The translations under genes were made by a program, and so were the position numbers. This document shows positions 1 to 64,000 of a stretch of 64,000 bases of DNA, piece by piece (the stretch's first letter is position 1; every line of letters starts with the position of its first letter). The notes beneath the pieces were generated by a model. That model had not been told where the DNA came from, ran no database searches, and saw only the letters and a program-made list of their open reading frames with translations. Source of the stretch: Acidobacteriaceae bacterium. Lineage in GTDB: Bacteria > Acidobacteriota > Terriglobia > Terriglobales > Acidobacteriaceae. The stretch is from contig DAIDGW010000249.1 of NCBI GenBank assembly GCA_027452245.1, positions 1-64,000 of the forward strand, written 5' to 3'.

Positions 1-737
1 GCTTCTTTCGGATTGTCGTGCACTTCCATGAAGACGCCGTCCACCCCGGCGGCAACCGCTGCGCGCGCTAGCAACGGGATGAACTCCGGCTGTCCGCCGC
101 TGGTCGCGGTATTGCCGTCGCTCTGCGCGGAAGGAAGCTGCACAGAATGCGTTGCGTCGAATACCACCGGCGCAAACTTCCGCATGATCGCCAGCGAGCG
201 CATATCGACGACGAGGTTGTTGTAGCCGAAACTTGCGCCACGTTCCGTGAGGAAGACTTGCGAGTTGCCGGCATCGCGGCATTTCTCGACTGCGTAGCGC
301 ATATCCAACGGAGACATGAACTGGCCTTTTTTTATATTTACCACGCGCCCGCTCAGGGCTGCGGCGACGATCAGATCGGTTTGCCGGCTGAGAAATGCGG
401 GGATCTGAATGACGTCCGCCACTTCGGCGACTTTGCTGACATCTTCGACCTGATGGACATCGGTGAGCACGGGAATGTTCAATTGCGCTTTGATGCGCTT
501 CAGAACGCGCAGGCCTTCTTTCAGCCCCGGACCGCGAAAGCTGCGAATCGATGTGCGATTGGCCTTGTCGTAGCTGGCTTTGAAGATGAACGGGAAATCG
601 AGCGAGCGAGCGACGCCCTTGATGATCTCGGCCATGCGAATGGCGTGATCTTCATTTTCAATGACACACGGCCCGGCAATCAGGAAAAGATTCCCTGCTC
701 CGACGCGCACATCGCCGACTTGAAAGATGGAAGTCAT
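1..737 (-). CDS. kdsA: 3-deoxy-8-phosphooctulonate synthase (KdsA), 3' end outside window
   Basis: KdsA condenses phosphoenolpyruvate with arabinose-5-phosphate to make KDO-8-phosphate, the first committed step of the KDO sugar of lipopolysaccharide, in the cytoplasm. Reading from the ATG at 737, the protein begins [16 protein letters not shown] and continues with [10 protein letters not shown], the family's N-terminal signature. At the window edge it reads [15 protein letters not shown], the C-terminal metal/substrate motif. About 245 residues are visible of the usual 275-285, so only the last few dozen are missing. It lies 15 bases downstream of a small gene that follows pyrG, so the three are probably cotranscribed. 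No clear Shine-Dalgarno precedes the ATG. KdsC and KdsD of the same pathway lie elsewhere in the window. Confidence 0.95.
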
Positions 738-752
738 TTCAACTGGAGTAAC

Positions 753-1010
753 TCATTGCAAGGGCAAAGGATTAACCGGTTGAATATTAAACTTGCCATT
801 CCTATTATCCACACTCACTACGGTGCCTTTCTCTATCCGCAACATACCGGAGAGCCATTCCGGGATTTCTATTATCAAGTACTCTCCCTCCACTTTCGAG
901 ATGCCTTTCGAGCAGTCAATGAACTGATCGCCACCAGCTTCAAGTGGAATCCGAAGGATAAGCGTTCCGTCTCTCTTCTCTACCGGACCTGATAATGAAG
1001 TTACCTCCAC
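753..1010 (-). CDS. Small conserved-looking protein of unknown function between pyrG and kdsA (85 aa)
   Basis: This frame fills the gap between pyrG and kdsA. It reads VEVTSLSGPVEKRDGTLILR, then a regular beta-rich pattern with GGDQFIDC, IEIPEWLSGMLRI and VVSVDNRNGKFNI. The composition is protein-like and unlike random translation. The start chosen is GTG at 1010, four bases after the pyrG stop, which suggests translational coupling. A GGAGG lies just inside this start and points to no in-frame start codon downstream, so the start is uncertain. No domain was recognised; the pattern resembles a small beta-barrel or AbrB-like regulatory fold, but that is a guess. Position inside a pyrG-kdsA transcript suggests a link to nucleotide or envelope precursor supply. 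Confidence 0.6.
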   Translation of the reverse strand: MEVTSLSGPVEKRDGTLILRIPLEAGGDQFIDCSKGISKVEGEYLIIEIPEWLSGMLRIEKGTVVSVDNRNGKFNIQPVNPLPLQ

Positions 1011-1014
1011 TTGG

Positions 1015-2700
<1,686 letters not shown>

Positions 2701-2848
2701 CTAAATTTTGATTGGAAAATTGTGCAGGTGGCGTGCACGATCAATTATGACAGAAACCGCTGTGGAAAGAACAGATCGAATTCCGCTTTCCGTTGCGCCG
2801 TTCTCCCAGCCGATTCTGGGGTATATTCCTGAGCGGGGTAAGCAGGCC

Positions 2849-3274
2849 ATGGAACAGCGTTTGAGCATCGTGACACTTGGCGTAACAGACCTCAAGCGTA
2901 GCAAAGATTTCTTCGAGCGCTTGGGATGGAAGCCATCGTCGGCCAGTTCGTCCGATATCGTCTTCTTCCAAGCGGGCAGCATGGCGCTGGCGCTTTTTCC
3001 GTGGCACGAACTCGCAAAGGATGCCAATGTCCCCGAAAGCGGAGACGGTTTCCGAAGAATCTCATTCGCCTATAATGTGCGCACCCGGAACGAAGTCGAT
3101 TCTGTACTCGCCGAGGCTCGATCGGCGGGCGCCCGCATTGTAAAGCCAGCGCAGGAGGCCTTCTGGGGCGGATATTCGGGATACTTCGCCGATCTGGATG
3201 ATTTCTTGTGGGAGGTGGCATGGAATCCATTCTTCCCCATCGGTGAGGATGGAGCCATCCATCTTCCCGGTTAA
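2849..3274 (+). CDS. VOC (glyoxalase/bleomycin resistance) family protein
   Basis: This 141-residue protein has the vicinal-oxygen-chelate fold pattern of two beta-alpha-beta-beta-beta modules. It starts MEQRLSIVTLGVTDLKRSKD, the classic first module, followed by FFERLGWKP. The second module ends GYSGYFADLDDFLWEVAWNP, the usual last-strand motif. Members include glyoxalases, dioxygenases and drug-binding proteins, and the substrate cannot be told from sequence. The metal-ligand pattern is incomplete by eye: the C-terminal Glu (in WEVAW) is present but an N-terminal His is not obvious, so it may bind without catalysing. The ATG at 2849 was chosen because homologous sequence begins there. The frame remains open upstream to 2708 without family resemblance. 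It is divergent from pyrG. Confidence 0.85.
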   Translation: MEQRLSIVTLGVTDLKRSKDFFERLGWKPSSASSSDIVFFQAGSMALALFPWHELAKDANVPESGDGFRRISFAYNVRTRNEVDSVLAEARSAGARIVKPAQEAFWGGYSGYFADLDDFLWEVAWNPFFPIGEDGAIHLPG

Positions 3275-3316
3275 TTTGGACGCAAATCGAGCGAAATCTA
3301 AACGCGTTCTGACGCG

Positions 3317-3345
3317 TTGACTATCTCTTCATGGTCAGCGAGAAT
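3317..3345 (+). promoter_or_regulatory. Likely sigma-70-type promoter of tRNA-Ala
   Basis: TTGACT at 3317-3322 is followed after 17 bases by GAGAAT at 3340-3345. The -35 matches the consensus at five of six bases and the -10 at four of six, with ideal spacing. Transcription would begin near 3353, giving a short 5' leader before the tRNA at 3390. Two ACGCGTT copies sit just upstream (3302-3318). Confidence 0.45.
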
Positions 3346-3389
3346 GATTGAGGTGTCCGCAACGGGCACGGTTCTGTTCCCTGATCAGT

Positions 3390-3465
3390 GGGCCTGTGGC
3401 GCAGCTGGGAGCGCGCTTCCATGGCATGGAAGAGGTCGTCGGTTCGATCCCGACCAGGTCCACCA
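3390..3465 (+). tRNA. tRNA-Ala, anticodon GGC, CCA encoded
   Basis: The 76 bases fold as a complete cloverleaf. The acceptor stem pairs GGGCCTG with CAGGTCC (one G-U pair). The D stem is GCGC/GCGC. The anticodon stem CTTCC/GGAAG encloses the 7-base loop ATGGCAT with U33 and anticodon GGC. The variable region is AGGTC. The T arm is GTCGG-TTCGATC-CCGAC. The discriminator is A and the 3' CCA is encoded. The anticodon reads GCC and GCU alanine codons. Its 3' part is repeated at 3728-3792 and 7016-7062, and a GIY-YIG gene starts 14 bases after its CCA. Confidence 0.95.
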
Positions 3466-3479
3466 AAGATCCCAGTTTT

Positions 3480-3737
3480 ATGCCGTTCGTTTACATTCTT
3501 CAGAGTGATACTACGGGACGCTTTTATATTGGGTGCGCCGAAGATCCACAAGCACGCCTGGTGGAGCACAACCGCGGCCAGACGATCTCAACGCGCGGCC
3601 GTGGACCGTGGAGGTTAGCGTATCAGGAGAACTTTGAAACCCTGCCGGAGGCAAGGCGCCGGGAAAGTCTGCTGAAGAGTTGGAAGTCACATCGGTCCAT
3701 TCAGGAATTGATTGATTCCTCTAAGCAGCGCAGCTGA
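3480..3737 (+). CDS. Small GIY-YIG domain endonuclease-like protein (85 aa)
   Basis: The protein starts MPFVYILQSDTTGRFYIGCA, giving the VYI...YIG pair (residues 4-6 and 16-18) that names the fold, followed by ARLVEHNRG with the conserved Arg and His. EARRRESLLKSWK later matches the helix that carries the catalytic Glu. Stand-alone GIY-YIG proteins of about 80-100 aa are usually assigned to the UPF0213/YhbQ group; their role is poorly defined, though the fold is that of a DNA nuclease. The gene begins 14 bases after the tRNA CCA with no clear Shine-Dalgarno. Its stop codon TGA (3735-3737) lies inside the D-arm of a decayed tRNA copy. It may be cotranscribed with the tRNA. Confidence 0.85.
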   Translation: MPFVYILQSDTTGRFYIGCAEDPQARLVEHNRGQTISTRGRGPWRLAYQENFETLPEARRRESLLKSWKSHRSIQELIDSSKQRS

Positions 3738-3792
3738 GCGCGCCCCGGCGTAGCCGGGGAGGTCGTCGGTTCGATCCCGACCAGGTCCACCA
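3728..3792 (+). pseudogene. Decayed tRNA-Ala copy (D-arm to CCA), possible attachment-site duplicate
   Basis: From GCGCAGCT at 3728 onward the sequence follows the tRNA-Ala plan: D-arm GCGC/GCGC with a loop shortened by two G's, an anticodon arm CCCCG/CGGGG, then 35 bases (3759-3793) identical to 3432-3466 of the intact gene through the encoded CCA. The 5' acceptor strand is absent: 3719-3725 cannot pair with CAGGTCC. The anticodon loop GCGTAGC lacks U33 and would close into a longer stem. It is therefore not a working tRNA. The GIY-YIG stop codon lies within it. Confidence 0.8.
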
Positions 3793-3882
3793 ATTCTCCA
3801 CTCATCGCCTGTGTCAGCGCCCTTCCGTTGACTTCCGGCCGCAGCGTCCCTAAACTGGGCAGCCAGTACGTGCACGCCGCTG

Positions 3883-6879
3883 ATGATCGACCAGACTATC
3901 TCCCACTATCGCATTGTCGGAAAGCTCGGCGGGGGTGGAATGGGTGTCGTCTATAAGGCGGAAGACACCGACCTCGACCGCTTCGTCGCGCTCAAGTTTC
4001 TACCCGATGATGTCGCGCACGACCCGCAGGCACTCAGCCGATTCCAGCGCGAGGCCAAGGCTGCCTCGGCGCTGAACCACCCAAACATCTGCACCATTTA
4101 CGAGATAGGCAAGCACAATGGCCAGCCCTTCATCGTCATGGAATTTTTGGATGGCATGACCCTGAAGCATCGCATCGGCAGCCGTCCGATGGAAACAGAA
4201 TTGATTCTCTCTCTGGCCATCGAGATTGCCGATGCACTCGATGCCGCCCACGCCAAGGGAATCGTTCACCGCGACATCAAGCCCGCGAACATTTTCGTTA
4301 CGGAGCGCGGACACGCGAAGATTCTCGACTTCGGCTTGGCGAAAGTCGCTCTGGCGGGCGGTTCTTCGAGCAAGATCGAGGCTCTCAACACCCAGACCGT
4401 CGACGAACAGCATTTGACGAGCCCGGGGACGATGGTGGGAACGGTTGCCTACATGTCCCCCGAACAAGCCAAAGGCAAGGAACTGGACGCTCGCACCGAT
4501 CTGTTCTCGTTCGGTGCTGTGCTGTACGAGATGACGACAGGGTCGTTGCCCTTTCACGGCGAGACCTCTGCATTGGTTTTCGACGCGATCCTGCACGCCG
4601 ATCCTCCTCCCGCGATCCGTTTCAACCGCGAGGTCCCTCCCAAGCTGGAAGACATTATCAACAAGGCGCTGGAGAAAGACCGCAACCTGCGCTACCAAAG
4701 CGCAGCCGACATGCGCACCGACTTGCAACGGCTGAAACGGGATTCGGATACCGGCCGCGTGCGAACGGTTAGTTCGGGTTCGGTGCCCGCGGCGCAGGAA
4801 AGTGGATCGCAGCCAAAAGTCCAGGTATCGGTGCCCGCATCGGGTTCCACACCGAATGCAACAACACAGCCATCTTCGGGCACAGTGAAATTAGCTGAAG
4901 TTCCTGCAGTTGCGAAGACGAGCCTCTGGAAAATCGCGGCTCCAGCCCTTATTGGCGTTGCTTTGATCGGTGGTGGCCTTTACTACCGCTCACATGCTGC
5001 CAAGCCGCTGACCGAGAAAGACACCATCGTCCTCGCGGACTTCGAGAACAAAACCGGCGATGCGGTGTTCGACGACACGCTCAAGACGGCGCTCAGCGTT
5101 TCGTTGAACCAGTCGCCCTTTCTGAACGTTCTCCCCGACAGCAAGGTTGCAAAGACGCTGAAGCTAATGGAGAAGCCGCCCGAAACCAGGCTGACTCCCG
5201 ACATAGCCCGCGAGCTTTGCCAGCGGGCGGACAGCAAGGCTTACATTGCTGGATCCATCGCCAGTTTGGGCAGCCAGTACGTGCTGGGACTAAAGGTGGT
5301 GAATTGCCAGAGCGGAGACCCGCTGGCGCAGGAACAGGTCACGGTTGCTTCTAAGGAGAAAGTGCTGGATGCGCTCGGCGAAGTGGCATCGAAGCTGCGC
5401 GGGGAATTGGGCGAGTCGCTGGCCTCGGTGCAGAAATTCAATGTGCCGCTTGACGAGGCGACCACCTCGTCACTCGAAGCCCTGCAGGCGTACACAATAG
5501 GCAGAAAGATTCGCAACGCACAAGGCGAAGAAGGCGCAGCTCTGCCTTACCTGCAGCGCGCCATCGAGCTCGACCCGAACTTCGCCTCGGGGTACCTGAC
5601 ACTTGGAACTTCTTACGAGAATCTGGGCCAGACGGCGCGCGCCGCCGAGTACTTCACCAAAGCATTCCAACTGAAAGATCATGCCAGCGAACGCGAAAAG
5701 CTCTCCATCACCTCTCAGTACTACTTTTACGTGACTGGCCAACTGGATCAAGCCGCGCAAACGGAGCATGAGATACTTGTGAGTTACCCACGGGATGGCG
5801 CGGAGGTTAATAGTCTCGGCATCGTCTACTTGGCACAGGGAGAGATCGACAAGGCGGCGGATCAGTTCCGCGAATGTTTGCGATTAATGCCCGAAATTGC
5901 GGCCGGATACGTAAATCTTGCTAACGCCCTGCTTGGCTTGCAGCGTTTGGACGACGCGCGGCAGGCGATTGAACAGGCCCATGCGCGAAAGTTGGATCAG
6001 TTCCCGCTTCGAAACGACCTGTACGCGATATACTTTCTGCGCGGCGACTCTTCCGGTATGGCAGAGCAGCTGAAGTGGTTCGAAGGCAAACCGGAAGAAA
6101 ACGACGGGCTCTCGCTGGCATCCGACACCGAAGCATACGCCGGTCATTTAAGCAAAGCGCGGGAACTGACCCGGCGGTCTGTGGATTCCGCAATCCGCGC
6201 CGACAGCAAGGAGAATGGAGCAGTCTACCTGGCCATTGCCGCGCAGCGGGAAGCCGTTTTCGGCTATCCGGCACAAGCGAAACAAGAAGCGGCAGAAGCC
6301 TTGAAGCTCTATCCCGCGAGCCAGGGAGTTGAAGTCGAAGCCGCGCTGGCTTACGCCCTGGCAGGTGACACTACACGCGCCGAATCACTCATACAAGATC
6401 TCAACCAGCGCTATCCTCTAGACACACAAGTTCAGTCTTTGTGGCTTACCGCGATCCGCGGGCAACTGGCACTCAACCGCAAGAACGCACCCGAGGCAAT
6501 CAAGGACTTGGCACCCGCTGCGCCGCCGATTGAATTCGGGACGATTGCGTTTACGAATACCCTATCCTGCCTCTATCCCACCTATGTTCGAGGCGAGGCA
6601 TATTTGGCAGCCGGACAAGGCAAAGAGGCTGCCGCCGAGTTCCAGAAGGTCCTCGATCACAGCGGCATCGTCTGGAATTGCTGGACGGGCGCGTTAGCGC
6701 ACCTGGGCGTGGCTCGCGCGAACGCACTTGAAGCGAAAAACTCGCAGGGCGCGGACGCAGACGCCGCCCGTGTACGCGCCCTCGCTGCTTACAAAGACTT
6801 TCTCACCCTCTGGAAAGATGCCGACGCGGACATCCCTATTCTGAAGCAAGCCAAAGCCGAGTACGCAAAGCTGCAGTAA
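3883..6879 (+). CDS. Transmembrane Ser/Thr protein kinase with C-terminal TPR region (998 aa)
   Basis: This is a PknB-type receptor kinase. The cytoplasmic kinase domain (about residues 9-275) has the glycine loop [14 protein letters not shown] (13-26), Lys38 in [14 protein letters not shown] (129-136), DFG (149-151) and an SPEQAKG activation-segment end, so it should be active. A Ser/Thr/Pro-rich linker leads to one membrane helix at about 348-368 ([18 protein letters not shown]). The remaining 630 residues would be periplasmic and carry tetratricopeptide-like repeats, for example [20 protein letters not shown]. Acidobacteria carry many such kinases. The gene is alone between two tRNA-Ala 3' fragments (3792 and 7016), which suggests it arrived as a cassette. 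Its target is unknown. Confidence 0.92.
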
Positions 6880-6961
6880 GCAAGACCCGTGGCGAAATAA
6901 AATTCGGGCAACCTGCACTGCTTACCTGTCAGTTCCAACCAGTATTTACGATACGAGAACC

Positions 6962-7002
6962 CAAAAAGACCGCTCTCTGCCGCAGTAGGTTTTTGGTTTT
7001 TC
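6962..7002 (+). terminator. Possible weak terminator after the kinase gene
   Basis: CCAAAAAGACC at 6962-6972 can pair, with a two-base bulge, with GGTTTTTGG at about 6988-6996, and a further run of T's follows. The stem is AT-rich and the loop long, so this is a weak candidate. Confidence 0.25.
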
Positions 7003-7015
7003 TAATACGAGGTTA

Positions 7016-7062
7016 ATGGCACGGAAAAGGTCGTCGGTTCGATCCCGACCAGGTCCACCAAA
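7016..7062 (+). repeat. Third copy of the tRNA-Ala 3' half (anticodon loop to CCA), att-like
   Basis: ATGGCA at 7016 begins 47 bases that match 3421-3467 of the intact tRNA-Ala, with two differences by eye, running from inside the anticodon loop through the T arm, acceptor 3' strand and CCA. There is no D-arm or 5' acceptor strand before it, so it is not a gene. A break point in the anticodon loop is the classic crossover site of tyrosine integrases that use tRNA genes. No integrase is visible nearby. Confidence 0.8.
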
Positions 7063-7219
7063 TCCCTTTCCGCGAGTCCGACACGACACAAGCCCTACCT
7101 GCCGTGACCCTGTTTGCACCAAAACCTTAGCTCTTCCCTCGAGAGCCAGCCTGAACCGATTTGCACAGTCCAGCCAATATCGTCACTTGCAGCGAATTGT
7201 ATAATGCCGCCCATCTCAA

Positions 7220-8424
7220 ATGAATCCTCAATCTGCCGAAGATCAAACGGTCAAATCACTTCCGCGCACGCAAGGCGAAGAGCACTTAGCGGGGGAGGAA
7301 CCGGTTTATCTGTCCGAACCGCCTTGCAGGGCAAACAGGTATAACAGAGAGCCTACACAACGAGAATTGCTGTTTCTCATCCTCCTGAGTGCTGCCGTCA
7401 TGTGGACTACGCTTTTTGCGCTGCACAAATCCAAGCAGGAGATTCTAGAATCTGGCGACAACTTTTCTTACCTTCAAGTAGCGCAATGCATTCTTCATTG
7501 GGACTTCCGTCACATGGTACTTCAGCAGTTCATGGGCTACTCCTATTTCATCGCTGGGCTATCCTTACTGCATCTTCCACCAATACTAAGTCTCTGGCTG
7601 ATTGCATTCGGCTCATCTTTACTGTCGGCGTGGTTGGCTGCACGGCTGCTCGGAACTTGGGTAGCTGCATATTTCGTTCTGACGAATTTTGCCTGGTTTC
7701 AACTCTCTTTTTTGGGGGGCTCGGAACCGTTGTGTGTTGCTTTGAGCCTCGGCGCGATGTTGGCTTTCCGCAAAAAGCTCATCTTCCTGGCGGCCTTGCT
7801 CGCCTCCCTGGCGGTTACCGTAAGGCCTCTGATGATTTGTACTCTTTGGGCATTGGAGTGGTATTGCTTTACCGGAAGCAGATCGTATCGTTCGTTGTTG
7901 CGCTCGCAACGGGATTAGCGGTTGGAATTGCTTATATTCTGCCGCTGAAAATCTATTTTGGTGACCCGTTCCTCACGGTTCACACTTACACGACGCGGGA
8001 TTACGGAGCCGCCCGAATTGTCGGTCCGCACGGGCATCTTTTTGGCTGGCCTTTTCACGGCATCGTGGCAGGTACCCTCGCCTATCCTGCTCCATGGACA
8101 AACCTGGTTTTGAGCTTCTTCTGGATTGGGTTGGTGCTAGCAGGGACGCTGATGATGCTGTCCCATCGATTTCGAAAATATGCGAAGGAATACCCGGCTG
8201 AAGCGGTTTTTTGCGGCTTTTATCTCCTTGCCATTTTCTCCTATGACTATTTGGTTTGGGCACGTGGATCTTTCATGCGGTTCTCGATTCCGGTGCTGCC
8301 ATTCATCTTCTTCGCCATGATCATCTTCTTGCCAAAGGATCGCCGGATTTTTTGGGCACTGAGTTTGGCGACGCCTGTGCTCTCCGCCATTTCCGAGGCA
8401 GGCGTCAGAAATGTGTTCAGGTGA
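7220..8424 (+). pseudogene. Frameshifted polytopic membrane protein, probably glycosyltransferase-like
   Basis: Two overlapping reading frames together give one hydrophobic protein of about 400 residues. The first part (to 7918) begins MNPQSAEDQTVKSLPR and has several membrane helices (LLFLILLSAAVMWTTLFAL; HLPPILSLWLIAFGSSLLSA). The second, in the frame one base back, resumes near 7855 as VVLLYRKQIVSFVVAL and runs through four or five more helices to 8424. The total of 1205 bases is one short of a multiple of three, as a single-base deletion would leave. The SGDNFSYLQVA motif after the first helix recalls the acidic loop of GT-C type glycosyltransferases. It may be a real pseudogene or a sequencing error. 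No slippery heptamer was seen at the junction. Confidence 0.7.
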
Positions 8425-8517
8425 TCCTGGAACCATTTGTTTGGCTAAGAAAAAACAGACGGATCATGCAGTCGAACCTATGCCCTCGCGGTGCATTTTT
8501 GGGATTGGTCGAATGAG

Positions 8518-8890
8518 TAGTCGGCGCATCGCGAGCGTCGTGGTAAGTGAAACGGGTACGCGGACTGTAGGCCATCGACGGCCATTCCAGTCCTCCGCTG
8601 TTTCCCCGGCTGGATTGCGTATGTTGTTTCCTCCGGAGGCCGTGGCGACGTCGTTAGGGCATCAACGTGACCACGAATGAGCTACTCTGCCCCTGAAACG
8701 CCCACGGTCACCTTCGCGTCCACATACTGGGGAGCCATGGTGATCGAGTATCCGTCTTGCCAGTTCTCGACCGTGGTCTTCCAGACAACTTTGCCATTGT
8801 CCTTGTTCAGCGCAACAATCGTGGCCTCGAGCCGCCCGAGAAACAACTGACCGCCTCCTTCAGCGACCCCACGGTTATTGTGACTACAGC
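8518..8890 (-). pseudogene. Relic of a PQQ-dependent alcohol dehydrogenase
   Basis: On the minus strand from about 8890 to 8685 the translation reads NRGVAEGGGQLFLGRLEA, ATIVALNKDNGKVVWKT and YSITMAPQYVDAKVTVGV, ending SGAE then a stop at 8682. This is the beta-propeller repeat region of quinoprotein (PQQ) alcohol dehydrogenases. Directly after the stop IRGHVDA resumes, as in the family, and beyond a deletion and a frame change GNSGGLEWPSMAYSPRT, another family motif, is recognisable at about 8590-8540. No start, no full propeller and no intact frame remain, so the gene is dead. It fills most of the gap between the frameshifted membrane gene and the M23 peptidase. Confidence 0.65.
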
Positions 8891-9007
8891 ATTAGTAACT
8901 TTCCTTCCAATCTGCCCGTTTTTCTGCCTTGGTTCTTGCTGGCCAAGCCTGTTCAATTAATGATCAAGAACTGCAGGAAAATAGTACTCAGGTGCTAGGC
9001 TAATGGG

Positions 9008-9919
9008 GTGAGTACCAACTCGTTCAGACATCTCCGCGATCTCCTCATCGTGATTGTTCTGCTTTCCAGCATTCATCCGAAGATTCAGGCCGCTACGTCC
9101 TGGAGCGTTCAAACGGAGCCGGCTCGGCTGGTCAACGGCGGACCTGTTCTGTTCCGAGTAAAGGCTCCGGCGCGATTGCAGTCGCTAACCGGATCATGGC
9201 TCGATCATCAACTGACTTTCAGCTTCGACCCTAAAACCGGGACGTGGTTTGTCCTGGCGGGCGTAAGCCTCGAAACAACACCAGGACCATATGCAATTGA
9301 ACTTGCCGGCGAGCGGGCGGCAAGATCGGGCAGCGCGCGTCTCACTTTCACTCACAAATTGCTGGTGGGAAGGGCAAAGTACCCGAAGATCAAAGTTCCT
9401 CTGTCGGTTGATACAAAGTTTACTGCTCCGACTCCGGAACAACTGCAACAGATTGATGAGGCCAAGAAGATCAAGCAAGATTATCTCAACCGGGTCACGC
9501 CAGAACGCGAATGGGCAGGCTCATTCATCACGCCGGTGAAGGCACCGCTTTCCGACGTATTCGGATCGCAACGCATCTTCAACAACAAGACGTCGAGCCC
9601 TCACCTGGGTCTCGACTTTCGCGTGCCGTCGGGAACTCCAGTGGGCGCCATGAATGATGGCATCGTACTCCTCGCACGCCCCCTATTCTTCGAGGGAAAT
9701 TTCGTTGTCATCGACCACGGACAAGGTCTCTTGAGCCTTTACCTGCATCTTTCTGATTTCAAGGTGAAGGAAGGAGAACAGGTAAAACGTGGGCAGGAAA
9801 TCGGTCTGAGCGGTGGCACGGGCCGTGCCACGGGTCCACATTTGCATGTTGCGATTCGATGGCAAGGCACTTACCTTGATCCTGCACGGCTGCTGCAACT
9901 CCGGCTACCAACCAGTTAA
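9008..9919 (+). CDS. Secreted M23 family metallopeptidase (LytM/lysostaphin type)
   Basis: M23 peptidases cut peptide cross-links of peptidoglycan, or act as inactive LytM regulators of amidases. The protein (303 aa) has a signal peptide (LLIVIVLLSSIHPKIQA) and an N-terminal beta-rich region. The LytM domain, from about residue 180, reads SPHLGLDFRVPSGTPVGAM with zinc ligands His and Asp, VIDHGQGLLSLYLHL, and GPHLHVAIRWQG with the HxH motif. All catalytic residues appear present, so it should be active in the periplasm. The start is GTG at 9008, placed just before the signal peptide; the ATG at 9003 is out of frame. It is convergent with the sigma-54 activator gene. Confidence 0.92.
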   Translation: MSTNSFRHLRDLLIVIVLLSSIHPKIQAATSWSVQTEPARLVNGGPVLFRVKAPARLQSLTGSWLDHQLTFSFDPKTGTWFVLAGVSLETTPGPYAIELAGERAARSGSARLTFTHKLLVGRAKYPKIKVPLSVDTKFTAPTPEQLQQIDEAKKIKQDYLNRVTPEREWAGSFITPVKAPLSDVFGSQRIFNNKTSSPHLGLDFRVPSGTPVGAMNDGIVLLARPLFFEGNFVVIDHGQGLLSLYLHLSDFKVKEGEQVKRGQEIGLSGGTGRATGPHLHVAIRWQGTYLDPARLLQLRLPTS

Positions 9920-11854
9920 CTAAGCCCTGGAGCCTTCCCGTCCGGCTTGGCGGACCGCGTCCTTGATTTCCAGATTGCGAATCAGACGATGAAGATAGTT
10001 GGGATGAACACCGAGGAATTTCGCCGCCTCGTTGTGATTTCCGTGCGTCTGGGTGATTGCATTCAGAATGAGCTGCTTTTTAAAGTCTTTCACACTAGCG
10101 TGGTATTTCGCCAAACCTAATTCTGGCGACGACGCCCGCTCCAGCACGGAGTCGGGCAGATCCTCCGGTAATACCGTGTCCGACGCGCCCAGCACGAGCG
10201 CCCGTTCTGTCGCGTTTTCGAGTTCACGCACGTTCCCCGGCCAATCGTAATTAACCAGGCAAGCCATCGCCTCACGCGACACCGCCTTCGGCGTGACACG
10301 GCAACGCTGCGCATATTTCTGAACGAAGTGCCGCACGAGAATTGTGATGTCGTTCTTCCGATCGCGCAATGGCGGCATAGTGACCCTTACCACCGCTAAA
10401 CGGTAATAAAGATCGCGCCGGAATTGCCCAGTGGCTACAGCTTCTTCAAGGTTGCGATTCGTCGCGGCCAGCAGGCGGACATTGATCTTAATCGGGCGTG
10501 TGCCCCCTAGGCGTTCGAATTCGCGCTCCTGCAACACGCGCAGCAATTTGACCTGTAATGCCGGTGCAAGTTCTCCGATTTCATCGAGAAATACCACTCC
10601 GCCATCGGCGATCTCCAGCCTGCCTTTTTTTTGGGCGACGGCTCCCGTAAAGGCTCCGCGCTCATGTCCAAATAAATCGGCTTCCAACAAAGCTTCCGGA
10701 ATCGCGGCACAGTTAATCGCAACAAACGGCTTGTCGGCCCGACTGCTATTTGCGTGTAGAGCACGTGCCACCAATTCCTTACCCGTACCGCTTTCGCCTT
10801 CGATCAGTACGGTCGAGTCGCTCGGTGCAGCTTTGGCGATAAATTGATACACCTCTTTCATCGGCGCGCTTTCGCCGATGAGGTTGCGATCGCCAGCTAT
10901 TTCCGTGATCAGGCGCTGGTTCTCTCCCTGAAGCCATTGCAGACGCAGGGCATTATCCAACGCAACAGCGGAAATACCCGCAACGCCCGCCATCAGTTGC
11001 AGATGTTCGTCCGTAAATCGATTGGTGCTGAGCGTGCTGTCGAGATAAATACATCCAATCACCCGCTCATAAACAAAGAGAGGGACGCAGAGAAGCGATC
11101 GCACCTGGGACTCCGCAAGGCTGTCCACGTCGCGCAGTGCGTCCGAACGAGGGACATCACTTCCCAGGATGGCGATGCCTTCCTGCATAACCCGCCGCGT
11201 AATCGTGCGGCTCACCCGCACTGACTGTGAACTCCGGCCCTGGCGGACGCTGGCGTGCACCGAACGGAACTCCTCGCCACCTGGGTCGCCCAGCAAAATG
11301 GCGCCTCGGCTGGCCGGGATCACTTCGAAGATCAGACTTAACAGCTGAGCTTGAAGTTCCTCCAGTGCTCGGACGGCATGCACGGCACGGCTGATTTTGA
11401 GCAACGCGTTGAGGTTGAGGGCAACCTGCGAGTTTCCGGGAAGTTCCTTCCCCAGCCGGTCTGGATGAAGGTAAATAACTTCTTTGGGCTGGATAACCTT
11501 AGTCTCGGAAGCAGACGATGCCTCGTCAAATTCGACGGCATTTTCTGGAGCGGGTTGCTCCTCGGCTTCATTAAGGAACAGAAATACCGAGTCGCCGACG
11601 GCAATCTCGTCCCCATGCTGCAGACAGCGCCCTGTTGCCGCGACGCCATTGACGAGCGTACCGTTCCGGCTTCCTAAGTCTTGTATCTGGTATCGGCCCT
11701 CAACCAAGCGGAAGAGGCAATGTTTCCGCGAAACTGACGGATCAATCACCGGCACACCATTCGAGGCATCCCGACCGAGCGTAACTTCGCCTTCAAGCAA
11801 TAGAAACGTGGTTTCTTTCAAGGGGCCGGAAATCGCAAGAAGTTTCGGTCGCAA
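9920..11854 (-). CDS. Sigma-54-dependent activator with FHA and GAF sensor domains
   Basis: This protein (644 aa) should activate sigma-54 promoters by ATP-driven remodelling of RNA polymerase. An N-terminal FHA domain (about 18-95: [30 protein letters not shown]) binds phosphothreonine partners. A GAF domain follows at about 160-305. The AAA+ domain has Walker A GESGTGKE (353-360), the sigma-54 contact loop GAFTGA (400-405) and Walker [11 protein letters not shown] Fis-type helix-turn-helix ends the protein ([20 protein letters not shown]). Sensing by FHA instead of a receiver domain suggests control by Ser/Thr kinase signalling. The start appears to be TTG at 11854 with GGAG upstream. The divergent spacer holds a sigma-54-type promoter and a palindrome, likely targets of this protein. 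Confidence 0.95.
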
Positions 11855-11930
11855 GAGGGTCGCCTACTCCGTAGCGCAACTTTTTATCACAGCGGCGCCT
11901 TAATTGCACCTCTGCGGATCGAAGACCGGT

Positions 11931-11968
11931 CTATCCGTTCGGCTAGGGAATACTATCCAATCGGATAG
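11931..11968. promoter_or_regulatory. Palindromic candidate enhancer site for the sigma-54 activator
   Basis: CTATCC-N4-GGATAG at 11953-11968 is a 6-bp inverted repeat, and a further half site CTATCCG lies at 11931-11937. The palindrome is about 120 bases upstream of the sigma-54-like promoter at 12086, a usual distance for an upstream activator sequence, and about 100 bases from the activator start codon. Binding by the neighbouring activator is inference. Confidence 0.4.
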
Positions 11969-12085
11969 AGAGCACCAGGAAATACCTGCGATTCCCGTCG
12001 ATCATGTCGGTTAGAACGATTCGATAACTGCTGAAAAATCAGTATTTCCGACAGTTCCTCGCCATTGGCTGTTCTTAGACTGGAT

Positions 12086-12101
12086 TGGTACCAGGAATGC
12101 T
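12086..12101 (+). promoter_or_regulatory. Candidate sigma-54 (-24/-12) promoter
   Basis: TGGTACC-N4-ATGCT has the invariant GG (12087-12088) and GC (12099-12100) with exactly ten bases between them. It differs from the TGGCACG-N4-TTGCW consensus at three positions. It points away from the FHA-sigma-54 activator gene and towards a terminated stretch with no convincing coding sequence. A transcript would start near 12112. Confidence 0.5.
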
Positions 12102-12111
12102 CTGTATAGAT

Positions 12112-12216
12112 TGCGCATCGGCAAAAGCGATGGGGGAAGCGCTTTTAGTTTTGGCCGAGTGTGCAGGCAGGGGCTCGAAGGGACCCCCTCGTCGGGTCCT
12201 TGCCTTTTTTAATTTG
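12112..12216 (+). ncRNA. Predicted sigma-54-driven small RNA (about 100 nt)
   Basis: Between the candidate promoter and the terminator lie about 100 bases without a convincing coding sequence. The predicted transcript starts with a small hairpin (CATCG-N7-CGATG near 12116-12132), continues with a U-rich single-stranded part containing CTTTTAGTTTTGG, and ends in a terminator hairpin plus U-tract. The layout of a sigma-54 activator gene facing a sigma-54-promoted short RNA recalls LuxO/Qrr of Vibrio and GlrR/GlmY of enterobacteria. I recognise no sequence family. An open frame starting near 12085 crosses the terminator into the antisense of lhr and looks like noise. Confidence 0.4.
12176..12215 (+). 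terminator. Rho-independent terminator of the predicted small RNA
   Basis: GGACCC and GGGTCC form a stem around a short loop, with AAG/CTT extending it past a one-base bulge. TTGCC and a run of six T's follow (near 12205-12211). The T-run is on the plus strand only, so it cannot serve the lhr gene that ends at 12228 on the other strand. Confidence 0.65.
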
Positions 12217-12227
12217 TTTGAGCAAAG

Positions 12228-15200
12228 TCAGTCTCCAGCCGCAGCAATTTCCGTATCGGCAACTGCCTTAGGACTTTGCGGAAGGACGGGAACTCCGTCC
12301 CGATAGCTTACGCTGCGTCCGGAGATTGCCGGCACTCGCTCTCCCGGCACTAGAATTCCAACCAGATTCAGTGGATCAGCCGCCGACACCATTACGGTTT
12401 CGTCAGCCAGCGGCAAATTGCGCATCCCCCGCACGGACTCGACTGCGACCGGCAACGCAAACTGCTCGCCCAGAAAGCCGTCGACGAAACGACCGCCACG
12501 AATCTCCCCCCGGTCTTCCAGGCGTCGGAAACCCATCAGCAACTCCCGCCAGGGGGGTAGGTTCGATTCACGAGCCAGCACGTCGCGAAGCACGATTCCA
12601 TAGCGGCGCAGCAACATCCAGCAAGCCGCTTCCACCATGCGGGCGCGTTCCGCCGGTTCCTCCGTGTGCAGCAGCGCCCAGCGGCCTGCGCTGTGTCGCG
12701 GACGGTTGCTGCGTCCGCTGCCCTGCCCCGCCCTTCGCTTTGGATCGATTAGCGATCGCAGATTGTCGAATCCGTCGGCCGTCACCAGTCCCGCTGCAAC
12801 CAGTTGCCACAGCGCGGTTTCAATCTCGGCTTTCAGCTTGCCCGTTCCCCGCACGATATCCGCAAAGAACGATGCTCCCCGCTGCTGCAAAAAACTGAGA
12901 ACAAGTTGAGCACCGTGACTTAGCCCGGCGCTCTGCTCCATCCCCGGATGTCGCGGCGTCATCCAATCTGCCTCTTCCCGAACAAAGAACGTGATTGGCG
13001 CCACGCTGGTCGGAATCACTCGGCGCTGCCGCGGCGTGGCTTCCGCAGAACCGTCACCTTTGGACGCAGAAGAATCCAGTGTCGCGGGGTGCGGAGACAA
13101 TCGGCCCCAGCCCACTGCTCCAGTCAGACAAAGCGTGTCGAGCCACTTGGGGTCGTAATCGGTAATGCGGCGTGCCAACACCTGCCGCTCCCATGCATTC
13201 GCCGGAATTTCCAATCCCTGCAACTGGTGGAGAACTTCCAGAGTTCCACGCTCGCCTACAACCTGTGTTCCGGGCGTGATGTGCTGCCACCTTAGCAGCC
13301 ACCGCATAAATTGCGCCGCGGTCACAGGTTCGACCTGTTTACGCAGTTTTCCGACAGTCAGCCGATGGATGCGCGCCAGCAACCGCCGTTCACACCATTC
13401 ATTCTGCGTAGCAGCATCGCCTGACCGTGTTTCTGCGGGCGCAATATGGAGCGATGCAAGCGTCGAATTGCCTCTAAAGCTTCCCCGAAGAATCGTCCCG
13501 CTCGCCTCCATTCGCAGGAGAGCGGATTCGACTTCCGATGCAGGCAGTCCAAGAATTTCTCCCAGTTCAACAGCCGTCGTTGGACCCAAGTGAGACATCC
13601 AGCCGGTCACTGCGGTCAGCAGAACTGCATCGCGTGTCGCTACTGCGGACTCGACATCGGGCGCCTTTCGCTCGAACCTGGCATCTGGAAATAGCGTCTG
13701 AAAACTCTTTGCGCGCTCCGCAGCGGCCCAGTAACGCCGCCCTTTATACCAAGCCTCGGTGGCGCGTTGCTCGCTCACAAGTCTTTCGAAATAAGGGTTC
13801 CAACGTGCGATATTTCTAAACAATGCCGCGCCGTATTCCAATGAAGAAGTTTGAGTCCTGTCGAACGAATCGGCCGGCAACGCGACCAACGTATGCAGTA
13901 CATCATGTAATTCGTCAGGGTCGCGGACGTCCGGCCACGCCTCCTGTTGTACCTGCTCAATCGCCTCGGGATCGAGTCTTCCCACTTCCTGCAAAACCGA
14001 TTCCGGCAGCACCCGCCGCATCTCGACCGCACGCGCCCTGCGCTCTTCAAGCGGTGCGTCGTCCAGATACGCATAAGGATTCGCATTGAGAATTTCATGC
14101 GAGAACTGCGATGGAACCGGCGTATCCACAGCAAGAATTCGAATTTCTCCCGACGCGATTGCGCGCAGTACAGACCTCAGACCTTCGATATCCATGGCTT
14201 CGGTCAGAACATCTTTCATGACCTCGTGAACGAGGGGATGGTCGGGAATCTTGCGTTCGCCTTCGATATTTTCAAAGCAAGCTGCCGCATCCGGGAATAC
14301 CGAGGCCAGCAAGTCGTCCGAGCGTATGCGTTGGATCTGCGGCGGAACTTTCTTGCCATTTTGGAAGCGCAGCAAAGCGAGCGCGCGGTTCGCATCCCAG
14401 CGCCAGCGTGTCCCGAAGATGGGAGAATCCAGCACCGCCTGCTCCAGGATCGACTGCACCGTCTCCGCCTGCAAAAATCGAAAAACATCGGCCAGCGGGA
14501 AACTGTGCTGTTCGGCCAGCGCGATGTTTAATCCGTTGTCAGTGGCCGCCGCTTGCAACTCGAAATTGAAGCCTACGCAGAACCTTTTGCGCAGCGACAA
14601 TCCCCAGGCTTTGTTGATTCGCCCGCCGAACGGGGCATGGATCACCAACTGCATGCCGCCGCCTTCATCGAAAAAGCGCTCGGCAATGACCGTCGTCTGT
14701 GTCGGGACAGCGCCAAGCACAGCGCGCCCTTGCAGAATGTATTCGATGGCTTGTTCAGCACCGGAATCATCCAGCCCGCTTTCCTGCTTTAGCCACGAAA
14801 CTGCCGCGGACACCTCCGGCTGCGTCGCGGAAAATCCTACCGGCGATGTATGCGGCAGCATTTCACTGATCTTCTCCCGCAGTGCTCCGACGTGCTCCGA
14901 CAATTCTTCGGTTCGCGATGGAGCTTCGCCGCGCCAGAACGGCACGCTCGGCGGTGCGCCATGCGCGTCGTGCACCAGCATGCGTCCGGAATTCGTCTCG
15001 ATGCGGTGGATCATCCACGACGTGTTGCCCAGCAGCATGATGTCGCCGCGATTGCTCTCGACTGCAAAATCCTCATCCACCGTACCGACCATAGCGCCGT
15101 CCGGTTCGGCGACCACCGTATAAAGCGAATTGTCGGGGATTGCGCCTCCGCTGGTGATGGCTGCCAAACGCGCTCCGCGACGCCCCCGCAGCTTGCGATT

Positions 15201-16631
15201 CACGCGATCGCGATGCACATACGCGCCATATCGCCCGCGACGCGCGGCAATTCCTTCCGACAACATTTCCAGAACCGATTCGTAAACTTCACGGCTGAGA
15301 TTCCGGTAGGGATAAGCGCGCTTCACCAACGCAAACAGCTCATCCTCGTCCCACTCTTCCGCCGAGCACGCAGCCACGATCTGCTGCGCCAGTACATCAA
15401 CCGGGGATTCCGGAATAATGAGCTGATCCAGATCTCCGTGCTGAATCGCCCGGACCAGCGCCGCGCACTCCAGCAGGTCGTCGCGCGTCGTAGCGACGAA
15501 GCGTCCTTTGGGAATGGCGCCGCGCCAGTGTCCCGAGCGGCCGATTCGCTGCAAGCCCACAGCGATCGAGCGCGGAGAATTAATCTGCACCACCAGATCG
15601 ACCGTTCCGACATCGATGCCCAATTCCAGTGAAGCCGTCGCGACCAGCACGCGAATCTGGCCTTCTTTCAATTTTTTCTCTGCAGCTAAGCGCAATTTGC
15701 GCGACAAACTGCCATGATGCGCGGCAACGTTCTCTTCGCCCATGCGTTCGCCGAGGTGATGCGCGATCCGTTCCGCAAATCTCCGCGTATTCACGAACAC
15801 CAGCGTCGACCGGTGCTGCTCCACCAGCGCGACCAGCCGGTTGTAAATCTCGTCCCACATCTCGTTCGACGCCACCGGGCCCAGTGGCATGGGGGGAACT
15901 TCGATTGCCAGATCCATCTCGCGCTTATGCCCAACATTGACGATCACAGGATTCGGGCGCGAGTTCCCCGTCAGGAAATGCGCCACCTGCTCTATCGGCT
16001 TCTGCGTCGCCGAAAGCCCAATCCGCACCGGACGCCGGTGCGTCAACGCATCCAGCCGCTCCAGCGACAAGGTAAGATGTGCTCCGCGCTTGTCATCCGC
16101 CACGGCATGGATTTCGTCGACAATCACTGTCTCGACATCGCGCAGAACTGCCCGGCTCTTATCCGCGGTCAGCAGTATGTAAAGCGATTCGGGAGTGGTG
16201 ACCAGAATATGCGGCGGCCGCTTCAGCATGGCCCGCCGCTCGTGCATGAGCGTGTCACCGGTGCGCACCGCCGTGCGAATCTCCGGCATCAGCAGGCCAC
16301 GCTCGTTCGCCATCCCCAGAATTTCGCCCAGGGGAATTTCGAGATTCTTCTGGATGTCGTTGCCCAGCGCCTTCAGCGGAGAAACATAAAGAACTTCGGT
16401 CCGGTCAGATAGTTCTCCCGCCAACGACTTTCGAACCAGCCGGTCGATGCAGGCAAGAAACGCGGCCAAAGTCTTGCCGGATCCGGTGGGAGCCGAAATT
16501 AAGGTCGTGCGCCCTGCCAGAATGTGCGGCCATCCTTGCTCCTGTGGCTCAGTCGGAGTGCCGAACTTATGGACAAACCACTCCGCGACTAAAGGATGGG
16601 CCCAGGCCAAAGACGCAGGAGGGAACGGCAT
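12228..16631 (-). CDS. lhr: Lhr family ATP-dependent helicase (full length, 1467 aa)
   Basis: Lhr is a superfamily 2 3'-5' DNA helicase linked to DNA repair. The N-terminal half is the Lhr core: Walker A APTGSGKT (47-54), SPLKALGNDI, TTPESLY, the DEIH box (172-175), then the second RecA domain with VNTRRFAERIAHHL, VATASLELGIDVG and QRIGRSGHWRG. A winged helix and the Lhr-specific domain follow. The C-terminal 600 residues correspond to the extension found in long bacterial Lhr (about 1500 aa in E. coli) and absent from Lhr-core proteins. A short low-complexity stretch near SSASKGDGSAEATPR sits in that extension. The gene is monocistronic as far as can be seen. Confidence 0.95.
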   Translation of the reverse strand: MPFPPASLAWAHPLVAEWFVHKFGTPTEPQEQGWPHILAGRTTLISAPTGSGKTLAAFLACIDRLVRKSLAGELSDRTEVLYVSPLKALGNDIQKNLEIPLGEILGMANERGLLMPEIRTAVRTGDTLMHERRAMLKRPPHILVTTPESLYILLTADKSRAVLRDVETVIVDEIHAVADDKRGAHLTLSLERLDALTHRRPVRIGLSATQKPIEQVAHFLTGNSRPNPVIVNVGHKREMDLAIEVPPMPLGPVASNEMWDEIYNRLVALVEQHRSTLVFVNTRRFAERIAHHLGERMGEENVAAHHGSLSRKLRLAAEKKLKEGQIRVLVATASLELGIDVGTVDLVVQINSPRSIAVGLQRIGRSGHWRGAIPKGRFVATTRDDLLECAALVRAIQHGDLDQLIIPESPVDVLAQQIVAACSAEEWDEDELFALVKRAYPYRNLSREVYESVLEMLSEGIAARRGRYGAYVHRDRVNRKLRGRRGARLAAITSGGAIPDNSLYTVVAEPDGAMVGTVDEDFAVESNRGDIMLLGNTSWMIHRIETNSGRMLVHDAHGAPPSVPFWRGEAPSRTEELSEHVGALREKISEMLPHTSPVGFSATQPEVSAAVSWLKQESGLDDSGAEQAIEYILQGRAVLGAVPTQTTVIAERFFDEGGGMQLVIHAPFGGRINKAWGLSLRKRFCVGFNFELQAAATDNGLNIALAEQHSFPLADVFRFLQAETVQSILEQAVLDSPIFGTRWRWDANRALALLRFQNGKKVPPQIQRIRSDDLLASVFPDAAACFENIEGERKIPDHPLVHEVMKDVLTEAMDIEGLRSVLRAIASGEIRILAVDTPVPSQFSHEILNANPYAYLDDAPLEERRARAVEMRRVLPESVLQEVGRLDPEAIEQVQQEAWPDVRDPDELHDVLHTLVALPADSFDRTQTSSLEYGAALFRNIARWNPYFERLVSEQRATEAWYKGRRYWAAAERAKSFQTLFPDARFERKAPDVESAVATRDAVLLTAVTGWMSHLGPTTAVELGEILGLPASEVESALLRMEASGTILRGSFRGNSTLASLHIAPAETRSGDAATQNEWCERRLLARIHRLTVGKLRKQVEPVTAAQFMRWLLRWQHITPGTQVVGERGTLEVLHQLQGLEIPANAWERQVLARRITDYDPKWLDTLCLTGAVGWGRLSPHPATLDSSASKGDGSAEATPRQRRVIPTSVAPITFFVREEADWMTPRHPGMEQSAGLSHGAQLVLSFLQQRGASFFADIVRGTGKLKAEIETALWQLVAAGLVTADGFDNLRSLIDPKRRAGQGSGRSNRPRHSAGRWALLHTEEPAERARMVEAACWMLLRRYGIVLRDVLARESNLPPWRELLMGFRRLEDRGEIRGGRFVDGFLGEQFALPVAVESVRGMRNLPLADETVMVSAADPLNLVGILVPGERVPAISGRSVSYRDGVPVLPQSPKAVADTEIAAAGD

Positions 16632-16731
16632 TGAGTTATTCTAGCCCGAAATTCAACCTTCGCCAACCGTTCGCCATCAGGGAACAATACTCGTCATACT
16701 TCCAAACGTCTAAAGCTGATACCGTAAATCA

Positions 16732-17487
16732 ATGCACCCCATGCTGACCCGCTCAGACGACTACGTTGAATACTGTCGCGAGACAGCAAAGCACGCCCGC
16801 GATCCACATGACCTTTCCCTCCGCGGACGCCATTTGAAGAACGTAACTCGACTGGTTCATGAACAGATTGCCCAAGAGATTGGTCTTTCTACCGCTGACG
16901 ATCTCGTCGACATCGGTTGCGGCAATGGCGCAATGCTCAAAATCGCGGAACTCGCTGGCGTCAGGAGCGCAACTGGTCTGCTCGCAACCGAAGAAGAAGT
17001 TACCGTCTTACGAGGTTTTGGGCTGAACGTCAGGCAGGGACTCGCCGACAGGTTGCCCGTCGCTGATGCCAGCGCCTCTGCGATCGTCTGCAATAATGTC
17101 CTTCTCGTTGTACCCCGGCAGAAAGTTCAGGCCAGCCTTTGCGAAATCCATCGTGTGGCGAAGCCTGGAGCCCGCATATTCCTAGGCGAAATCCCCCGCG
17201 CGGAACAGCACGATCCTACCCCCACCTTTGCCAGCCGCCGCGAACTTCTCAATTACCTTTACCGTAAACATGGCATGAGAGCCTGGTTGGGAATGGTACG
17301 TCGCCTTGCGTACCAACAACTTACAGGCAAACCGGCATTGGTCAACAGCGGAACCAAGATTTCGTTTTGGGCAGCCCCAGAAGAATTCATACCCATGCTT
17401 CAGGCAGCGGACCTGCGACTAGTTCGACATTGGGAGTGCTGGCAGTATCCGACTCGCAGCAATTATCTGGTGCAAAAACCTGAATAG
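16732..17487 (+). CDS. Class I SAM-dependent methyltransferase
   Basis: The 251-residue protein carries the Rossmann methyltransferase motifs: motif I DLVDIGCGNGAMLKIAE (about residues 60-76), an acidic loop after strand 2, motif II around ASAIVCNNVLLVVP, and motif III KPGARIFLGEIPRAE. This is the Methyltransf_11-like layout of small-molecule or lipid methylases. The substrate cannot be read from sequence. ATG at 16732 was used; a second ATG lies at 16741. It stands between the divergent lhr gene and the convergent M48 protease, with no partner gene. Confidence 0.85.
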   Translation: MHPMLTRSDDYVEYCRETAKHARDPHDLSLRGRHLKNVTRLVHEQIAQEIGLSTADDLVDIGCGNGAMLKIAELAGVRSATGLLATEEEVTVLRGFGLNVRQGLADRLPVADASASAIVCNNVLLVVPRQKVQASLCEIHRVAKPGARIFLGEIPRAEQHDPTPTFASRRELLNYLYRKHGMRAWLGMVRRLAYQQLTGKPALVNSGTKISFWAAPEEFIPMLQAADLRLVRHWECWQYPTRSNYLVQKPE

Positions 17488-17570
17488 TCCGCCAGCGAAT
17501 TTCATCGGACCGCAAGTTGAGTGCGATTGCGAGGATTCCTGACGTCAGAAACATCACCTTATCACCGCTC

Positions 17571-18914
17571 TTACTTCACGAACTCCCCTTGTTGTCCTTT
17601 CGCCCAGGGATCGTAAGTCAGGGCAAACTGGATTCGCTCCGGAATGCTGGGATGATCGTAGAAAAGAAAGACCTGCACCGGATTCGGATCAGGGTCGGCC
17701 AGATCCACTTCTCCCAGAATCTGAAAAGCCTGCGCCGCCACCTGCGCGGAATCCGACGTAAGCCCGTGCGTGACTTCCAATCCGTATTGATCCGCCTGAT
17801 GCTCATCATGGCGGCTGAAAGCACTCATAATCGGACTGGCCACAAAGGAAAACACTGATAGCAGCAGCAATAGCGCCGGCAGTGATGCCCAATCGTCCAG
17901 CTTACGCACTCCCCAATCCACGCCCCAGCGGCCAAGCACCCATCCGATCATGCGGTAGCCCAGGTAGAAGAACAGCAGCAGCAGCGCAGCGAAGAAAGCC
18001 AGCCCTTTGGGAACGTGCAGGAGCACATAGTGTCCCATCTCATGTCCCGCGACGAATACAATCTGCGGAATGTTCATCTTGGCAATCGTCGTATCCCAAA
18101 CCACGATCCGCTTCGACGCTCCGATGCCGGTCACGTAAGCGTTCAGCCCCGTTGTCTTCTCCCCGGCGCCCATCCAGAACATGCGCTCCGGCGGAATATT
18201 CTCTCCGGCGCGCTGCACCATCTGTTCCAGGCTCGCCGTGAGCGCGGGATCTTTCTGCTGCAGCGGTTCGAATTTGTGGAACATGGGATCGATCACCCAC
18301 GGCCCGATGAAGAACAGAAACACGCCAATCGGCAGCGTAACCAGCCAGAAGTAGAACCACCAACGCCGCGGGCTGCGGTGGATGACCACGTACAGCAACC
18401 AGATGAACAGGATTCCCAGCACGATCGAAATCAATTGGCCTTTCGTCCAATCCCAAGTCCAGGAACCCCATCCCTGCACAGAGATTCCAAACCTTTTTTC
18501 GATCCACTCGCTGTAGAGATCCAGGGGCAAAGTCAGAACAGCTATTGTGAGCAGCAGCAGCGGCGAAAACACCACGCTTTGCAGAAATCTCTTCGCGGAA
18601 AATGCTTCGGCCCAGTCGCGATAGCGCGCGGCAAGCTTCGTCCTCAAGACAAACCACAGCACAAGCAGCCCATAGACAAATCCGATCAACGCCAGACGAA
18701 AGTGAATGCGGCTGCGGTCGTGCGCCTTTGCATATAGGTCGGGCGGCAGCGTGTAAGCGGTCACTCTCTTCTGGGTTGAGGGAGCGGCCGTTGGCGCGGC
18801 CGGACTGGATGTCTGCACTTGCGCCGGCGCAGCGGCAGGCTGGTCCTGCGCCGAAGCTATGATCCAGGGAAGAACGACGAGTAAGAGGATGGGAATGCAA
18901 TGAAATCTTTTCAT
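17571..18914 (-). CDS. M48 family membrane zinc protease (Ste24/CAAX-protease-like)
   Basis: M48A proteases are multi-spanning membrane zinc peptidases; bacterial members handle envelope protein quality control, and the eukaryotic homologue Ste24 trims CAAX proteins. The zinc motif HEMGH is at residues 291-295 and the third ligand Glu371 is in DEHQAD, so the enzyme should be active. The N-terminus is a signal-like helix (CIPILLLVVLPWIIA) followed by a Pro/Ala linker, then several membrane helices before and after the active site. The start at 18914 was chosen for the AGGA at proper spacing and for the signal sequence; an upstream in-frame ATG at 18950 lacks such support. The product is 447 aa. 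Confidence 0.92.
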   Translation of the reverse strand: MKRFHCIPILLLVVLPWIIASAQDQPAAAPAQVQTSSPAAPTAAPSTQKRVTAYTLPPDLYAKAHDRSRIHFRLALIGFVYGLLVLWFVLRTKLAARYRDWAEAFSAKRFLQSVVFSPLLLLTIAVLTLPLDLYSEWIEKRFGISVQGWGSWTWDWTKGQLISIVLGILFIWLLYVVIHRSPRRWWFYFWLVTLPIGVFLFFIGPWVIDPMFHKFEPLQQKDPALTASLEQMVQRAGENIPPERMFWMGAGEKTTGLNAYVTGIGASKRIVVWDTTIAKMNIPQIVFVAGHEMGHYVLLHVPKGLAFFAALLLLFFYLGYRMIGWVLGRWGVDWGVRKLDDWASLPALLLLLSVFSFVASPIMSAFSRHDEHQADQYGLEVTHGLTSDSAQVAAQAFQILGEVDLADPDPNPVQVFLFYDHPSIPERIQFALTYDPWAKGQQGEFVK

Positions 18915-19067
18915 GTTCAGTCCTATCTGTTGCACGCGATGAATTGGCAATCGTGTGGCGGAAATGCCGCTGGAATTCTAGGACTGCCGACAAGCAGAGT
19001 CAACGGAGAGAGGACAGGGTCCTGCTCTCGCTACTCGACCATCCGGGGCTGCTAGAATTCTTCCCGC

Positions 19068-19697
19068 ATGGCTACTAAACTCTCCGCTCAAGCCCGCGCC
19101 AAGAAGATCAGGCTGCTGATGTTCGACGTCGATGGTGTTCTCACTGACGGCAAACTGTACATTTTCCCCGCTCCCGCCGGCCTGCAACAGAAGACTCAAT
19201 CCCTGCCTGACGCGCCGCAGGGAGGATTCGCCTTCCCCAGCCAATCCATGATCGAGGCCAAGGGATTTCACGCGCACGACGGCATCGGCATTTCTCTGGC
19301 ACGATTGGGTGGAATCAAGACGGGATTGATCACGAAGCGCGTCTCCGAAACGGTTGCGCTTCGTGCCCGCGATCTGAAACTGGAGCACGTGTACCAGGGA
19401 ATTCAAGACAAGCGCAGTTGTCTGGAAGAGATTATTCGCAAAGAAGGCATCTCCGCGCAGGAGGCCGCTTTTGTGGGCGACGATATCGTCGATCTACCCG
19501 CCATGCGCATTGCGGGATTTGCGGTCGCCGTCCGCAATGCTCGTGGCGAACTGAAAAAAGAAGCGCACTATGTCACTCCGCATTCAGGCGGAGATGGCGC
19601 CGCGCGCGACGCCATCGAATTCATCTTGAAGGCACAGGGGAAGTGGAAAGGAGTACTGCAGGAATACATGAATCTGGCCACGCCCTCGGTACAGTAA
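19068..19697 (+). CDS. kdsC: 3-deoxy-D-manno-octulosonate 8-phosphate phosphatase (KdsC), with an insertion
   Basis: KdsC removes phosphate from KDO-8-phosphate, the step after KdsA. The 209-residue protein has the HAD nucleophile motif FDVDGVLTDG (Asp20, Asp22), VGDDIVDLPAM as the C-terminal metal motif and the C-terminal AHYVT and GGDGAARDAIE patterns typical of the C0-type tetrameric enzyme. Two oddities stand out. An insertion of roughly 25 residues (PAPAGLQQKTQSLPD and on) lies between the nucleophile loop and the EAKGFHAHDG segment. The second motif reads ITKR where ITGR is usual. It is divergent from the M48 protease. The substrate is inferred from family and from kdsA and kdsD in the same window. 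Confidence 0.88.
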   Translation: MATKLSAQARAKKIRLLMFDVDGVLTDGKLYIFPAPAGLQQKTQSLPDAPQGGFAFPSQSMIEAKGFHAHDGIGISLARLGGIKTGLITKRVSETVALRARDLKLEHVYQGIQDKRSCLEEIIRKEGISAQEAAFVGDDIVDLPAMRIAGFAVAVRNARGELKKEAHYVTPHSGGDGAARDAIEFILKAQGKWKGVLQEYMNLATPSVQ

Positions 19698-19718
19698 CCT
19701 CCAAGCTAATAACAATCT

Positions 19719-19784
19719 GCTTATAAAACAAAAAGCCCACCGGGTGCTTGCTTGGGGCGTGCTCGGGTCAGCATCCGATGGGCT
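19719..19784 (-). terminator. Terminator-like hairpin for the TPR gene (minus strand)
   Basis: Read on the minus strand, AGCCCATCGG (19784-19775) pairs with CCGGTGGGCT (19743-19734) with one mismatch, and a T-rich run TTTTTGTTTTATAA follows immediately. The loop is long (31 bases) and could hold extra structure. It lies downstream of the minus-strand TPR gene that ends at 19899. Confidence 0.55.
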
Positions 19785-19898
19785 ACCGTTTCTCCTTACT
19801 CACCCTGTTGTTTTCAGGAGCAATTGAATTGATTAAACCCTAAGTTCCAAAAAAGTGGCGTCAAGTTTCGTAAAAGTTTGTAATTGTGTTCTTCTCTT

Positions 19899-20717
19899 TC
19901 ACTCCGGCAGCACCGGAGTCTTCTCCGCCATCAGTTGCGCGAAGCGCGGATCCTTGCGAAGTTGGCTAAACTCCTGATCCTTATAGACATCCTTTACGTC
20001 CTTGTAGCCGTCTTCGATCGCCTTTCGCAAATATTCAAGCGAACGATCCGTAATGCCCATCTTGGCATACAGCTTTGCGACCGTATAGTCGTAACGCGCC
20101 CGATCCGCCGGGCTGGGCAACTGCGCCTCCACCCCGTCGCGTGAGGAACGCTCAAAAACGTCGGGATCGAGCTGCAGCGCGCGCTGGTAGGCAAGCAGCG
20201 CTGGATTATATTGCCTTTTCGCGAAGTACGCCGCCCCAAGATTGCTGAAAAAGGACGCCGAATTGGGATCCAGCGTGATCGCCTTCTTATATTGTTTGAT
20301 CGCCGGCCGGTATTTGTACTGTTCGTAGAAAACCACGCCCAGGTTGTTATACGAATCCGCGAACCGGCGATCCGCTTTGATGCTGCGCTCGAACGATTTC
20401 CGCGCTTCCTTGTATCGCTGCATCATGAGCTCTGTAATGCCAATCTTGTTAAGCAGGCGTGCCGCATTGGGTTGTTTCGCTAGAGCGGCGTGATAATAAT
20501 CGAGCGCGTCGAGATAAAGTTTCGATCCGCGCAGTTGATCGCCGCGGAACTCAAGCTGAGCGACCGTGGCGTCCGGCGCAGGCGGGTCGACGGACCGCAT
20601 CAGCGGCGGCGTGACTTGCACTTGTTCAGTTGCGTGAGAAATTTGTGCGCTGGCCGGAGCCCATGCAAGGCAAACGGTAGCTACTAGGAAAACTGGAACA
20701 ACTCTTGCGAATACCAT
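19899..20717 (-). CDS. Secreted/periplasmic TPR repeat protein
   Basis: The 272-residue protein starts MVFARVVPVFLVATVCLAWA, a signal peptide cut near APASAQ. It then has about four tetratricopeptide repeats: LYLDALDYYHAALAKQPNAA, LLNKIGITELMMQRYKEARK, SYNNLGVVFYEQYKYRPAIK and FFSNLGAAYFAKRQYNPALL. TPRs are protein-docking scaffolds, so it probably organises an envelope complex. The start at 20717 was chosen over an upstream ATG (20804) because a GGGGGG Shine-Dalgarno and the signal peptide are there. It sits just downstream of a class A PBP gene on the same strand (143-base gap), which suggests a link with cell-wall synthesis. Confidence 0.85.
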   Translation of the reverse strand: MVFARVVPVFLVATVCLAWAPASAQISHATEQVQVTPPLMRSVDPPAPDATVAQLEFRGDQLRGSKLYLDALDYYHAALAKQPNAARLLNKIGITELMMQRYKEARKSFERSIKADRRFADSYNNLGVVFYEQYKYRPAIKQYKKAITLDPNSASFFSNLGAAYFAKRQYNPALLAYQRALQLDPDVFERSSRDGVEAQLPSPADRARYDYTVAKLYAKMGITDRSLEYLRKAIEDGYKDVKDVYKDQEFSQLRKDPRFAQLMAEKTPVLPE

Positions 20718-20860
20718 AGGCACCCCCCCAGAAAGGGTTCCATTGGGCCAATTCTGACACAGTTTTGTCGTCCCGGCGAAGAAATCGGAAGAAATTCGGG
20801 TCATGCACTAAACAACACTGAAGCAGCCGCTTTCGGCCCGACTCGACCTGACATGTGGGG

Positions 20861-23419
20861 CTATTGAGGTGTAGGATTCGGGTCTTGACCGTTCTTTGCC
20901 GGTTTTCCCGTCTGATTTGACGACTTTTCGTCCTTGAAAATGCCAGCTAATTTCCCGAAGAATCCCTTTTTCTTCTTTGTATCCTGAGAGTTAGCGTCGT
21001 TTTGACTCGCCTGTTGTGGTGGCGGGAGTGCGCTCTCCCCACCTTTGAAGATGCGCTGGAAGAATCCAGCCACTCCCGAACTCTGATCGCAAGTATCCCG
21101 AGGCTCGGTTCCTGTGACGAAGGCAGAAACATAATCATCGGGACACATCGGAGTCGCCAGCCTATTGGTCGCCTTGTCCAGTTGCACGTCGACCACGCCG
21201 CTGGGCTGCGTAAACTCATGCATATCAGCGTATTGCGGCAGCGCCGCCGCCTTCTTCATAAACGCGGTCCAAATCGGCGCGGCCGTCTGAGCTCCGCTGA
21301 GACGCAGATCGCTGTAATCGTCAAATCCAACCCAGACGATACAGAGCAGATTCGAGGTATATCCGGCAAACCATCCGTCATGCGATGTACCAGTCTTCCC
21401 TGCGGCAGGCGGTGTAAATCCGCGCGCGCGCACGGCGGAAAATCCCAGGCCGTTGTTGATGACCCCTTCCATCATGTCGGTCATCACATACGCAATTCGC
21501 GGATCGAGCACTTGCCGCTGATCGGTGCTGTAGTTCGCCAGCACGTCGCCCTTCGCGTTGCGCACCGAGTTTACAAGTATTGGCGACAGTCGGATGCCAT
21601 TGTTCGCAAATGTCGTGTACGCCCCGGCCATGTCAAGCGGCGTGGCGTCATAGGATCCCAGAGCCATCGCCGGAGTCGGTTTTACGGACGCAATGCCAGC
21701 TAGCTTTGCCAGACTTGCTACTTTGTCATAGCCCACTTCTTCGGCTACCTTCACCGTCGCATTATTCAGCGACATGGCCAACGCGTAGCGGAGCGTCACA
21801 TCTCCGTGATACTCCTCTTTGTAGTTACGCGGCTCATAGATCTGGTCTCCATATGCGAAAGTCGTCGGAGCATCAGTGACAGTTGAAGCGGGTGTAATCA
21901 CCGTTTGTGAACCGTCGACGGCCGTATTCATAGCTGCCGCATACACAAACGGCTTGAAAATGGATCCTGTTGGGCGGCGAGACAGGGCATGATTCAACTG
22001 GCTCCATCCATAGTCGCGTCCACCAACCAAAGCCACTACAGCGCCTGTGTGTGGATCGAGAGCCACTAACGCAACCTGCGCTTGGGGTCCAGGAGCAACT
22101 TTTGTTTCGTACTTTTTCCCGACCTTGACCCTCTTGGTGCGCAGTCTCTTCACCTCTTCATCGACGAGCCTGATTCCGTCGTCAACCGCCTGGGCTGCGG
22201 CCCTCTGCAGACTCGGATCCAGGGTGGTGTAGATTCGGTAGGATTGGTCATTCAGATCGTGTTCGCTGAATTTGTTGATCAGCGTATCGCGCACCATGTC
22301 CACGAAATAGGGAGCGTCGCTAGCCTCAACATTCGGCGGAGCGAGTTTCAGCGGAGTTGCCTTCGCCTTCTCAGCCTGCGCACGAGTAATCGCGTGCGTC
22401 TCCACCATGGCATCCAGCACCATATTCCGCCGCTCCAAGGCGCGCTCCGGATGGCGATACGGCGAAAGATAGCTGGGGCGCTGGATCAATCCTGCCAACA
22501 ACGCAGCTTCCGGAAGCGTGATGTCTTTCAAATCTTTGTTGAAGTAGGCGTGACACGCTTCTGCGAATCCGCTGATCGCAAACGAACCGCGCTGCCCGAG
22601 ATCCACCCAGTTAGCGTAAAAGTCAAAGATCTGCTGCTTGGAAAACTTCTGCTCCATCTCCTCGGCGATGAGCATTTCCGTGAGTTTGCGCCTGATTGAC
22701 TTTTCTGGACTGAGAAAAAATCCTCGCGCCAGTTGTTGGGTAATCGTCGATCCGCCCTGCGCTTTCTTCTGCCGCAGCACATCCTCCCAGACTGCTTCTG
22801 CCGTTCGAAAAAAGTTCACTCCGCCATGCTCGAAAAAACGTCGATCCTCAATCGCGAGCACGGCCTCCATCATGACCGGCGGAATATCGTTGTACTTGAC
22901 GAGTTCTCGTTTCGAACGCTGCTCGGCATCAAACAGCGCCGTCACCAATTGCGGCTCAAGTTCGTACGCAGAAAGCTCATTTCCCTTACTCGTGATACTG
23001 GTTACGCGTCCGTTTTCGATCTGGATGCGTGCTGGATCGGGGCTGTGGTAGGACTCCGGTCCTGGAGTAATCTCAATGCCATTGTTTAGCGGCTTGAACG
23101 TGCCAAGCTTCGAGTCGCCGTTTTCGGAGTATCCGGCATGCCGCAACTCCGATGCAATCTCCTTGGCGTCTATAGCTTCACCGCTATGGACAGTCTCTGG
23201 GATGGCATAGATCTTCGCCGCGTTGCCAAAAACAGGTGTCCGAAACCGATTCTCGATGATGCGATCGTATTTAACGTAGTAGTACGAAAAAAGGACGGTA
23301 AATGATGCGGCCACCAAGACGAAGATCAGAGCGGCTGCTCGCAATACAGGGTCATGAGACAGACCTTTGGCACCGGGATTAGAGCTCTTGTTCCGTGGAA
23401 TTCTGAGTCTGATGGTCAC
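20861..23419 (-). CDS. Class A penicillin-binding protein (PBP1A-type)
   Basis: Bifunctional peptidoglycan synthase of 852 aa. A membrane anchor lies at about 28-48. The glycosyltransferase (GT51) domain has catalytic Glu191 in AIEDRRFFEHGGVN and GGSTITQQLARG (222-233). The transpeptidase domain has SIFK (Ser486-Lys489), SLN (550-552) and KTG (675-677), so both activities should be intact. An extra domain at about 60-160 lies between anchor and GT51, as in UB2H/PBP1B-like enzymes. The C-terminal 80 residues are Lys/Gln/Pro-rich with KKKKGFFGKLAGIF. It is one of two class A PBPs in this window and probably forms an operon with the TPR protein downstream. Confidence 0.95.
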   Translation of the reverse strand: MTIRLRIPRNKSSNPGAKGLSHDPVLRAAALIFVLVAASFTVLFSYYYVKYDRIIENRFRTPVFGNAAKIYAIPETVHSGEAIDAKEIASELRHAGYSENGDSKLGTFKPLNNGIEITPGPESYHSPDPARIQIENGRVTSITSKGNELSAYELEPQLVTALFDAEQRSKRELVKYNDIPPVMMEAVLAIEDRRFFEHGGVNFFRTAEAVWEDVLRQKKAQGGSTITQQLARGFFLSPEKSIRRKLTEMLIAEEMEQKFSKQQIFDFYANWVDLGQRGSFAISGFAEACHAYFNKDLKDITLPEAALLAGLIQRPSYLSPYRHPERALERRNMVLDAMVETHAITRAQAEKAKATPLKLAPPNVEASDAPYFVDMVRDTLINKFSEHDLNDQSYRIYTTLDPSLQRAAAQAVDDGIRLVDEEVKRLRTKRVKVGKKYETKVAPGPQAQVALVALDPHTGAVVALVGGRDYGWSQLNHALSRRPTGSIFKPFVYAAAMNTAVDGSQTVITPASTVTDAPTTFAYGDQIYEPRNYKEEYHGDVTLRYALAMSLNNATVKVAEEVGYDKVASLAKLAGIASVKPTPAMALGSYDATPLDMAGAYTTFANNGIRLSPILVNSVRNAKGDVLANYSTDQRQVLDPRIAYVMTDMMEGVINNGLGFSAVRARGFTPPAAGKTGTSHDGWFAGYTSNLLCIVWVGFDDYSDLRLSGAQTAAPIWTAFMKKAAALPQYADMHEFTQPSGVVDVQLDKATNRLATPMCPDDYVSAFVTGTEPRDTCDQSSGVAGFFQRIFKGGESALPPPQQASQNDANSQDTKKKKGFFGKLAGIFKDEKSSNQTGKPAKNGQDPNPTPQ

Positions 23420-23609
23420 AATGTGAAAGACGGACTGATTCTCCGCCGGTTAGACGCTGTGGCACAGGCTGATGTTTGTTGACAGGCCGTATTCCTACCC
23501 CGCGGAAACTGCACGCTTCCACAAGCATCGCGATGACCATATTGTAGCGCGTCGCCCCACACTTGTAATTTCGGGCTTAGCCTATTCGTACGATGACGTC
23601 GAGAGTCCC

Positions 23610-24872
23610 TCAATCGGTGACGATGTAGGGGAAATTATTTGTCACAGTCAATGTTCCATTGGACACAGGTGCCAGCGCCCCAGTAGCTGAATTCACTGTG
23701 AATGTTTGGAACGTCTGGCCGAACAATGTATTGGTGCATACGGCGACGCTGCCGCCCTGATCGGTCTCGCAGTCGTAGACAGGGGGTAAGGAGGTGAAGG
23801 GCGAACCCGACATCGGCGCCATCTGCCCGCTCGAGTTCAACGAGAATCCTTCGATCGCGCCCACCACACCTGTGGATGAATCCAGTCCAAAACTGTAGAT
23901 GAATTTTCCATTTGGCAAGATCAGAAAGTCATAGGGATCGTACGTTGTCGCGACAGGCGAATTCGCGACCTGCGTCAAGTTTCCATTGTTCGCGATCGAG
24001 AAGACATAGATGTGATTATCAGCCGCAGCGGGCGCGCTCTGATTCTGGACCTGCGCGGTTCCCAGCAGCAATTCGCTGCTCGGATGTGCATGCAATTGTG
24101 CTACTCCCAGGTAAAAGGGACTTCCAGACACCTGGGTCAGCGTTCCTCCTGTAGTGGTCGTTTGATCGATCGAAAACACCATCACTCCCAGAGTGGGATT
24201 GCCCTGTCCAACAAACAGAAATTGCCCGCTGGCGTCGACCGCTAGATCGCTCGCTGACGTAAAGCCAAAGACCCCAGAAAACGGTGATCCGGCCACGGGC
24301 GTCAGTGTTCCGTTACTGGCATTTATCTGGTAAACCCATATTGCCGGCAGCCCCTGAGCACCGATGAATAGGAAACGACCTTGCGGATCGCTGGTTGCTG
24401 TCACTTGGGTTCCGGCGCCCGTGAACGTATACGGGCTCCCAGCGATCGGCGTTAGCGCTCCGGTGGACGCAGTGATCGTGTATGCGACAATGCTGGCATC
24501 CCCGATCGGAACGTACAGAAAAGCCTTGTTCACCACCACCATCGCATTCGATGGACTTAACGCTGGGAATGTCGGCGGAACAAACGAACTCAGGCTAGTT
24601 GGTACTCCAGATGCGTTCAAGCTTGCGGCGTCAAGCTGCTGATAACTGCCGTCCATGTAATAGAGAAAGGCAGAAGAAGTCGTACCGCCACCTCCGCCGC
24701 CACCAGTGCTCGGGCAACTACCACCTCCCGACAGAGACCCCTGACTGGATCCGCTCGAACCTGCGCTGGTGCTTCCTGGAGTCACGGGAGGGCAACCTGA
24801 GTTGGAGCATCCCACCGCTCCCAATGCGAGAATCAATCCGAATGCTGCAATTGCAACTGTCGCCAGCCTCAT
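23610..24872 (-). CDS. Beta-propeller (lactonase/YVTN-like) lipoprotein
   Basis: From the ATG at 24872 (strong GGAGG six bases before) the protein begins MRLATVAIAAFGLILALG with a lipobox-like AVGC (Cys22), then a Ser/Gly-rich linker. The rest (about 350 aa) consists of repeated units of the form VAYTITASTGALTPIAGSPY, recurring roughly every 50 residues, characteristic of seven-bladed lactonase-fold propellers common in acidobacteria. A 6-phosphogluconolactonase activity is unlikely given the export signal. A structural or binding role at the cell surface is more plausible. It lies upstream of, and on the same strand as, the PBP gene with a 190-base spacer in which I see nothing. Confidence 0.8.
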   Translation of the reverse strand: MRLATVAIAAFGLILALGAVGCSNSGCPPVTPGSTSAGSSGSSQGSLSGGGSCPSTGGGGGGGTTSSAFLYYMDGSYQQLDAASLNASGVPTSLSSFVPPTFPALSPSNAMVVVNKAFLYVPIGDASIVAYTITASTGALTPIAGSPYTFTGAGTQVTATSDPQGRFLFIGAQGLPAIWVYQINASNGTLTPVAGSPFSGVFGFTSASDLAVDASGQFLFVGQGNPTLGVMVFSIDQTTTTGGTLTQVSGSPFYLGVAQLHAHPSSELLLGTAQVQNQSAPAAADNHIYVFSIANNGNLTQVANSPVATTYDPYDFLILPNGKFIYSFGLDSSTGVVGAIEGFSLNSSGQMAPMSGSPFTSLPPVYDCETDQGGSVAVCTNTLFGQTFQTFTVNSATGALAPVSNGTLTVTNNFPYIVTD

Positions 24873-25021
24873 TCCCGACCTCCACGTACCCCAGTCATGC
24901 CGTAAAAGATTCGCCACACACGAATTCTAAAGATGTTTATCTCGTCGCGATCTTAGGCCGAGAGTAACCTCATGACAACATTACGAATGTCATTGGACTA
25001 TCTGATAAGTTGACGCCTCAG

Positions 25022-25378
25022 TTAGAGGGGCTTATTCCCACTGGAGGGGGTGAAATGCAAAGTCAGGGAGTACCCGGGCAGAGTGACTGGTACGGTATAG
25101 TCAGCAGCAAAGTACATGCCAAGCATGCCCGGCGTTCCGATATGTTGCACAATAATTTGATTGTCTTGCAACTGGATGTCGTGCGACTGCGCCTTGCTGA
25201 GCACAGCATTGCGCAAATCGTCGTCAGTGCGGTTCTGCTGCGATCCCACCTGCATCGCTAGATCGTGCAAATCCTGCTGGAATTCGTAATTCGCCAGTTC
25301 CGGTGGAATGACCTGCCAACAGCTGTACAGAATCAACCCAACAATCGCTAGCCCGAGGATCAGCTTGAGAGTGCTCAT
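25022..25378 (-). CDS. Small single-pass membrane protein (DUF4845-like)
   Basis: The 118-residue protein has one N-terminal membrane helix (LKLILGLAIVGLILYSCWQV), then about 90 residues predicted outside the cytoplasm with LANYEFQQDLHDLA, an HDIQL...IIVQH stretch and a final TVPVTLPGYSLTLHFTP strand pair. This is the shape of DUF4845-type proteins, whose role is unknown to me. It starts eight bases after the proS stop codon, so the two are almost certainly cotranscribed. No catalytic motif was seen. Confidence 0.75.
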   Translation of the reverse strand: MSTLKLILGLAIVGLILYSCWQVIPPELANYEFQQDLHDLAMQVGSQQNRTDDDLRNAVLSKAQSHDIQLQDNQIIVQHIGTPGMLGMYFAADYTVPVTLPGYSLTLHFTPSSGNKPL

Positions 25379-25386
25379 GAATGCGC

Positions 25387-27162
25387 TCAGACAGAGCCCG
25401 AATCGGCTCTCCCGAGCAGCTCCTTGACAAGTTCGACGACCCCGGAAATCGTAACATCCCGCACCTCGCGGGTCGAGCGCAGAACCACTTCCACAGTACC
25501 TTCGGTAACTTTCTTGCCGACGGTTATCCGGAATGGAATCCCAACCAGATCGGCATCCTTGAACTTAACCCCGGGCCGCTCATCACGGTCATCCAGCAGG
25601 ACATCCAATCCAGTCGCTTCCAACCGCTTGGCAATGTCCTCCGCCGCACTCTTCACGCTTTCATCTTTCACGTTTACCGGGGCAACGACGACTTGAAACG
25701 GTGCGATCGATGCCGGCAGCCAGAATCCGTTCTCATCATTGCTTTGCTCTACCGCCGCGGTCAGGATGCGCTCGATACCAATGCCGTAACAGCCCATTAT
25801 TGGCATGGCTTCCTTGCCATTCTTATCGAGAACTCGCGCACCCATGGTTTCGGAGTAGCGATATCCCAGCTTGAAAATGTGCCCGATCTCGACGGCGGTG
25901 TCGATGCGCAAAGGCTTGCCACAACTCGGACACCCTTCCCCCGCTGTTACCGCACGCAGATCAGCATACGCGGTCGGCTGGAAGTGCTTCCCCGGAGTGA
26001 GATTTTTCAGGTGGTAATCTTTCTGATTCGCACCTGCAATGAGATTCACCCGGCCTTCCAGTGCTTTATCGACAAGGAGCACAGGATGATCATGATCAGT
26101 GAGTTGTTTCGCCCACTCGATGCCAAGGGGTCCGAGATATCCCGCCGGAGATTTAAAAAGCGATTCAATGTCTGCTTCTTCCATGGGACGCGTCTGCGTC
26201 GCAACCGCCCCATTCAGCTTGGCTTCATTCAATTGATGATCGCCGCGCATCAACACGACAATGGCTCGCGATTTCTTTTTGCCCGAGGCATCCGTCTGGT
26301 CAGCCATCAGCGCCAGCGTCTTGATCTTGTTTTTGGGCGAAACGCCCAGAAACTTCGCGACATCTTCAATCGTTTTCTGTCCGGGCGTGTGCACCAGGAG
26401 CGGATTTCCATCCCCTTCGGATGGAAGATCTACCACAGACTCCAGCCTGGAGGCGGCTTTTTCCAGATTCGCCGCGTACGCACATCCGTCACAGCTGACG
26501 ATCTGGTCCTCGCCGGCCGGCGTGCGCACCATGAATTCATGCGACTCCTTGCCGCCCATCGCGCCTGAGTCGGCCTCGACGACCATGTACTTCAGACCGC
26601 AGCGGTCGAAGATCCGGCAATATGCGTCGTAGTGCTTGCGATAGGAAACATCAAGGCCGGCCGCGTCGATGTCGAACGAATAGGAATCCTTCATCATAAA
26701 TTGCCGGACGCGCAGCAAGCCCGATCGCGGACGTGGCTCATCGCGAAACTTTGGCGCAATCTGATACCAGATCTGCGGCAGTTGCTTGTAGCTGCGCAGT
26801 TCTTTGCGCGCGATCTCGGTCATCACCTCTTCCTCAGTCATACCCAGGCACAACTCCGCGCCTTTGCGGTCTTTCAACCGAAACAGCGTTTCGCCCATCA
26901 CGGAAAAGCGTCCGCTGATTTCCCACAGCTCACGCGGGTGGAGCGCCGGTAGATAAAATTCCTGGCCAATACGGTCCATCTCTTCGCGAACGATGCGCAT
27001 GATCTTCTGGAAGGACCGGTTTCCCAGAAAAAGGTACGAGTAGATGCCCGCCGCGAGTTGCCGGATGTAGCCAGCCCGGACGAGAAACTTGTGGCTGGCC
27101 ACTTCAGCATCGGCTGGCGCCTCGCGCAATGTAGGGATAAACAGTTCTGACCAACGGTGCAT
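25387..27162 (-). CDS. proS: Prolyl-tRNA synthetase (bacterial type)
   Basis: ProS charges tRNA-Pro. The 591-residue protein matches the long bacterial form: N-terminal class II motif 1 region ([40 protein letters not shown]), motif 2 [21 protein letters not shown], the INS editing domain inserted at about 220-400 (with the KTLAL...[12 protein letters not shown] pattern), motif 3 [17 protein letters not shown], and the anticodon-binding domain at the C-terminus ([28 protein letters not shown]). It precedes the DUF4845-like gene by eight bases and follows kdsD on the same strand. A 7-bp inverted repeat lies 26 bases upstream of its start. Confidence 0.97.
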
Positions 27163-27187
27163 AGTAAATTAACTCAATCAATAATCT

Positions 27188-27203
27188 ATCAATTTGAATT
27201 GAT
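27188..27203. promoter_or_regulatory. Inverted repeat upstream of proS
   Basis: ATCAATT-TG-AATTGAT is a perfect 7-bp palindrome with a two-base centre in the 66-base gap between kdsD and proS. It could be a protein operator or a small hairpin in a readthrough transcript. No T-run follows on either strand. Confidence 0.3.
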
Positions 27204-27228
27204 TCGTGGCTTACCCTCGCGGGGCCGC

Positions 27229-28299
27229 CTACATCATCTCTGTTCCCCACAGATCATGAAGATGCACGATGCCTTCCAACCTTCCCGCCCGATCCACCAC
27301 CATGAGAGAGGTGATTTTCTTCTCTTCCATCACCGCCAGAGCGGTCGCGGCAAAATCAGTCGCCGAAATCGTCCTTGGATTTCTCGTCATCGCCTCAGCC
27401 GCCGACAGATCCAGTGCGTCCTTGCCGCGCTTCTCCAATAGCCGCCGCAGATCGCCGTCGCTGATCACTCCGACCAGTTTGCGGCCATCCACTACTGCCG
27501 TGACTCCCAACTTTTTTCGGGACATTTCGTAAATTACGTCGGGCATTTTCGTTTTCGGAGAGACGCATGGCAGCGCTTCCCCCGCATGCATCAATGATTC
27601 CACCCGCGCCAGACGCTTACCAAGCTTTCCTCCCGGATGTAGATTGGCAAAGTCCTCTTCCTTGAAGCCGCGCCGCTCGCTGAGCGCAACCGCCAATGCA
27701 TCCCCCAAAGCGAGCATGGTGGTCGTAGAGGCGGTTGGAGCCAGCCCCAAAGAGCACGCTTCGCGCGCCACCGAACAATCAAGCGCAACATCGGCCGCCG
27801 CAGCCAGCGTCGACATGGAGAGGGTGAATTGTGCGTTCGCTAATTGAGTCTTACTCCTGCCAGAGCTCTTCTTGCCAGAATTGCGCGCTCTCGCAATGCC
27901 TCGGTCTCCTGAAACTTCAATCTCATCGCCCGTCATCGTGATTAGCGGTACCTGTAGCCGCTTGATCGTTGCCAGTAATTGCAGAATCTCTTCTGTTTCT
28001 CCGCTCGAGGAAAGAGCCAGCACAACGTCTCCTCGCACCACCATTCCCAAATCCCCATGCAACGCCTCAACCGGATGCAAATACAGTGCAGGAGTGCCAG
28101 TCGAACTGAGCGTGGCTGCAATCTTGCGAGCTATCAGGCCGCTCTTGCCCATCCCGGTAACAACCACACGGCCGGCACAGCAAGCCAGTAATTCCACCGA
28201 ACGCTGAAACGGCACCGCCATCGGACCGGCAAGGCGATCCGCTAGCGCCCGCAATGCTTCCGCTTCAATGCGTACGACATTTTCGCCAATCTGTTTCAT
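27229..28299 (-). CDS. kdsD: Arabinose-5-phosphate isomerase (KdsD/KpsF family), SIS plus CBS domains
   Basis: KdsD converts ribulose-5-phosphate to arabinose-5-phosphate, the KdsA substrate. From ATG 28299 (356 aa) the protein begins MKQIGENVVRIEAEALRAL. The SIS domain contains VVVTGMGKSGLIARKIAATL, YLHPVEALHGDLGMV and LSSSGETEEIL; the linker holds LAPTASTTTMLALGDALAVAL; two CBS domains end the protein. About 35 residues (IEVSGDRGIARARNSGKKSS and on), basic and serine-rich, are inserted after LITMTGDE within the SIS domain, where the E. coli enzyme has only a few residues. The upstream in-frame extension to 28467 overlaps the channel gene and was rejected. It lies 66 bases upstream of proS on the same strand. 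Confidence 0.93.
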   Translation of the reverse strand: MKQIGENVVRIEAEALRALADRLAGPMAVPFQRSVELLACCAGRVVVTGMGKSGLIARKIAATLSSTGTPALYLHPVEALHGDLGMVVRGDVVLALSSSGETEEILQLLATIKRLQVPLITMTGDEIEVSGDRGIARARNSGKKSSGRSKTQLANAQFTLSMSTLAAAADVALDCSVAREACSLGLAPTASTTTMLALGDALAVALSERRGFKEEDFANLHPGGKLGKRLARVESLMHAGEALPCVSPKTKMPDVIYEMSRKKLGVTAVVDGRKLVGVISDGDLRRLLEKRGKDALDLSAAEAMTRNPRTISATDFAATALAVMEEKKITSLMVVDRAGRLEGIVHLHDLWGTEMM

Positions 28300-28357
28300 G
28301 CGAAAAAAACGAAAAAGGATGTTAGCACGCTCCGGATATGAATCGTCGGCCACCGGT

Positions 28358-29536
28358 TTAGAAGTGTTCGTCGTCGGCACGTCCCTTCTGCAACGCTCGA
28401 CCCAGAGCCCTTGCTTGGATGGCCGCATCCCACGGAGCGCCTTGCCAGTTATCATGCACCCGCTCATCCTGCCACCACAGCGGCAGAGGCAACATTAGGT
28501 TCCGCGCGGTCGAAAAAATATACGGCTCATACATGCGGCGCAATTTCCCGAGCTTTTCCAATCCGTGTTCATCGCTTCGCAATCTTAAGCCCGATTCCAA
28601 AAGTTTTGCCCTGAGCCTCCCCAGATCCACCTCGGGCAGCCGATCCGGCGTGTCGGGATCGTATTTTGCATTCACCACCTGCGCCAGATCCACCGCTGCA
28701 TGACGCGCCATGGCAAAGGTCAGCTTCGCCTGTGCGGGATCGATACCGTCAACTCCCACGAGAATGAGTGCCGTCACATCCAGCATCGTCGTCAACGCCC
28801 CAAGCCAAGACTGATTGCTGTGTTGCGAACGGAAAAAGCTCAGCGCCGGATACGAAATATGACTCTCCAGCAACTCCGCCGACCACCGCTCCCAATCCCG
28901 AAGCACATCGTCGAGCACCGATTGGTCTACCACCGAGCGATCCGTGGCTCCAGCAAGTCTGACCAGCAATTCCGCAGCGCTAGGAGGTGAACCGGCACGA
29001 GCATCCAGCATAGAAATTTGGATCTCGCGACGAGAGAACGACGAGTACACCACCGGCAAATATCCAATCACAGTCCCCAGAAATCCAAAACCCATGCCCG
29101 CTTCAATGACAGAAAAGAAGCGCGCCAAGCCGCTCGTGGGAACAATGTCCCCATAGCCAAGCGTGAAAAATGTTTCGCCGCTTTGATAGAGAATATTGGC
29201 AAAAGTCAAGCGCTCGTTGCCGAGCTGCTCGTGTCCTCCGATGCCGAACTGCAGCAGTGCGAAACCGAAAATCAGCCCAACCGCCCAGAAACCCAGCAAC
29301 AAAATGAGCGACAACGGACCAAAGTATCCCAGAAAGTTCTGCCGTCGCGAACTCGTCCGGATTCGCCCGGCAATTTTTCTCCACGGAATCCACGTCCGCC
29401 GATAAAACCAGGCCGTCAGCCGGAATTGTCGTGTGACGCGCCGCGGCAGCACCATCGTCTCAAACGCGTCCAGAAGCACGAGGACGATGATGACCAATGC
29501 CGCCGGAATCGCCAGCCAGCTTGCATGAGAGTGCAT
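28358..29536 (-). CDS. Two-transmembrane potassium-channel-like protein
   Basis: The protein (392 aa from ATG 29536; an in-frame TTG lies at 29542) has a first membrane helix WLAIPAALVIIVLVLLDAF, a basic stretch, a second helix (LSLILLLGFWAVGLIFGFAL), a pore loop with the selectivity signature TLGYGD at about 125-130 and a third helix (ARFFSVIEAGMGFGFLGTVIGYL). TLGYGD is a variant of TVGYGD, so K+ selectivity is likely. The C-terminal 220 residues are cytoplasmic and helical without a recognised RCK/TrkA domain, so the gating signal is unknown. It precedes kdsD by 58 bases on the same strand. Confidence 0.85.
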   Translation of the reverse strand: MHSHASWLAIPAALVIIVLVLLDAFETMVLPRRVTRQFRLTAWFYRRTWIPWRKIAGRIRTSSRRQNFLGYFGPLSLILLLGFWAVGLIFGFALLQFGIGGHEQLGNERLTFANILYQSGETFFTLGYGDIVPTSGLARFFSVIEAGMGFGFLGTVIGYLPVVYSSFSRREIQISMLDARAGSPPSAAELLVRLAGATDRSVVDQSVLDDVLRDWERWSAELLESHISYPALSFFRSQHSNQSWLGALTTMLDVTALILVGVDGIDPAQAKLTFAMARHAAVDLAQVVNAKYDPDTPDRLPEVDLGRLRAKLLESGLRLRSDEHGLEKLGKLRRMYEPYIFSTARNLMLPLPLWWQDERVHDNWQGAPWDAAIQARALGRALQKGRADDEHF

Positions 29537-29617
29537 AAGCAATGTTGATGCGGTGGGAAGATTATCAGATTCGGCCTCGCGCCGGTTGGGCGCGAGCCGC
29601 TTCCGACGGCAGTCAGC

Positions 29618-30343
29618 CTATTGTTGCGGAGTGGCAGACTGCTGGGGCGCAGGGGTTGGTGTCTTTGTCGTCTCGCTGCTCGGCTTCTTTGTGGGTTTCT
29701 TTTTCTTGACTGTCTTCTTTGCCGGAGTCGGCTCGGTATCATCTACAACTACCTTCTTGGGAGGAGCCGCGGCCAGCGCCGCTTGCGCGGTTTTCAATTC
29801 CGTGCGCAGGTTCGTGATCTCGGTTTCCTTCGTTGATGCAAGGTTCTGGATGCGATCTCCGAATTGTCGTCGCGCGCTATCGATTGCGCTCAGGTCATTT
29901 GACAGCGACTGGTAGCCATCCTTCGAACCGAATGCTCCCGCCGATTCCGTGACCCCGCTCAGCACGTCATAAAGCGCATCCAAGTTGCGGTAGAGCTTGA
30001 ATGTTGCACCGACATCCTCGGGTGCAGATCGCACTTGGCCAATCATCTCCGGCAGGGCATTCTGCAGATTGCGCTGGATCGAATCCACATCGGTCAGCGA
30101 CTGTTTTTTGAAGTCGGCGCCTGCTTTCCACTTTTCGATCCGCAGCCTCCCCAGATCCGATTGCGTCATCTTCGACGTATTCTCCAGCTGCGAAAGCAGG
30201 CCGTTCACTTCCGAAACCGACGCATAGGAAACAGGATTCCCCTGAGCCGTCGCCGAACCGGCGGGTGCAGGTTGAGCCGCCGCACTGGCCGCCCACGCGA
30301 CCACAAAGGAACCGATGAATCTACGAAGGAGTTTTGCGTTCAT
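29618..30343 (-). CDS. Secreted coiled-coil protein of unknown function, Lys/Pro-rich tail
   Basis: From ATG 30343 the 241-residue protein has a signal peptide (LLRRFIGSFVVAWAASAAAQ), a long helical middle with heptad-like spacing (SEVNGLLSQLENTSKMTQSD, ETEITNLRTELKTAQAALAA) and a low-complexity tail rich in Lys, Pro and Thr (PAKKTVKKKKPTKKPSSETT). An extended periplasmic scaffold that touches peptidoglycan or nucleic acid through its basic tail is one reading, but no family was recognised. A more upstream ATG at 30403 would add 20 residues before the signal peptide and is less likely. It is 81 bases upstream of the channel gene. Confidence 0.7.
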   Translation of the reverse strand: MNAKLLRRFIGSFVVAWAASAAAQPAPAGSATAQGNPVSYASVSEVNGLLSQLENTSKMTQSDLGRLRIEKWKAGADFKKQSLTDVDSIQRNLQNALPEMIGQVRSAPEDVGATFKLYRNLDALYDVLSGVTESAGAFGSKDGYQSLSNDLSAIDSARRQFGDRIQNLASTKETEITNLRTELKTAQAALAAAPPKKVVVDDTEPTPAKKTVKKKKPTKKPSSETTKTPTPAPQQSATPQQ

Positions 30344-30456
30344 TTCCGTGGAGTCGGTGGCTGCAGGTCTACAGAATACTATAAGGACTTGGTAATTGTG
30401 CATCGGGCAACTCTCAGCTGTCGAGGTATGCCCAAACTCCTCCTAAACATACGATA

Positions 30457-31518
30457 ATGGAACAGCATCACCATCCTGTGCGAGCCATCGTCAAAATCCC
30501 GCTCACCCAGTGCAGCCTTCTCCTCCTCCTGCTGATCGCGTTCTTGTGTGTTACACACCGCACGGCGCTCGCGCAGCAGAAGAATGAGGAACGTCTGATT
30601 CTGAAGGATGGGTCTTATCAGATCGTCAAGACATACGAAGTCAAAGGAGATCGCGTCCGCTACCTGAGCGCCGAACGCAATGAATGGGAGGAACTCCCCT
30701 ATTCGCTCGTGGATTGGCCCGCCACAGAAAAATATGAGAAAGACCGTGCCGCCGCGGCTTCCTCGCCGGGTGCTGTTCAGCTAGACAAAGAAGCTGCCAG
30801 TGAGCGGGACCTCGATGACCTGCAGTTGCCCGAAGTAGCCCCTGGCCTTCGCCTGCCAGAAGACGAGGGAGTATTCCTGCTGGAAACCTATAGAAACCAG
30901 CCGCAGCTCGTCGAACTTCAACAGTCCGAGGGTGATGTAAACCGCAATGTGAAGGCCAACATCCTGCGCGGCGCTCTGAATCCCCTTGCCAGCGCCAAAC
31001 AAACGATTGAACTTGAAGGCGAACACGCGGCCGTGCAATCGCACGTCGATGTGCCATCCTTTTATCTGAACGTCGAGGACGACTCATCCTCGTCTCCCAG
31101 TGTCGTCCCAGATACAGTTCGCGCCGCACCGGACACTCCACAGCAACAGCAGCCTCAACAGCCGCAGAAAGCGACTGTCCCCTTCGACCGCTACCGCATC
31201 TTGAAAGTAGAGACCAAGGGAAATAAGCGAATCGTTGGTGCCATCAAGCGCACGGTCACCGGCAAAGTGAGCCAGGATGAGCACGTGGTAAAAATCACCA
31301 TCAACCAGGTCAAGGGAGGCTGGCTGAAGGTCACGCCCACCCAACCCCTTGCGCCGGGAGAATACGCCCTTATTGAGACCGCGCCCGATCAAAGCTTCAA
31401 CTTGATGGTTTGGGATTTCGGTGTGAATCCGAATGCGCCGCAGAACGCACATCCCTGGATGCCAGACCAGAAATCAGCTCAACCGCCCAATTCCAGTCCA
31501 CCAACCAATAACCCTTAA
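30457..31518 (+). CDS. Secreted protein of unknown function (353 aa)
   Basis: The protein begins with a signal-anchor-like segment (LTQCSLLLLLLIAFLCVTHRTALAQ, split here by description only) and a processed N-terminus near AQQKNEER. The first mature part, LILKDGSYQIVKTYEVKGDR followed by VRYLSAERNEWEELP, resembles a short SH3-like or DUF-type beta module. The middle part (about 110-210) has LPEDEGVFLLETYRNQPQLV, and a Pro/Gln-rich linker precedes a C-terminal beta domain ending GEYALIETAPDQSFNLMVWD. No enzyme motif was seen. The gene stands alone between divergent and convergent neighbours, with no clear Shine-Dalgarno. Confidence 0.7.
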   Translation: MEQHHHPVRAIVKIPLTQCSLLLLLLIAFLCVTHRTALAQQKNEERLILKDGSYQIVKTYEVKGDRVRYLSAERNEWEELPYSLVDWPATEKYEKDRAAAASSPGAVQLDKEAASERDLDDLQLPEVAPGLRLPEDEGVFLLETYRNQPQLVELQQSEGDVNRNVKANILRGALNPLASAKQTIELEGEHAAVQSHVDVPSFYLNVEDDSSSSPSVVPDTVRAAPDTPQQQQPQQPQKATVPFDRYRILKVETKGNKRIVGAIKRTVTGKVSQDEHVVKITINQVKGGWLKVTPTQPLAPGEYALIETAPDQSFNLMVWDFGVNPNAPQNAHPWMPDQKSAQPPNSSPPTNNP

Positions 31519-31539
31519 GACAAAGAGCGCAACAGGCTT

Positions 31540-32592
31540 CTACTTCAGAATCCCCCGCTGCGCGATTCCGATATTGTCGCGCGTAGAGTTTTTCACAACA
31601 TACATCATCTCGTCCGCCTGGCGAATCACATCATGTGCCGTGCGCGCATCGTGCGGGAATGTTGCCAGTCCGATCGAAGCCCGCACGTTCAGGTTCAATC
31701 CTTCTTCCCGGCAAAAACTGCTTTCTCGCAGGGCGTCGCGGAGACGCTTCGCCACCACCAGTGCGGAATCTTTTCCTGTTTGCGGAAGCAGCACGACAAA
31801 TTCATCTCCACCGTAGCGATATGCGAAATCGATCAATCGAAGCTGCGCCTTGATCAGATATCCAATCTCTGCCAGCAGCTTGCTTCCCACCAGGTGGCCA
31901 TAGGTGTCGTTGACCATCTTGAAATGATCAAGGTCGATGAATAGTACGCTGAATTCATATCCAAAGCGGGAAGAACGGTAAACCTCCGCCTCCAACGTCT
32001 TATAGAGATGACGAGCGTTGAACAGCCCTGTGCAATCATCGGTGATGGTCAGTTCCTGAATTCGTTCGACCCAGCGCGCGTTTTCAATGGCTATTGCGGC
32101 GTAATCGCATAGTGACTGCAGGAAGAAGATCTCCTGCTCGCCGAACCGGGTCATGTCCACATTCACCAGTTGAATCACTCCCAACACTCTCAGCTTCGAC
32201 CGTAGCGGAACACAGATGATCGACCGGGTTTCCCACTTCGTGGTCTGATCGATTCGTTTGGCAAATCGCGGATCCGCTTCCACATCCGGCACAATCAATT
32301 GCTCGCCGTGCTTCGCTACCCAGCCCGCAATACCTTCGCCCACTTTCAGGCGCACGGCTTTCAGAGCCTCCGCCGCTTCGCCTACCGCAATTGCAAAATA
32401 CAACTCATTCCGCTCTTCATCCACCATGAGCAACGACCACGTGTCCGGCCGGAAATATTCGGCCATTTTTTCCATGATGGTCTGCAGGATGGAGTCGAGG
32501 TCCAGCGACGACGTGAGCGCTTTGGCCACATCGTGAAATATGGTCAGTTCCTGGTTCTGGCGTGTCAATTGAGTGCCGGTGGCCTCAGGCAT
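31540..32592 (-). CDS. GAF-GGDEF diguanylate cyclase
   Basis: The enzyme should make cyclic di-GMP from two GTP. Residues about 1-170 form a GAF sensor domain (ELTIFHDVAKALTSSLDLDS, VGEGIAGWVAKHGEQLIVPD). Residues about 180-345 form the GGDEF domain: IDLDHFKMVNDTYGHLVGS with metal Asp residues, YRYGGDEFVVLLP with the intact active-site GGDEF, and RLID five residues before it, the RxxD inhibitory site for product feedback. All residues needed for synthesis are present. GAF ligand unknown. Convergent with the secreted protein gene at 30457. Confidence 0.93.
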   Translation of the reverse strand: MPEATGTQLTRQNQELTIFHDVAKALTSSLDLDSILQTIMEKMAEYFRPDTWSLLMVDEERNELYFAIAVGEAAEALKAVRLKVGEGIAGWVAKHGEQLIVPDVEADPRFAKRIDQTTKWETRSIICVPLRSKLRVLGVIQLVNVDMTRFGEQEIFFLQSLCDYAAIAIENARWVERIQELTITDDCTGLFNARHLYKTLEAEVYRSSRFGYEFSVLFIDLDHFKMVNDTYGHLVGSKLLAEIGYLIKAQLRLIDFAYRYGGDEFVVLLPQTGKDSALVVAKRLRDALRESSFCREEGLNLNVRASIGLATFPHDARTAHDVIRQADEMMYVVKNSTRDNIGIAQRGILK

Positions 32593-32728
32593 GCCGAATT
32601 ATTCCTTCACTGGAACTGGTGGCGGTGAAAAAATTATATGCGGCGTTTCGTAACCGGGGCAATGAACGTTGGTAACCGGAATCCAGATGCCAACGTTCAG
32701 CAAGGACAGCCCGCAAAATCTGCTCATA

Positions 32729-32763
32729 AAAGCAAAAAAGGAGGCGGCTGCTGAGCCGCCTCC
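32729..32763 (-). terminator. Strong rho-independent terminator after pal
   Basis: On the minus strand GGAGGCGGCT-CAGC-AGCCGCCTCC is a perfect 10-bp stem with a four-base loop, followed directly by TTTTTTGCTTTT. It lies 17 bases beyond the pal stop codon. Confidence 0.9.
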
Positions 32764-32779
32764 TGCCTCTAAGTCGTTG

Positions 32780-33508
32780 CTATTGTTGATAAACGATGTG
32801 GCCGACCCGGTTCTTCTGCCAGCACTGATCATTTTCTTCTGTACAGAATGGCCGTTCCTTCCCGTAGCTGATCGTCTTAATCCTATCAGCCGAAATTCCG
32901 TGCTGAATCAGCGAGCTCTTCACAGCCTCGGCACGGCTCGTTCCAAGCGCCAGGTTGTATTCCTCCGATCCTCGGTCATCGCAATGTCCCTCAATGAGGA
33001 ACTTCACATTGGAATGCTCCTGGAAAAACGCCACGTTGCCTTCTGTCGTTGACGCGTCGCTGGGACGAAGATCCGCCTTATCGAAATCGAAGTAAACATC
33101 CTTCACGTCCCGGGCAAACAGCTCTGCATCCGATGGTCCCGGCGCTGGCGCTTTCGCCACCGGCACATTTACTGTGACTTCAGTGGATGCGTTGGCCGTT
33201 CCGCCTGGCCCTTTGGCGATGAGCGTGTACGTCGTAGACCCGTTTGGCGTAACCCTTTGTGAACCGGAATTCGACAACGTTCCGAGCCCTTCAATGCTGA
33301 CATCATTGGCGTTGCTGGTCTGCCAAGTCAGGGTCGTTGATTGTCCTTGCTGCACCACGGCGGGATTTGCCGCCAATGTCGCAGTTGGGGTCGGCGGTGC
33401 TGGCGGAGCTGGTGGCTGTGCTTTCGCAGCTTTCTTCGCACAACCGGTGGATAACAACGTTGCTATGACCACTACTCCCAGTGAAATGCTGAATTCCTGA
33501 TGTCTCAC
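32780..33508 (-). CDS. pal: Peptidoglycan-associated lipoprotein (Pal, OmpA-C domain) with Ig-like insert
   Basis: Pal anchors the outer membrane to peptidoglycan and belongs to the Tol-Pal system. From the GTG at 33508 (GAGGAGG just upstream) it begins VRHQEFSISLGVVVIATLLS with the lipobox STGC (Cys23). The C-terminal OmpA domain has VYFDFDKADLRPSD, FLIEGHCDDRGSEEYNLALG and a RAEAVK helix, all standard for Pal. Between the Pro-rich linker and the OmpA domain lies an Ig-like beta domain of about 70 residues (VVQQGQSTTLTWQTSNANDV, STTYTLIAKGPGGTANASTE), which E. coli Pal lacks; total length is 242 aa against about 170. No other tol genes are in the window. A strong terminator follows. Confidence 0.9.
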   Translation of the reverse strand: MRHQEFSISLGVVVIATLLSTGCAKKAAKAQPPAPPAPPTPTATLAANPAVVQQGQSTTLTWQTSNANDVSIEGLGTLSNSGSQRVTPNGSTTYTLIAKGPGGTANASTEVTVNVPVAKAPAPGPSDAELFARDVKDVYFDFDKADLRPSDASTTEGNVAFFQEHSNVKFLIEGHCDDRGSEEYNLALGTSRAEAVKSSLIQHGISADRIKTISYGKERPFCTEENDQCWQKNRVGHIVYQQ

Positions 33509-33667
33509 AGATTCCTCCTCAATGCTTATCAGATTTTCGAATCGGGACGAAGCCTCTCCAGCAACCTCACCGCACTGACAGGAACCCACGGCCCGCGCAT
33601 GGGCCGATACATTGCGAACGGTATATCGCTGAAAGGCAACGATTGGAGATGAGAACTAGGAGGAAAA

Positions 33668-33958
33668 TTAGCAACGAAGAACGGTACTAAGGTTCTCCAT
33701 GAGATCGGACGAGAACTGGGACATCGCCCGTCCGCTACACCACGCCTGAGCTCCCGCTGGCCGCGCTAAATTGGTTCCGGTAAGGAGCGCGGCAAGAATC
33801 GCGAGGCGCAATCGAACGGCCGCGCGCAATCCTTCCAAAGCTGTCACCGGACCGTGCACAACCGGATATGGCCCTTGCACAGACGGGAACAAAAAAATCG
33901 AAATGACACACAGCAGAGCGATTACTGCCAGCTCACATGCAGTTCGGCCAGAGAACAT
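33668..33958 (-). CDS. Small membrane-anchored protein with VVHGPVTAL motif (96 aa)
   Basis: From ATG 33958 the protein has one membrane helix (ACELAVIALLCVISIFLFPS) followed directly by VQGPYPVVHGPVTALEGLRA, then ALLTGTNLARPAGAQAW. The block from VQGPY to VTAL resembles small acidobacterial proteins I have seen with that motif, but no function is known to me. The frame continues upstream to 34090 with poor protein character. It is divergent from the gene at 34137 and downstream of nothing obvious. Confidence is limited by the small size. Confidence 0.5.
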   Translation of the reverse strand: MFSGRTACELAVIALLCVISIFLFPSVQGPYPVVHGPVTALEGLRAAVRLRLAILAALLTGTNLARPAGAQAWCSGRAMSQFSSDLMENLSTVLRC

Positions 33959-34136
33959 TACGCACCCATTATAGTTCAGGTTCTTCCTTGTATAGATGCA
34001 GGCAAGCACATTGTCCTCTTGTGAGAATTTCGGCGAAAAATCCTTCCTGTCCGCTCGCGGTTCGCACACCAGAACCTGTCTTTTGCACACCCCACAACCT
34101 TCATCTCGCGGGATCCTACAAACATAGGGAAACTAT

Positions 34137-34562
34137 ATGAACCGTCTTCGGCTCGTGGTGCTCACCGTTCTCTTAGCTTTCGCCCCATTCACCCGTGCCC
34201 AGAGCACCAAACCGCCTGAGCACCGGAAAACAAACTATCAATTCCGGGTTTCCGCTAGCCACTGGACCGATACCGGGCTTGTTCTCGAGCCCGGCGACCG
34301 CATCCACATCTACGGTGGTGTTCTTGCCTGTGGAGGCCCTTCGCCCGAAGAAAAGTGGCACCTCCCTGTCAGCTCCGCCCCTCCTGGGGCACTCTTGGCC
34401 AAATTGCAACCGGAAGAAGCTCCCATTGTGGCTACCCCCGATGCCGACATGCCGATCGTGGACCCGAGCCATCTTTTTCTGGGAGCGAATTGCGCGTATA
34501 TGACTGGTACAACTCCAGTTAGAGTGCATGTAAGCTGGCATAAGCCCAAACCCCAGCACTAA
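34137..34562 (+). CDS. Small secreted protein, LecA (PA-I galactose lectin)-like pattern
   Basis: The protein (141 aa) has a signal peptide (LRLVVLTVLLAFAPFTRAQ). The mature part reads VSASHWTDTGLVLEPGDRIH, IYGGVLACGGPSP, then PGALLAKL and LFLGANCAYMTGTTPVRVHV. This order (WxDTG, PGD, GALLxKxG, final beta strand) is like PA-IL lectins and related carbohydrate-binding domains, though the calcium and sugar ligands cannot be confirmed by eye. Two cysteines (LACGG, GANCAY) may form a disulfide. An S41 peptidase gene follows on the same strand after about 140 bases. Confidence 0.65.
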   Translation: MNRLRLVVLTVLLAFAPFTRAQSTKPPEHRKTNYQFRVSASHWTDTGLVLEPGDRIHIYGGVLACGGPSPEEKWHLPVSSAPPGALLAKLQPEEAPIVATPDADMPIVDPSHLFLGANCAYMTGTTPVRVHVSWHKPKPQH

Positions 34563-34704
34563 CCGTTACGCACGACCCGCATTCTCCCTAAGATTTTCCG
34601 CGAAGCACAATTTGAGCACCCGGGGTGCAAAAACTGGCATCTACAAGGGATATAATGCGAAGAGTGCCTCCGGAAGACATTCCCTTCCAGATCACGACAA
34701 TTTG

Positions 34705-35913
34705 ATGTCCATGAAAACCAAAGCAGCGATTCTTGTCTCGTCCTTTGCCGTCCTTCTGTTTGTAGTAGTGGGTTCTCTGGGTGGCGTCCACGCCTCCTCG
34801 GATGACGGCGCTTACCGGCAACTGCAAGTCTACAGCGAGGTTCTCTCGCGCGTTCGCAGCGAATACGTCGAGGAACCGAATATCCCGAAAGTGACGGACG
34901 GGGCCTTGCACGGGTTGCTCGAATCGCTGGATCCAAACTCCGCCTACCTGACGCCGGAGGCATACAAGACACTCAAGGCACACAAGATGGAAGGCAAGGC
35001 TGACATCGGCGCGACCATCTCCAAACGATTTGGCTACGCCGACGTCGTATCGGTACTGCCCGGTTCTCCGGCCGAAAAAGCCGGAATTCAGCCCACCGAT
35101 ATTTTCGAATCCATCGAAGGCATCAGCACGCGCGACCTCTCACTTCCGCAAATTCGTGACATGCTGTCGGGAACTCAGGGATCGCAAGTAGAAGTGTCTG
35201 TCGTCCGCGCACAGCGCGCCGAACCGCAGAAGGTCGTCATCACGCGCGAGGTCGTCAGCATCCCTCCGGTCACCGATAAGATGATGCAGGATGGCATCGG
35301 CTACATCAAAGTCGAAGCTCTGACCAAAGGAAAAACTCAGGAAATCGCTTCCAAGGTCAAGTCGCTTGAAAAAGAAGGCGCGAAAAAGCTGATCCTCGAT
35401 TTGCGCAACGATTCCGAAGGAGAGGAATCGGAAGGCATCTCGACTGCCAACCTCTTCCTGAATCACGGCACGATCACGTATCTGCAGGGACAAAAATATC
35501 CCCGGCAGTCTTTCAATGCCGATCCCTCAAAAGCAATCACTCAGCTTCCTCTGGTTGTATTGGTCAATAACGGGACATCCGGGGCGGCCGAAATTGTGGC
35601 GTCCGCCATACTTGAGAACGCCCGCGGAGATGTGGTCGGCGAGAAAACCTTCGGCGACGGCACATTGCAGAAGACCATTGAGCTGCGCGATGGCGGCGCT
35701 TTGATCCTCTCCGTGGCCAAGTATTATTCGCCCAGCGGCAAAGTCATTCAGGACGCGGCTGTCACTCCTAACATCATCGTGGCCGACCAGGACAATTCAG
35801 CGTTCGTCCCCGTTGATGAATCCGCTCCCACTGCCGATCAGCAGACCAAGCCGAAAAATACGGTCGATGATCAATTGAATAAGGCAGTGGAAGTCCTGAA
35901 AAACCACGCCTGA
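34705..35913 (+). CDS. S41 family C-terminal processing peptidase (CtpA-like)
   Basis: Periplasmic serine protease of 402 aa with a membrane-anchor/signal segment (AAILVSSFAVLLFVVVGSL). A helical lead-in (YRQLQVYSEVLSRVRSEYVE, ESLDPNSAYLTPE) is typical of CtpA. The PDZ domain (about 95-180) is GADIGATISKRF-like with VVSVLPGSPAEKAGIQPTDI. The catalytic part has the nucleophile Ser in NNGTSGAAEIVASAI and Lys in VVGEKTFGDGTLQ. It probably trims exported proteins or controls murein hydrolases. Two in-frame ATGs (34705 and 34711) lie at the signal segment; the first was used. A textbook terminator follows, so it is separate from the downstream PBP gene. Confidence 0.92.
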   Translation: MSMKTKAAILVSSFAVLLFVVVGSLGGVHASSDDGAYRQLQVYSEVLSRVRSEYVEEPNIPKVTDGALHGLLESLDPNSAYLTPEAYKTLKAHKMEGKADIGATISKRFGYADVVSVLPGSPAEKAGIQPTDIFESIEGISTRDLSLPQIRDMLSGTQGSQVEVSVVRAQRAEPQKVVITREVVSIPPVTDKMMQDGIGYIKVEALTKGKTQEIASKVKSLEKEGAKKLILDLRNDSEGEESEGISTANLFLNHGTITYLQGQKYPRQSFNADPSKAITQLPLVVLVNNGTSGAAEIVASAILENARGDVVGEKTFGDGTLQKTIELRDGGALILSVAKYYSPSGKVIQDAAVTPNIIVADQDNSAFVPVDESAPTADQQTKPKNTVDDQLNKAVEVLKNHA

Positions 35914-35930
35914 TTCCACTTAATTTTAGG

Positions 35931-35964
35931 AATCGCGCGCCTTCGTGCGCGCGATTTCTTTTTG
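35931..35964 (+). terminator. Rho-independent terminator after the S41 peptidase gene
   Basis: AATCGCGCGC and GCGCGCGATT form a perfect 10-bp stem around CTTCGT, followed by TTCTTTTT. It lies 17 bases after the stop codon at 35913. Confidence 0.92.
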
Positions 35965-36049
35965 CAGGATAATCAAAACAGTTGATCGTTCTGGAACCAG
36001 CCGGCACTGGGACCACGGCCTCCAGTGCTATCCTGAGCTTTTTCACGCC

Positions 36050-38272
36050 ATGAAGTCTCTTTATCAGGATCTCCCGCAGGTTGAGATTGCCGGACGTAAA
36101 CTGGTCGGCCGCGTCTTGTTCGGCCTTCTAGTCCTCATCTCCGCCTTGCTGGGCGCGACCGCGGGTCTCTTACTGGTTTACACGACCGATCTCCCACAGG
36201 TCGATGCTCTTGAGACCTACCGGCCCAGTTCGATCACCGACATCTATGACGACCACGGTCAGGTGATTGGATCCTTCGCCCTCCAGCGCCGCGTTGTGGC
36301 CAGTTACGACGATTTCCCGCCAGTGCTTCGCGAGGCCTTGGTTTCCACCGAGGACAAAGACTTCTACACCCACTCCGGCATCAACTTCTTCCGTATCGTG
36401 GGTGCCGCTTACCGCGATATCGAGTCAGGTGGAAAGGTCCAGGGTGCATCGACTTTGACGATGCAACTCGCGCGCAATCTCTTTCTCTCTCCCGACCGCT
36501 CCTTTCACCGCAAGATCGAAGAAGCCATCCTCGCCATCCAGATTGAGCGCCATTTCACAAAACCCCAAATATTCGCGCTCTATGCCAATCAGATTTTCCT
36601 TGGTCACGGCGTTTACGGATTTGAAGCCGCCTCCGAGTTCTATTTCAGCAAGCCGGCAAAGCTGTTGACTCTCGACGAAGCCGCACTTCTCGCCGGCCTG
36701 CCCAAAGGTCCCGGAGTCTATTCTCCGATCAATCATCCGGATCGCGCTTTGAAACGCCGGAATCTTGTCATCGATGCCCTGCTCGAAGACGGCAAGATCA
36801 CCGCCGCCCAAGCCGACCGCGCCCGCAAAGCGCCCGTGGTCTTGCATCTCGCGCACGATCCCAACTCCCTGGCTCCCTACTTCGTAGAAGAAATCCGCCG
36901 CTACCTCGAAAGCAAGTACGGAACCGATCAGGTACACGAGGGCGGGCTGAAGGTCTACACATCTCTCGATGCCGGCATGCAAAAGGCGGCAAATCAGTCC
37001 GTGCTCGACGGCCTCGCTGCTTATGAACGCCGTCACGGCTGGAAGGGGCATTTGGAAAACATTCTGGACGAAGGTCAAACCATCCAGAAATATTCCCATC
37101 CCGATTGGGACGACGATCTCTCCCCCGACGGCTATGTGCATGCTCTCGTCACTTCTGCCGGCGCAGGAACAGCCACTGTGAAATTCGGCCGCTACATCGC
37201 CGAACTCGGACCGTCACAAGCCGCATGGACCGCCCGCAAACTCGGCGATATCTTGAAAGCCGGCGACATCTGCTACGTGAAAGTTCTTTCCCTTTCTCCT
37301 GCAGGCACGGCGAAAGTCAGTCTTGAGCAGGATTCCGGAGCGCAGGGTGCTTTGCTGGCTATCGATAACGCAACTGGCGGCATCAAGGCTCTGGTCGGCG
37401 GCCGAGACTTCAATGATTCCAAGTTCAACCGCGCCACCCAGGCTCTGCGGCAGGTAGGTTCCTCTTTCAAGCCGTATGTCTACACCACCGCCATCGATCA
37501 GGGCGCCAATCCCGAGGACACGATACTCGATGAGCCGGTGACGTTTGAAACGCCCTCCGGCCCCTATTCTCCGCATAATTACGACGAAAAATTCGAAGGA
37601 ATCATTACGCTCCGCCGCGCCTTGGCCCAATCCCGCAATATTCCCGCTCTGCGGCTCGCCAGCAAAATCGGCATCGCGAGTGTCATCAACTACACGGAGC
37701 GCTTCGGCATCACTTCGAGACTTCCTCCTTACCTGCCCCTCGCGCTGGGATCGGCCGAAATCACGCTGCTCGAACAAACCTCCGCATACAGCGTCTTCCC
37801 CAACGACGGAGTACGTGTCACACCCCGCTACCTTACACGCGTCACCGACTACGAAGGCCGCGTCCTGGAGGAAGACTTTCCCGAGGTAAAAGATGTGGTT
37901 TCCGCTCGCACCGCCCGCATCATGACCTCGATGCTGCGCGACGTGGTATTGCATGGAACCGGAATCGCCGCCGCAAAACTCCCCTTCCCCGTTGGAGGCA
38001 AAACCGGAACCACCAACGATTTCACCGACGCGTGGTTCGTCGGATTCTCGCCCACCATCAGTTGCGGGGTTTGGGTCGGCTATGACGAAAAAAAATCCTT
38101 GGGCGCAAAAGAAACCGGCGCCCGCGCCGCGCTTCCCATCTGGATCAACTTTATGACCGCCGCGATGGCGGGAAAAGACCCCGGAGAATTTCAGCCGCCA
38201 CCAAATTTGCCGTCTACCGCACAGAAATTGGATACACCAGATAGTGCCCCCGCCAGCGACGAATCGCATTAG
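36050..38272 (+). CDS. Second class A penicillin-binding protein (PBP1A-type)
   Basis: Bifunctional murein synthase of 740 aa from ATG 36050, chosen because the cytoplasmic tail and membrane helix (LFGLLVLISALLGATAGLLL, about 23-43) start there. GT51 domain: catalytic Glu101 in STEDKDFYTHSGINFF, and GASTLTMQLARN (132-143). An OB-like insert (about 335-430) separates the domains, as in PBP1A. Transpeptidase: SSFK (471-474), SRN (528-530), KTG (651-653), all present. It differs from the PBP at 20861 in having the insert between the domains and no Lys-rich tail, so the two are separate lineages and not a recent duplication. Confidence 0.95.
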   Translation: MKSLYQDLPQVEIAGRKLVGRVLFGLLVLISALLGATAGLLLVYTTDLPQVDALETYRPSSITDIYDDHGQVIGSFALQRRVVASYDDFPPVLREALVSTEDKDFYTHSGINFFRIVGAAYRDIESGGKVQGASTLTMQLARNLFLSPDRSFHRKIEEAILAIQIERHFTKPQIFALYANQIFLGHGVYGFEAASEFYFSKPAKLLTLDEAALLAGLPKGPGVYSPINHPDRALKRRNLVIDALLEDGKITAAQADRARKAPVVLHLAHDPNSLAPYFVEEIRRYLESKYGTDQVHEGGLKVYTSLDAGMQKAANQSVLDGLAAYERRHGWKGHLENILDEGQTIQKYSHPDWDDDLSPDGYVHALVTSAGAGTATVKFGRYIAELGPSQAAWTARKLGDILKAGDICYVKVLSLSPAGTAKVSLEQDSGAQGALLAIDNATGGIKALVGGRDFNDSKFNRATQALRQVGSSFKPYVYTTAIDQGANPEDTILDEPVTFETPSGPYSPHNYDEKFEGIITLRRALAQSRNIPALRLASKIGIASVINYTERFGITSRLPPYLPLALGSAEITLLEQTSAYSVFPNDGVRVTPRYLTRVTDYEGRVLEEDFPEVKDVVSARTARIMTSMLRDVVLHGTGIAAAKLPFPVGGKTGTTNDFTDAWFVGFSPTISCGVWVGYDEKKSLGAKETGARAALPIWINFMTAAMAGKDPGEFQPPPNLPSTAQKLDTPDSAPASDESH

Positions 38273-38420
38273 AATGGAAGGGCGTTATGAAGGTCGGGGT
38301 CCGGGTTAAACCCAAAAACATCCCGATCTACGCCCTAAATTTCATGCTGTATTTACTTATAGTCGGTAGAATTGCTAAACCAACGAATTGCTCCCACACA
38401 CGTCTTTATGAGAGGTGCTT

Positions 38421-38591
38421 ATGAGTGAAGGAACATCGTTTGACCACGTGGTCGCCATCCTGGGCATTACTCCGGAACAATACAAAACTTCCGCGGCGTT
38501 GAAGGAGTGGGTGCGGCAAAACAAGGACGAAAAATATGTTCCTCCCGATCTGCTCAAGTTCTGGGGTTTCGCTGTCGACGAAGCTGCCTAG
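38421..38591 (+). CDS. Very small protein of unknown function (56 aa)
   Basis: ATG 38421 has AGAGGTG seven bases upstream. The protein reads MSEGTSFDHVVAILGITPEQ, then YKTSAALKEWVRQNKDEKYV and PPDLLKFWGFAVDEAA. The composition is that of a soluble helical miniprotein, with no membrane segment. Its stop codon overlaps the stop of the convergent membrane-protein gene: the CTAG at 38588-38591 serves both. Function unknown; the good Shine-Dalgarno and protein-like composition argue that it is real. Confidence 0.55.
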   Translation: MSEGTSFDHVVAILGITPEQYKTSAALKEWVRQNKDEKYVPPDLLKFWGFAVDEAA

Positions 38592-39898
38592 CCGCGTGCC
38601 GCCTGCGCCAGCGCCAGCAAATTCCAGAGGGCATAAGCCCCCAGCAATCCCACGATACAAGCTGTGACGATCACCCGATATTGCGTTTCCATCAGGTCCG
38701 CAAGAATCCCTGCTACGAAGAGGTATAAAAATACCGTCGCAGCCAGCAGAAATTCGCCCGCAGCTCCCTGGGCATGAGCGATGCCCAGCGCAAAGAACAG
38801 TGCCGCAACCAGCAACGGCGCTGTGTTCCCGAAATACCGCGTGCGGCGCCACCCAGCGTATGTAATCAGCGCAATCGGAACCGCGACCGCCAGCAACGGA
38901 CAGTTCCTCACCAGTTGCAAAGCTGCCACCTTGTAAACCCCAAACACGCGCAGCCCTTCGCCGGATCCTGTCCAGAATGCGGCATGATGCATTCCCGCGA
39001 TGAAGGCTTTCCAGCCAAAAAAGTATTGCGTAAAAAGAAGCACGAACCCCGCCCCGCACGCCGCCAGCCAGATCACCAGGCCAGCTCGCTTCCGTATCGG
39101 AGCGACGTACAAAAGAAATGCGAGCGCGATCGGCACAACGACAATCATCCCGAACAGCGCCCCTATTGCTATCGCAAGCGAAACGCCCAGCAGAAGAATT
39201 CGCCGCCAGTTCCAGAGCACTACTTCGCGCGGAGCATATAGCGTGTGGGCTACAGCAATTGCCGTAAAAATTGTCCCGAACGCTCCCCACGCCGCAATGA
39301 TCTCCGGCCGCGCATGCGAAATCGCACTCGCCTCCAGAATCCCCGGCGAGAAGCAATACAGTATCAGCGCAATCAATCCGCCTTCATTTCCGCAAAGCCG
39401 CCGCGCCACGTACCACAGAGACGCACCCAGGAATAATCCGCAGGCGATAAACGGAATAGAGGGAAGCCAGCGCCAGGAGATTCCGCTTTGCCAATGCAGG
39501 ACTCGCTCCGGCAGCAACATCAATGGCCCGGACGATACCAGATAAGTCAGCGGCCCATGTTCCGTATCGAATCCTGCGCTGTCGGTTCCCGGAATGCCCA
39601 CCGCTTGCATTGTGGGCGCCGTGTCTCCGCTGAAAGCGACATTGGGGTGCAAGTCTGTGAAGGGCGCGCCCGCAATGCCGTAACCATGCCATTGCTTCCA
39701 GCCTTCGGTAATCCGGAGCACCTCCATCTCATTCGACAGGTTCGTCCGGCTCATGTTGATTTTCATCAGCCAGACCGCTTGCCCCAAAAATGCCAGCAAC
39801 AACAAACCGGCGTAACACTGGGGACGATGGAAGAATTGCCGTGCTAATTTTTCGAACATAGGGCGACCGAGTGTTTTACCATGACGCAGAACCTTCAT
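38588..39898 (-). CDS. Polytopic membrane protein, GT-C glycosyltransferase-like
   Basis: The 436-residue protein has about ten membrane helices (e.g. YAGLLLLAFLGQAVWLMKI, RRILLLGVSLAIAIGALFG, AGLVIWLAACGAGFVLLFTQ). A long first outer loop follows helix 1 and contains SNEMEVLRITEGWKQWHGYG and TEHGPLTYLVSSG, the position where dolichyl/undecaprenyl-phosphate-sugar transferases carry catalytic acidic residues and substrate contacts. That supports a lipid-linked sugar transferase of the PMT/ArnT fold, but the donor and acceptor are unknown. An alternative start is ATG 39859; neither start has a clear Shine-Dalgarno. It is convergent with the 56-aa gene and divergent from the CPBP protease. Confidence 0.7.
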   Translation of the reverse strand: MKVLRHGKTLGRPMFEKLARQFFHRPQCYAGLLLLAFLGQAVWLMKINMSRTNLSNEMEVLRITEGWKQWHGYGIAGAPFTDLHPNVAFSGDTAPTMQAVGIPGTDSAGFDTEHGPLTYLVSSGPLMLLPERVLHWQSGISWRWLPSIPFIACGLFLGASLWYVARRLCGNEGGLIALILYCFSPGILEASAISHARPEIIAAWGAFGTIFTAIAVAHTLYAPREVVLWNWRRILLLGVSLAIAIGALFGMIVVVPIALAFLLYVAPIRKRAGLVIWLAACGAGFVLLFTQYFFGWKAFIAGMHHAAFWTGSGEGLRVFGVYKVAALQLVRNCPLLAVAVPIALITYAGWRRTRYFGNTAPLLVAALFFALGIAHAQGAAGEFLLAATVFLYLFVAGILADLMETQYRVIVTACIVGLLGAYALWNLLALAQAARG

Positions 39899-39964
39899 GT
39901 CGGCGGTATAAGCCCGCCTGCGGCATTTTGAGAACTACAGAAGAGATTAGCTCGCATACCTCTG

Positions 39965-40903
39965 ATGCCTGAGCCAAACAAAATCAGCCCCCCGCAAAGC
40001 GATTGGGCGCCGCCCAGCCTCACCGCCCCGCCACAGCCCTCTTACGCGCACACCCTCTTCATCGGACCGGACGGCTTGCGCTGGGGCTGGGGATTCGCCT
40101 TCTACATCGCTGGATACTACGTCCTGCAGATGCTCGCCGTTGATCTCACAGGAAAATTGGATCTCGGGACACTCCGTTCATCAGCGCTCGACGAATTCGC
40201 GGCCTTGCTCGCTGCTCTCATCCCCGCGTTCCTTCTCGCCCGAGTCGAACGCCGCCCCTGGGCCGATTACGGTCTGCCGCCGCGCCGTGCTTTCGGCAAG
40301 CTTTTTTGGATCGGCTCGCTCTGGGGATTCGCCGGCATCTCTCTGCTGATCGTCCTGCTCTACAGCTTTCACGCCTTCAGCTACGGACACCTCCACATCC
40401 ACGGATTCCGTATCGCCCGTTTCGCTTTCTTTTGGGGAGTGATGTTCCTTTTCGTGGGATTCTTCGAAGAATTTCTGCTGCGAGGCTACACGCAATTCAC
40501 GCTCGCCCGCGGCATCGGATTCTGGCCTGCGGCAATTCTTCTCTCGTCCGCATTTGGCATGATCCATCTGTTCAACGCGGGCGAATCCTGGCCCGGCGTT
40601 CTCGCTGCCGCCGCCATCGGCTTCTTCTTTTGCTTGACCCTGCGCCGCACCGGCAATCTCTGGTTCGCCGTGGGATTTCACGCCGCCTGGGATTGGGGTG
40701 AAAGCTTCTTCTACTCCGTCCCCGATAGCGGCATGCTCTCGCCCGGACATCTCCTCACTTCTTCTTTTCATGGACCAGTGTGGCTGACCGGAGGAACCGT
40801 CGGCCCGGAAGGCAGCGTGCTGTGCTTTGTGGTGATCGCGATCGTCTGGACTGCTTTTGCGCAGGTCTACAAGGGAGCGCTGAGTCTTGGTGTAGCAACT
40901 TAA
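39965..40903 (+). CDS. CPBP family intramembrane glutamic protease
   Basis: CPBP (Abi/CAAX-processing-like) proteases cut within or near the membrane. The 312-residue protein has a Pro-rich cytoplasmic head, then about eight helices. The active-site motifs are EEFLLRGYTQF (EExxxR), FGMIHLFNAGE (the FxxxH motif of the second helix) and VGFHAAWDWGE (the HxxxD-like third motif). All three are intact. Substrate unknown; some relatives confer bacteriocin self-immunity, others process prenylated or lipidated proteins. It stands alone, divergent from the GT-C-like gene. Confidence 0.88.
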   Translation: MPEPNKISPPQSDWAPPSLTAPPQPSYAHTLFIGPDGLRWGWGFAFYIAGYYVLQMLAVDLTGKLDLGTLRSSALDEFAALLAALIPAFLLARVERRPWADYGLPPRRAFGKLFWIGSLWGFAGISLLIVLLYSFHAFSYGHLHIHGFRIARFAFFWGVMFLFVGFFEEFLLRGYTQFTLARGIGFWPAAILLSSAFGMIHLFNAGESWPGVLAAAAIGFFFCLTLRRTGNLWFAVGFHAAWDWGESFFYSVPDSGMLSPGHLLTSSFHGPVWLTGGTVGPEGSVLCFVVIAIVWTAFAQVYKGALSLGVAT

Positions 40904-40979
40904 GTAAGGATGCGCCCTCACGTCGCATCTAACCCTAGCCTTCCTCCTGATCACTGCAAGTTTCAGCCGGACCCACAGC

Positions 40980-42386
40980 TCAAGCTTTTCTAAGCCGCTC
41001 CAGGTGTTCTTTCGCGGCCTCCCGCCCCGAGCGCACGCAATCCGGAACACCGATCCCGCGATATCCATTGCCCGCCAGCGCCAACCCTGGCAGCTTTCTC
41101 CGCAAAGCTTCAATCCGCTCCAGCCGTTCGAGATGTCCCACGCCATATTGCGCCATTGCCAATTTCCATCGATACACGCGAGCAAACAGCGGCTCGCCGC
41201 GCACTCCGGCAATCTGTTGCAATTCGTGCCGCACTATGGCGATCAACTCGGCGTCGGAAGATTCCCACACCGCCTCGGCATTCGCTCCAGCAAAAAAACA
41301 GCGCAGCAAGGCGCGATCCGGCGGCGCGCGATGCGGAAACTTGTTATGCACAAATGTTGCCGCCAGCATCCGCTTGCCTTCGCTCCGCGGAACCAGGAAC
41401 CCAAATCCTGGTGGGAGCGATTGCCTGACTCGATTGTCGTACCCTAGTGCCACCGTAATCGACGAACTGTACTGGATTGCGCCGAGTTCTCCTGCAAGCT
41501 CCGGACCACACTCCCGCAGCACCATCGATGCCGCTCGCGCAGGCAGCGCGATGATCACCGCATCAAATCGTTCTGCACCCGATTCATTGACAACATTCCA
41601 GCCACTAGCCTCCGGCTGGACCGTCCCCACCGAACTATTCGTCCGCAGGGATTCCGGCGTCAGCCGCGCAATCACGCTTTCCGCCAGATGCTGCATTCCG
41701 TCGTGCAGCGAAGTAAACAGCGGACGTGCCACTTGCGCTTTCGCCGCAGGAATCTTCTTGCGCGCTGCCAGCATGGCCTTCCCCAGGCTCCCGTACTTTC
41801 GTTCCATCTCCGCAAAGCGCGGCAGCACTGCGCGCACACTCAAACTCTCCGCCTCCCCTCCATATACCCCCGAAAGCAGCGGATCCGCCAGCCGGTCCAC
41901 CATCTCCGCCCCATAATGCCGCTCTACCATCGACGCCACACTTTCATCGCCATCCGCCGAGCGCGGGGGATGCAACAACTCCTGCGCCATGCGCAACTTC
42001 GTCTTCCATGAAAATAATGGGGAGAATCCTGTAGGAAGAATTTTCGTCGGCACCATGAACATCAGACCATCCGGCATCGGGATCAGGCGCCCGCGCACCA
42101 AAATATACGTTTTGCGATCGGCGTCATTCGACCCAATCAACTGATCGCCGAGTCCTAATTCCCGGCACAGATCCGCTGCCCAAGGTTTTTCGCTGATGAA
42201 TGAATCGGGACCGGCTTCTACCACGCAGCCATCGATCTTCTCGGTGCGTAGCACTCCCCCAAGCCGCGCAGAAGACTCGTATAAAACGTAATCCACGGCC
42301 GAGCCGCTGTTTCGGCGATATTCTTCGATTTCAAATGCGGCAGATAGGCCTGAGATGCCGCCGCCGACGATGGCGATCCGCTTCAT
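40980..42386 (-). CDS. hemG: Protoporphyrinogen oxidase, oxygen-dependent HemY-type
   Basis: This FAD enzyme oxidises protoporphyrinogen IX (or coproporphyrinogen III) in late haem synthesis. From ATG 42386 (468 aa) it begins MKRIAIVGGGISGLSAAFEI, the dinucleotide-binding GxGxxG, followed by YESSARLGGVLRTEKIDGCV and AGPDSFISEKPWA, which are family hallmarks. The C-terminal FAD motif is LAGNGYRGIGVPDCVRSGRE. The start codon overlaps the hemE stop as ATGA (42386-42383), so the two genes are translationally coupled. The longer frame that opens at 42662 lies inside hemE and was rejected. Confidence 0.93.
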   Translation of the reverse strand: MKRIAIVGGGISGLSAAFEIEEYRRNSGSAVDYVLYESSARLGGVLRTEKIDGCVVEAGPDSFISEKPWAADLCRELGLGDQLIGSNDADRKTYILVRGRLIPMPDGLMFMVPTKILPTGFSPLFSWKTKLRMAQELLHPPRSADGDESVASMVERHYGAEMVDRLADPLLSGVYGGEAESLSVRAVLPRFAEMERKYGSLGKAMLAARKKIPAAKAQVARPLFTSLHDGMQHLAESVIARLTPESLRTNSSVGTVQPEASGWNVVNESGAERFDAVIIALPARAASMVLRECGPELAGELGAIQYSSSITVALGYDNRVRQSLPPGFGFLVPRSEGKRMLAATFVHNKFPHRAPPDRALLRCFFAGANAEAVWESSDAELIAIVRHELQQIAGVRGEPLFARVYRWKLAMAQYGVGHLERLERIEALRRKLPGLALAGNGYRGIGVPDCVRSGREAAKEHLERLRKA

Positions 42387-43474
42387 GACTTCCGGCGGCT
42401 CGGAGCCTTTTGAATCGACGGATCGGGACGCCGGACACTGGATTCCGGAAGCCGGAATTCCTGCACCAACTTTGCGAGATTCTTTACGTTTTCGACCGGA
42501 GTCTCCGGCAGAATCCCGTGCCCAAGATTGAAGATGTGTCCCGGACGCCCGCCAGCCAGCCGCAGTATCTCTTCCGCGCGCTCCTTCAGTTCCTTCCAAC
42601 TCGCGAAAAGAAGCACCGGGTCCAGGTTCCCCTGCACTGCGTGGTCCCCGACGCTCTTCCATCCCAGATCAAGTGGAATACGCCAATCCAAGCCGATCAC
42701 ATCCGCTTTCGTTTCCGCCATCGCCGACAGCAGAGTCGCACTGTCTGTTCCGAAATAAATGATCGGAACCCCGGTCTTGCGCAGCTTCGCCACCATGCTC
42801 GTGACATGCGCCAAGACATAGCGGCGGTAATCTTCCACGCTGAGGCACCCCACCCAGCTATCGAAAATCTGGATCGCGTCCGCGCCGGCGCGTACCTGCT
42901 CGGCCGAATATTGCGACGTGACCGCGACCAACTTCTTCATCAACTCGTCCCACTGCTCCGGCGAGTTGTACATCATCTTCTTCGCGTGCACATAATTGCG
43001 CGACCCGCCGCCCTCGATCATGTAGCTGGCCAGCGTGAATGGCGCGCCGCAAAAACCGATCACCGGCAACTTCTCGCCGAAATGCTTCGCGACCAGCCCG
43101 ACCGCTTCCGATACATATCCCAGTTCCCCTGCGCCGTCGGTCCGCAGCCGCGCAACGTCTTCCGCCGTACGTACCGGCTTTTCGATCACCGGGCCTTCGC
43201 CCGCCGAAAAATGAAAAGGCAGCCCCATCACTTCCAGCGGCAAAAGCAGGTCGGCAAAGATGATCGCCGCATCCACGCCGAGCGCTTCCGCCGCAGTAAT
43301 CGTGACCTCCGCCGCCAACGCTGGCCTCTTGCAGATCTCCAGCAGCGAATGCTCTTTCCGCACGGCACGGTACTGAGCCATGTAACGGCCGGCCTGTCGC
43401 ATGAACCACACCGGCGTTCGCTCGGTCGGCTGCGCTTTGCACGCTTTCACAAATATGGAATTAGGAGCAGACAT
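42383..43474 (-). CDS. hemE: Uroporphyrinogen decarboxylase
   Basis: HemE removes four carboxyl groups from uroporphyrinogen III to give coproporphyrinogen III in the cytoplasm. The 363-residue protein has the catalytic N-terminal signature PVWFMRQAGRYMAQYRAVR, DAAIIFADLLLPLEVMGL, the GFCGAPFTLASYMIEGGGS motif, IQIFDSWVGCLS and a C-terminal FNLGHGILPETPVENVK. Length and motifs are standard. It is the first gene of a two-gene haem unit with hemG, which begins within its stop codon. A C-terminal basic tail (PDPSIQKAPSRRKS) slightly exceeds the usual end. Confidence 0.97.
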   Translation of the reverse strand: MSAPNSIFVKACKAQPTERTPVWFMRQAGRYMAQYRAVRKEHSLLEICKRPALAAEVTITAAEALGVDAAIIFADLLLPLEVMGLPFHFSAGEGPVIEKPVRTAEDVARLRTDGAGELGYVSEAVGLVAKHFGEKLPVIGFCGAPFTLASYMIEGGGSRNYVHAKKMMYNSPEQWDELMKKLVAVTSQYSAEQVRAGADAIQIFDSWVGCLSVEDYRRYVLAHVTSMVAKLRKTGVPIIYFGTDSATLLSAMAETKADVIGLDWRIPLDLGWKSVGDHAVQGNLDPVLLFASWKELKERAEEILRLAGGRPGHIFNLGHGILPETPVENVKNLAKLVQEFRLPESSVRRPDPSIQKAPSRRKS

Positions 43475-43555
43475 GAACTGCTTAATGTAGCATTTTGCGC
43501 AATTTTACGGACCACAAAACGCCAGTTCCCCCCACGCCCTGTAAAATTTCAGAAC

Positions 43556-44860
43556 ATGCGTTTTTCGTTTATTGGAATCGTGGCCCTCGCTGGTTTGGGA
43601 GTCTATTTCCACCAGCAAGCTCCCGTCCCCACGCCGAGTCGGCCGACGTTCTACCGCGACGTTCTTCCCATCCTGCAGAACCACTGCCAGAACTGCCACC
43701 GCGAAGGCGAGATTGCGCCCATGTCATTCGTCACCTACGAGCAGACTCGGCCCTGGGCACCGAGCATCGCCAGCGCTACCGCTTCGCGAATGATGCCGCC
43801 CTGGTTCGCCGATCCCCGCTTCGGCAAATTTTCCGACGATCCGTCACTTTCGGATCAGCAAGTCGCCATGCTGAAAGCATGGTCTGATCAAGGCGCTCCT
43901 GCCGGAAATCCCCACGATGCTCCGCCTCCCTGCCACTGGGCTCAGGGATGGAATATCCCGAAACCCGACCTTGTCCTGCAAATGCCCGTGCCGGTCAAAA
44001 TTCCAGCCCGTGGCGAAGTCGAATATACCTACGAGATCGTCCCCACTCATTTCGCCAAAGACACCTGGGTTCAGATGTCGGAGATGCGCCCTTCCAGCCG
44101 CGACCACGTTCACCATGCCGTGGTCTACATCCGACCGCCAGATTCCCGCTGGCTGCGTCACGCGCCCATCGGCCAGCCATTCACCGCTTCAACTCTCTCC
44201 GATCCCGAAGAAAAGCGGCAGGCTCACGAGACCACCAGTGACCTGATGCTCGTCTACGCCCCCGGCAGTTCCCCCGACCAGTGGCCCGACGGCATGGCAA
44301 AATTCGTTCCCGCCGGCTCCGACCTCGTCTTCCAGATGCACTACACAACCAACGGAAAAGCCACCGCGGATCAGACTGCCATCGGGCTCGTCTTCGCCGC
44401 GAAGCGGCCTCAAAAGCGCGTCATCACTTTGCAATTGAACGATCACGCCTTCATGATTCCTCCCGGGGCCGACAACTTCCGTGTGGAAGTCCAGGGCACT
44501 TTGCCGAATGACGCACTGCTGCTCAGTCTTTTCCCGCACATGCATCTTCGCGGCAAGCGCTTCGAATACGACATCGTTCATGATGACGGCAGCATCGAAA
44601 CCTTGCTGCGCGTCAACTATCACTTCCACTGGCAGTTGAGCTACAAACTCGCCCAGCCTCGTTTCTTAAAAGCCGGCACAAAGCTGCGAGCCATCGCCTG
44701 GTACGACAACTCCCGGAACAATCCGCATAATCCCGACCCCGACAAGACCGTATATTGGGGAGATCAGACCTCCGACGAAATGATGGTAGGGTTCTTCGAC
44801 GTAGCCATCCCCGCCGCTATCGACAAAGAGCAGTTCTTCATCCGTCATCCGGCCAGATAG
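43556..44860 (+). CDS. Haem-containing copper type II monooxygenase-like protein
   Basis: The 434-residue protein joins a c-type-cytochrome-like N-terminus to a domain like peptidylglycine/dopamine monooxygenases. After a signal segment (FIGIVALAGLGVYF), YRDVLPILQNHCQNCHREGE holds CxxCH (Cys44, Cys47, His48). The copper part has DHVHHAVVYI (His184, His186, His187), QMHYTTNG (His262) and FPHMHLRGKRFEYD (His328, His330), matching the two copper sites of the family. It is probably periplasmic and redox-active, but the substrate is unknown. The open frame extends far upstream into the antisense of hemE; ATG 43556, at the signal segment, is the real start. Confidence 0.82.
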   Translation: MRFSFIGIVALAGLGVYFHQQAPVPTPSRPTFYRDVLPILQNHCQNCHREGEIAPMSFVTYEQTRPWAPSIASATASRMMPPWFADPRFGKFSDDPSLSDQQVAMLKAWSDQGAPAGNPHDAPPPCHWAQGWNIPKPDLVLQMPVPVKIPARGEVEYTYEIVPTHFAKDTWVQMSEMRPSSRDHVHHAVVYIRPPDSRWLRHAPIGQPFTASTLSDPEEKRQAHETTSDLMLVYAPGSSPDQWPDGMAKFVPAGSDLVFQMHYTTNGKATADQTAIGLVFAAKRPQKRVITLQLNDHAFMIPPGADNFRVEVQGTLPNDALLLSLFPHMHLRGKRFEYDIVHDDGSIETLLRVNYHFHWQLSYKLAQPRFLKAGTKLRAIAWYDNSRNNPHNPDPDKTVYWGDQTSDEMMVGFFDVAIPAAIDKEQFFIRHPAR

Positions 44861-44923
44861 CTTGGGACACCTGCGCTTGCGAGTTCGTCCGGTGTTTGTC
44901 ACACTGAATCCAGGTCCTTCGCA

Positions 44924-46783
44924 TTGAGCTCGGTCTCCACACCTCCTGCAGCCCGCATAAACGGCACCTCCGCAAGTCGAAAGCATCTCTTCGCCTGCGT
45001 GGGACTGATCCTGGTGTTTCTCGCCGTTTACTTCGCATCTATCTTCTCGCCCGGCCTGCTCGACGATGCCGACAGCACCCATGCCGAAGCCGCCCGCGAG
45101 ATGTTCGTCACCGGAGACTACGTCACTCTGCACGTGAATGGCGTGCGCTATCTCGAGAAGCCGCCACTTCCGTACTGGATGGTCGCCACCTGCTACCACA
45201 TCTTCGGCGTGAATGAGGTTGCCACTCGCCTGCCCATGCTCCTCTCTATTTTTCTGCTGGGCCTTCTCGCTTTTAGTTGGGCGACGCAAGCCTTCGGAGA
45301 CCGCACCGGCATCTACTCCGCACTATTCACTTACACCTCGGCCGGCATCTTTCTGTTTACCCGTGTCCTCATTCCCGACGTTCTCCTGAGCCTCCTCATC
45401 GCCGCCTCGCTTTATTTCTTTATGACCGCGCTCGAACCCCGCCGCAAACCATGGCGATGGTATGCCGGATACGCCTGCATTGCTCTCGGCGTCCTTACCA
45501 AAGGCTTGATTGCTCTAGTCTTCCCCGGAGCCGCGGCGTTCTTCTACCTGATCATCACCCGCGACTGGCGCCGTTGGCAAGAATTCCGCCTGCTCTCCGG
45601 ATTTGCCTTACTCCTCGCCATCGCTGCCCCCTGGCACATCCTTGCCGGACTCCGCAATCCCGGTGGCCCCGGTCATCGCGGATTCTTTTGGTTCTACTTC
45701 GTCAACGAGCACTTCCTGCGTTTCTTAGGAAAGCGCTATCCGCGCGATTACAACAAGCTGCCCGCCGCCTTGTACTGGGGATTGCATCTGGTCTGGCTCT
45801 TCCCCTGGAGCTTCTACTTTCCCGCGGTTCTCCGCACCACCCTGCAAGATCGCAAGGCCCGCCGCTTAAGTCAGAAGGGCGCGGAACTCGGCTTCGCCGA
45901 TCGCACCCGCCTGATGTGCTGGATCCTCGCCGGAGTCATCCTGATCTTCTTCGCCATCTCCACCAATCAGGAGTACTACACATTCCCGGCCTACTTGCCG
46001 CTGCTGATTCTCCTGGCCGATGGCGTTGTCCGCAGCGAACGCACAGAATGCTCCACCAAATCTCGCTTCGGATTTCTTCGCACTTCCGCCGCGATCCTCG
46101 CCGTAATCGGAATTGCCGCCAGTATCACTCTGATTCTCGGACTCTGGCAGTCGCGGCACTTGCCCTTCGAACCCGACATCGGAACCGTGTTGGCGAAGCA
46201 CGACATGTCGAAAGACACACTCTCGACCTCGCACATGCTGGACCTCAGCTACGCTTCGTTCGCCGCGCTGCGTCTCCCGGCTGCTCTCGCTGCTTCCGTT
46301 TTGCTGATCGCGCCCTTGGGCTCTTTCCTCCTGCGCCTATGGCGCCGCCACTACGCCGCCACCTGGACTCTCGGCCTCGGCATGGCAGTTTTCCTCGTCG
46401 CCGCCCACATTGCCTTTGGACGCTTCGGCCCCTACCTGTCTTCCAGGGAGCTTGCTCTCGATATTCAGAAAATGGCTCGTCCTAATGACCGGGTAATGAT
46501 TTACGGAGATCAGGCTTTTGGCTCTTCCCTGCTCTTTTATCTATGTCGCCCCATTGAGTTAGTCGACGGCCGTACGACCTCGATGTGGTTTGGATCGACT
46601 TTTCCTGATGCGCCTCGCATCTACCTGACCAGCGCCGACCTGCTGCGTGACTGGAATGGCAACCGCCGCATTTTCCTTTTCGTCCCCGAGTATCAGATCG
46701 ACTCGGCCGAAGCGCTTCTTCCCCCCGACCGATTCGTTGTCGCCGAACTTTCCGGCAAGCGCATTTACAGCAATCAGCCTTAA
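44924..46783 (+). CDS. ArnT-like (GT83) membrane glycosyltransferase
   Basis: Members transfer a sugar from a polyprenyl-phosphate carrier to lipid A or other envelope targets on the periplasmic face. The 619-residue protein has about twelve membrane helices. The first periplasmic loop reads LLDDADSTHAEAAREMFVTG, DYVTLHVNGVRYLEKPPLPY: the acidic D and the EKPPLPYW motif are GT83 hallmarks. A further SKDTLSTSHMLDLSYASFAA loop and a soluble C-terminus (GDQAFGSSLLFYL) follow. The best-supported start is TTG at 44924; no ATG precedes the first helix. Substrate and acceptor are unknown. A dihaem cytochrome gene follows after 53 bases. Confidence 0.85.
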   Translation: MSSVSTPPAARINGTSASRKHLFACVGLILVFLAVYFASIFSPGLLDDADSTHAEAAREMFVTGDYVTLHVNGVRYLEKPPLPYWMVATCYHIFGVNEVATRLPMLLSIFLLGLLAFSWATQAFGDRTGIYSALFTYTSAGIFLFTRVLIPDVLLSLLIAASLYFFMTALEPRRKPWRWYAGYACIALGVLTKGLIALVFPGAAAFFYLIITRDWRRWQEFRLLSGFALLLAIAAPWHILAGLRNPGGPGHRGFFWFYFVNEHFLRFLGKRYPRDYNKLPAALYWGLHLVWLFPWSFYFPAVLRTTLQDRKARRLSQKGAELGFADRTRLMCWILAGVILIFFAISTNQEYYTFPAYLPLLILLADGVVRSERTECSTKSRFGFLRTSAAILAVIGIAASITLILGLWQSRHLPFEPDIGTVLAKHDMSKDTLSTSHMLDLSYASFAALRLPAALAASVLLIAPLGSFLLRLWRRHYAATWTLGLGMAVFLVAAHIAFGRFGPYLSSRELALDIQKMARPNDRVMIYGDQAFGSSLLFYLCRPIELVDGRTTSMWFGSTFPDAPRIYLTSADLLRDWNGNRRIFLFVPEYQIDSAEALLPPDRFVVAELSGKRIYSNQP

Positions 46784-46836
46784 CGCTCTCGTTCTGCTAC
46801 ACTCCTCCAGACTCAACGAACGCCCAGGACGGACGA

Positions 46837-47982
46837 ATGCGAACCAACCCAGTTCTCCCCATCATCGCTTTCCTTGCAATCATCTTTTCCATCGGAATTT
46901 TCAAAACGCAAACTGCGCTCGCAAGTCACCCCGTCGCAGATTCAGAACAAGCGAAAACGGCAGCGCAGGAATTCAAGAATATCCAGGTCCTGAAAGATAT
47001 CCCTGCCGATCAACTCATCCCTACCATGCAATTTATCGCCGCTTCGCTCGGCGTCGAGTGCGACTTCTGCCACGTCCAAGGCGCCTTCGACAAAGACGAC
47101 AAGAAGCCCAAGCTAAGAGCGCGCCAGATGATGGATATGATGTTCGCCATCAACAAAGACACCTTCCACGGCCACCGCGTCGTCACTTGTTACTCCTGTC
47201 ATCGCGGCAACATGCATCCCGTGGGAACTCCCATGGTTGCTTCTGCTGAAATGAGTGAATCAACTCAGCAGGAATCACAACTCGTCAAAGCCCCTTCTGC
47301 CCCCTCCGCTGACAGCCTGATCGACAAGTATGTGCAGTCGCTCGGTGGTGCCGCGGCCATCGAGAAGGTAAAAAGTTTCGCTGCCAGGGGAACCATCGAA
47401 ATGGGTCCGGGCCGCTCCGTTCCAATCGACATTTACGACAAAGATCCCAGCATGCGCATCTCCTACATGCACATGCCTCAAGGCGACAGCATCACGGCGT
47501 TCAATGGACATGAGGGATGGCTCGCGTTTCCGCATGGCCCGGTTCGCGACATGCATGGTCCCGATATCGATGCCGCTTCCATGGACGCCGATCTGCACTT
47601 CGCCACTCACCTCCAGCAGATGTTCAGCTCCGCCAAAGTGGAAGGCACAGAGAAGGTAGATGATCACGACACCTACGTCGTGATTGGCCAGCGCGAAGGC
47701 AAGACGCCCCTGACCCTCTACTTCGATCAGCAATCTGGATTGCTCGTTCGCCTCTACCGGCTCGGCGAGACTGCGCTGGGACAACTCCCCACGCAGATCG
47801 ACTACGCCGACTACCGCGAAGTAAACGGCGTCAAAGTGCCTTATCAGTGGACGCTGGCGCGTCCTAACGGACGCTTCACCATCAAACTGAACGAACTGCA
47901 GCAGAACGTTCCCATCGACGACGCAAAATTCGTAAAGCCGGCTCGTCCTCAGGAAGCCGAACGAATGCCCGATCACCACTGA
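46837..47982 (+). CDS. Dihaem cytochrome c resembling the photosynthetic reaction-centre cytochrome subunit
   Basis: After a signal segment (VLPIIAFLAIIFSIGIF) the protein has the reaction-centre cytochrome pattern: FKNIQVLKDIPADQLIPTMQ, FIAASLGVECDFCH (Cys75, Cys78, His79), KLRARQMMDMMFAINKD and VVTCYSCHRG (Cys118, Cys121, His122). Only two of the four haem units of photosynthetic CytC_RC are present. The C-terminal 230 residues form a separate domain like LolA/outer-membrane-lipoprotein-carrier folds (LIDKYVQSLGGAAAIEKVKS, RLGETALGQLPTQIDYADYR). No photosynthesis genes are here. This pattern occurs in several non-photosynthetic acidobacteria, where its role is undetermined; electron transfer in the periplasm is likely. 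Confidence 0.85.
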   Translation: MRTNPVLPIIAFLAIIFSIGIFKTQTALASHPVADSEQAKTAAQEFKNIQVLKDIPADQLIPTMQFIAASLGVECDFCHVQGAFDKDDKKPKLRARQMMDMMFAINKDTFHGHRVVTCYSCHRGNMHPVGTPMVASAEMSESTQQESQLVKAPSAPSADSLIDKYVQSLGGAAAIEKVKSFAARGTIEMGPGRSVPIDIYDKDPSMRISYMHMPQGDSITAFNGHEGWLAFPHGPVRDMHGPDIDAASMDADLHFATHLQQMFSSAKVEGTEKVDDHDTYVVIGQREGKTPLTLYFDQQSGLLVRLYRLGETALGQLPTQIDYADYREVNGVKVPYQWTLARPNGRFTIKLNELQQNVPIDDAKFVKPARPQEAERMPDHH

Positions 47983-48047
47983 GATAACAAAAGCTGATCG
48001 TTCTGATAAATAGTTTCAATTTCCGCCAAGCCCTCGATAACGGTACA

Positions 48048-48082
48048 TTGAGCGCATCCTGAGTTCTGCTCAGGACGCTCAA
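48048..48082 (+). promoter_or_regulatory. Strong hairpin in the amtB leader, overlapping a possible sigma-54 promoter
   Basis: TTGAGCG and TCCTGAG pair with CTCAGGA and CGCTCAA (7 + 7 bp with a CA bulge) around a five-base loop. No T-run follows, so it is not a classic terminator. CGGTACA-N4-GCGCA at 48041-48056 has GG and GC ten bases apart, as in -24/-12 promoters, and overlaps the left arm. Nitrogen genes are often sigma-54 controlled. Confidence 0.35.
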
Positions 48083-48105
48083 TCCGCTCAGGGGAGCACC
48101 GATCA

Positions 48106-49545
48106 GTGTCCAATAGAAAACGGCGGATCAGCCTGGCGCTGATCGTCCTGTTCGTTCTGGCGTTTGCCCAGTCGCTTTGTGCGCAAGCGGCATCAGTAGC
48201 AAGCGCTCCAACTCCAGCCAACGATACCAGCGCCCGTCTCGCCAAGCTCGAGCAGCAAGCCGCCGACGCAAAGAGCTCCGCCGATAACGCCTGGATGCTG
48301 ACCAGTTCCGCACTTGTCCTGATGATGACCGGCCCCGGCCTCGCCCTCTTCTACGGCGGACTCGTCCGCAAGAAAAACGTCCTCGGCACCATGATGCAGA
48401 GCTTTGCCCTGATGGCCATCGTCACCGTCCTCTGGGCCTTGTGCAGCTTCAGTTTCTCTTTCAGTTCCGGCACTGGCTTCATCGGCGGCTTTCATCACCT
48501 CTTCCTGCACGCTGTCGGCGCCGCCCCCGATCCCGATTACGCGGCAACCATCCCACTGCAAACCTTCATGGTGTACCAACTGATGTTCGCCATCATCACG
48601 CCCGGCCTCATCGCCGGAGCCTTTGCCGAGCGCATGAAGTTCAGCGCCATGGTCGTATTCATGATCATCTGGTCATTTATCGTTTATGACCCAATGGCCC
48701 ATATGGTCTGGGGCAAAGGCGGTCTCCTGAATGCCGCGCTTGGTGGGCGCTTCCCAACTTTAGATTTCGCCGGCGGCACCGTTGTTCATATCACCTCCGG
48801 GGTTTCCGCCCTGGTTTGCGCCCTCTATCTCGGCAAGCGTCTCGGCTATCCCAAAGAACCCATGCCTCCGCATAGTGTCGTCCTCAGCTTCATCGGAGCT
48901 TGCCTGCTCTGGGTCGGCTGGTTCGGATTCAATGCCGGGAGTGCGCTAGCCGCTGGCAGCCTGGCCACCAGCGCCTTTGTCGCTACTCACTTTGCAGCCG
49001 CCTCCGCCGCCATCGGCTGGGCCGCCGCGGAATGGATTCGCAACGGCAAGCCCAGCGTGCTCGGCGGAATTTCCGGAGCCGTGGCCGGCTTGGTCGCCAT
49101 CACTCCCGCTGCCGGATTCGTCGACCCGATGTCTGCTCTGCTGATCGGCCTGATCGCCGGCGTCTTCTGCTACTGGATGGTGGCCACGGTCAAGGCTCGC
49201 TTCGGTTACGATGACTCCCTCGACGCTTTCGGTGTTCACGGCGCGGGCGGAACCCTGGGCGCGATCCTGACTGGCGTATTCGCCTCCAGTACTGTCAATC
49301 CCATCTTCAAGGACGCCGCCGGCAACACGTTGCCCTCAGGCCTCATCCAAGGCAACGCCCATCAGCTTTTGAATCAGCTTGTCGGAGTAGCCATCGCCTG
49401 GGGACTCGCGATTGTCGGCACCTTGCTCATTTTGAAGCTGGTCGATTTGACCATCGGCCTGCGCGTTTCCGACGAAGAAGAAATCCAGGGACTCGATCTC
49501 TCGCAACATGGAGAAGAGGGATACTATTGGGAAGCATCAGCTTAA
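48106..49545 (+). CDS. amtB: Ammonium transporter (Amt/MEP/Rh family)
   Basis: AmtB conducts ammonium across the inner membrane. The 479-residue protein has an N-terminal signal-like helix and linker, then eleven helices. Family motifs are present: MMTGPGLALFYGGLVRKKNV, VYDPMAHMVWGKGG, FAGGTVVHITSGVSALV with pore His, GWFGFNAGSAL, and DAFGVHGAGGTLGAILTGVF with the second pore His. The C-terminal tail ends EEIQGLDLSQHGEEGYYWEA, close to the usual GxDxxxHGExAY docking site for PII. The start is GTG at 48106 with GGGGAG upstream. A PII gene follows after 70 bases and glnD after that. Confidence 0.97.
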   Translation: MSNRKRRISLALIVLFVLAFAQSLCAQAASVASAPTPANDTSARLAKLEQQAADAKSSADNAWMLTSSALVLMMTGPGLALFYGGLVRKKNVLGTMMQSFALMAIVTVLWALCSFSFSFSSGTGFIGGFHHLFLHAVGAAPDPDYAATIPLQTFMVYQLMFAIITPGLIAGAFAERMKFSAMVVFMIIWSFIVYDPMAHMVWGKGGLLNAALGGRFPTLDFAGGTVVHITSGVSALVCALYLGKRLGYPKEPMPPHSVVLSFIGACLLWVGWFGFNAGSALAAGSLATSAFVATHFAAASAAIGWAAAEWIRNGKPSVLGGISGAVAGLVAITPAAGFVDPMSALLIGLIAGVFCYWMVATVKARFGYDDSLDAFGVHGAGGTLGAILTGVFASSTVNPIFKDAAGNTLPSGLIQGNAHQLLNQLVGVAIAWGLAIVGTLLILKLVDLTIGLRVSDEEEIQGLDLSQHGEEGYYWEASA

Positions 49546-49615
49546 ACATCGCCTTTGCTTTCTAATAAACGCGATAACCCCTCACCGGACAAAAGACAAT
49601 TCTGAGAAGAAATTT

Positions 49616-49954
49616 ATGACCAAGGTGGAAGCGATCATACAGAACTCCAGGCTTGAGGCCGTCAAGAGCGCGCTTCAGGAAGTCGGAGTCGAAGGCATGA
49701 CGGTCATCGAAGTACGGGGCCACGGCCGCCAGAAGGGTCATACCGAGGTCTACCGCGGCCGCGAATACAGCATCGACCTCATTCCCAAGACTAAGCTCGA
49801 ACTCGTGCTCGCCGATTCCCTGGTCGACAAAGCCGTGCAGGCCATTTTGAGCGCGGCACGCACCGGTAAAATCGGCGACGGAAAAATCTTCCTCTCGCGC
49901 ATCGACGAGGCCATTCGTATTCGCAATGACGAGCGCGGCGAAGGTGCTTTGTAA
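49616..49954 (+). CDS. glnB: Nitrogen regulatory PII protein (GlnB/GlnK)
   Basis: PII reports 2-oxoglutarate and ATP/ADP to transporters and enzymes. The 112-residue protein is standard: MTKVEAIIQNSRLEAVKSAL, EVRGHGRQKGHTEVYRGREY with the uridylylation Tyr51 in the T-loop, the B-loop ARTGKIGDGKIF and the C-terminal IRIRNDERGEGAL. Tyr51 fits with the glnD gene directly downstream. Neighbouring amtB suggests the GlnK role (plugging AmtB); glnK would be an equally good name. GAGAAG precedes the ATG. The first ATG of the glnD frame (49926) lies within this gene's last codons. Confidence 0.95.
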   Translation: MTKVEAIIQNSRLEAVKSALQEVGVEGMTVIEVRGHGRQKGHTEVYRGREYSIDLIPKTKLELVLADSLVDKAVQAILSAARTGKIGDGKIFLSRIDEAIRIRNDERGEGAL

Positions 49955-49982
49955 GCTTGCAGCACGGAGTGGACTCGATTTG

Positions 49983-52565
49983 ATGGCGACGTCTTCACTG
50001 AGCAGCGGCCTGCGCGACGTCTACCTCAGCGAATCATCCCGCATCCAGCAGCAATTCGCCGCCGCCGGCTCCGGACGCTCCTCCATCCGCGCCCGCACTC
50101 TCCTGATTGAAAACATCCTGCAAACGCTCTGGCGCGAGTTCGTTACCGGCGCCAATTCCAATTCCGAGAATTTCGCCCTCGTCGCCACTGGCGGCTTTGG
50201 CCGCGGCTGGCTGTTCCCCTATTCCGATATTGACCTGTTGTTCCTCTTCGCCGATCGTGAATCCGAGCAGCAATACGCGGAACCCGTTCGCCGGCTCTCT
50301 CGGGAACTGTGGGACCTCAAGCTTAAACTCAGCCCCGCAACTCGAATGCTTGCCGAGTGTGATCGCTTCGACCCTAATAACACTGAGTTCACGATCTCTC
50401 TGCTCGACTCGCGCTATCTGGCCGGCGACCGCAATCTCTTCGACCGCTTGCACCAGAAACTCATTCCCAGGCTGATCCGCCTTGAGGCCGAACCGCTCTT
50501 GCAGGGATTGGCCGAAGTCACGCGCGCTCGCCATGCCAAATTCGGCAATACCCTGTTTCACCTCGAACCCAACATCAAGGAAGCTCCCGGCGGCTTGCGC
50601 GATTACAACGTCGCCGGCTGGCTGGCTCTGATTTCCGCCATGGAAAAGCTGCACGACTGGCCCGAAAGCAGCTCTTTGCGTCCTCCGCTCCGCAGGCAGA
50701 TGGAAGCCGCACTCGATTTCCTGATCTCGGTACGCTGCTTTCTTCATTTTCGCCATGGCCGCGACGACAACACCCTGACGTGGGAAGCCCAGGACGCCGC
50801 CGCCGAAGCCGGAATCGGCGCCGAAGACGCCTCCCCACTCACCCCCGCGGACTGGATGCGTGTCTACTACGGGCACGCCCGCGTCGTACAGCGCACCGTC
50901 GCCCAACTGCTCGAAGAAATTCCCGCCGCCTGGTCATCCGTGTACCGCCAGTTGCAAAGCTGGCGCTCGCGTCTCTCCAACAGCGATTTCTCTGTCGTCG
51001 ATGGCCTTGTCTTCCTGCAACAGCCCTCCGCTCTGCAGGATCCCGAAATCCTGCTTCGCCTTTTCCACTTCATTGCCGTCCATGGCGTAAGGCTAGGCAC
51101 CACGACCGAATACCGCATCGAGCAGGCCCTCCCGGCCTTGGCCGCTACGCCTCCGAAGGGTGCGGAGCTCTGGCTTTACCTGCAGGAAGCTTTATTGCAG
51201 CCTCATGCCGCCGACGCCCTGCGCGCCATGCATTCTCTGCGCCTGTTGACGCTGCTCTTGCCTGAGCTGAAACCCATCGACTCCCTCGTGATCCGCGATT
51301 TCTATCACCGCTTCACGGTCGACGAGCATTCCTTCCTCGCCATCGAAAGCCTCCATCGGTTGCAGCAGTCGCAATCTGAATGGGACCGGCGCTATGCCGA
51401 AATCCTCAGCGAACTCGAATATCCCGAACTGCTTTACCTCGCCCTCTTGCTTCACGACACCGGCAAGGCCGTTCCCCAAGCCAATCATGTCGACGCCAGC
51501 CTCGACATCGCCAGCCGTTGCATGGACCGCCTTGATGTTGATCCCGCCGAGCGCGCCACCGTGCTTTTCCTCATCGGAAACCATCTGGAGATGTCAGCTG
51601 CCCTCCGCCGTGACATTTTCAGTCCTGATACCGTGGCTGCTTTCGCCGAAAAAGTCGGCACCCCGGAGCGCCTGAAGATGCTTTGCCTGTTGACCTATGC
51701 CGACATCAAGGCCGTCAATCCCGAGGCCCTCACCCCCTGGAAAGCGGAAAACGTCTGGCAGCTCTATATCGCCGCCGCAAACTACCTCAACCGCAGCGCC
51801 GACCAGCGTGTTCACGCCGGGGACGAAAAGCTTGCCCGCCTTCGCTCTCTTGCCCCGGTTGCCGGCAATAAGTTCAAAGCCTTTGTCGAGGGATTCCCCC
51901 GGCGCTATCTGCGCGTGCATTCCGCCGAAGAAGTCATGCAGCACATGGGAATGGCGGCTCTCTTAGGTGCCGATCCCGTGCAGCTCGACCTTAAGCGCGG
52001 ACGCCACTGGTACGAATTGACCCTCGTCACCGCCGACCGCCCTTCGCTCTTCGCCATCCTCGCCGGAGTTCTCGCGGCCTGGGGCATGAACATCGTCAAG
52101 GCGAACGCCTTCTCCAATCAAGCCAACATCGTCGTTGACTCCATCTTCTTCACCGACCGCTTTCGCACCCTCGAGCTCAATTTTTCCGAGTGGAACCGCT
52201 TCAAGCGCAGCGTCCGCGATGTTCTTCTCGGCGAGACCGACCTTACCCGCATGCTTCAGGACCGGCAGCGCTCAGAGAAAAATGCAGCCACGAAAGTAAA
52301 AATCGAAACCCGCATCGACTTCGATCAAACCAGCTCTTCCGCTACGACCCTCCTGCAAGTGATTTCTCAAGACCGTCCACGGCTTTTGCATCGCATCGCC
52401 TCCGCTCTCTCGCGTCACGATTGCAATATCGAAATCGCCCTGATTGACACCGAAGGCCAGATGGCAATCGACACGTTCTACCTCACATCAGCCGGCCAAA
52501 AACTCGCCTCCGATCATTGCCGCCAAATCGAACGCGCCCTGCTCGAAGAACTTAAAAGGGAATAG
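49983..52565 (+). CDS. glnD: Bifunctional uridylyltransferase/uridylyl-removing enzyme (GlnD)
   Basis: GlnD uridylylates PII when glutamine is low and removes UMP when it is high. From ATG 49983 the protein is about 860 aa, matching E. coli GlnD (890). The nucleotidyltransferase domain has ATGGFGRGWLFPYSDIDLLF, the conserved GG-GR-D-D motif. GlnD-specific NIKEAPGGLRDYNVAGWLAL follows, then the HD domain (ALLLHDTGKAVPQANHVDAS) and two C-terminal ACT domains (ELTLVTADRPSLFAILAGVL, LQVISQDRPRLLHRIASALS) that sense glutamine. An alternative start at 49926 would overlap glnB by 29 bases. It is in the amtB-glnB-glnD unit. Confidence 0.96.
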   Translation: MATSSLSSGLRDVYLSESSRIQQQFAAAGSGRSSIRARTLLIENILQTLWREFVTGANSNSENFALVATGGFGRGWLFPYSDIDLLFLFADRESEQQYAEPVRRLSRELWDLKLKLSPATRMLAECDRFDPNNTEFTISLLDSRYLAGDRNLFDRLHQKLIPRLIRLEAEPLLQGLAEVTRARHAKFGNTLFHLEPNIKEAPGGLRDYNVAGWLALISAMEKLHDWPESSSLRPPLRRQMEAALDFLISVRCFLHFRHGRDDNTLTWEAQDAAAEAGIGAEDASPLTPADWMRVYYGHARVVQRTVAQLLEEIPAAWSSVYRQLQSWRSRLSNSDFSVVDGLVFLQQPSALQDPEILLRLFHFIAVHGVRLGTTTEYRIEQALPALAATPPKGAELWLYLQEALLQPHAADALRAMHSLRLLTLLLPELKPIDSLVIRDFYHRFTVDEHSFLAIESLHRLQQSQSEWDRRYAEILSELEYPELLYLALLLHDTGKAVPQANHVDASLDIASRCMDRLDVDPAERATVLFLIGNHLEMSAALRRDIFSPDTVAAFAEKVGTPERLKMLCLLTYADIKAVNPEALTPWKAENVWQLYIAAANYLNRSADQRVHAGDEKLARLRSLAPVAGNKFKAFVEGFPRRYLRVHSAEEVMQHMGMAALLGADPVQLDLKRGRHWYELTLVTADRPSLFAILAGVLAAWGMNIVKANAFSNQANIVVDSIFFTDRFRTLELNFSEWNRFKRSVRDVLLGETDLTRMLQDRQRSEKNAATKVKIETRIDFDQTSSSATTLLQVISQDRPRLLHRIASALSRHDCNIEIALIDTEGQMAIDTFYLTSAGQKLASDHCRQIERALLEELKRE

Positions 52566-52618
52566 CCCCCCTCTCCCACGAAATGCCGCTCGCCCTGTGT
52601 TAAATTCGCTGTGGATCG

Positions 52619-53716
52619 ATGCCTTTTTCTGACTTTCACGGCAACGCCGAAACCGTTCATCGTCTGCGCGAGATGCTCGCGCGCGACCGATTCCCCCACG
52701 CGGTCGTGCTCTCCGGTTCTCCCGGAGCCGGCAAGTACACGCTCGCCCTCATGCTCGCTCGCGCCATGAACTGCCTCCATCCACCCGCAACCGACGGTCT
52801 CCCTGACTTCTGCGGAGAATGTTCCAACTGCACGCGCATCGCGCAATCCGCCGATCTTGGATCCCGCTGCACCGAGGCCGTCGAAGCCCGGGAAAATCTG
52901 CGCGATGCCGACAAAAGAGAAACGCGCCTTTTCATTCAAACCCATCCCGACGTCCTGATCATCCCGCCCGACCCGCCGCAATGGATGATCAAGGTCGATC
53001 AGGTCCGCCGCGTCATCGAATCCATCTATTACCGTCCCGCCGAAGGCAACGAGCGCGTCTATATCTTTACCGACTCGGCGTTCATGAAGGAATCCGCCAA
53101 CTCACTGCTCAAGATCCTGGAAGAGCCGCCCCAGTTCGCCACCATTTTCCTGCTCACCGAAAACCCCGGAGAGCTTCTCCCCACCATCCGTTCCCGTTCC
53201 ATGATCTTCGCGCTCTCCGCGCTGCCTCCGGACGAAATCGACCGCTATCTCGCCAGGCACCGTCCCGACTGGAAGCCTGCCCAGCGCGCTCTCGTCTCCC
53301 GCCTCTGCGATGGAGCCGTCGGCAAGGCCCGCAGCTTCGACTTCGACTCCTACGTCGCTTCCCGCGGCGACGCCTTGAAAATTCTGAAGTCTGCGCTCCA
53401 ATCCGGCGATCACAGCGAACTCTTTAAAACCACCGAGTCCTACCGTCCCGGCGCTGAAGGACGCGAGAAGACCGAGCGCCTTCTGCACTCTCTCTACTCA
53501 CTCCTTCGCGATCTGATGTTCGTGCAATCCGGCACCCCCGAACTCGTCCGCAACACCGACATTCAGACCGAACTCCAGCGACTCTCGGATTCCGTCGATT
53601 TCGACTGGATCTCATTCGCCGCCGACCGCATCTCCGATGTCGACCGCGGCATGCGCCGCAACCTCTTGCGTTCCCTCTCCCTCGACGCCTTCGCCGCCTC
53701 CCTCGAAAAAGCATGA
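52619..53716 (+). CDS. holB: DNA polymerase III subunit delta' (clamp loader)
   Basis: HolB is part of the clamp loader that puts the beta clamp on DNA. The 365-residue protein starts [20 protein letters not shown], with [20 protein letters not shown] (a Walker A-like motif of AAA+ clamp loaders), a zinc-type cysteine set [10 protein letters not shown], the [20 protein letters not shown] segment, [15 protein letters not shown] (the sensor 1 region of delta'/tau) and [20 protein letters not shown] with the SRC-like SRS motif. It follows glnD after 53 bases. An extra stretch of about 20 residues lies after the cysteine cluster. Confidence 0.92.
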
Positions 53717-53846
53717 AATCCGCCGACTTGCCCACTGTTCCCACGTTCTGTGCGGCAGAGGGCGACCAATTGGAACGCCTTCCCTAGCTGACGTCCCCCC
53801 TTCCCATCCTTTACAATCACTGATTATCTTCAAAACCGAACGCGCA

Positions 53847-54902
53847 GTGACTCCAGCCAGCTCCAATCCGTTGACGTTTCAGGAACTTATCCTGCGTTTA
53901 CAGACCTTCTGGGCCCAGCGCGGATGCGTTCTCCAGCAACCCTACGACGTCGAGGTCGGCGCTGGCACCATGGCGCCCGAAACTTTTTTGCGCGTCCTCG
54001 GACCGCGCCCCTACAAGGTCGCCTACGTCCAGCCCTCGCGCCGCCCCGCCGACGGACGCTACGGCGAAAATCCCAACCGCCTCTTCAAGCACTTGCAGTT
54101 GCAGGTCATCCTCAAACCGCCGCCGGAAAATGTTCAGGAACTCTACCTCGAATCGCTCGGCGCAATCGGCATTGACCTGCGCCAGCACGACCTCAAGTTC
54201 GAGGAAGACAACTGGGAAGCTCCCACCCTCAGCGCCTGGGGTGTCGGCTGGCAAGTCATGCTCGACGGCCTCGAGATCACCCAGTTCACCTACTTTCAGC
54301 AATGTGGCGGCGTCGATCTGAATCCCATCTCCGCCGAACTGACCTACGGCCTCGAGCGCATCGCCGCGTTCCTGCAGGATGTCGATTCGATCTACGACAT
54401 CGTATGGGCGCGCGATCCCGAAACCGGACACCCCGTGAAATACGGCGACGTGCGCCTCGCCGACGAATTGCAATTCTCCGTTTACAACTTCGAATCGGCC
54501 GACGTCGAAAAGACGTGGAGGCACTTCGAACTCTGCGAGGCCGAGTGCAGGACTTTGCTGGAAGAGTACGCAGCCCGGGCGAAAGATCGGCATCCACCCG
54601 CAACAGATGGTCACACAGGATCGGAGCCGTTCAACAAAGCGCGCTTTCCGCTTCTCGCTGCCTACGATCTTTGTCTGAAGTGTTCGCATTACTTCAACAT
54701 CCTCGATGCGCGAGGAGCTATTTCCGTCACCGAGCGCGTCGGAGTCATCGCGCGCGTGCGCGCCTTGGCCGTGGGAATCGCAAAAGCCTGGGTTGATCAG
54801 CAGACGAGCGAATCCGGCACGCCGGATGAACCAGCACTGCCGCGGGAGCAGAAACAAAAGAAGAAATCGGCCAAGCCGGAACTGACTCCGGCCGCCACTT
54901 AA
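53847..54902 (+). CDS. glyQ: Glycyl-tRNA synthetase alpha subunit
   Basis: GlyQ is the catalytic alpha chain of the heterotetrameric bacterial glycyl-tRNA synthetase. The protein starts near [20 protein letters not shown], continuing [20 protein letters not shown] and [20 protein letters not shown], and has [36 protein letters not shown] and [20 protein letters not shown], all hallmark motifs. The start is a GTG at 53847; no ATG is near. The last 30 residues are Lys/Pro-rich ([14 protein letters not shown]) and exceed the usual end. The glyS gene follows after a 181-base spacer with a palindrome. Confidence 0.96.
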
Positions 54903-54921
54903 CGCTGTCATCCTGAGCGGA

Positions 54922-54950
54922 GTGAAAATCTCACTGCGTGAGGTTTTCAC
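54922..54950. repeat. Palindromic (REP-like) element between glyQ and glyS
   Basis: GTGAAAATCTCAC and GTGAGGTTTTCAC form a near-perfect hairpin (one mismatched position) with a three-base loop. It is embedded in GTCATCCTGAGCGGAGTG ... GAATCGAAGGACCT (about 54907-54965), a sequence style that recurs as dispersed extragenic repeats in acidobacterial and other genomes. No T-run, so probably not a terminator. Confidence 0.55.
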
Positions 54951-55083
54951 GGAATCGAAGGACCTGCTGTTTGTGGGGACTGGCACAGACCCGAAAAGGG
55001 ATTCTCTGCAGCCAAAAAGAATCACCGTGATGGACGTCACATTAGCAAGCATTCTGCATTTGCGACACTTGATGGTTTAAGCC

Positions 55084-57231
55084 ATGCCAGATTTTTTGCT
55101 TGAGGTCGGTTGCGAAGAAATTCCGGCACGCATGATCGATTCCGCTTCGCAGGAACTGCGCCAGCGCGTCGCCGCCTTACTCGATCGCGAGCGGCTGCCC
55201 GTTTCCGGAACCATCACGCAATTCGACACTCCCCGCCGTCTGGCTCTTCTGGCACAAGGTATCCCGCCTGCGCAGCCCGACGTCACCGAGCAAGTGACCG
55301 GACCTTCGGTGCAAGTGGCATACAAAGACGGACAGCCCACACCCGCCGCCCACGCTTTCGCCAAAAAAGCCGGAGTTGATGTCTCGCAACTCGAGCGCGT
55401 CACCACCCCCAAGGGCGAATACCTGTCCGCGAAAGTCACGAAAAAAGGACGCTCCGCTTCCGAGATTCTCGCCGAGAATCTTCCCAAAGAAATTTCCGGC
55501 ATCTACTGGCCGAAGAACATGTATTGGCGCAAGCCGAACGAGCGCTTCGTTCGTCCCCTGCGCTGGCTCGTCGCCATGCTCGACGATGAAGCCATCCCCC
55601 TGGAATTCGATGGCGTTCGCGCAGGAACGGCTTCCCGCGGACACCGCATTCTTTCCTCGAGCGACATCCCCGTCCCTCGCGCCGGCACCCCCTACATCGA
55701 CGCCCTGCGATCCGCCCACGTCCTCTCCCGCGCCGAGCGCGAGCACCAGATCCGCAAAGCCCTCGACGCCGCCACTCGCACCATCCCCGGAGCTCGCTGG
55801 CGCGAAGATAATCCCTTGCTCGACACCGTCGTCAATCTCACAGAGTTTCCCTCGGCTATTCTCGGCAGCTTCGATCCGCAGTTCCTTATCCTGCCCGAAG
55901 AAGTCCTCGTCACCGTGATGCGCGATCACCAGAAGTATTTCGCCCTCGAGGACGCTCAGGGAAAGCTGCTCCCCAACTTCCTCGCCGTGCTCAATACCGC
56001 CGATGATCCCCAGGGACTGATTCGTCATGGCAACGAGCGTGTGCTGCGTGCCCGCTTCAACGACGCCCGCTTCTTCTGGGAAACCGATCAGAAGAAATCA
56101 TTGCTCGATCGCCTCGATTCTCTCCGTCATGTCACTTTCCAGAAGGATCTTGGCAGTTATTACGACAAGACGCAGCGCGTCCAGCGCCTCTGCAGTTGGT
56201 TGAGCGAACAACTGAAGCAGAACGGGCTCACCGTTCGTCCCGGCGTCATTCACAAAGCGGCCTGCCTCGCCAAGGCTGACCTCACCACCGAACTGGTTAA
56301 AGAATTCACCGAACTTCAGGGCATCGTCGGTGGCCTCTACGCCCGCGTGCAGCAACTCGACGCCAGCCTTCCCGAAGCTACGCGCATGTCGATCGCCGAT
56401 GCTGTCTATGATCACTACAAACCCGAATCCACTGAAGACGCTGTGCCTCGCTCCCTCGAAGGCGCCGTACTTTCCATCGGAGATAAAGCCGATACCATCG
56501 CCGGAATGTTTGCCCTTGGCATGGTTCCCAGCGGATCCAAAGATCCTTTCGCGCTCCGCCGGCAGGCCAATGCCATCGTCAAAGTAATTGCCGAAAAGAA
56601 ACTTCCCCTGCGCCTGACCGAGATGATGCGCGACGCCCGCTCCGGATACCGTAACTCCGAAACCGAAAAGAAGTTCGTCAATGACTCCGATTTCACCGCT
56701 TCAATCACTACTTTCTTCCGCGAGCGGCTCGCCTTCTATCTCCGTGATGTCTGCCGGCACGCCTACGATGTCGCCAATGCCGTGCTCGCCGCCGATTCCG
56801 ACGACGTCGTGGATGCCCTCGCACGCGCCGGGGCTCTGGCCAAGGTCCGCCCCTCCGCCGATTTCGAGGCCATCTCGATTTCCTTTAAGCGCATGAAGAA
56901 CATCCTCCGCCAGGCTTCCGAAGCCGGCAAGAAACCGGCCGAAGCCGTCGATGCAGCCGCGCTAGCCGAGCCGGCCGAGAAAACGCTCGCCGCTCAGATT
57001 CCGCAAGCCGCGGCCGCCGTCGAGCGTTTCCGCCAGGCCCGGAACTACGAAGCCGCGCTGCTCGAAATCGCGAAACTGCGTCCCTTGATCGATGCATTCT
57101 TTGATAAGGTCATGGTAATGGTCGATGACGAGCGCGTCCGCGCCAACCGTCTCGCGCTGCTCCAGACGCTTTTGAAAGAGTTCTCCACGATCGCCGATTT
57201 TTCGGAGATCGTGACCGAAGGAAAAGCATAG
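55084..57231 (+). CDS. glyS: Glycyl-tRNA synthetase beta subunit
   Basis: GlyS recognises tRNA-Gly for the GlyQ active site. The 715-residue protein has the family start MPDFLLEVGCEEIPARMIDS, then TGPSVQVAYKDGQPTPAAHA, IYWPKNMYWRKPNERFVRPL, VMRDHQKYFALEDAQGKLLP and FNDARFFWETDQKKSLLDRL. The HD-like region DKADTIAGMFALGMVPSGSK is present, as is the C-terminal anticodon-binding DALR-type tail (FDKVMVMVDDERVRANRLAL). Length matches the family (about 690-720). It belongs to the glyQ-glyS unit despite the 181-base gap. Confidence 0.97.
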   Translation: MPDFLLEVGCEEIPARMIDSASQELRQRVAALLDRERLPVSGTITQFDTPRRLALLAQGIPPAQPDVTEQVTGPSVQVAYKDGQPTPAAHAFAKKAGVDVSQLERVTTPKGEYLSAKVTKKGRSASEILAENLPKEISGIYWPKNMYWRKPNERFVRPLRWLVAMLDDEAIPLEFDGVRAGTASRGHRILSSSDIPVPRAGTPYIDALRSAHVLSRAEREHQIRKALDAATRTIPGARWREDNPLLDTVVNLTEFPSAILGSFDPQFLILPEEVLVTVMRDHQKYFALEDAQGKLLPNFLAVLNTADDPQGLIRHGNERVLRARFNDARFFWETDQKKSLLDRLDSLRHVTFQKDLGSYYDKTQRVQRLCSWLSEQLKQNGLTVRPGVIHKAACLAKADLTTELVKEFTELQGIVGGLYARVQQLDASLPEATRMSIADAVYDHYKPESTEDAVPRSLEGAVLSIGDKADTIAGMFALGMVPSGSKDPFALRRQANAIVKVIAEKKLPLRLTEMMRDARSGYRNSETEKKFVNDSDFTASITTFFRERLAFYLRDVCRHAYDVANAVLAADSDDVVDALARAGALAKVRPSADFEAISISFKRMKNILRQASEAGKKPAEAVDAAALAEPAEKTLAAQIPQAAAAVERFRQARNYEAALLEIAKLRPLIDAFFDKVMVMVDDERVRANRLALLQTLLKEFSTIADFSEIVTEGKA

Positions 57232-57285
57232 GAATTGAAGAATTGGGTAATTTCGTACGTGAAAGGTGTTTCAGGCTTTTGTTTT

Positions 57286-57341
57286 CCAATTGCCCGATTT
57301 CCAGAATGCCCGATTACTCAATTCCTCGATCTCTCGATCTG
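57286..57341. repeat. Degenerate AATTnCCCGATT tandem repeats before ppdK
   Basis: The spacer between glyS and ppdK holds three or four short units, AATTGCCCGATT, AATGCCCGATTA and AATTCCTCGATC plus CTCGATCTG, spaced about 17 bases. A complementary GAATTGGGTAATTT sits upstream at about 57238-57253. The repeat may be decaying; function unknown. Confidence 0.4.
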
Positions 57342-57365
57342 AAATTCTGACCACAAAGGACTGAT

Positions 57366-60113
<2,748 letters not shown>

Positions 60114-60131
60114 CCCACGAGCAGACTGCTG

Positions 60132-60152
60132 GGGGCCCTGCTGAAGGGCCCC
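60132..60152 (+). terminator. Stable hairpin after ppdK, no T-run
   Basis: GGGGCCC and GGGCCCC form a perfect 7-bp GC stem around TGCTGAA, 18 bases past the ppdK stop codon. The expected T-run is missing, so it may act as a transcript-end stabiliser or a factor-dependent stop. Confidence 0.4.
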
Positions 60153-60330
60153 TGATTCCGCGTTCTAAGCCCGTTTCTCCCCTTCTGCTTCGTTCTGCCG
60201 TTCCGCTGCTTTCCCCAGCGGGGCCAGAAGTCTCGTGCGGCCTGCCCGGACTTTCCCAGTTCACACTTTGACCAAACAACGGAGTTTTGCACGCGCGATC
60301 CACCTTGATTTCCCACCGCGGATTTCACCC

Positions 60331-60446
60331 TCGCCGCAAAAGCGCGGCAAGCATGCGCCGCCCAAAAGCCGCGGAGCGGTGAAAGATTGCAGCCCACGAC
60401 GCAAGTCGTGGGGCGGGCACGGAACATGATCCAGCTCCGAAGGAGC
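60331..60446. repeat. Cluster of extragenic palindromes in the ppdK downstream spacer
   Basis: Three perfect or near-perfect inverted repeats follow each other: GCCGC-N6-GCGGC (60331-60347), CCCACGAC-GCAA-GTCGTGGG (60393-60412) and GCTCC-GAA-GGAGC (60434-60446). The sequence before the second (GCCGCGGAGCGGTGAAAG) also has a mirror in TTTCACC at about 60321-60327. The 406-base spacer 60114-60519 shows nothing else. This is the style of acidobacterial dispersed repeats. Confidence 0.55.
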
Positions 60447-60519
60447 GAAAGAAACTCCCGCCGGCGTGGGTCGTCTCCCTCCTCCAACCCTCTGCGTCCT
60501 CGGCAGTTTTGGTTCTGCT

Positions 60520-61113
60520 TCATTGCACTTTCTGCAATCGCGCAATTAATTTCTGCGCCAGGTTCTCTTCCGATTCCGACCACAACAACCTCGCCGTCGC
60601 CCGCGTATTCATCTCCGCCTTCATCGTGAACTCCACCAACTTCCCGACATTCAGCCGCACTTTGTCCTGCACCTGTTCTGTCAGGGTCAAGTTCTCCTGC
60701 AGGAACGGCGCATCCAGCCCGAAGTCCACCTCGATGTGCCCCATCTGCTCGTACGCGCCATCATCGAACTCCTCGCCCTGCACGATGAACTTCACCGCCG
60801 AGGGTTTCAGTTCCCACTTCTCGCCCGTGTCGTCCGGAGTCCACAAGTCCCATGCCGCCTCAAACGTATACGCAAAGTCGTCGTGGATCATGTCCGCCGC
60901 CACCACCAGCGCCTCCTCCGCCGGAATCCCCGGCGAGAAGCGCCGTTCTACCACCGATGGCTCGTTCCACGAGACCGGCTGCACCGTGATGTAGCTGATC
61001 CCCGGTCGCTGCGCCGCTTGCGGAAACTGCTGAAAAACCGCCATGGCATGCGGCAACATCGCCGGCCCGGAAAAATCAGGAAACCACAAACTCAGATAAA
61101 GTGAATCTGCCAT
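60520..61113 (-). CDS. Conserved-looking protein of unknown function (197 aa)
   Basis: ATG 61113 has AGAAGGTG at proper spacing. The soluble protein begins MADSLYLSLWFPDFSGPAML, continues VQPVSWNEPSVVERRFSPGI and AADMIHDDFAYTFEAAWDLW, then LKPSAVKFIVQGEEFDDGAY, GHIEVDFGLDAPFLQE and KLVEFTMKAEMNTRATARLL. The even spread of aromatic and acidic residues and the well-defined end suggest a real folded protein. I recognise no family and no catalytic motif. It faces the palindrome-rich spacer at its 3' end and the SnoaL-like gene at its 5' end. Confidence 0.8.
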   Translation of the reverse strand: MADSLYLSLWFPDFSGPAMLPHAMAVFQQFPQAAQRPGISYITVQPVSWNEPSVVERRFSPGIPAEEALVVAADMIHDDFAYTFEAAWDLWTPDDTGEKWELKPSAVKFIVQGEEFDDGAYEQMGHIEVDFGLDAPFLQENLTLTEQVQDKVRLNVGKLVEFTMKAEMNTRATARLLWSESEENLAQKLIARLQKVQ

Positions 61114-61285
61114 ACACCTTCTGCCTTCCTGCCCTCATTCTAGCGAATGGCCCATCTTTCCCCACCTCTGGACCCCTATAGATTAGAATGGTATCCAGTC
61201 CGCCTTTATCCGAAGAATGCGGAATCCGAAATTGTCCTTTCTCCTTCTTTATGCGAAAATTCCGCCGGATTTCCGGAGGATACCT

Positions 61286-61765
61286 ATGAAGCGTGCTATC
61301 GCGGTTTTGCTCTGCGCACTCACCCTGGCCCTCGCCGGCTTGGCGCAAACCAAAAAGCATGCCGAGAAGAAGTCCGCGGCAAGCCCCGCGCCCGATAAAG
61401 CCTACATGCAGAAAATTTGGGATGGCTGGTCCACGCTCGATCCCTCCAACGTCGCGGCTTTCTACGCCACCGGTCCGCACACCTTTTACGACATCGCCCC
61501 GCTCAAATACAACAGCTGGGACGAATATGACGCCGGCGTCAAAAATCTGGTCGCAACCTACAAGAGCGCCCGATTCACCGTCAACAACGACGCCGACATT
61601 CATCCCCACGGAGATCTCGCCTGGGCCACCGCCACCGTCAAATATGAGATGACCCAGAAATCCGGCAAGGTCGATATGGGCAACATGCGCTGGACTGTGG
61701 TCTGGCAGAATCAGGACGGAAAGTGGCTCATCATCCACGAGCACGTCTCCGAGCCAGTCCAATAA
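61286..61765 (+). CDS. Secreted SnoaL/DUF4440-like (NTF2-fold) protein
   Basis: ATG 61286 has GGAGGA upstream. The 159-residue protein has a signal peptide (AIAVLLCALTLALAGLAQ), a Lys-rich linker and an NTF2-like cone fold: YMQKIWDGWSTLDPSNVAAF, YATGPHTFYDIAPLKYNSWD, HPHGDLAWATATVKYEMT and WTVVWQNQDGKWLIIHEHVS, whose final strand is the classic DUF4440/SnoaL end. Such proteins bind small molecules, and some are isomerases; here the export signal points to the periplasm. No partner gene is near. Confidence 0.85.
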   Translation: MKRAIAVLLCALTLALAGLAQTKKHAEKKSAASPAPDKAYMQKIWDGWSTLDPSNVAAFYATGPHTFYDIAPLKYNSWDEYDAGVKNLVATYKSARFTVNNDADIHPHGDLAWATATVKYEMTQKSGKVDMGNMRWTVVWQNQDGKWLIIHEHVSEPVQ

Positions 61766-62257
61766 CAACACTTCACTTGGAGGGATTTTGTTTTTAGACC
61801 CGTCGATAGGTCGCAACTCAGTCGCACCGACAGCCGCAATGAAAAGGATCACGTTCCGTCTTTGGCGACCTGCTCGCGGGCAAGGAGAGTTAGAGAACAC
61901 CAATATTGTGGAGAGAACTCGCGCCATTCCTCTCGTGGGGCACTCTTGACTTCTGCCACCCAAGGTCCGGGTTTTTCAATCCAGCAGCGGACGTTGGGTC
62001 GCTATCCATCTCTTCCAGTCTTGATCCCATTATTCTGGCTGCAAACTCCCTAGTTCTCTGGGGAAGCAGGCTGCCCACTTAAGCGGTCGATCTAACTAGC
62101 AACCAAAGAATGACTCGGGCTTACCTGTACCATGGCCTTACGTAGTTGCGGATACCTCAATCTCCTGCAACACCAGATTCAACCTCACCGGCCAGTAGGC
62201 GCCACGCCGTTTCGCCAGACAGCATTGCTTCCGCATTCACAGTGCGCGGATAAACAA
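61766..62257. other. 492-base spacer without a supported gene
   Basis: The plus strand shows short open frames with poor protein character. On the minus strand about 62240-62160 reads TVNAEAMLSGETAWRLLAGE before a stop, which looks like the C-terminal end of some lost protein. I see no promoter, terminator or repeat that stands out. Confidence 0.4.
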
Positions 62258-62740
62258 TCAGTGTGTTGCCGGAAGCTTTTCCATGAACTTACCGACTAGA
62301 GTGGCGCAGGCTTCCACAAATTCTTGTTCGGCCCTGGTGAATGTATCGGCAAAGTAGCTTTCCACGTCGATTTCGGCGGCTAGCTGCCCTTTGCTGAGAA
62401 TGGGCACCACGATCTCGCTGTTTACCATTGACGAACCCGCCAAATACCGCGGGTCGTTTGCCACATTGTTTACAATGACCGTTTGTTTGCTCGTTGCGGC
62501 CGCGCCGCACAGCCCTGTATCCAGAGGAATGCGCACATTGGGAGTGAAGCTGCCAGCATAAGGCCCAACCACCAGAAAGCTGGGGTTGGAGAGATCCACA
62601 ACATAAAATCCCACCCAGTTGTATCGCGTCATTTTCTGATGAAGCTTCTCGCAAATATGCTCCATGACTCCATCAGCGCTGTTTGCATTAGAAATGAAGG
62701 TCTGAAAATCGCGGAGAAGTTCGGCTTGCATCGGGGTCAT
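62258..62740 (-). CDS. GAF domain protein related to free methionine-R-sulfoxide reductase, lacking two active-site Cys
   Basis: The 160-residue protein follows the fRMsr (YebR) pattern closely: MTRYNWVGFYVVDLSNPSFL, VVGPYAGSFTPNVRIPLDTG, LCGAAATSKQTVIVNNVAND, NSEIVVPILSKGQLAAEIDV and ESYFADTFTRAEQEFVE. In active fRMsr three Cys work together (84, 94, 118 in E. coli). Here only the LCG Cys (position 94 equivalent) is left; the others are Asn (PNVRIP) and Gly (YLAGSS). It may therefore bind rather than reduce, or use one Cys only. It is downstream of, and on the same strand as, a GntR regulator with a 130-base gap. Confidence 0.82.
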   Translation of the reverse strand: MTPMQAELLRDFQTFISNANSADGVMEHICEKLHQKMTRYNWVGFYVVDLSNPSFLVVGPYAGSFTPNVRIPLDTGLCGAAATSKQTVIVNNVANDPRYLAGSSMVNSEIVVPILSKGQLAAEIDVESYFADTFTRAEQEFVEACATLVGKFMEKLPATH

Positions 62741-62870
62741 GTGGGAACCCTCCCGTCCGGACTGGATCGCACTCCCCTGCGCCCGTCGGTTCTTACTTCA
62801 GTTTACGCGCAGAAACTTCCCCATGGATTGATCAGGATGGAACCGCACTGTCGATCACAATTGATTCAGC

Positions 62871-63593
62871 TTAACGGAAACGGCGGATAAACAGCGTGTG
62901 CCGCTCGGAGCGGTAGTAGCCCACAGCGTAGATGGTGGCTTTCCCCTTCGTGGAGTAGATGACCTGCCGGATCCGCATCACCGGGGCACTCTTGTGGACA
63001 CCCAGCAGTTCCGCTACTTCCGTATCGGCGGCCGTGGCATCTACCTCTTCGTCGGCGTACGCCAGTTCAATCCCAAAATCGTGCTCCAGAATGGAAAACA
63101 AAGATGCTCGGCTGAGCGGGAAACTCATCAGTGCCGAAAATTCCGAGGCGGGCAGATAACACGTTTCCAGCGCGAACGGCTCTTCGCCGGTCAGGCGCAG
63201 CCTTTCAATCTTTACCAGGGAACTGCTGGCAGGCAGGCCTAACCTTGCCGCCACTTCGTGTCCGTGCTCAACAATTTTTGCGAACAGTACGCGCGAACGC
63301 GGAGCCAGCCCGCGGCTCGCCATGTGCTCGGTGTAACTCATCAGCTTGTTGAAGTGAATTTTTGGAGCGGAGACGAACGTCCCCGAGCCGCGCCGCCGTT
63401 CCACAACGCCTTCATGCTCCAGGCCGGCCAATGCGTGCCGCGCTGTCATCAGGCTGACATTGTGAAGCTTGGCCAATTCCCGTTCCGAAGGCACAACATC
63501 GCCTGGACGTAGTTCCGAGGACTCAATTCTCTTGCGAATTGAACTCTGGATCTTCTTGTAAACGGGGGTCCCGTTCCGATGATTGCCCGGCAT
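62871..63593 (-). CDS. GntR/HutC family transcriptional regulator
   Basis: The protein (240 aa) has an N-terminal winged helix-turn-helix: PVYKKIQSSIRKRIESSELR, PGDVVPSERELAKLHNVSLM, TARHALAGLEHEGVVERRRG and SGTFVSAPKIH. The C-terminal UTRA effector domain has PASSSLVKIERLRLTGEEPF, ALETCYLPASEFSALM and a VMRIRQVIYSTKGKATIYAV strand pair. HutC-type regulators usually repress a nearby catabolic operon until they bind a sugar or amino-sugar ligand. The gene upstream on the same strand is sugar-isomerase-like, so carbohydrate control is plausible. The 156-base gap before it holds several TGCATT/AATGCA half sites. Confidence 0.93.
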   Translation of the reverse strand: MPGNHRNGTPVYKKIQSSIRKRIESSELRPGDVVPSERELAKLHNVSLMTARHALAGLEHEGVVERRRGSGTFVSAPKIHFNKLMSYTEHMASRGLAPRSRVLFAKIVEHGHEVAARLGLPASSSLVKIERLRLTGEEPFALETCYLPASEFSALMSFPLSRASLFSILEHDFGIELAYADEEVDATAADTEVAELLGVHKSAPVMRIRQVIYSTKGKATIYAVGYYRSERHTLFIRRFR

Positions 63594-63749
63594 AAGAGCG
63601 CTGGTCCTTAGCCTAAATGCACTATGAAACTTAATGCAATCGTAATCAGAACTTGTTTACTGAACTGTTACTGCATTCGCCGATTCTGCGTTCTCGACGT
63701 TCACGCAAAAGCAAGCAGATGTCGCGTGGGACGCAGGTGAAAGCGAACT

Positions 63750-64000
63750 CTAGGGTAGTACCACCCGAATTCCCGTGAGTTCGCAGAAATCCACCAGCGC
63801 TGGATACAGTTCTTCTCCGTATCCCAGGCACGCGTATTCATTCGTCCAGGCATCGAGCATCTTCTCGATATCGCAATGTGCGGTGACGAAACCATGTGGC
63901 CAGAAGGGAATGCCGCATTCGTCCAGCCGTTTCCTGATCCTGTCCTTTGGTGGCTCGAAGATGCTGGCCCGAGTGATGACCATCTGAAACTCGCCATTTA
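63750..64000 (-). CDS. C-terminal part of a sugar isomerase-like (L-fucose/L-arabinose isomerase-type) protein
   Basis: The frame is open to the right window edge, so the N-terminal part is not visible. The 83 residues end EFQMVITRASIFEPPKDRIR, KRLDECGIPFWPHGFVTAHC, DIEKMLDAWTNEYACLGYGE and ELYPALVDFCELTGIRVVLP. The last strand-helix unit (LYPALVDFCELTGIRV) and the HGFVTAH stretch resemble the C-terminus of the fucose/arabinose isomerase family, but the assignment rests on a short piece. The gene is upstream of the GntR regulator on the same strand. Confidence 0.5.
   Translation of the reverse strand, partial: NGEFQMVITRASIFEPPKDRIRKRLDECGIPFWPHGFVTAHCDIEKMLDAWTNEYACLGYGEELYPALVDFCELTGIRVVLP

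Follow-up and report, generated by a model that had tools for sequence, protein, structure and literature searches.

The window analysed here is a stretch of 64,000 nucleotides from an Acidobacteriaceae bacterium (contig DAIDGW010000249.1 of assembly GCA_027452245.1). It holds a gene for a predicted sigma-54 activator with FHA and GAF domains, and the spacer ahead of this gene carries two enhancer-like dyads, a predicted -24/-12 promoter and a predicted small RNA gene, directed away from the activator (Table 1). The beginning of the RNA was placed from the promoter, 12 nt past the -12 C, and its end from the T-run. The Lhr-type helicase gene on the far side of the spacer adjoins the RNA in many relatives.

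Table 1. Features of the activator and small RNA locus (positions in the window)
Feature	Position	Strand	Remarks
M23 peptidase, neighbour	9008..9919	+	synteny marker
Predicted FHA-GAF-AAA+-HTH_8 sigma-54 activator (bacterial enhancer-binding protein), 644 aa	9920..11854	-	Pfam domains and conserved residues
Spacer between activator and Lhr, 373 bases	11855-12227		order on + strand: two dyads, promoter, RNA of about 98 bases
Distal enhancer dyad TATCCGTTCGGCTA	11932-11945	.	TATCCG-N2-CGGATA, matches at 11 of 12 positions
Proximal enhancer dyad TATCCAATCGGATA	11954-11967	.	TATCCG-N2-CGGATA, matches at 11 of 12 positions
Predicted sigma-54 -24/-12 promoter TTGGTACCAGGAATGCT	12085-12101	+	GG 12087-12088, N10, GC 12099-12100
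Small RNA gene, about 98 nt	about 12112-12210	+	conservation and covariance models
Stem-loop 1, loop AUGGGGGAAG	12115..12164	+	outer stem about 12115-12122 with 12153-12164
Stem-loop 1 inner stem AAAGCG/CGCUUU	12124-12129 with 12140-12145	+	
Stem-loop 2 / intrinsic terminator	12167..12210	+	loop CCCCCUC 12184-12190; T-run 12205-12210 (six T)
Lhr-type helicase, convergent neighbour	12228..16631	-	synteny marker, outside the module

The elements read in this spacer by the preliminary description were recovered. The palindrome was found and is one member of the two tandem dyads, and the -24/-12 element was confirmed with its exact GG-N10-GC spacing. The proposed terminator was located as a hairpin followed by the T-run, and its stem shows compensatory changes in relatives. 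A scan with a terminator consensus, which is weak taken alone, gave 3 sites in 2 kb against 1.8 expected. The fold of the RNA region as a single sequence was better than that of shuffled sequences, with a z value of -4.24 and 1 of 200 shuffles equally good.

A DNA search of 101 genomes identified a conserved element at window positions 12118-12210 within the same genus, and a covariance model was built from 38 sequences. The model detected the RNA in 39 of the 45 genus genomes, and in all 20 of those with at least 90% completeness and at most 5% contamination. Three of the six genomes without it (G022, G024 and G044) possessed an activator gene that reached the contig end before the RNA position, so the RNA position was not assembled there. 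The other three (G001, G013 and G028) likewise gave no activator match at E <= 1e-110. Across the family, the RNA was found in 67 of 398 sampled genomes, representing 19 of 79 genera. The search of the phylum gave matches at E <= 0.1 in 18 of 396 genomes, with the strong matches all within the family, and a search of the class with a second model gave 12 of 399 genomes, every one a family member. The weak phylum matches of the first model (E 2.5e-4 to 0.1) were left uncounted and were inspected in part. By eye, those in G243 and G176 (outside the family) and in G438, G227 and G268 (inside it) had neither both loops together nor a promoter, and no activator, M23 or Lhr match was found in any of the weak-match loci L108-L113. 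Ten further weak-match genomes of the phylum list and the weak second matches that the genus search gave in G025, G037 and G018 lay outside this inspection.

In Rfam, no match at the gathering score was obtained for the window spacer or for six related loci. The scan of the window spacer, with matches to E 5, gave three sub-threshold candidates, none of them Qrr: Xoo2 (16.9 bits), ceN39 (15.9 bits) and ctRNA_pGA1 (15.6 bits), against gathering scores of 45, 35 and 45, respectively. They were rejected, and there was no GlmY/GlmZ match. With no match in Rfam, the RNA appears to represent a new and well-supported family. Moreover, no description of the module was found in the open-access literature searched, a search that subscription papers lay outside.

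Reading of the RNA loci in all 67 genomes gave 69 RNA rows. Row counts leave out L032 (the same locus as L056), L057 (no RNA) and a partial copy on contig C62 of G031. In an alignment of 27 rows from eight genera, 94.9% of the cells formed standard pairs, with five loop-loop pairs counted. Twelve pairs were changed on both sides, and 66 such cells were found compared with 22.9 in shuffles. The covariation support sits in the outer stem of stem-loop 1 and in the terminator stem. Neither the inner stem nor the loop-loop pairing gains support from covariation, as both are almost invariant. A T-run was detected by a crude test in 62 of the 69 rows. With its own promoter, a conserved and structured non-coding RNA and a terminator, the predicted anatomy fits that of an intrinsically terminated small RNA.

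The two loops were strongly conserved. The loop of stem-loop 1 contained GGGGA in 68 of 69 rows, and loop 2 read CCCCCUC in 60 of 69; its C-run was shorter or changed in eight rows and absent in one. The row that lacks the C-rich loop is the first of the two tandem copies in G524; as judged by eye, the first copy in G569 lacks it as well. In both genomes (loci L161 and L160, respectively) the RNAs lie as a tandem pair behind a single -24/-12 element, and the first copies keep the G-run and carry GGAG- or GAGG-like loops in place of the C-rich one. A second RNA copy in G031 (L106, C62:26527-26630) has only stem-loop 2 recognisable; inspection by eye showed no -24/-12 element there, and the 17 kb examined gave no match to the activator. 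This copy and L162 possess the C-rich loop, and stem-loop 1 is unrecognisable in both. Each loop was mostly unpaired in just 71% of 66 RNAs.

The activator was matched by the Pfam domains FHA, GAF, Sigma54_activat, AAA_lid_14 and HTH_8, and a receiver domain was absent from its Pfam matches. Among its orthologs, the Walker A motif was present in 49 of 49 rows, and of the 47 rows covering the place of the GAFTGA loop, 43 read GAFTGA and four GSFTGA. An AAA+ domain with Walker A, a GAFTGA loop and a DNA-binding HTH mark the protein as a predicted bacterial enhancer-binding protein. In addition, the key FHA residues of phosphothreonine readers (GR, SxxH and NG) are kept: GR in 48 of 48 rows, SRxH in 47 of 48 (one SKQH) and SRNGT in 47 of 48 (one SRNQT). 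Binding of phosphothreonine is a prediction from these residues. Enhancer-binding proteins that join an FHA domain to a sigma-54 activator have reportedly been found in Myxococcus by Jelsbak et al. in 2005.

A search of named genomes for the activator gave 12 loci with an identity of at most 50%. In the family search, the RNA was present at all ten activator loci with at least 58% identity over the near-full protein (L114-L123). L126 and L129 are activator loci with partial synteny in which no RNA core was seen. In L129 (G056), the activator lies between M23- and Lhr-like genes; some 282 nt ahead of its start there is a -24/-12 match, and the long hairpin behind this match is unrelated and may be another RNA. 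In the loci L124, L125, L131, L134-L136 and L188, which encode related FHA-GAF-AAA+ activators, a -24/-12-like site in divergent orientation lies about 208-260 nt from the activator start, and several of these loci have palindromes upstream. At these loci the site precedes the gene of a small secreted-looking protein, not this RNA. The proteins have 137-143 aa in five loci; the frame in L124 has 58 aa, and the start in L188 was set by eye. They share an ADVPF/ANVPF-type motif and an LPAG motif. The place taken by an mRNA in these cousin activators is thus occupied by an RNA in the RNA-linked subfamily.

The promoter and the dyads were compared between RNA loci with and without an adjacent activator, using 65 of the 69 rows (L144, L145, L148 and the second tandem copy of L161 were left out, and in L160 the promoter was sought ahead of the first of its two tandem RNAs). 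A locus was counted as having the activator when the N-terminus was present, and many of these 50 loci hold a partial activator because of contig ends or short flanks. TGG-N9-TGC was found ahead of the RNA in 50 of 50 loci with the adjacent N-terminus. The tandem TATCCG-N2-CGGATA dyads were likewise present in 50 of 50, with at least 9 of 12 positions matched in each and 18-24 bp between them. In 49 of the 50, the dyads were spaced by 19-22 bp and the nearer one began 111-146 bp before the -24 element. Paired dyads occurred in 49 of 49 activator regions, which had been preselected for -24/-12; dinucleotide shuffling produced them in 1 of 4900 cases. TGG-N9-TGC by itself was seen in 418 of 9800 shuffled windows of 72 nt.

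The 15 RNA loci without an adjacent activator, in which M23 lies 33-299 nt before the RNA, differed: a -24/-12 match was found in one of them and the dyad pair in none. The exception, L147 of G521, keeps the match and has neither the adjacent activator nor the dyad pair. In 13 of the 15 genomes there was no activator match anywhere at E <= 1e-110; G038 and G057, counted as activator-less, have an activator relative with 52-54% identity elsewhere in the genome. The loci are related, and L010 and L011 are nearly identical; Fisher p-values for the comparison of 50 with 15 overstate independence, and a tree of Lhr is the better control. Many of the genomes compared are fragmented assemblies. In L145 and L148, the activator is cut by contig ends and the promoter and dyads are present. 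In L144 (G519), the activator is reduced to AAA+ and HTH without FHA and GAF, the dyads are kept, and the promoter reads only CGG-N10-GC.

At one mismatch, the dyad occurred at 9 places in the host genome (control 7). Two of them are those of this locus, and no other two lie together. Because the close pair is confined to this locus at that stringency, the RNA looks like a dedicated target; more degenerate dyad pairs may exist elsewhere in the host genome. Six of the seven single dyads found elsewhere had no TGG-N9-TGC at 60-320 bases on either side. The remaining one (L169) had it at +86, as will happen now and then by chance, with 71 bases examined on one side. Furthermore, RpoN is encoded in the host genome, its DNA-binding domain scoring 204 bits. 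The GG-N10-GC element, the enhancer upstream and the presence of RpoN together point to a sigma-54 promoter, as judged from the DNA. The preliminary description had made its reading depend on whether relatives with the activator also conserve the promoter and the terminator. They do: the promoter and the dyad pair were each present in 50 of 50 loci, and the terminator stem showed compensatory changes. Its reading of the locus as an activator-driven small RNA is supported by the same results.

Since activator, dyads and promoter are present or absent together, a dedicated activator-small RNA module is proposed, and we regard it as very probable that in this two-gene unit the activator drives the RNA. 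The drive step was inferred from the anatomy and from this linked presence and absence. The activator would bind the two tandem dyads, the nearer lying 111-146 bp upstream of -24, and would loop from there to the RpoN-RNA polymerase at -24/-12, which would then make the RNA of about 98 nt that ends at the intrinsic terminator. On/off control would come from the sensor domains, with FHA presumably recognising a phosphothreonine protein and GAF a ligand. The RNA most likely pairs in trans, with the C-rich terminator loop CCCCCUC(A) as candidate seed. This loop is complementary to G-rich Shine-Dalgarno regions, and Hfq, for which the host genome gave three matches over the cut-off, is probably involved. 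Pairing of the C-rich loop with the G-rich loop of stem-loop 1 is feasible and may restrain the seed. For the pairing step, action in trans by base pairing is favoured by somewhat better than an even chance.

A reading that keeps the module and changes only this last step is that the RNA works chiefly through pairing between its loops, intramolecular or intermolecular, or through a protein that it binds, rather than as an antisense to mRNAs. It agrees with the GGGGG and CCCCC loops, which are complementary and nearly invariant in the 27 aligned rows. However, the survival of the C-rich loop where stem-loop 1 is unrecognisable, in L162 and in the promoterless G031 copy, favours an outside partner. 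An internal lock is also disfavoured by the leading tandem copies in G524 and G569, which keep the G-run without the C-rich loop. The same two copies, together with the eight of 69 rows in which the C-rich loop is altered, also argue against the C-rich loop as a universal seed. As for a protein decoy, its best-known class is disfavoured, because CsrA was unmatched in the host genome (97.6% complete). On balance, this reading is rather unlikely.

Other alternatives concern the module itself. That the activator does not control the RNA and lies beside it by accident would fit the -24/-12 match kept without an activator in L147. It is hard to reconcile with the contrast between the two sets of loci (-24/-12 in 50/50 vs 1/15, dyad pair in 50/50 vs 0/15), with at least four separate changes of activator presence and with the confinement of the close dyad pair to this locus, and is very unlikely. 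A similarly low probability is given to a cis element, which could serve the convergent Lhr gene as antisense RNA or as terminator, or could be the leader of the activator. The element does lie between the Lhr stop and the activator start, with the RNA directed at the 3' end of Lhr, but only on the + strand of the window is the hairpin followed by the T-run, RNA and activator occur in G053 with no Lhr match in the stretch examined, and the RNA occurs without the activator in 15 loci. The transcript could also be the mRNA of a small protein: AUG GGG GAA GCG CUU in stem-loop 1 opens a short frame in many members of the genus, and the related activators adjoin genes of small secreted-looking proteins with a similarly placed promoter. 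Yet the frame from this AUG is not kept among the 62 of 69 rows tested. The AUG is replaced by ACG, AUA, UCG, UUG, CGU or other triplets in many rows, and the frames at its position span 5 to 100 codons. In addition, the spacers between the hairpins vary in length across relatives, and for any of the three forward frames, stops were seen in 24 to 27 of 68 related rows, which upholds the earlier claim that these roughly 100 bases are non-coding. A small-protein mRNA is considered very unlikely.

The history of the module was examined on the Lhr tree (38 rows). It requires five changes of activator presence, and at least four are forced by well supported branches. The tree was rooted at its midpoint just to draw it, and which came first, gain or loss, is thus a matter of inference. 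In G038, inside the genus, the activator is gone from the locus, the GC of the -12 element reads AC and the dyads are gone. As the tree is drawn, G038, the pair of G516 and G563, and G057 look like losses, all of them without promoter and dyads. The activator is missing from two outer clades, the genera g258 and g257. In g258, the RNA is preceded by a promoter-like pair TTGCG / TATA[TG]T in 6 of 6 loci. In the same six loci (L152, L154, L156, L157, L158 and L159), an inverted repeat GCAACA-N12-TGTTGC overlaps the sigma-70-like -35 element, which suggests another regulator of the same RNA. Under the midpoint root, the RNA would be older than its sigma-54 control. In G053 (L107/L167), activator, dyads, promoter and RNA are grouped at one place, and the stretch examined gave no match to M23 or Lhr, as if the module had moved as a unit.

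In the outer lineages the RNA follows M23 and has no activator beside it, and one of these lineages shows a sigma-70-like promoter. An RNA gene that was already there may thus have been captured by the activator. In the fuller form of this idea, an FHA-type activator, linked to Ser/Thr kinases, captured a sigma-70-driven small RNA gene by way of its own enhancer and -24/-12 element; the resulting kinase-to-small RNA switch was later lost several times, and the complementary loops may lock the C-rich seed. This scenario is put forward tentatively, its chances being somewhat short of even.

Small RNAs controlled by a sigma-54 activator have been studied in other bacteria. GlmY of enterobacteria is a sigma-54-dependent small RNA under the NtrC-type activator GlrR, a two-component response regulator. 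For the RNA described here, Rfam gave no match to GlmY. The results do not support placing it with Qrr or GlmY, as there is no Rfam match and the activator has no receiver domain. In Vibrio, qrr1 lies directly upstream of luxO in the opposite orientation, as described in PMC8043402, and the present locus resembles it in that a sigma-54 activator gene has a divergent sigma-54-dependent small RNA immediately upstream. The comparison with LuxO/Qrr made in the preliminary description is thus apt for the layout and the class of mechanism. However, LuxO is described as a response regulator of the NtrC kind (PMC11407668), whereas the activator here has FHA and GAF domains without a receiver match, and its RNA is unmatched in Rfam. 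Furthermore, the Pxr small RNA of Myxococcus, about 108 nt, lies beside the gene of the sigma-54 response regulator PxrR (Nla19) (PMC5568312, PMC10217877). According to these reports, it shares with the present RNA a predicted sigma-54 promoter, kept synteny, a fold of several stem-loops and paralogs in some lineages. In the account given there, Pxr is located downstream of its regulator, which pairs with a histidine kinase, whereas the genes here diverge and the sensor is FHA-GAF; the likeness rests on layout, the RNA sequences being uncompared. By its anatomy, the module may be described as resembling LuxO/Qrr1 and PxrR/Pxr, with an FHA sensor and what appears to be a new RNA family.

Few small RNAs are annotated in acidobacteria, and Table 1 of PMC9029176 lists 4 distinct ones. 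At this locus, the regulator, enhancer, promoter and terminator of a new RNA family are all legible from sequence, and natural losses tie the activator, the enhancer and the promoter together. The module therefore makes two questions testable: whether Ser/Thr-phosphorylation signalling feeds RNA-based control, and whether a small RNA gene switched its sigma factor in evolution.
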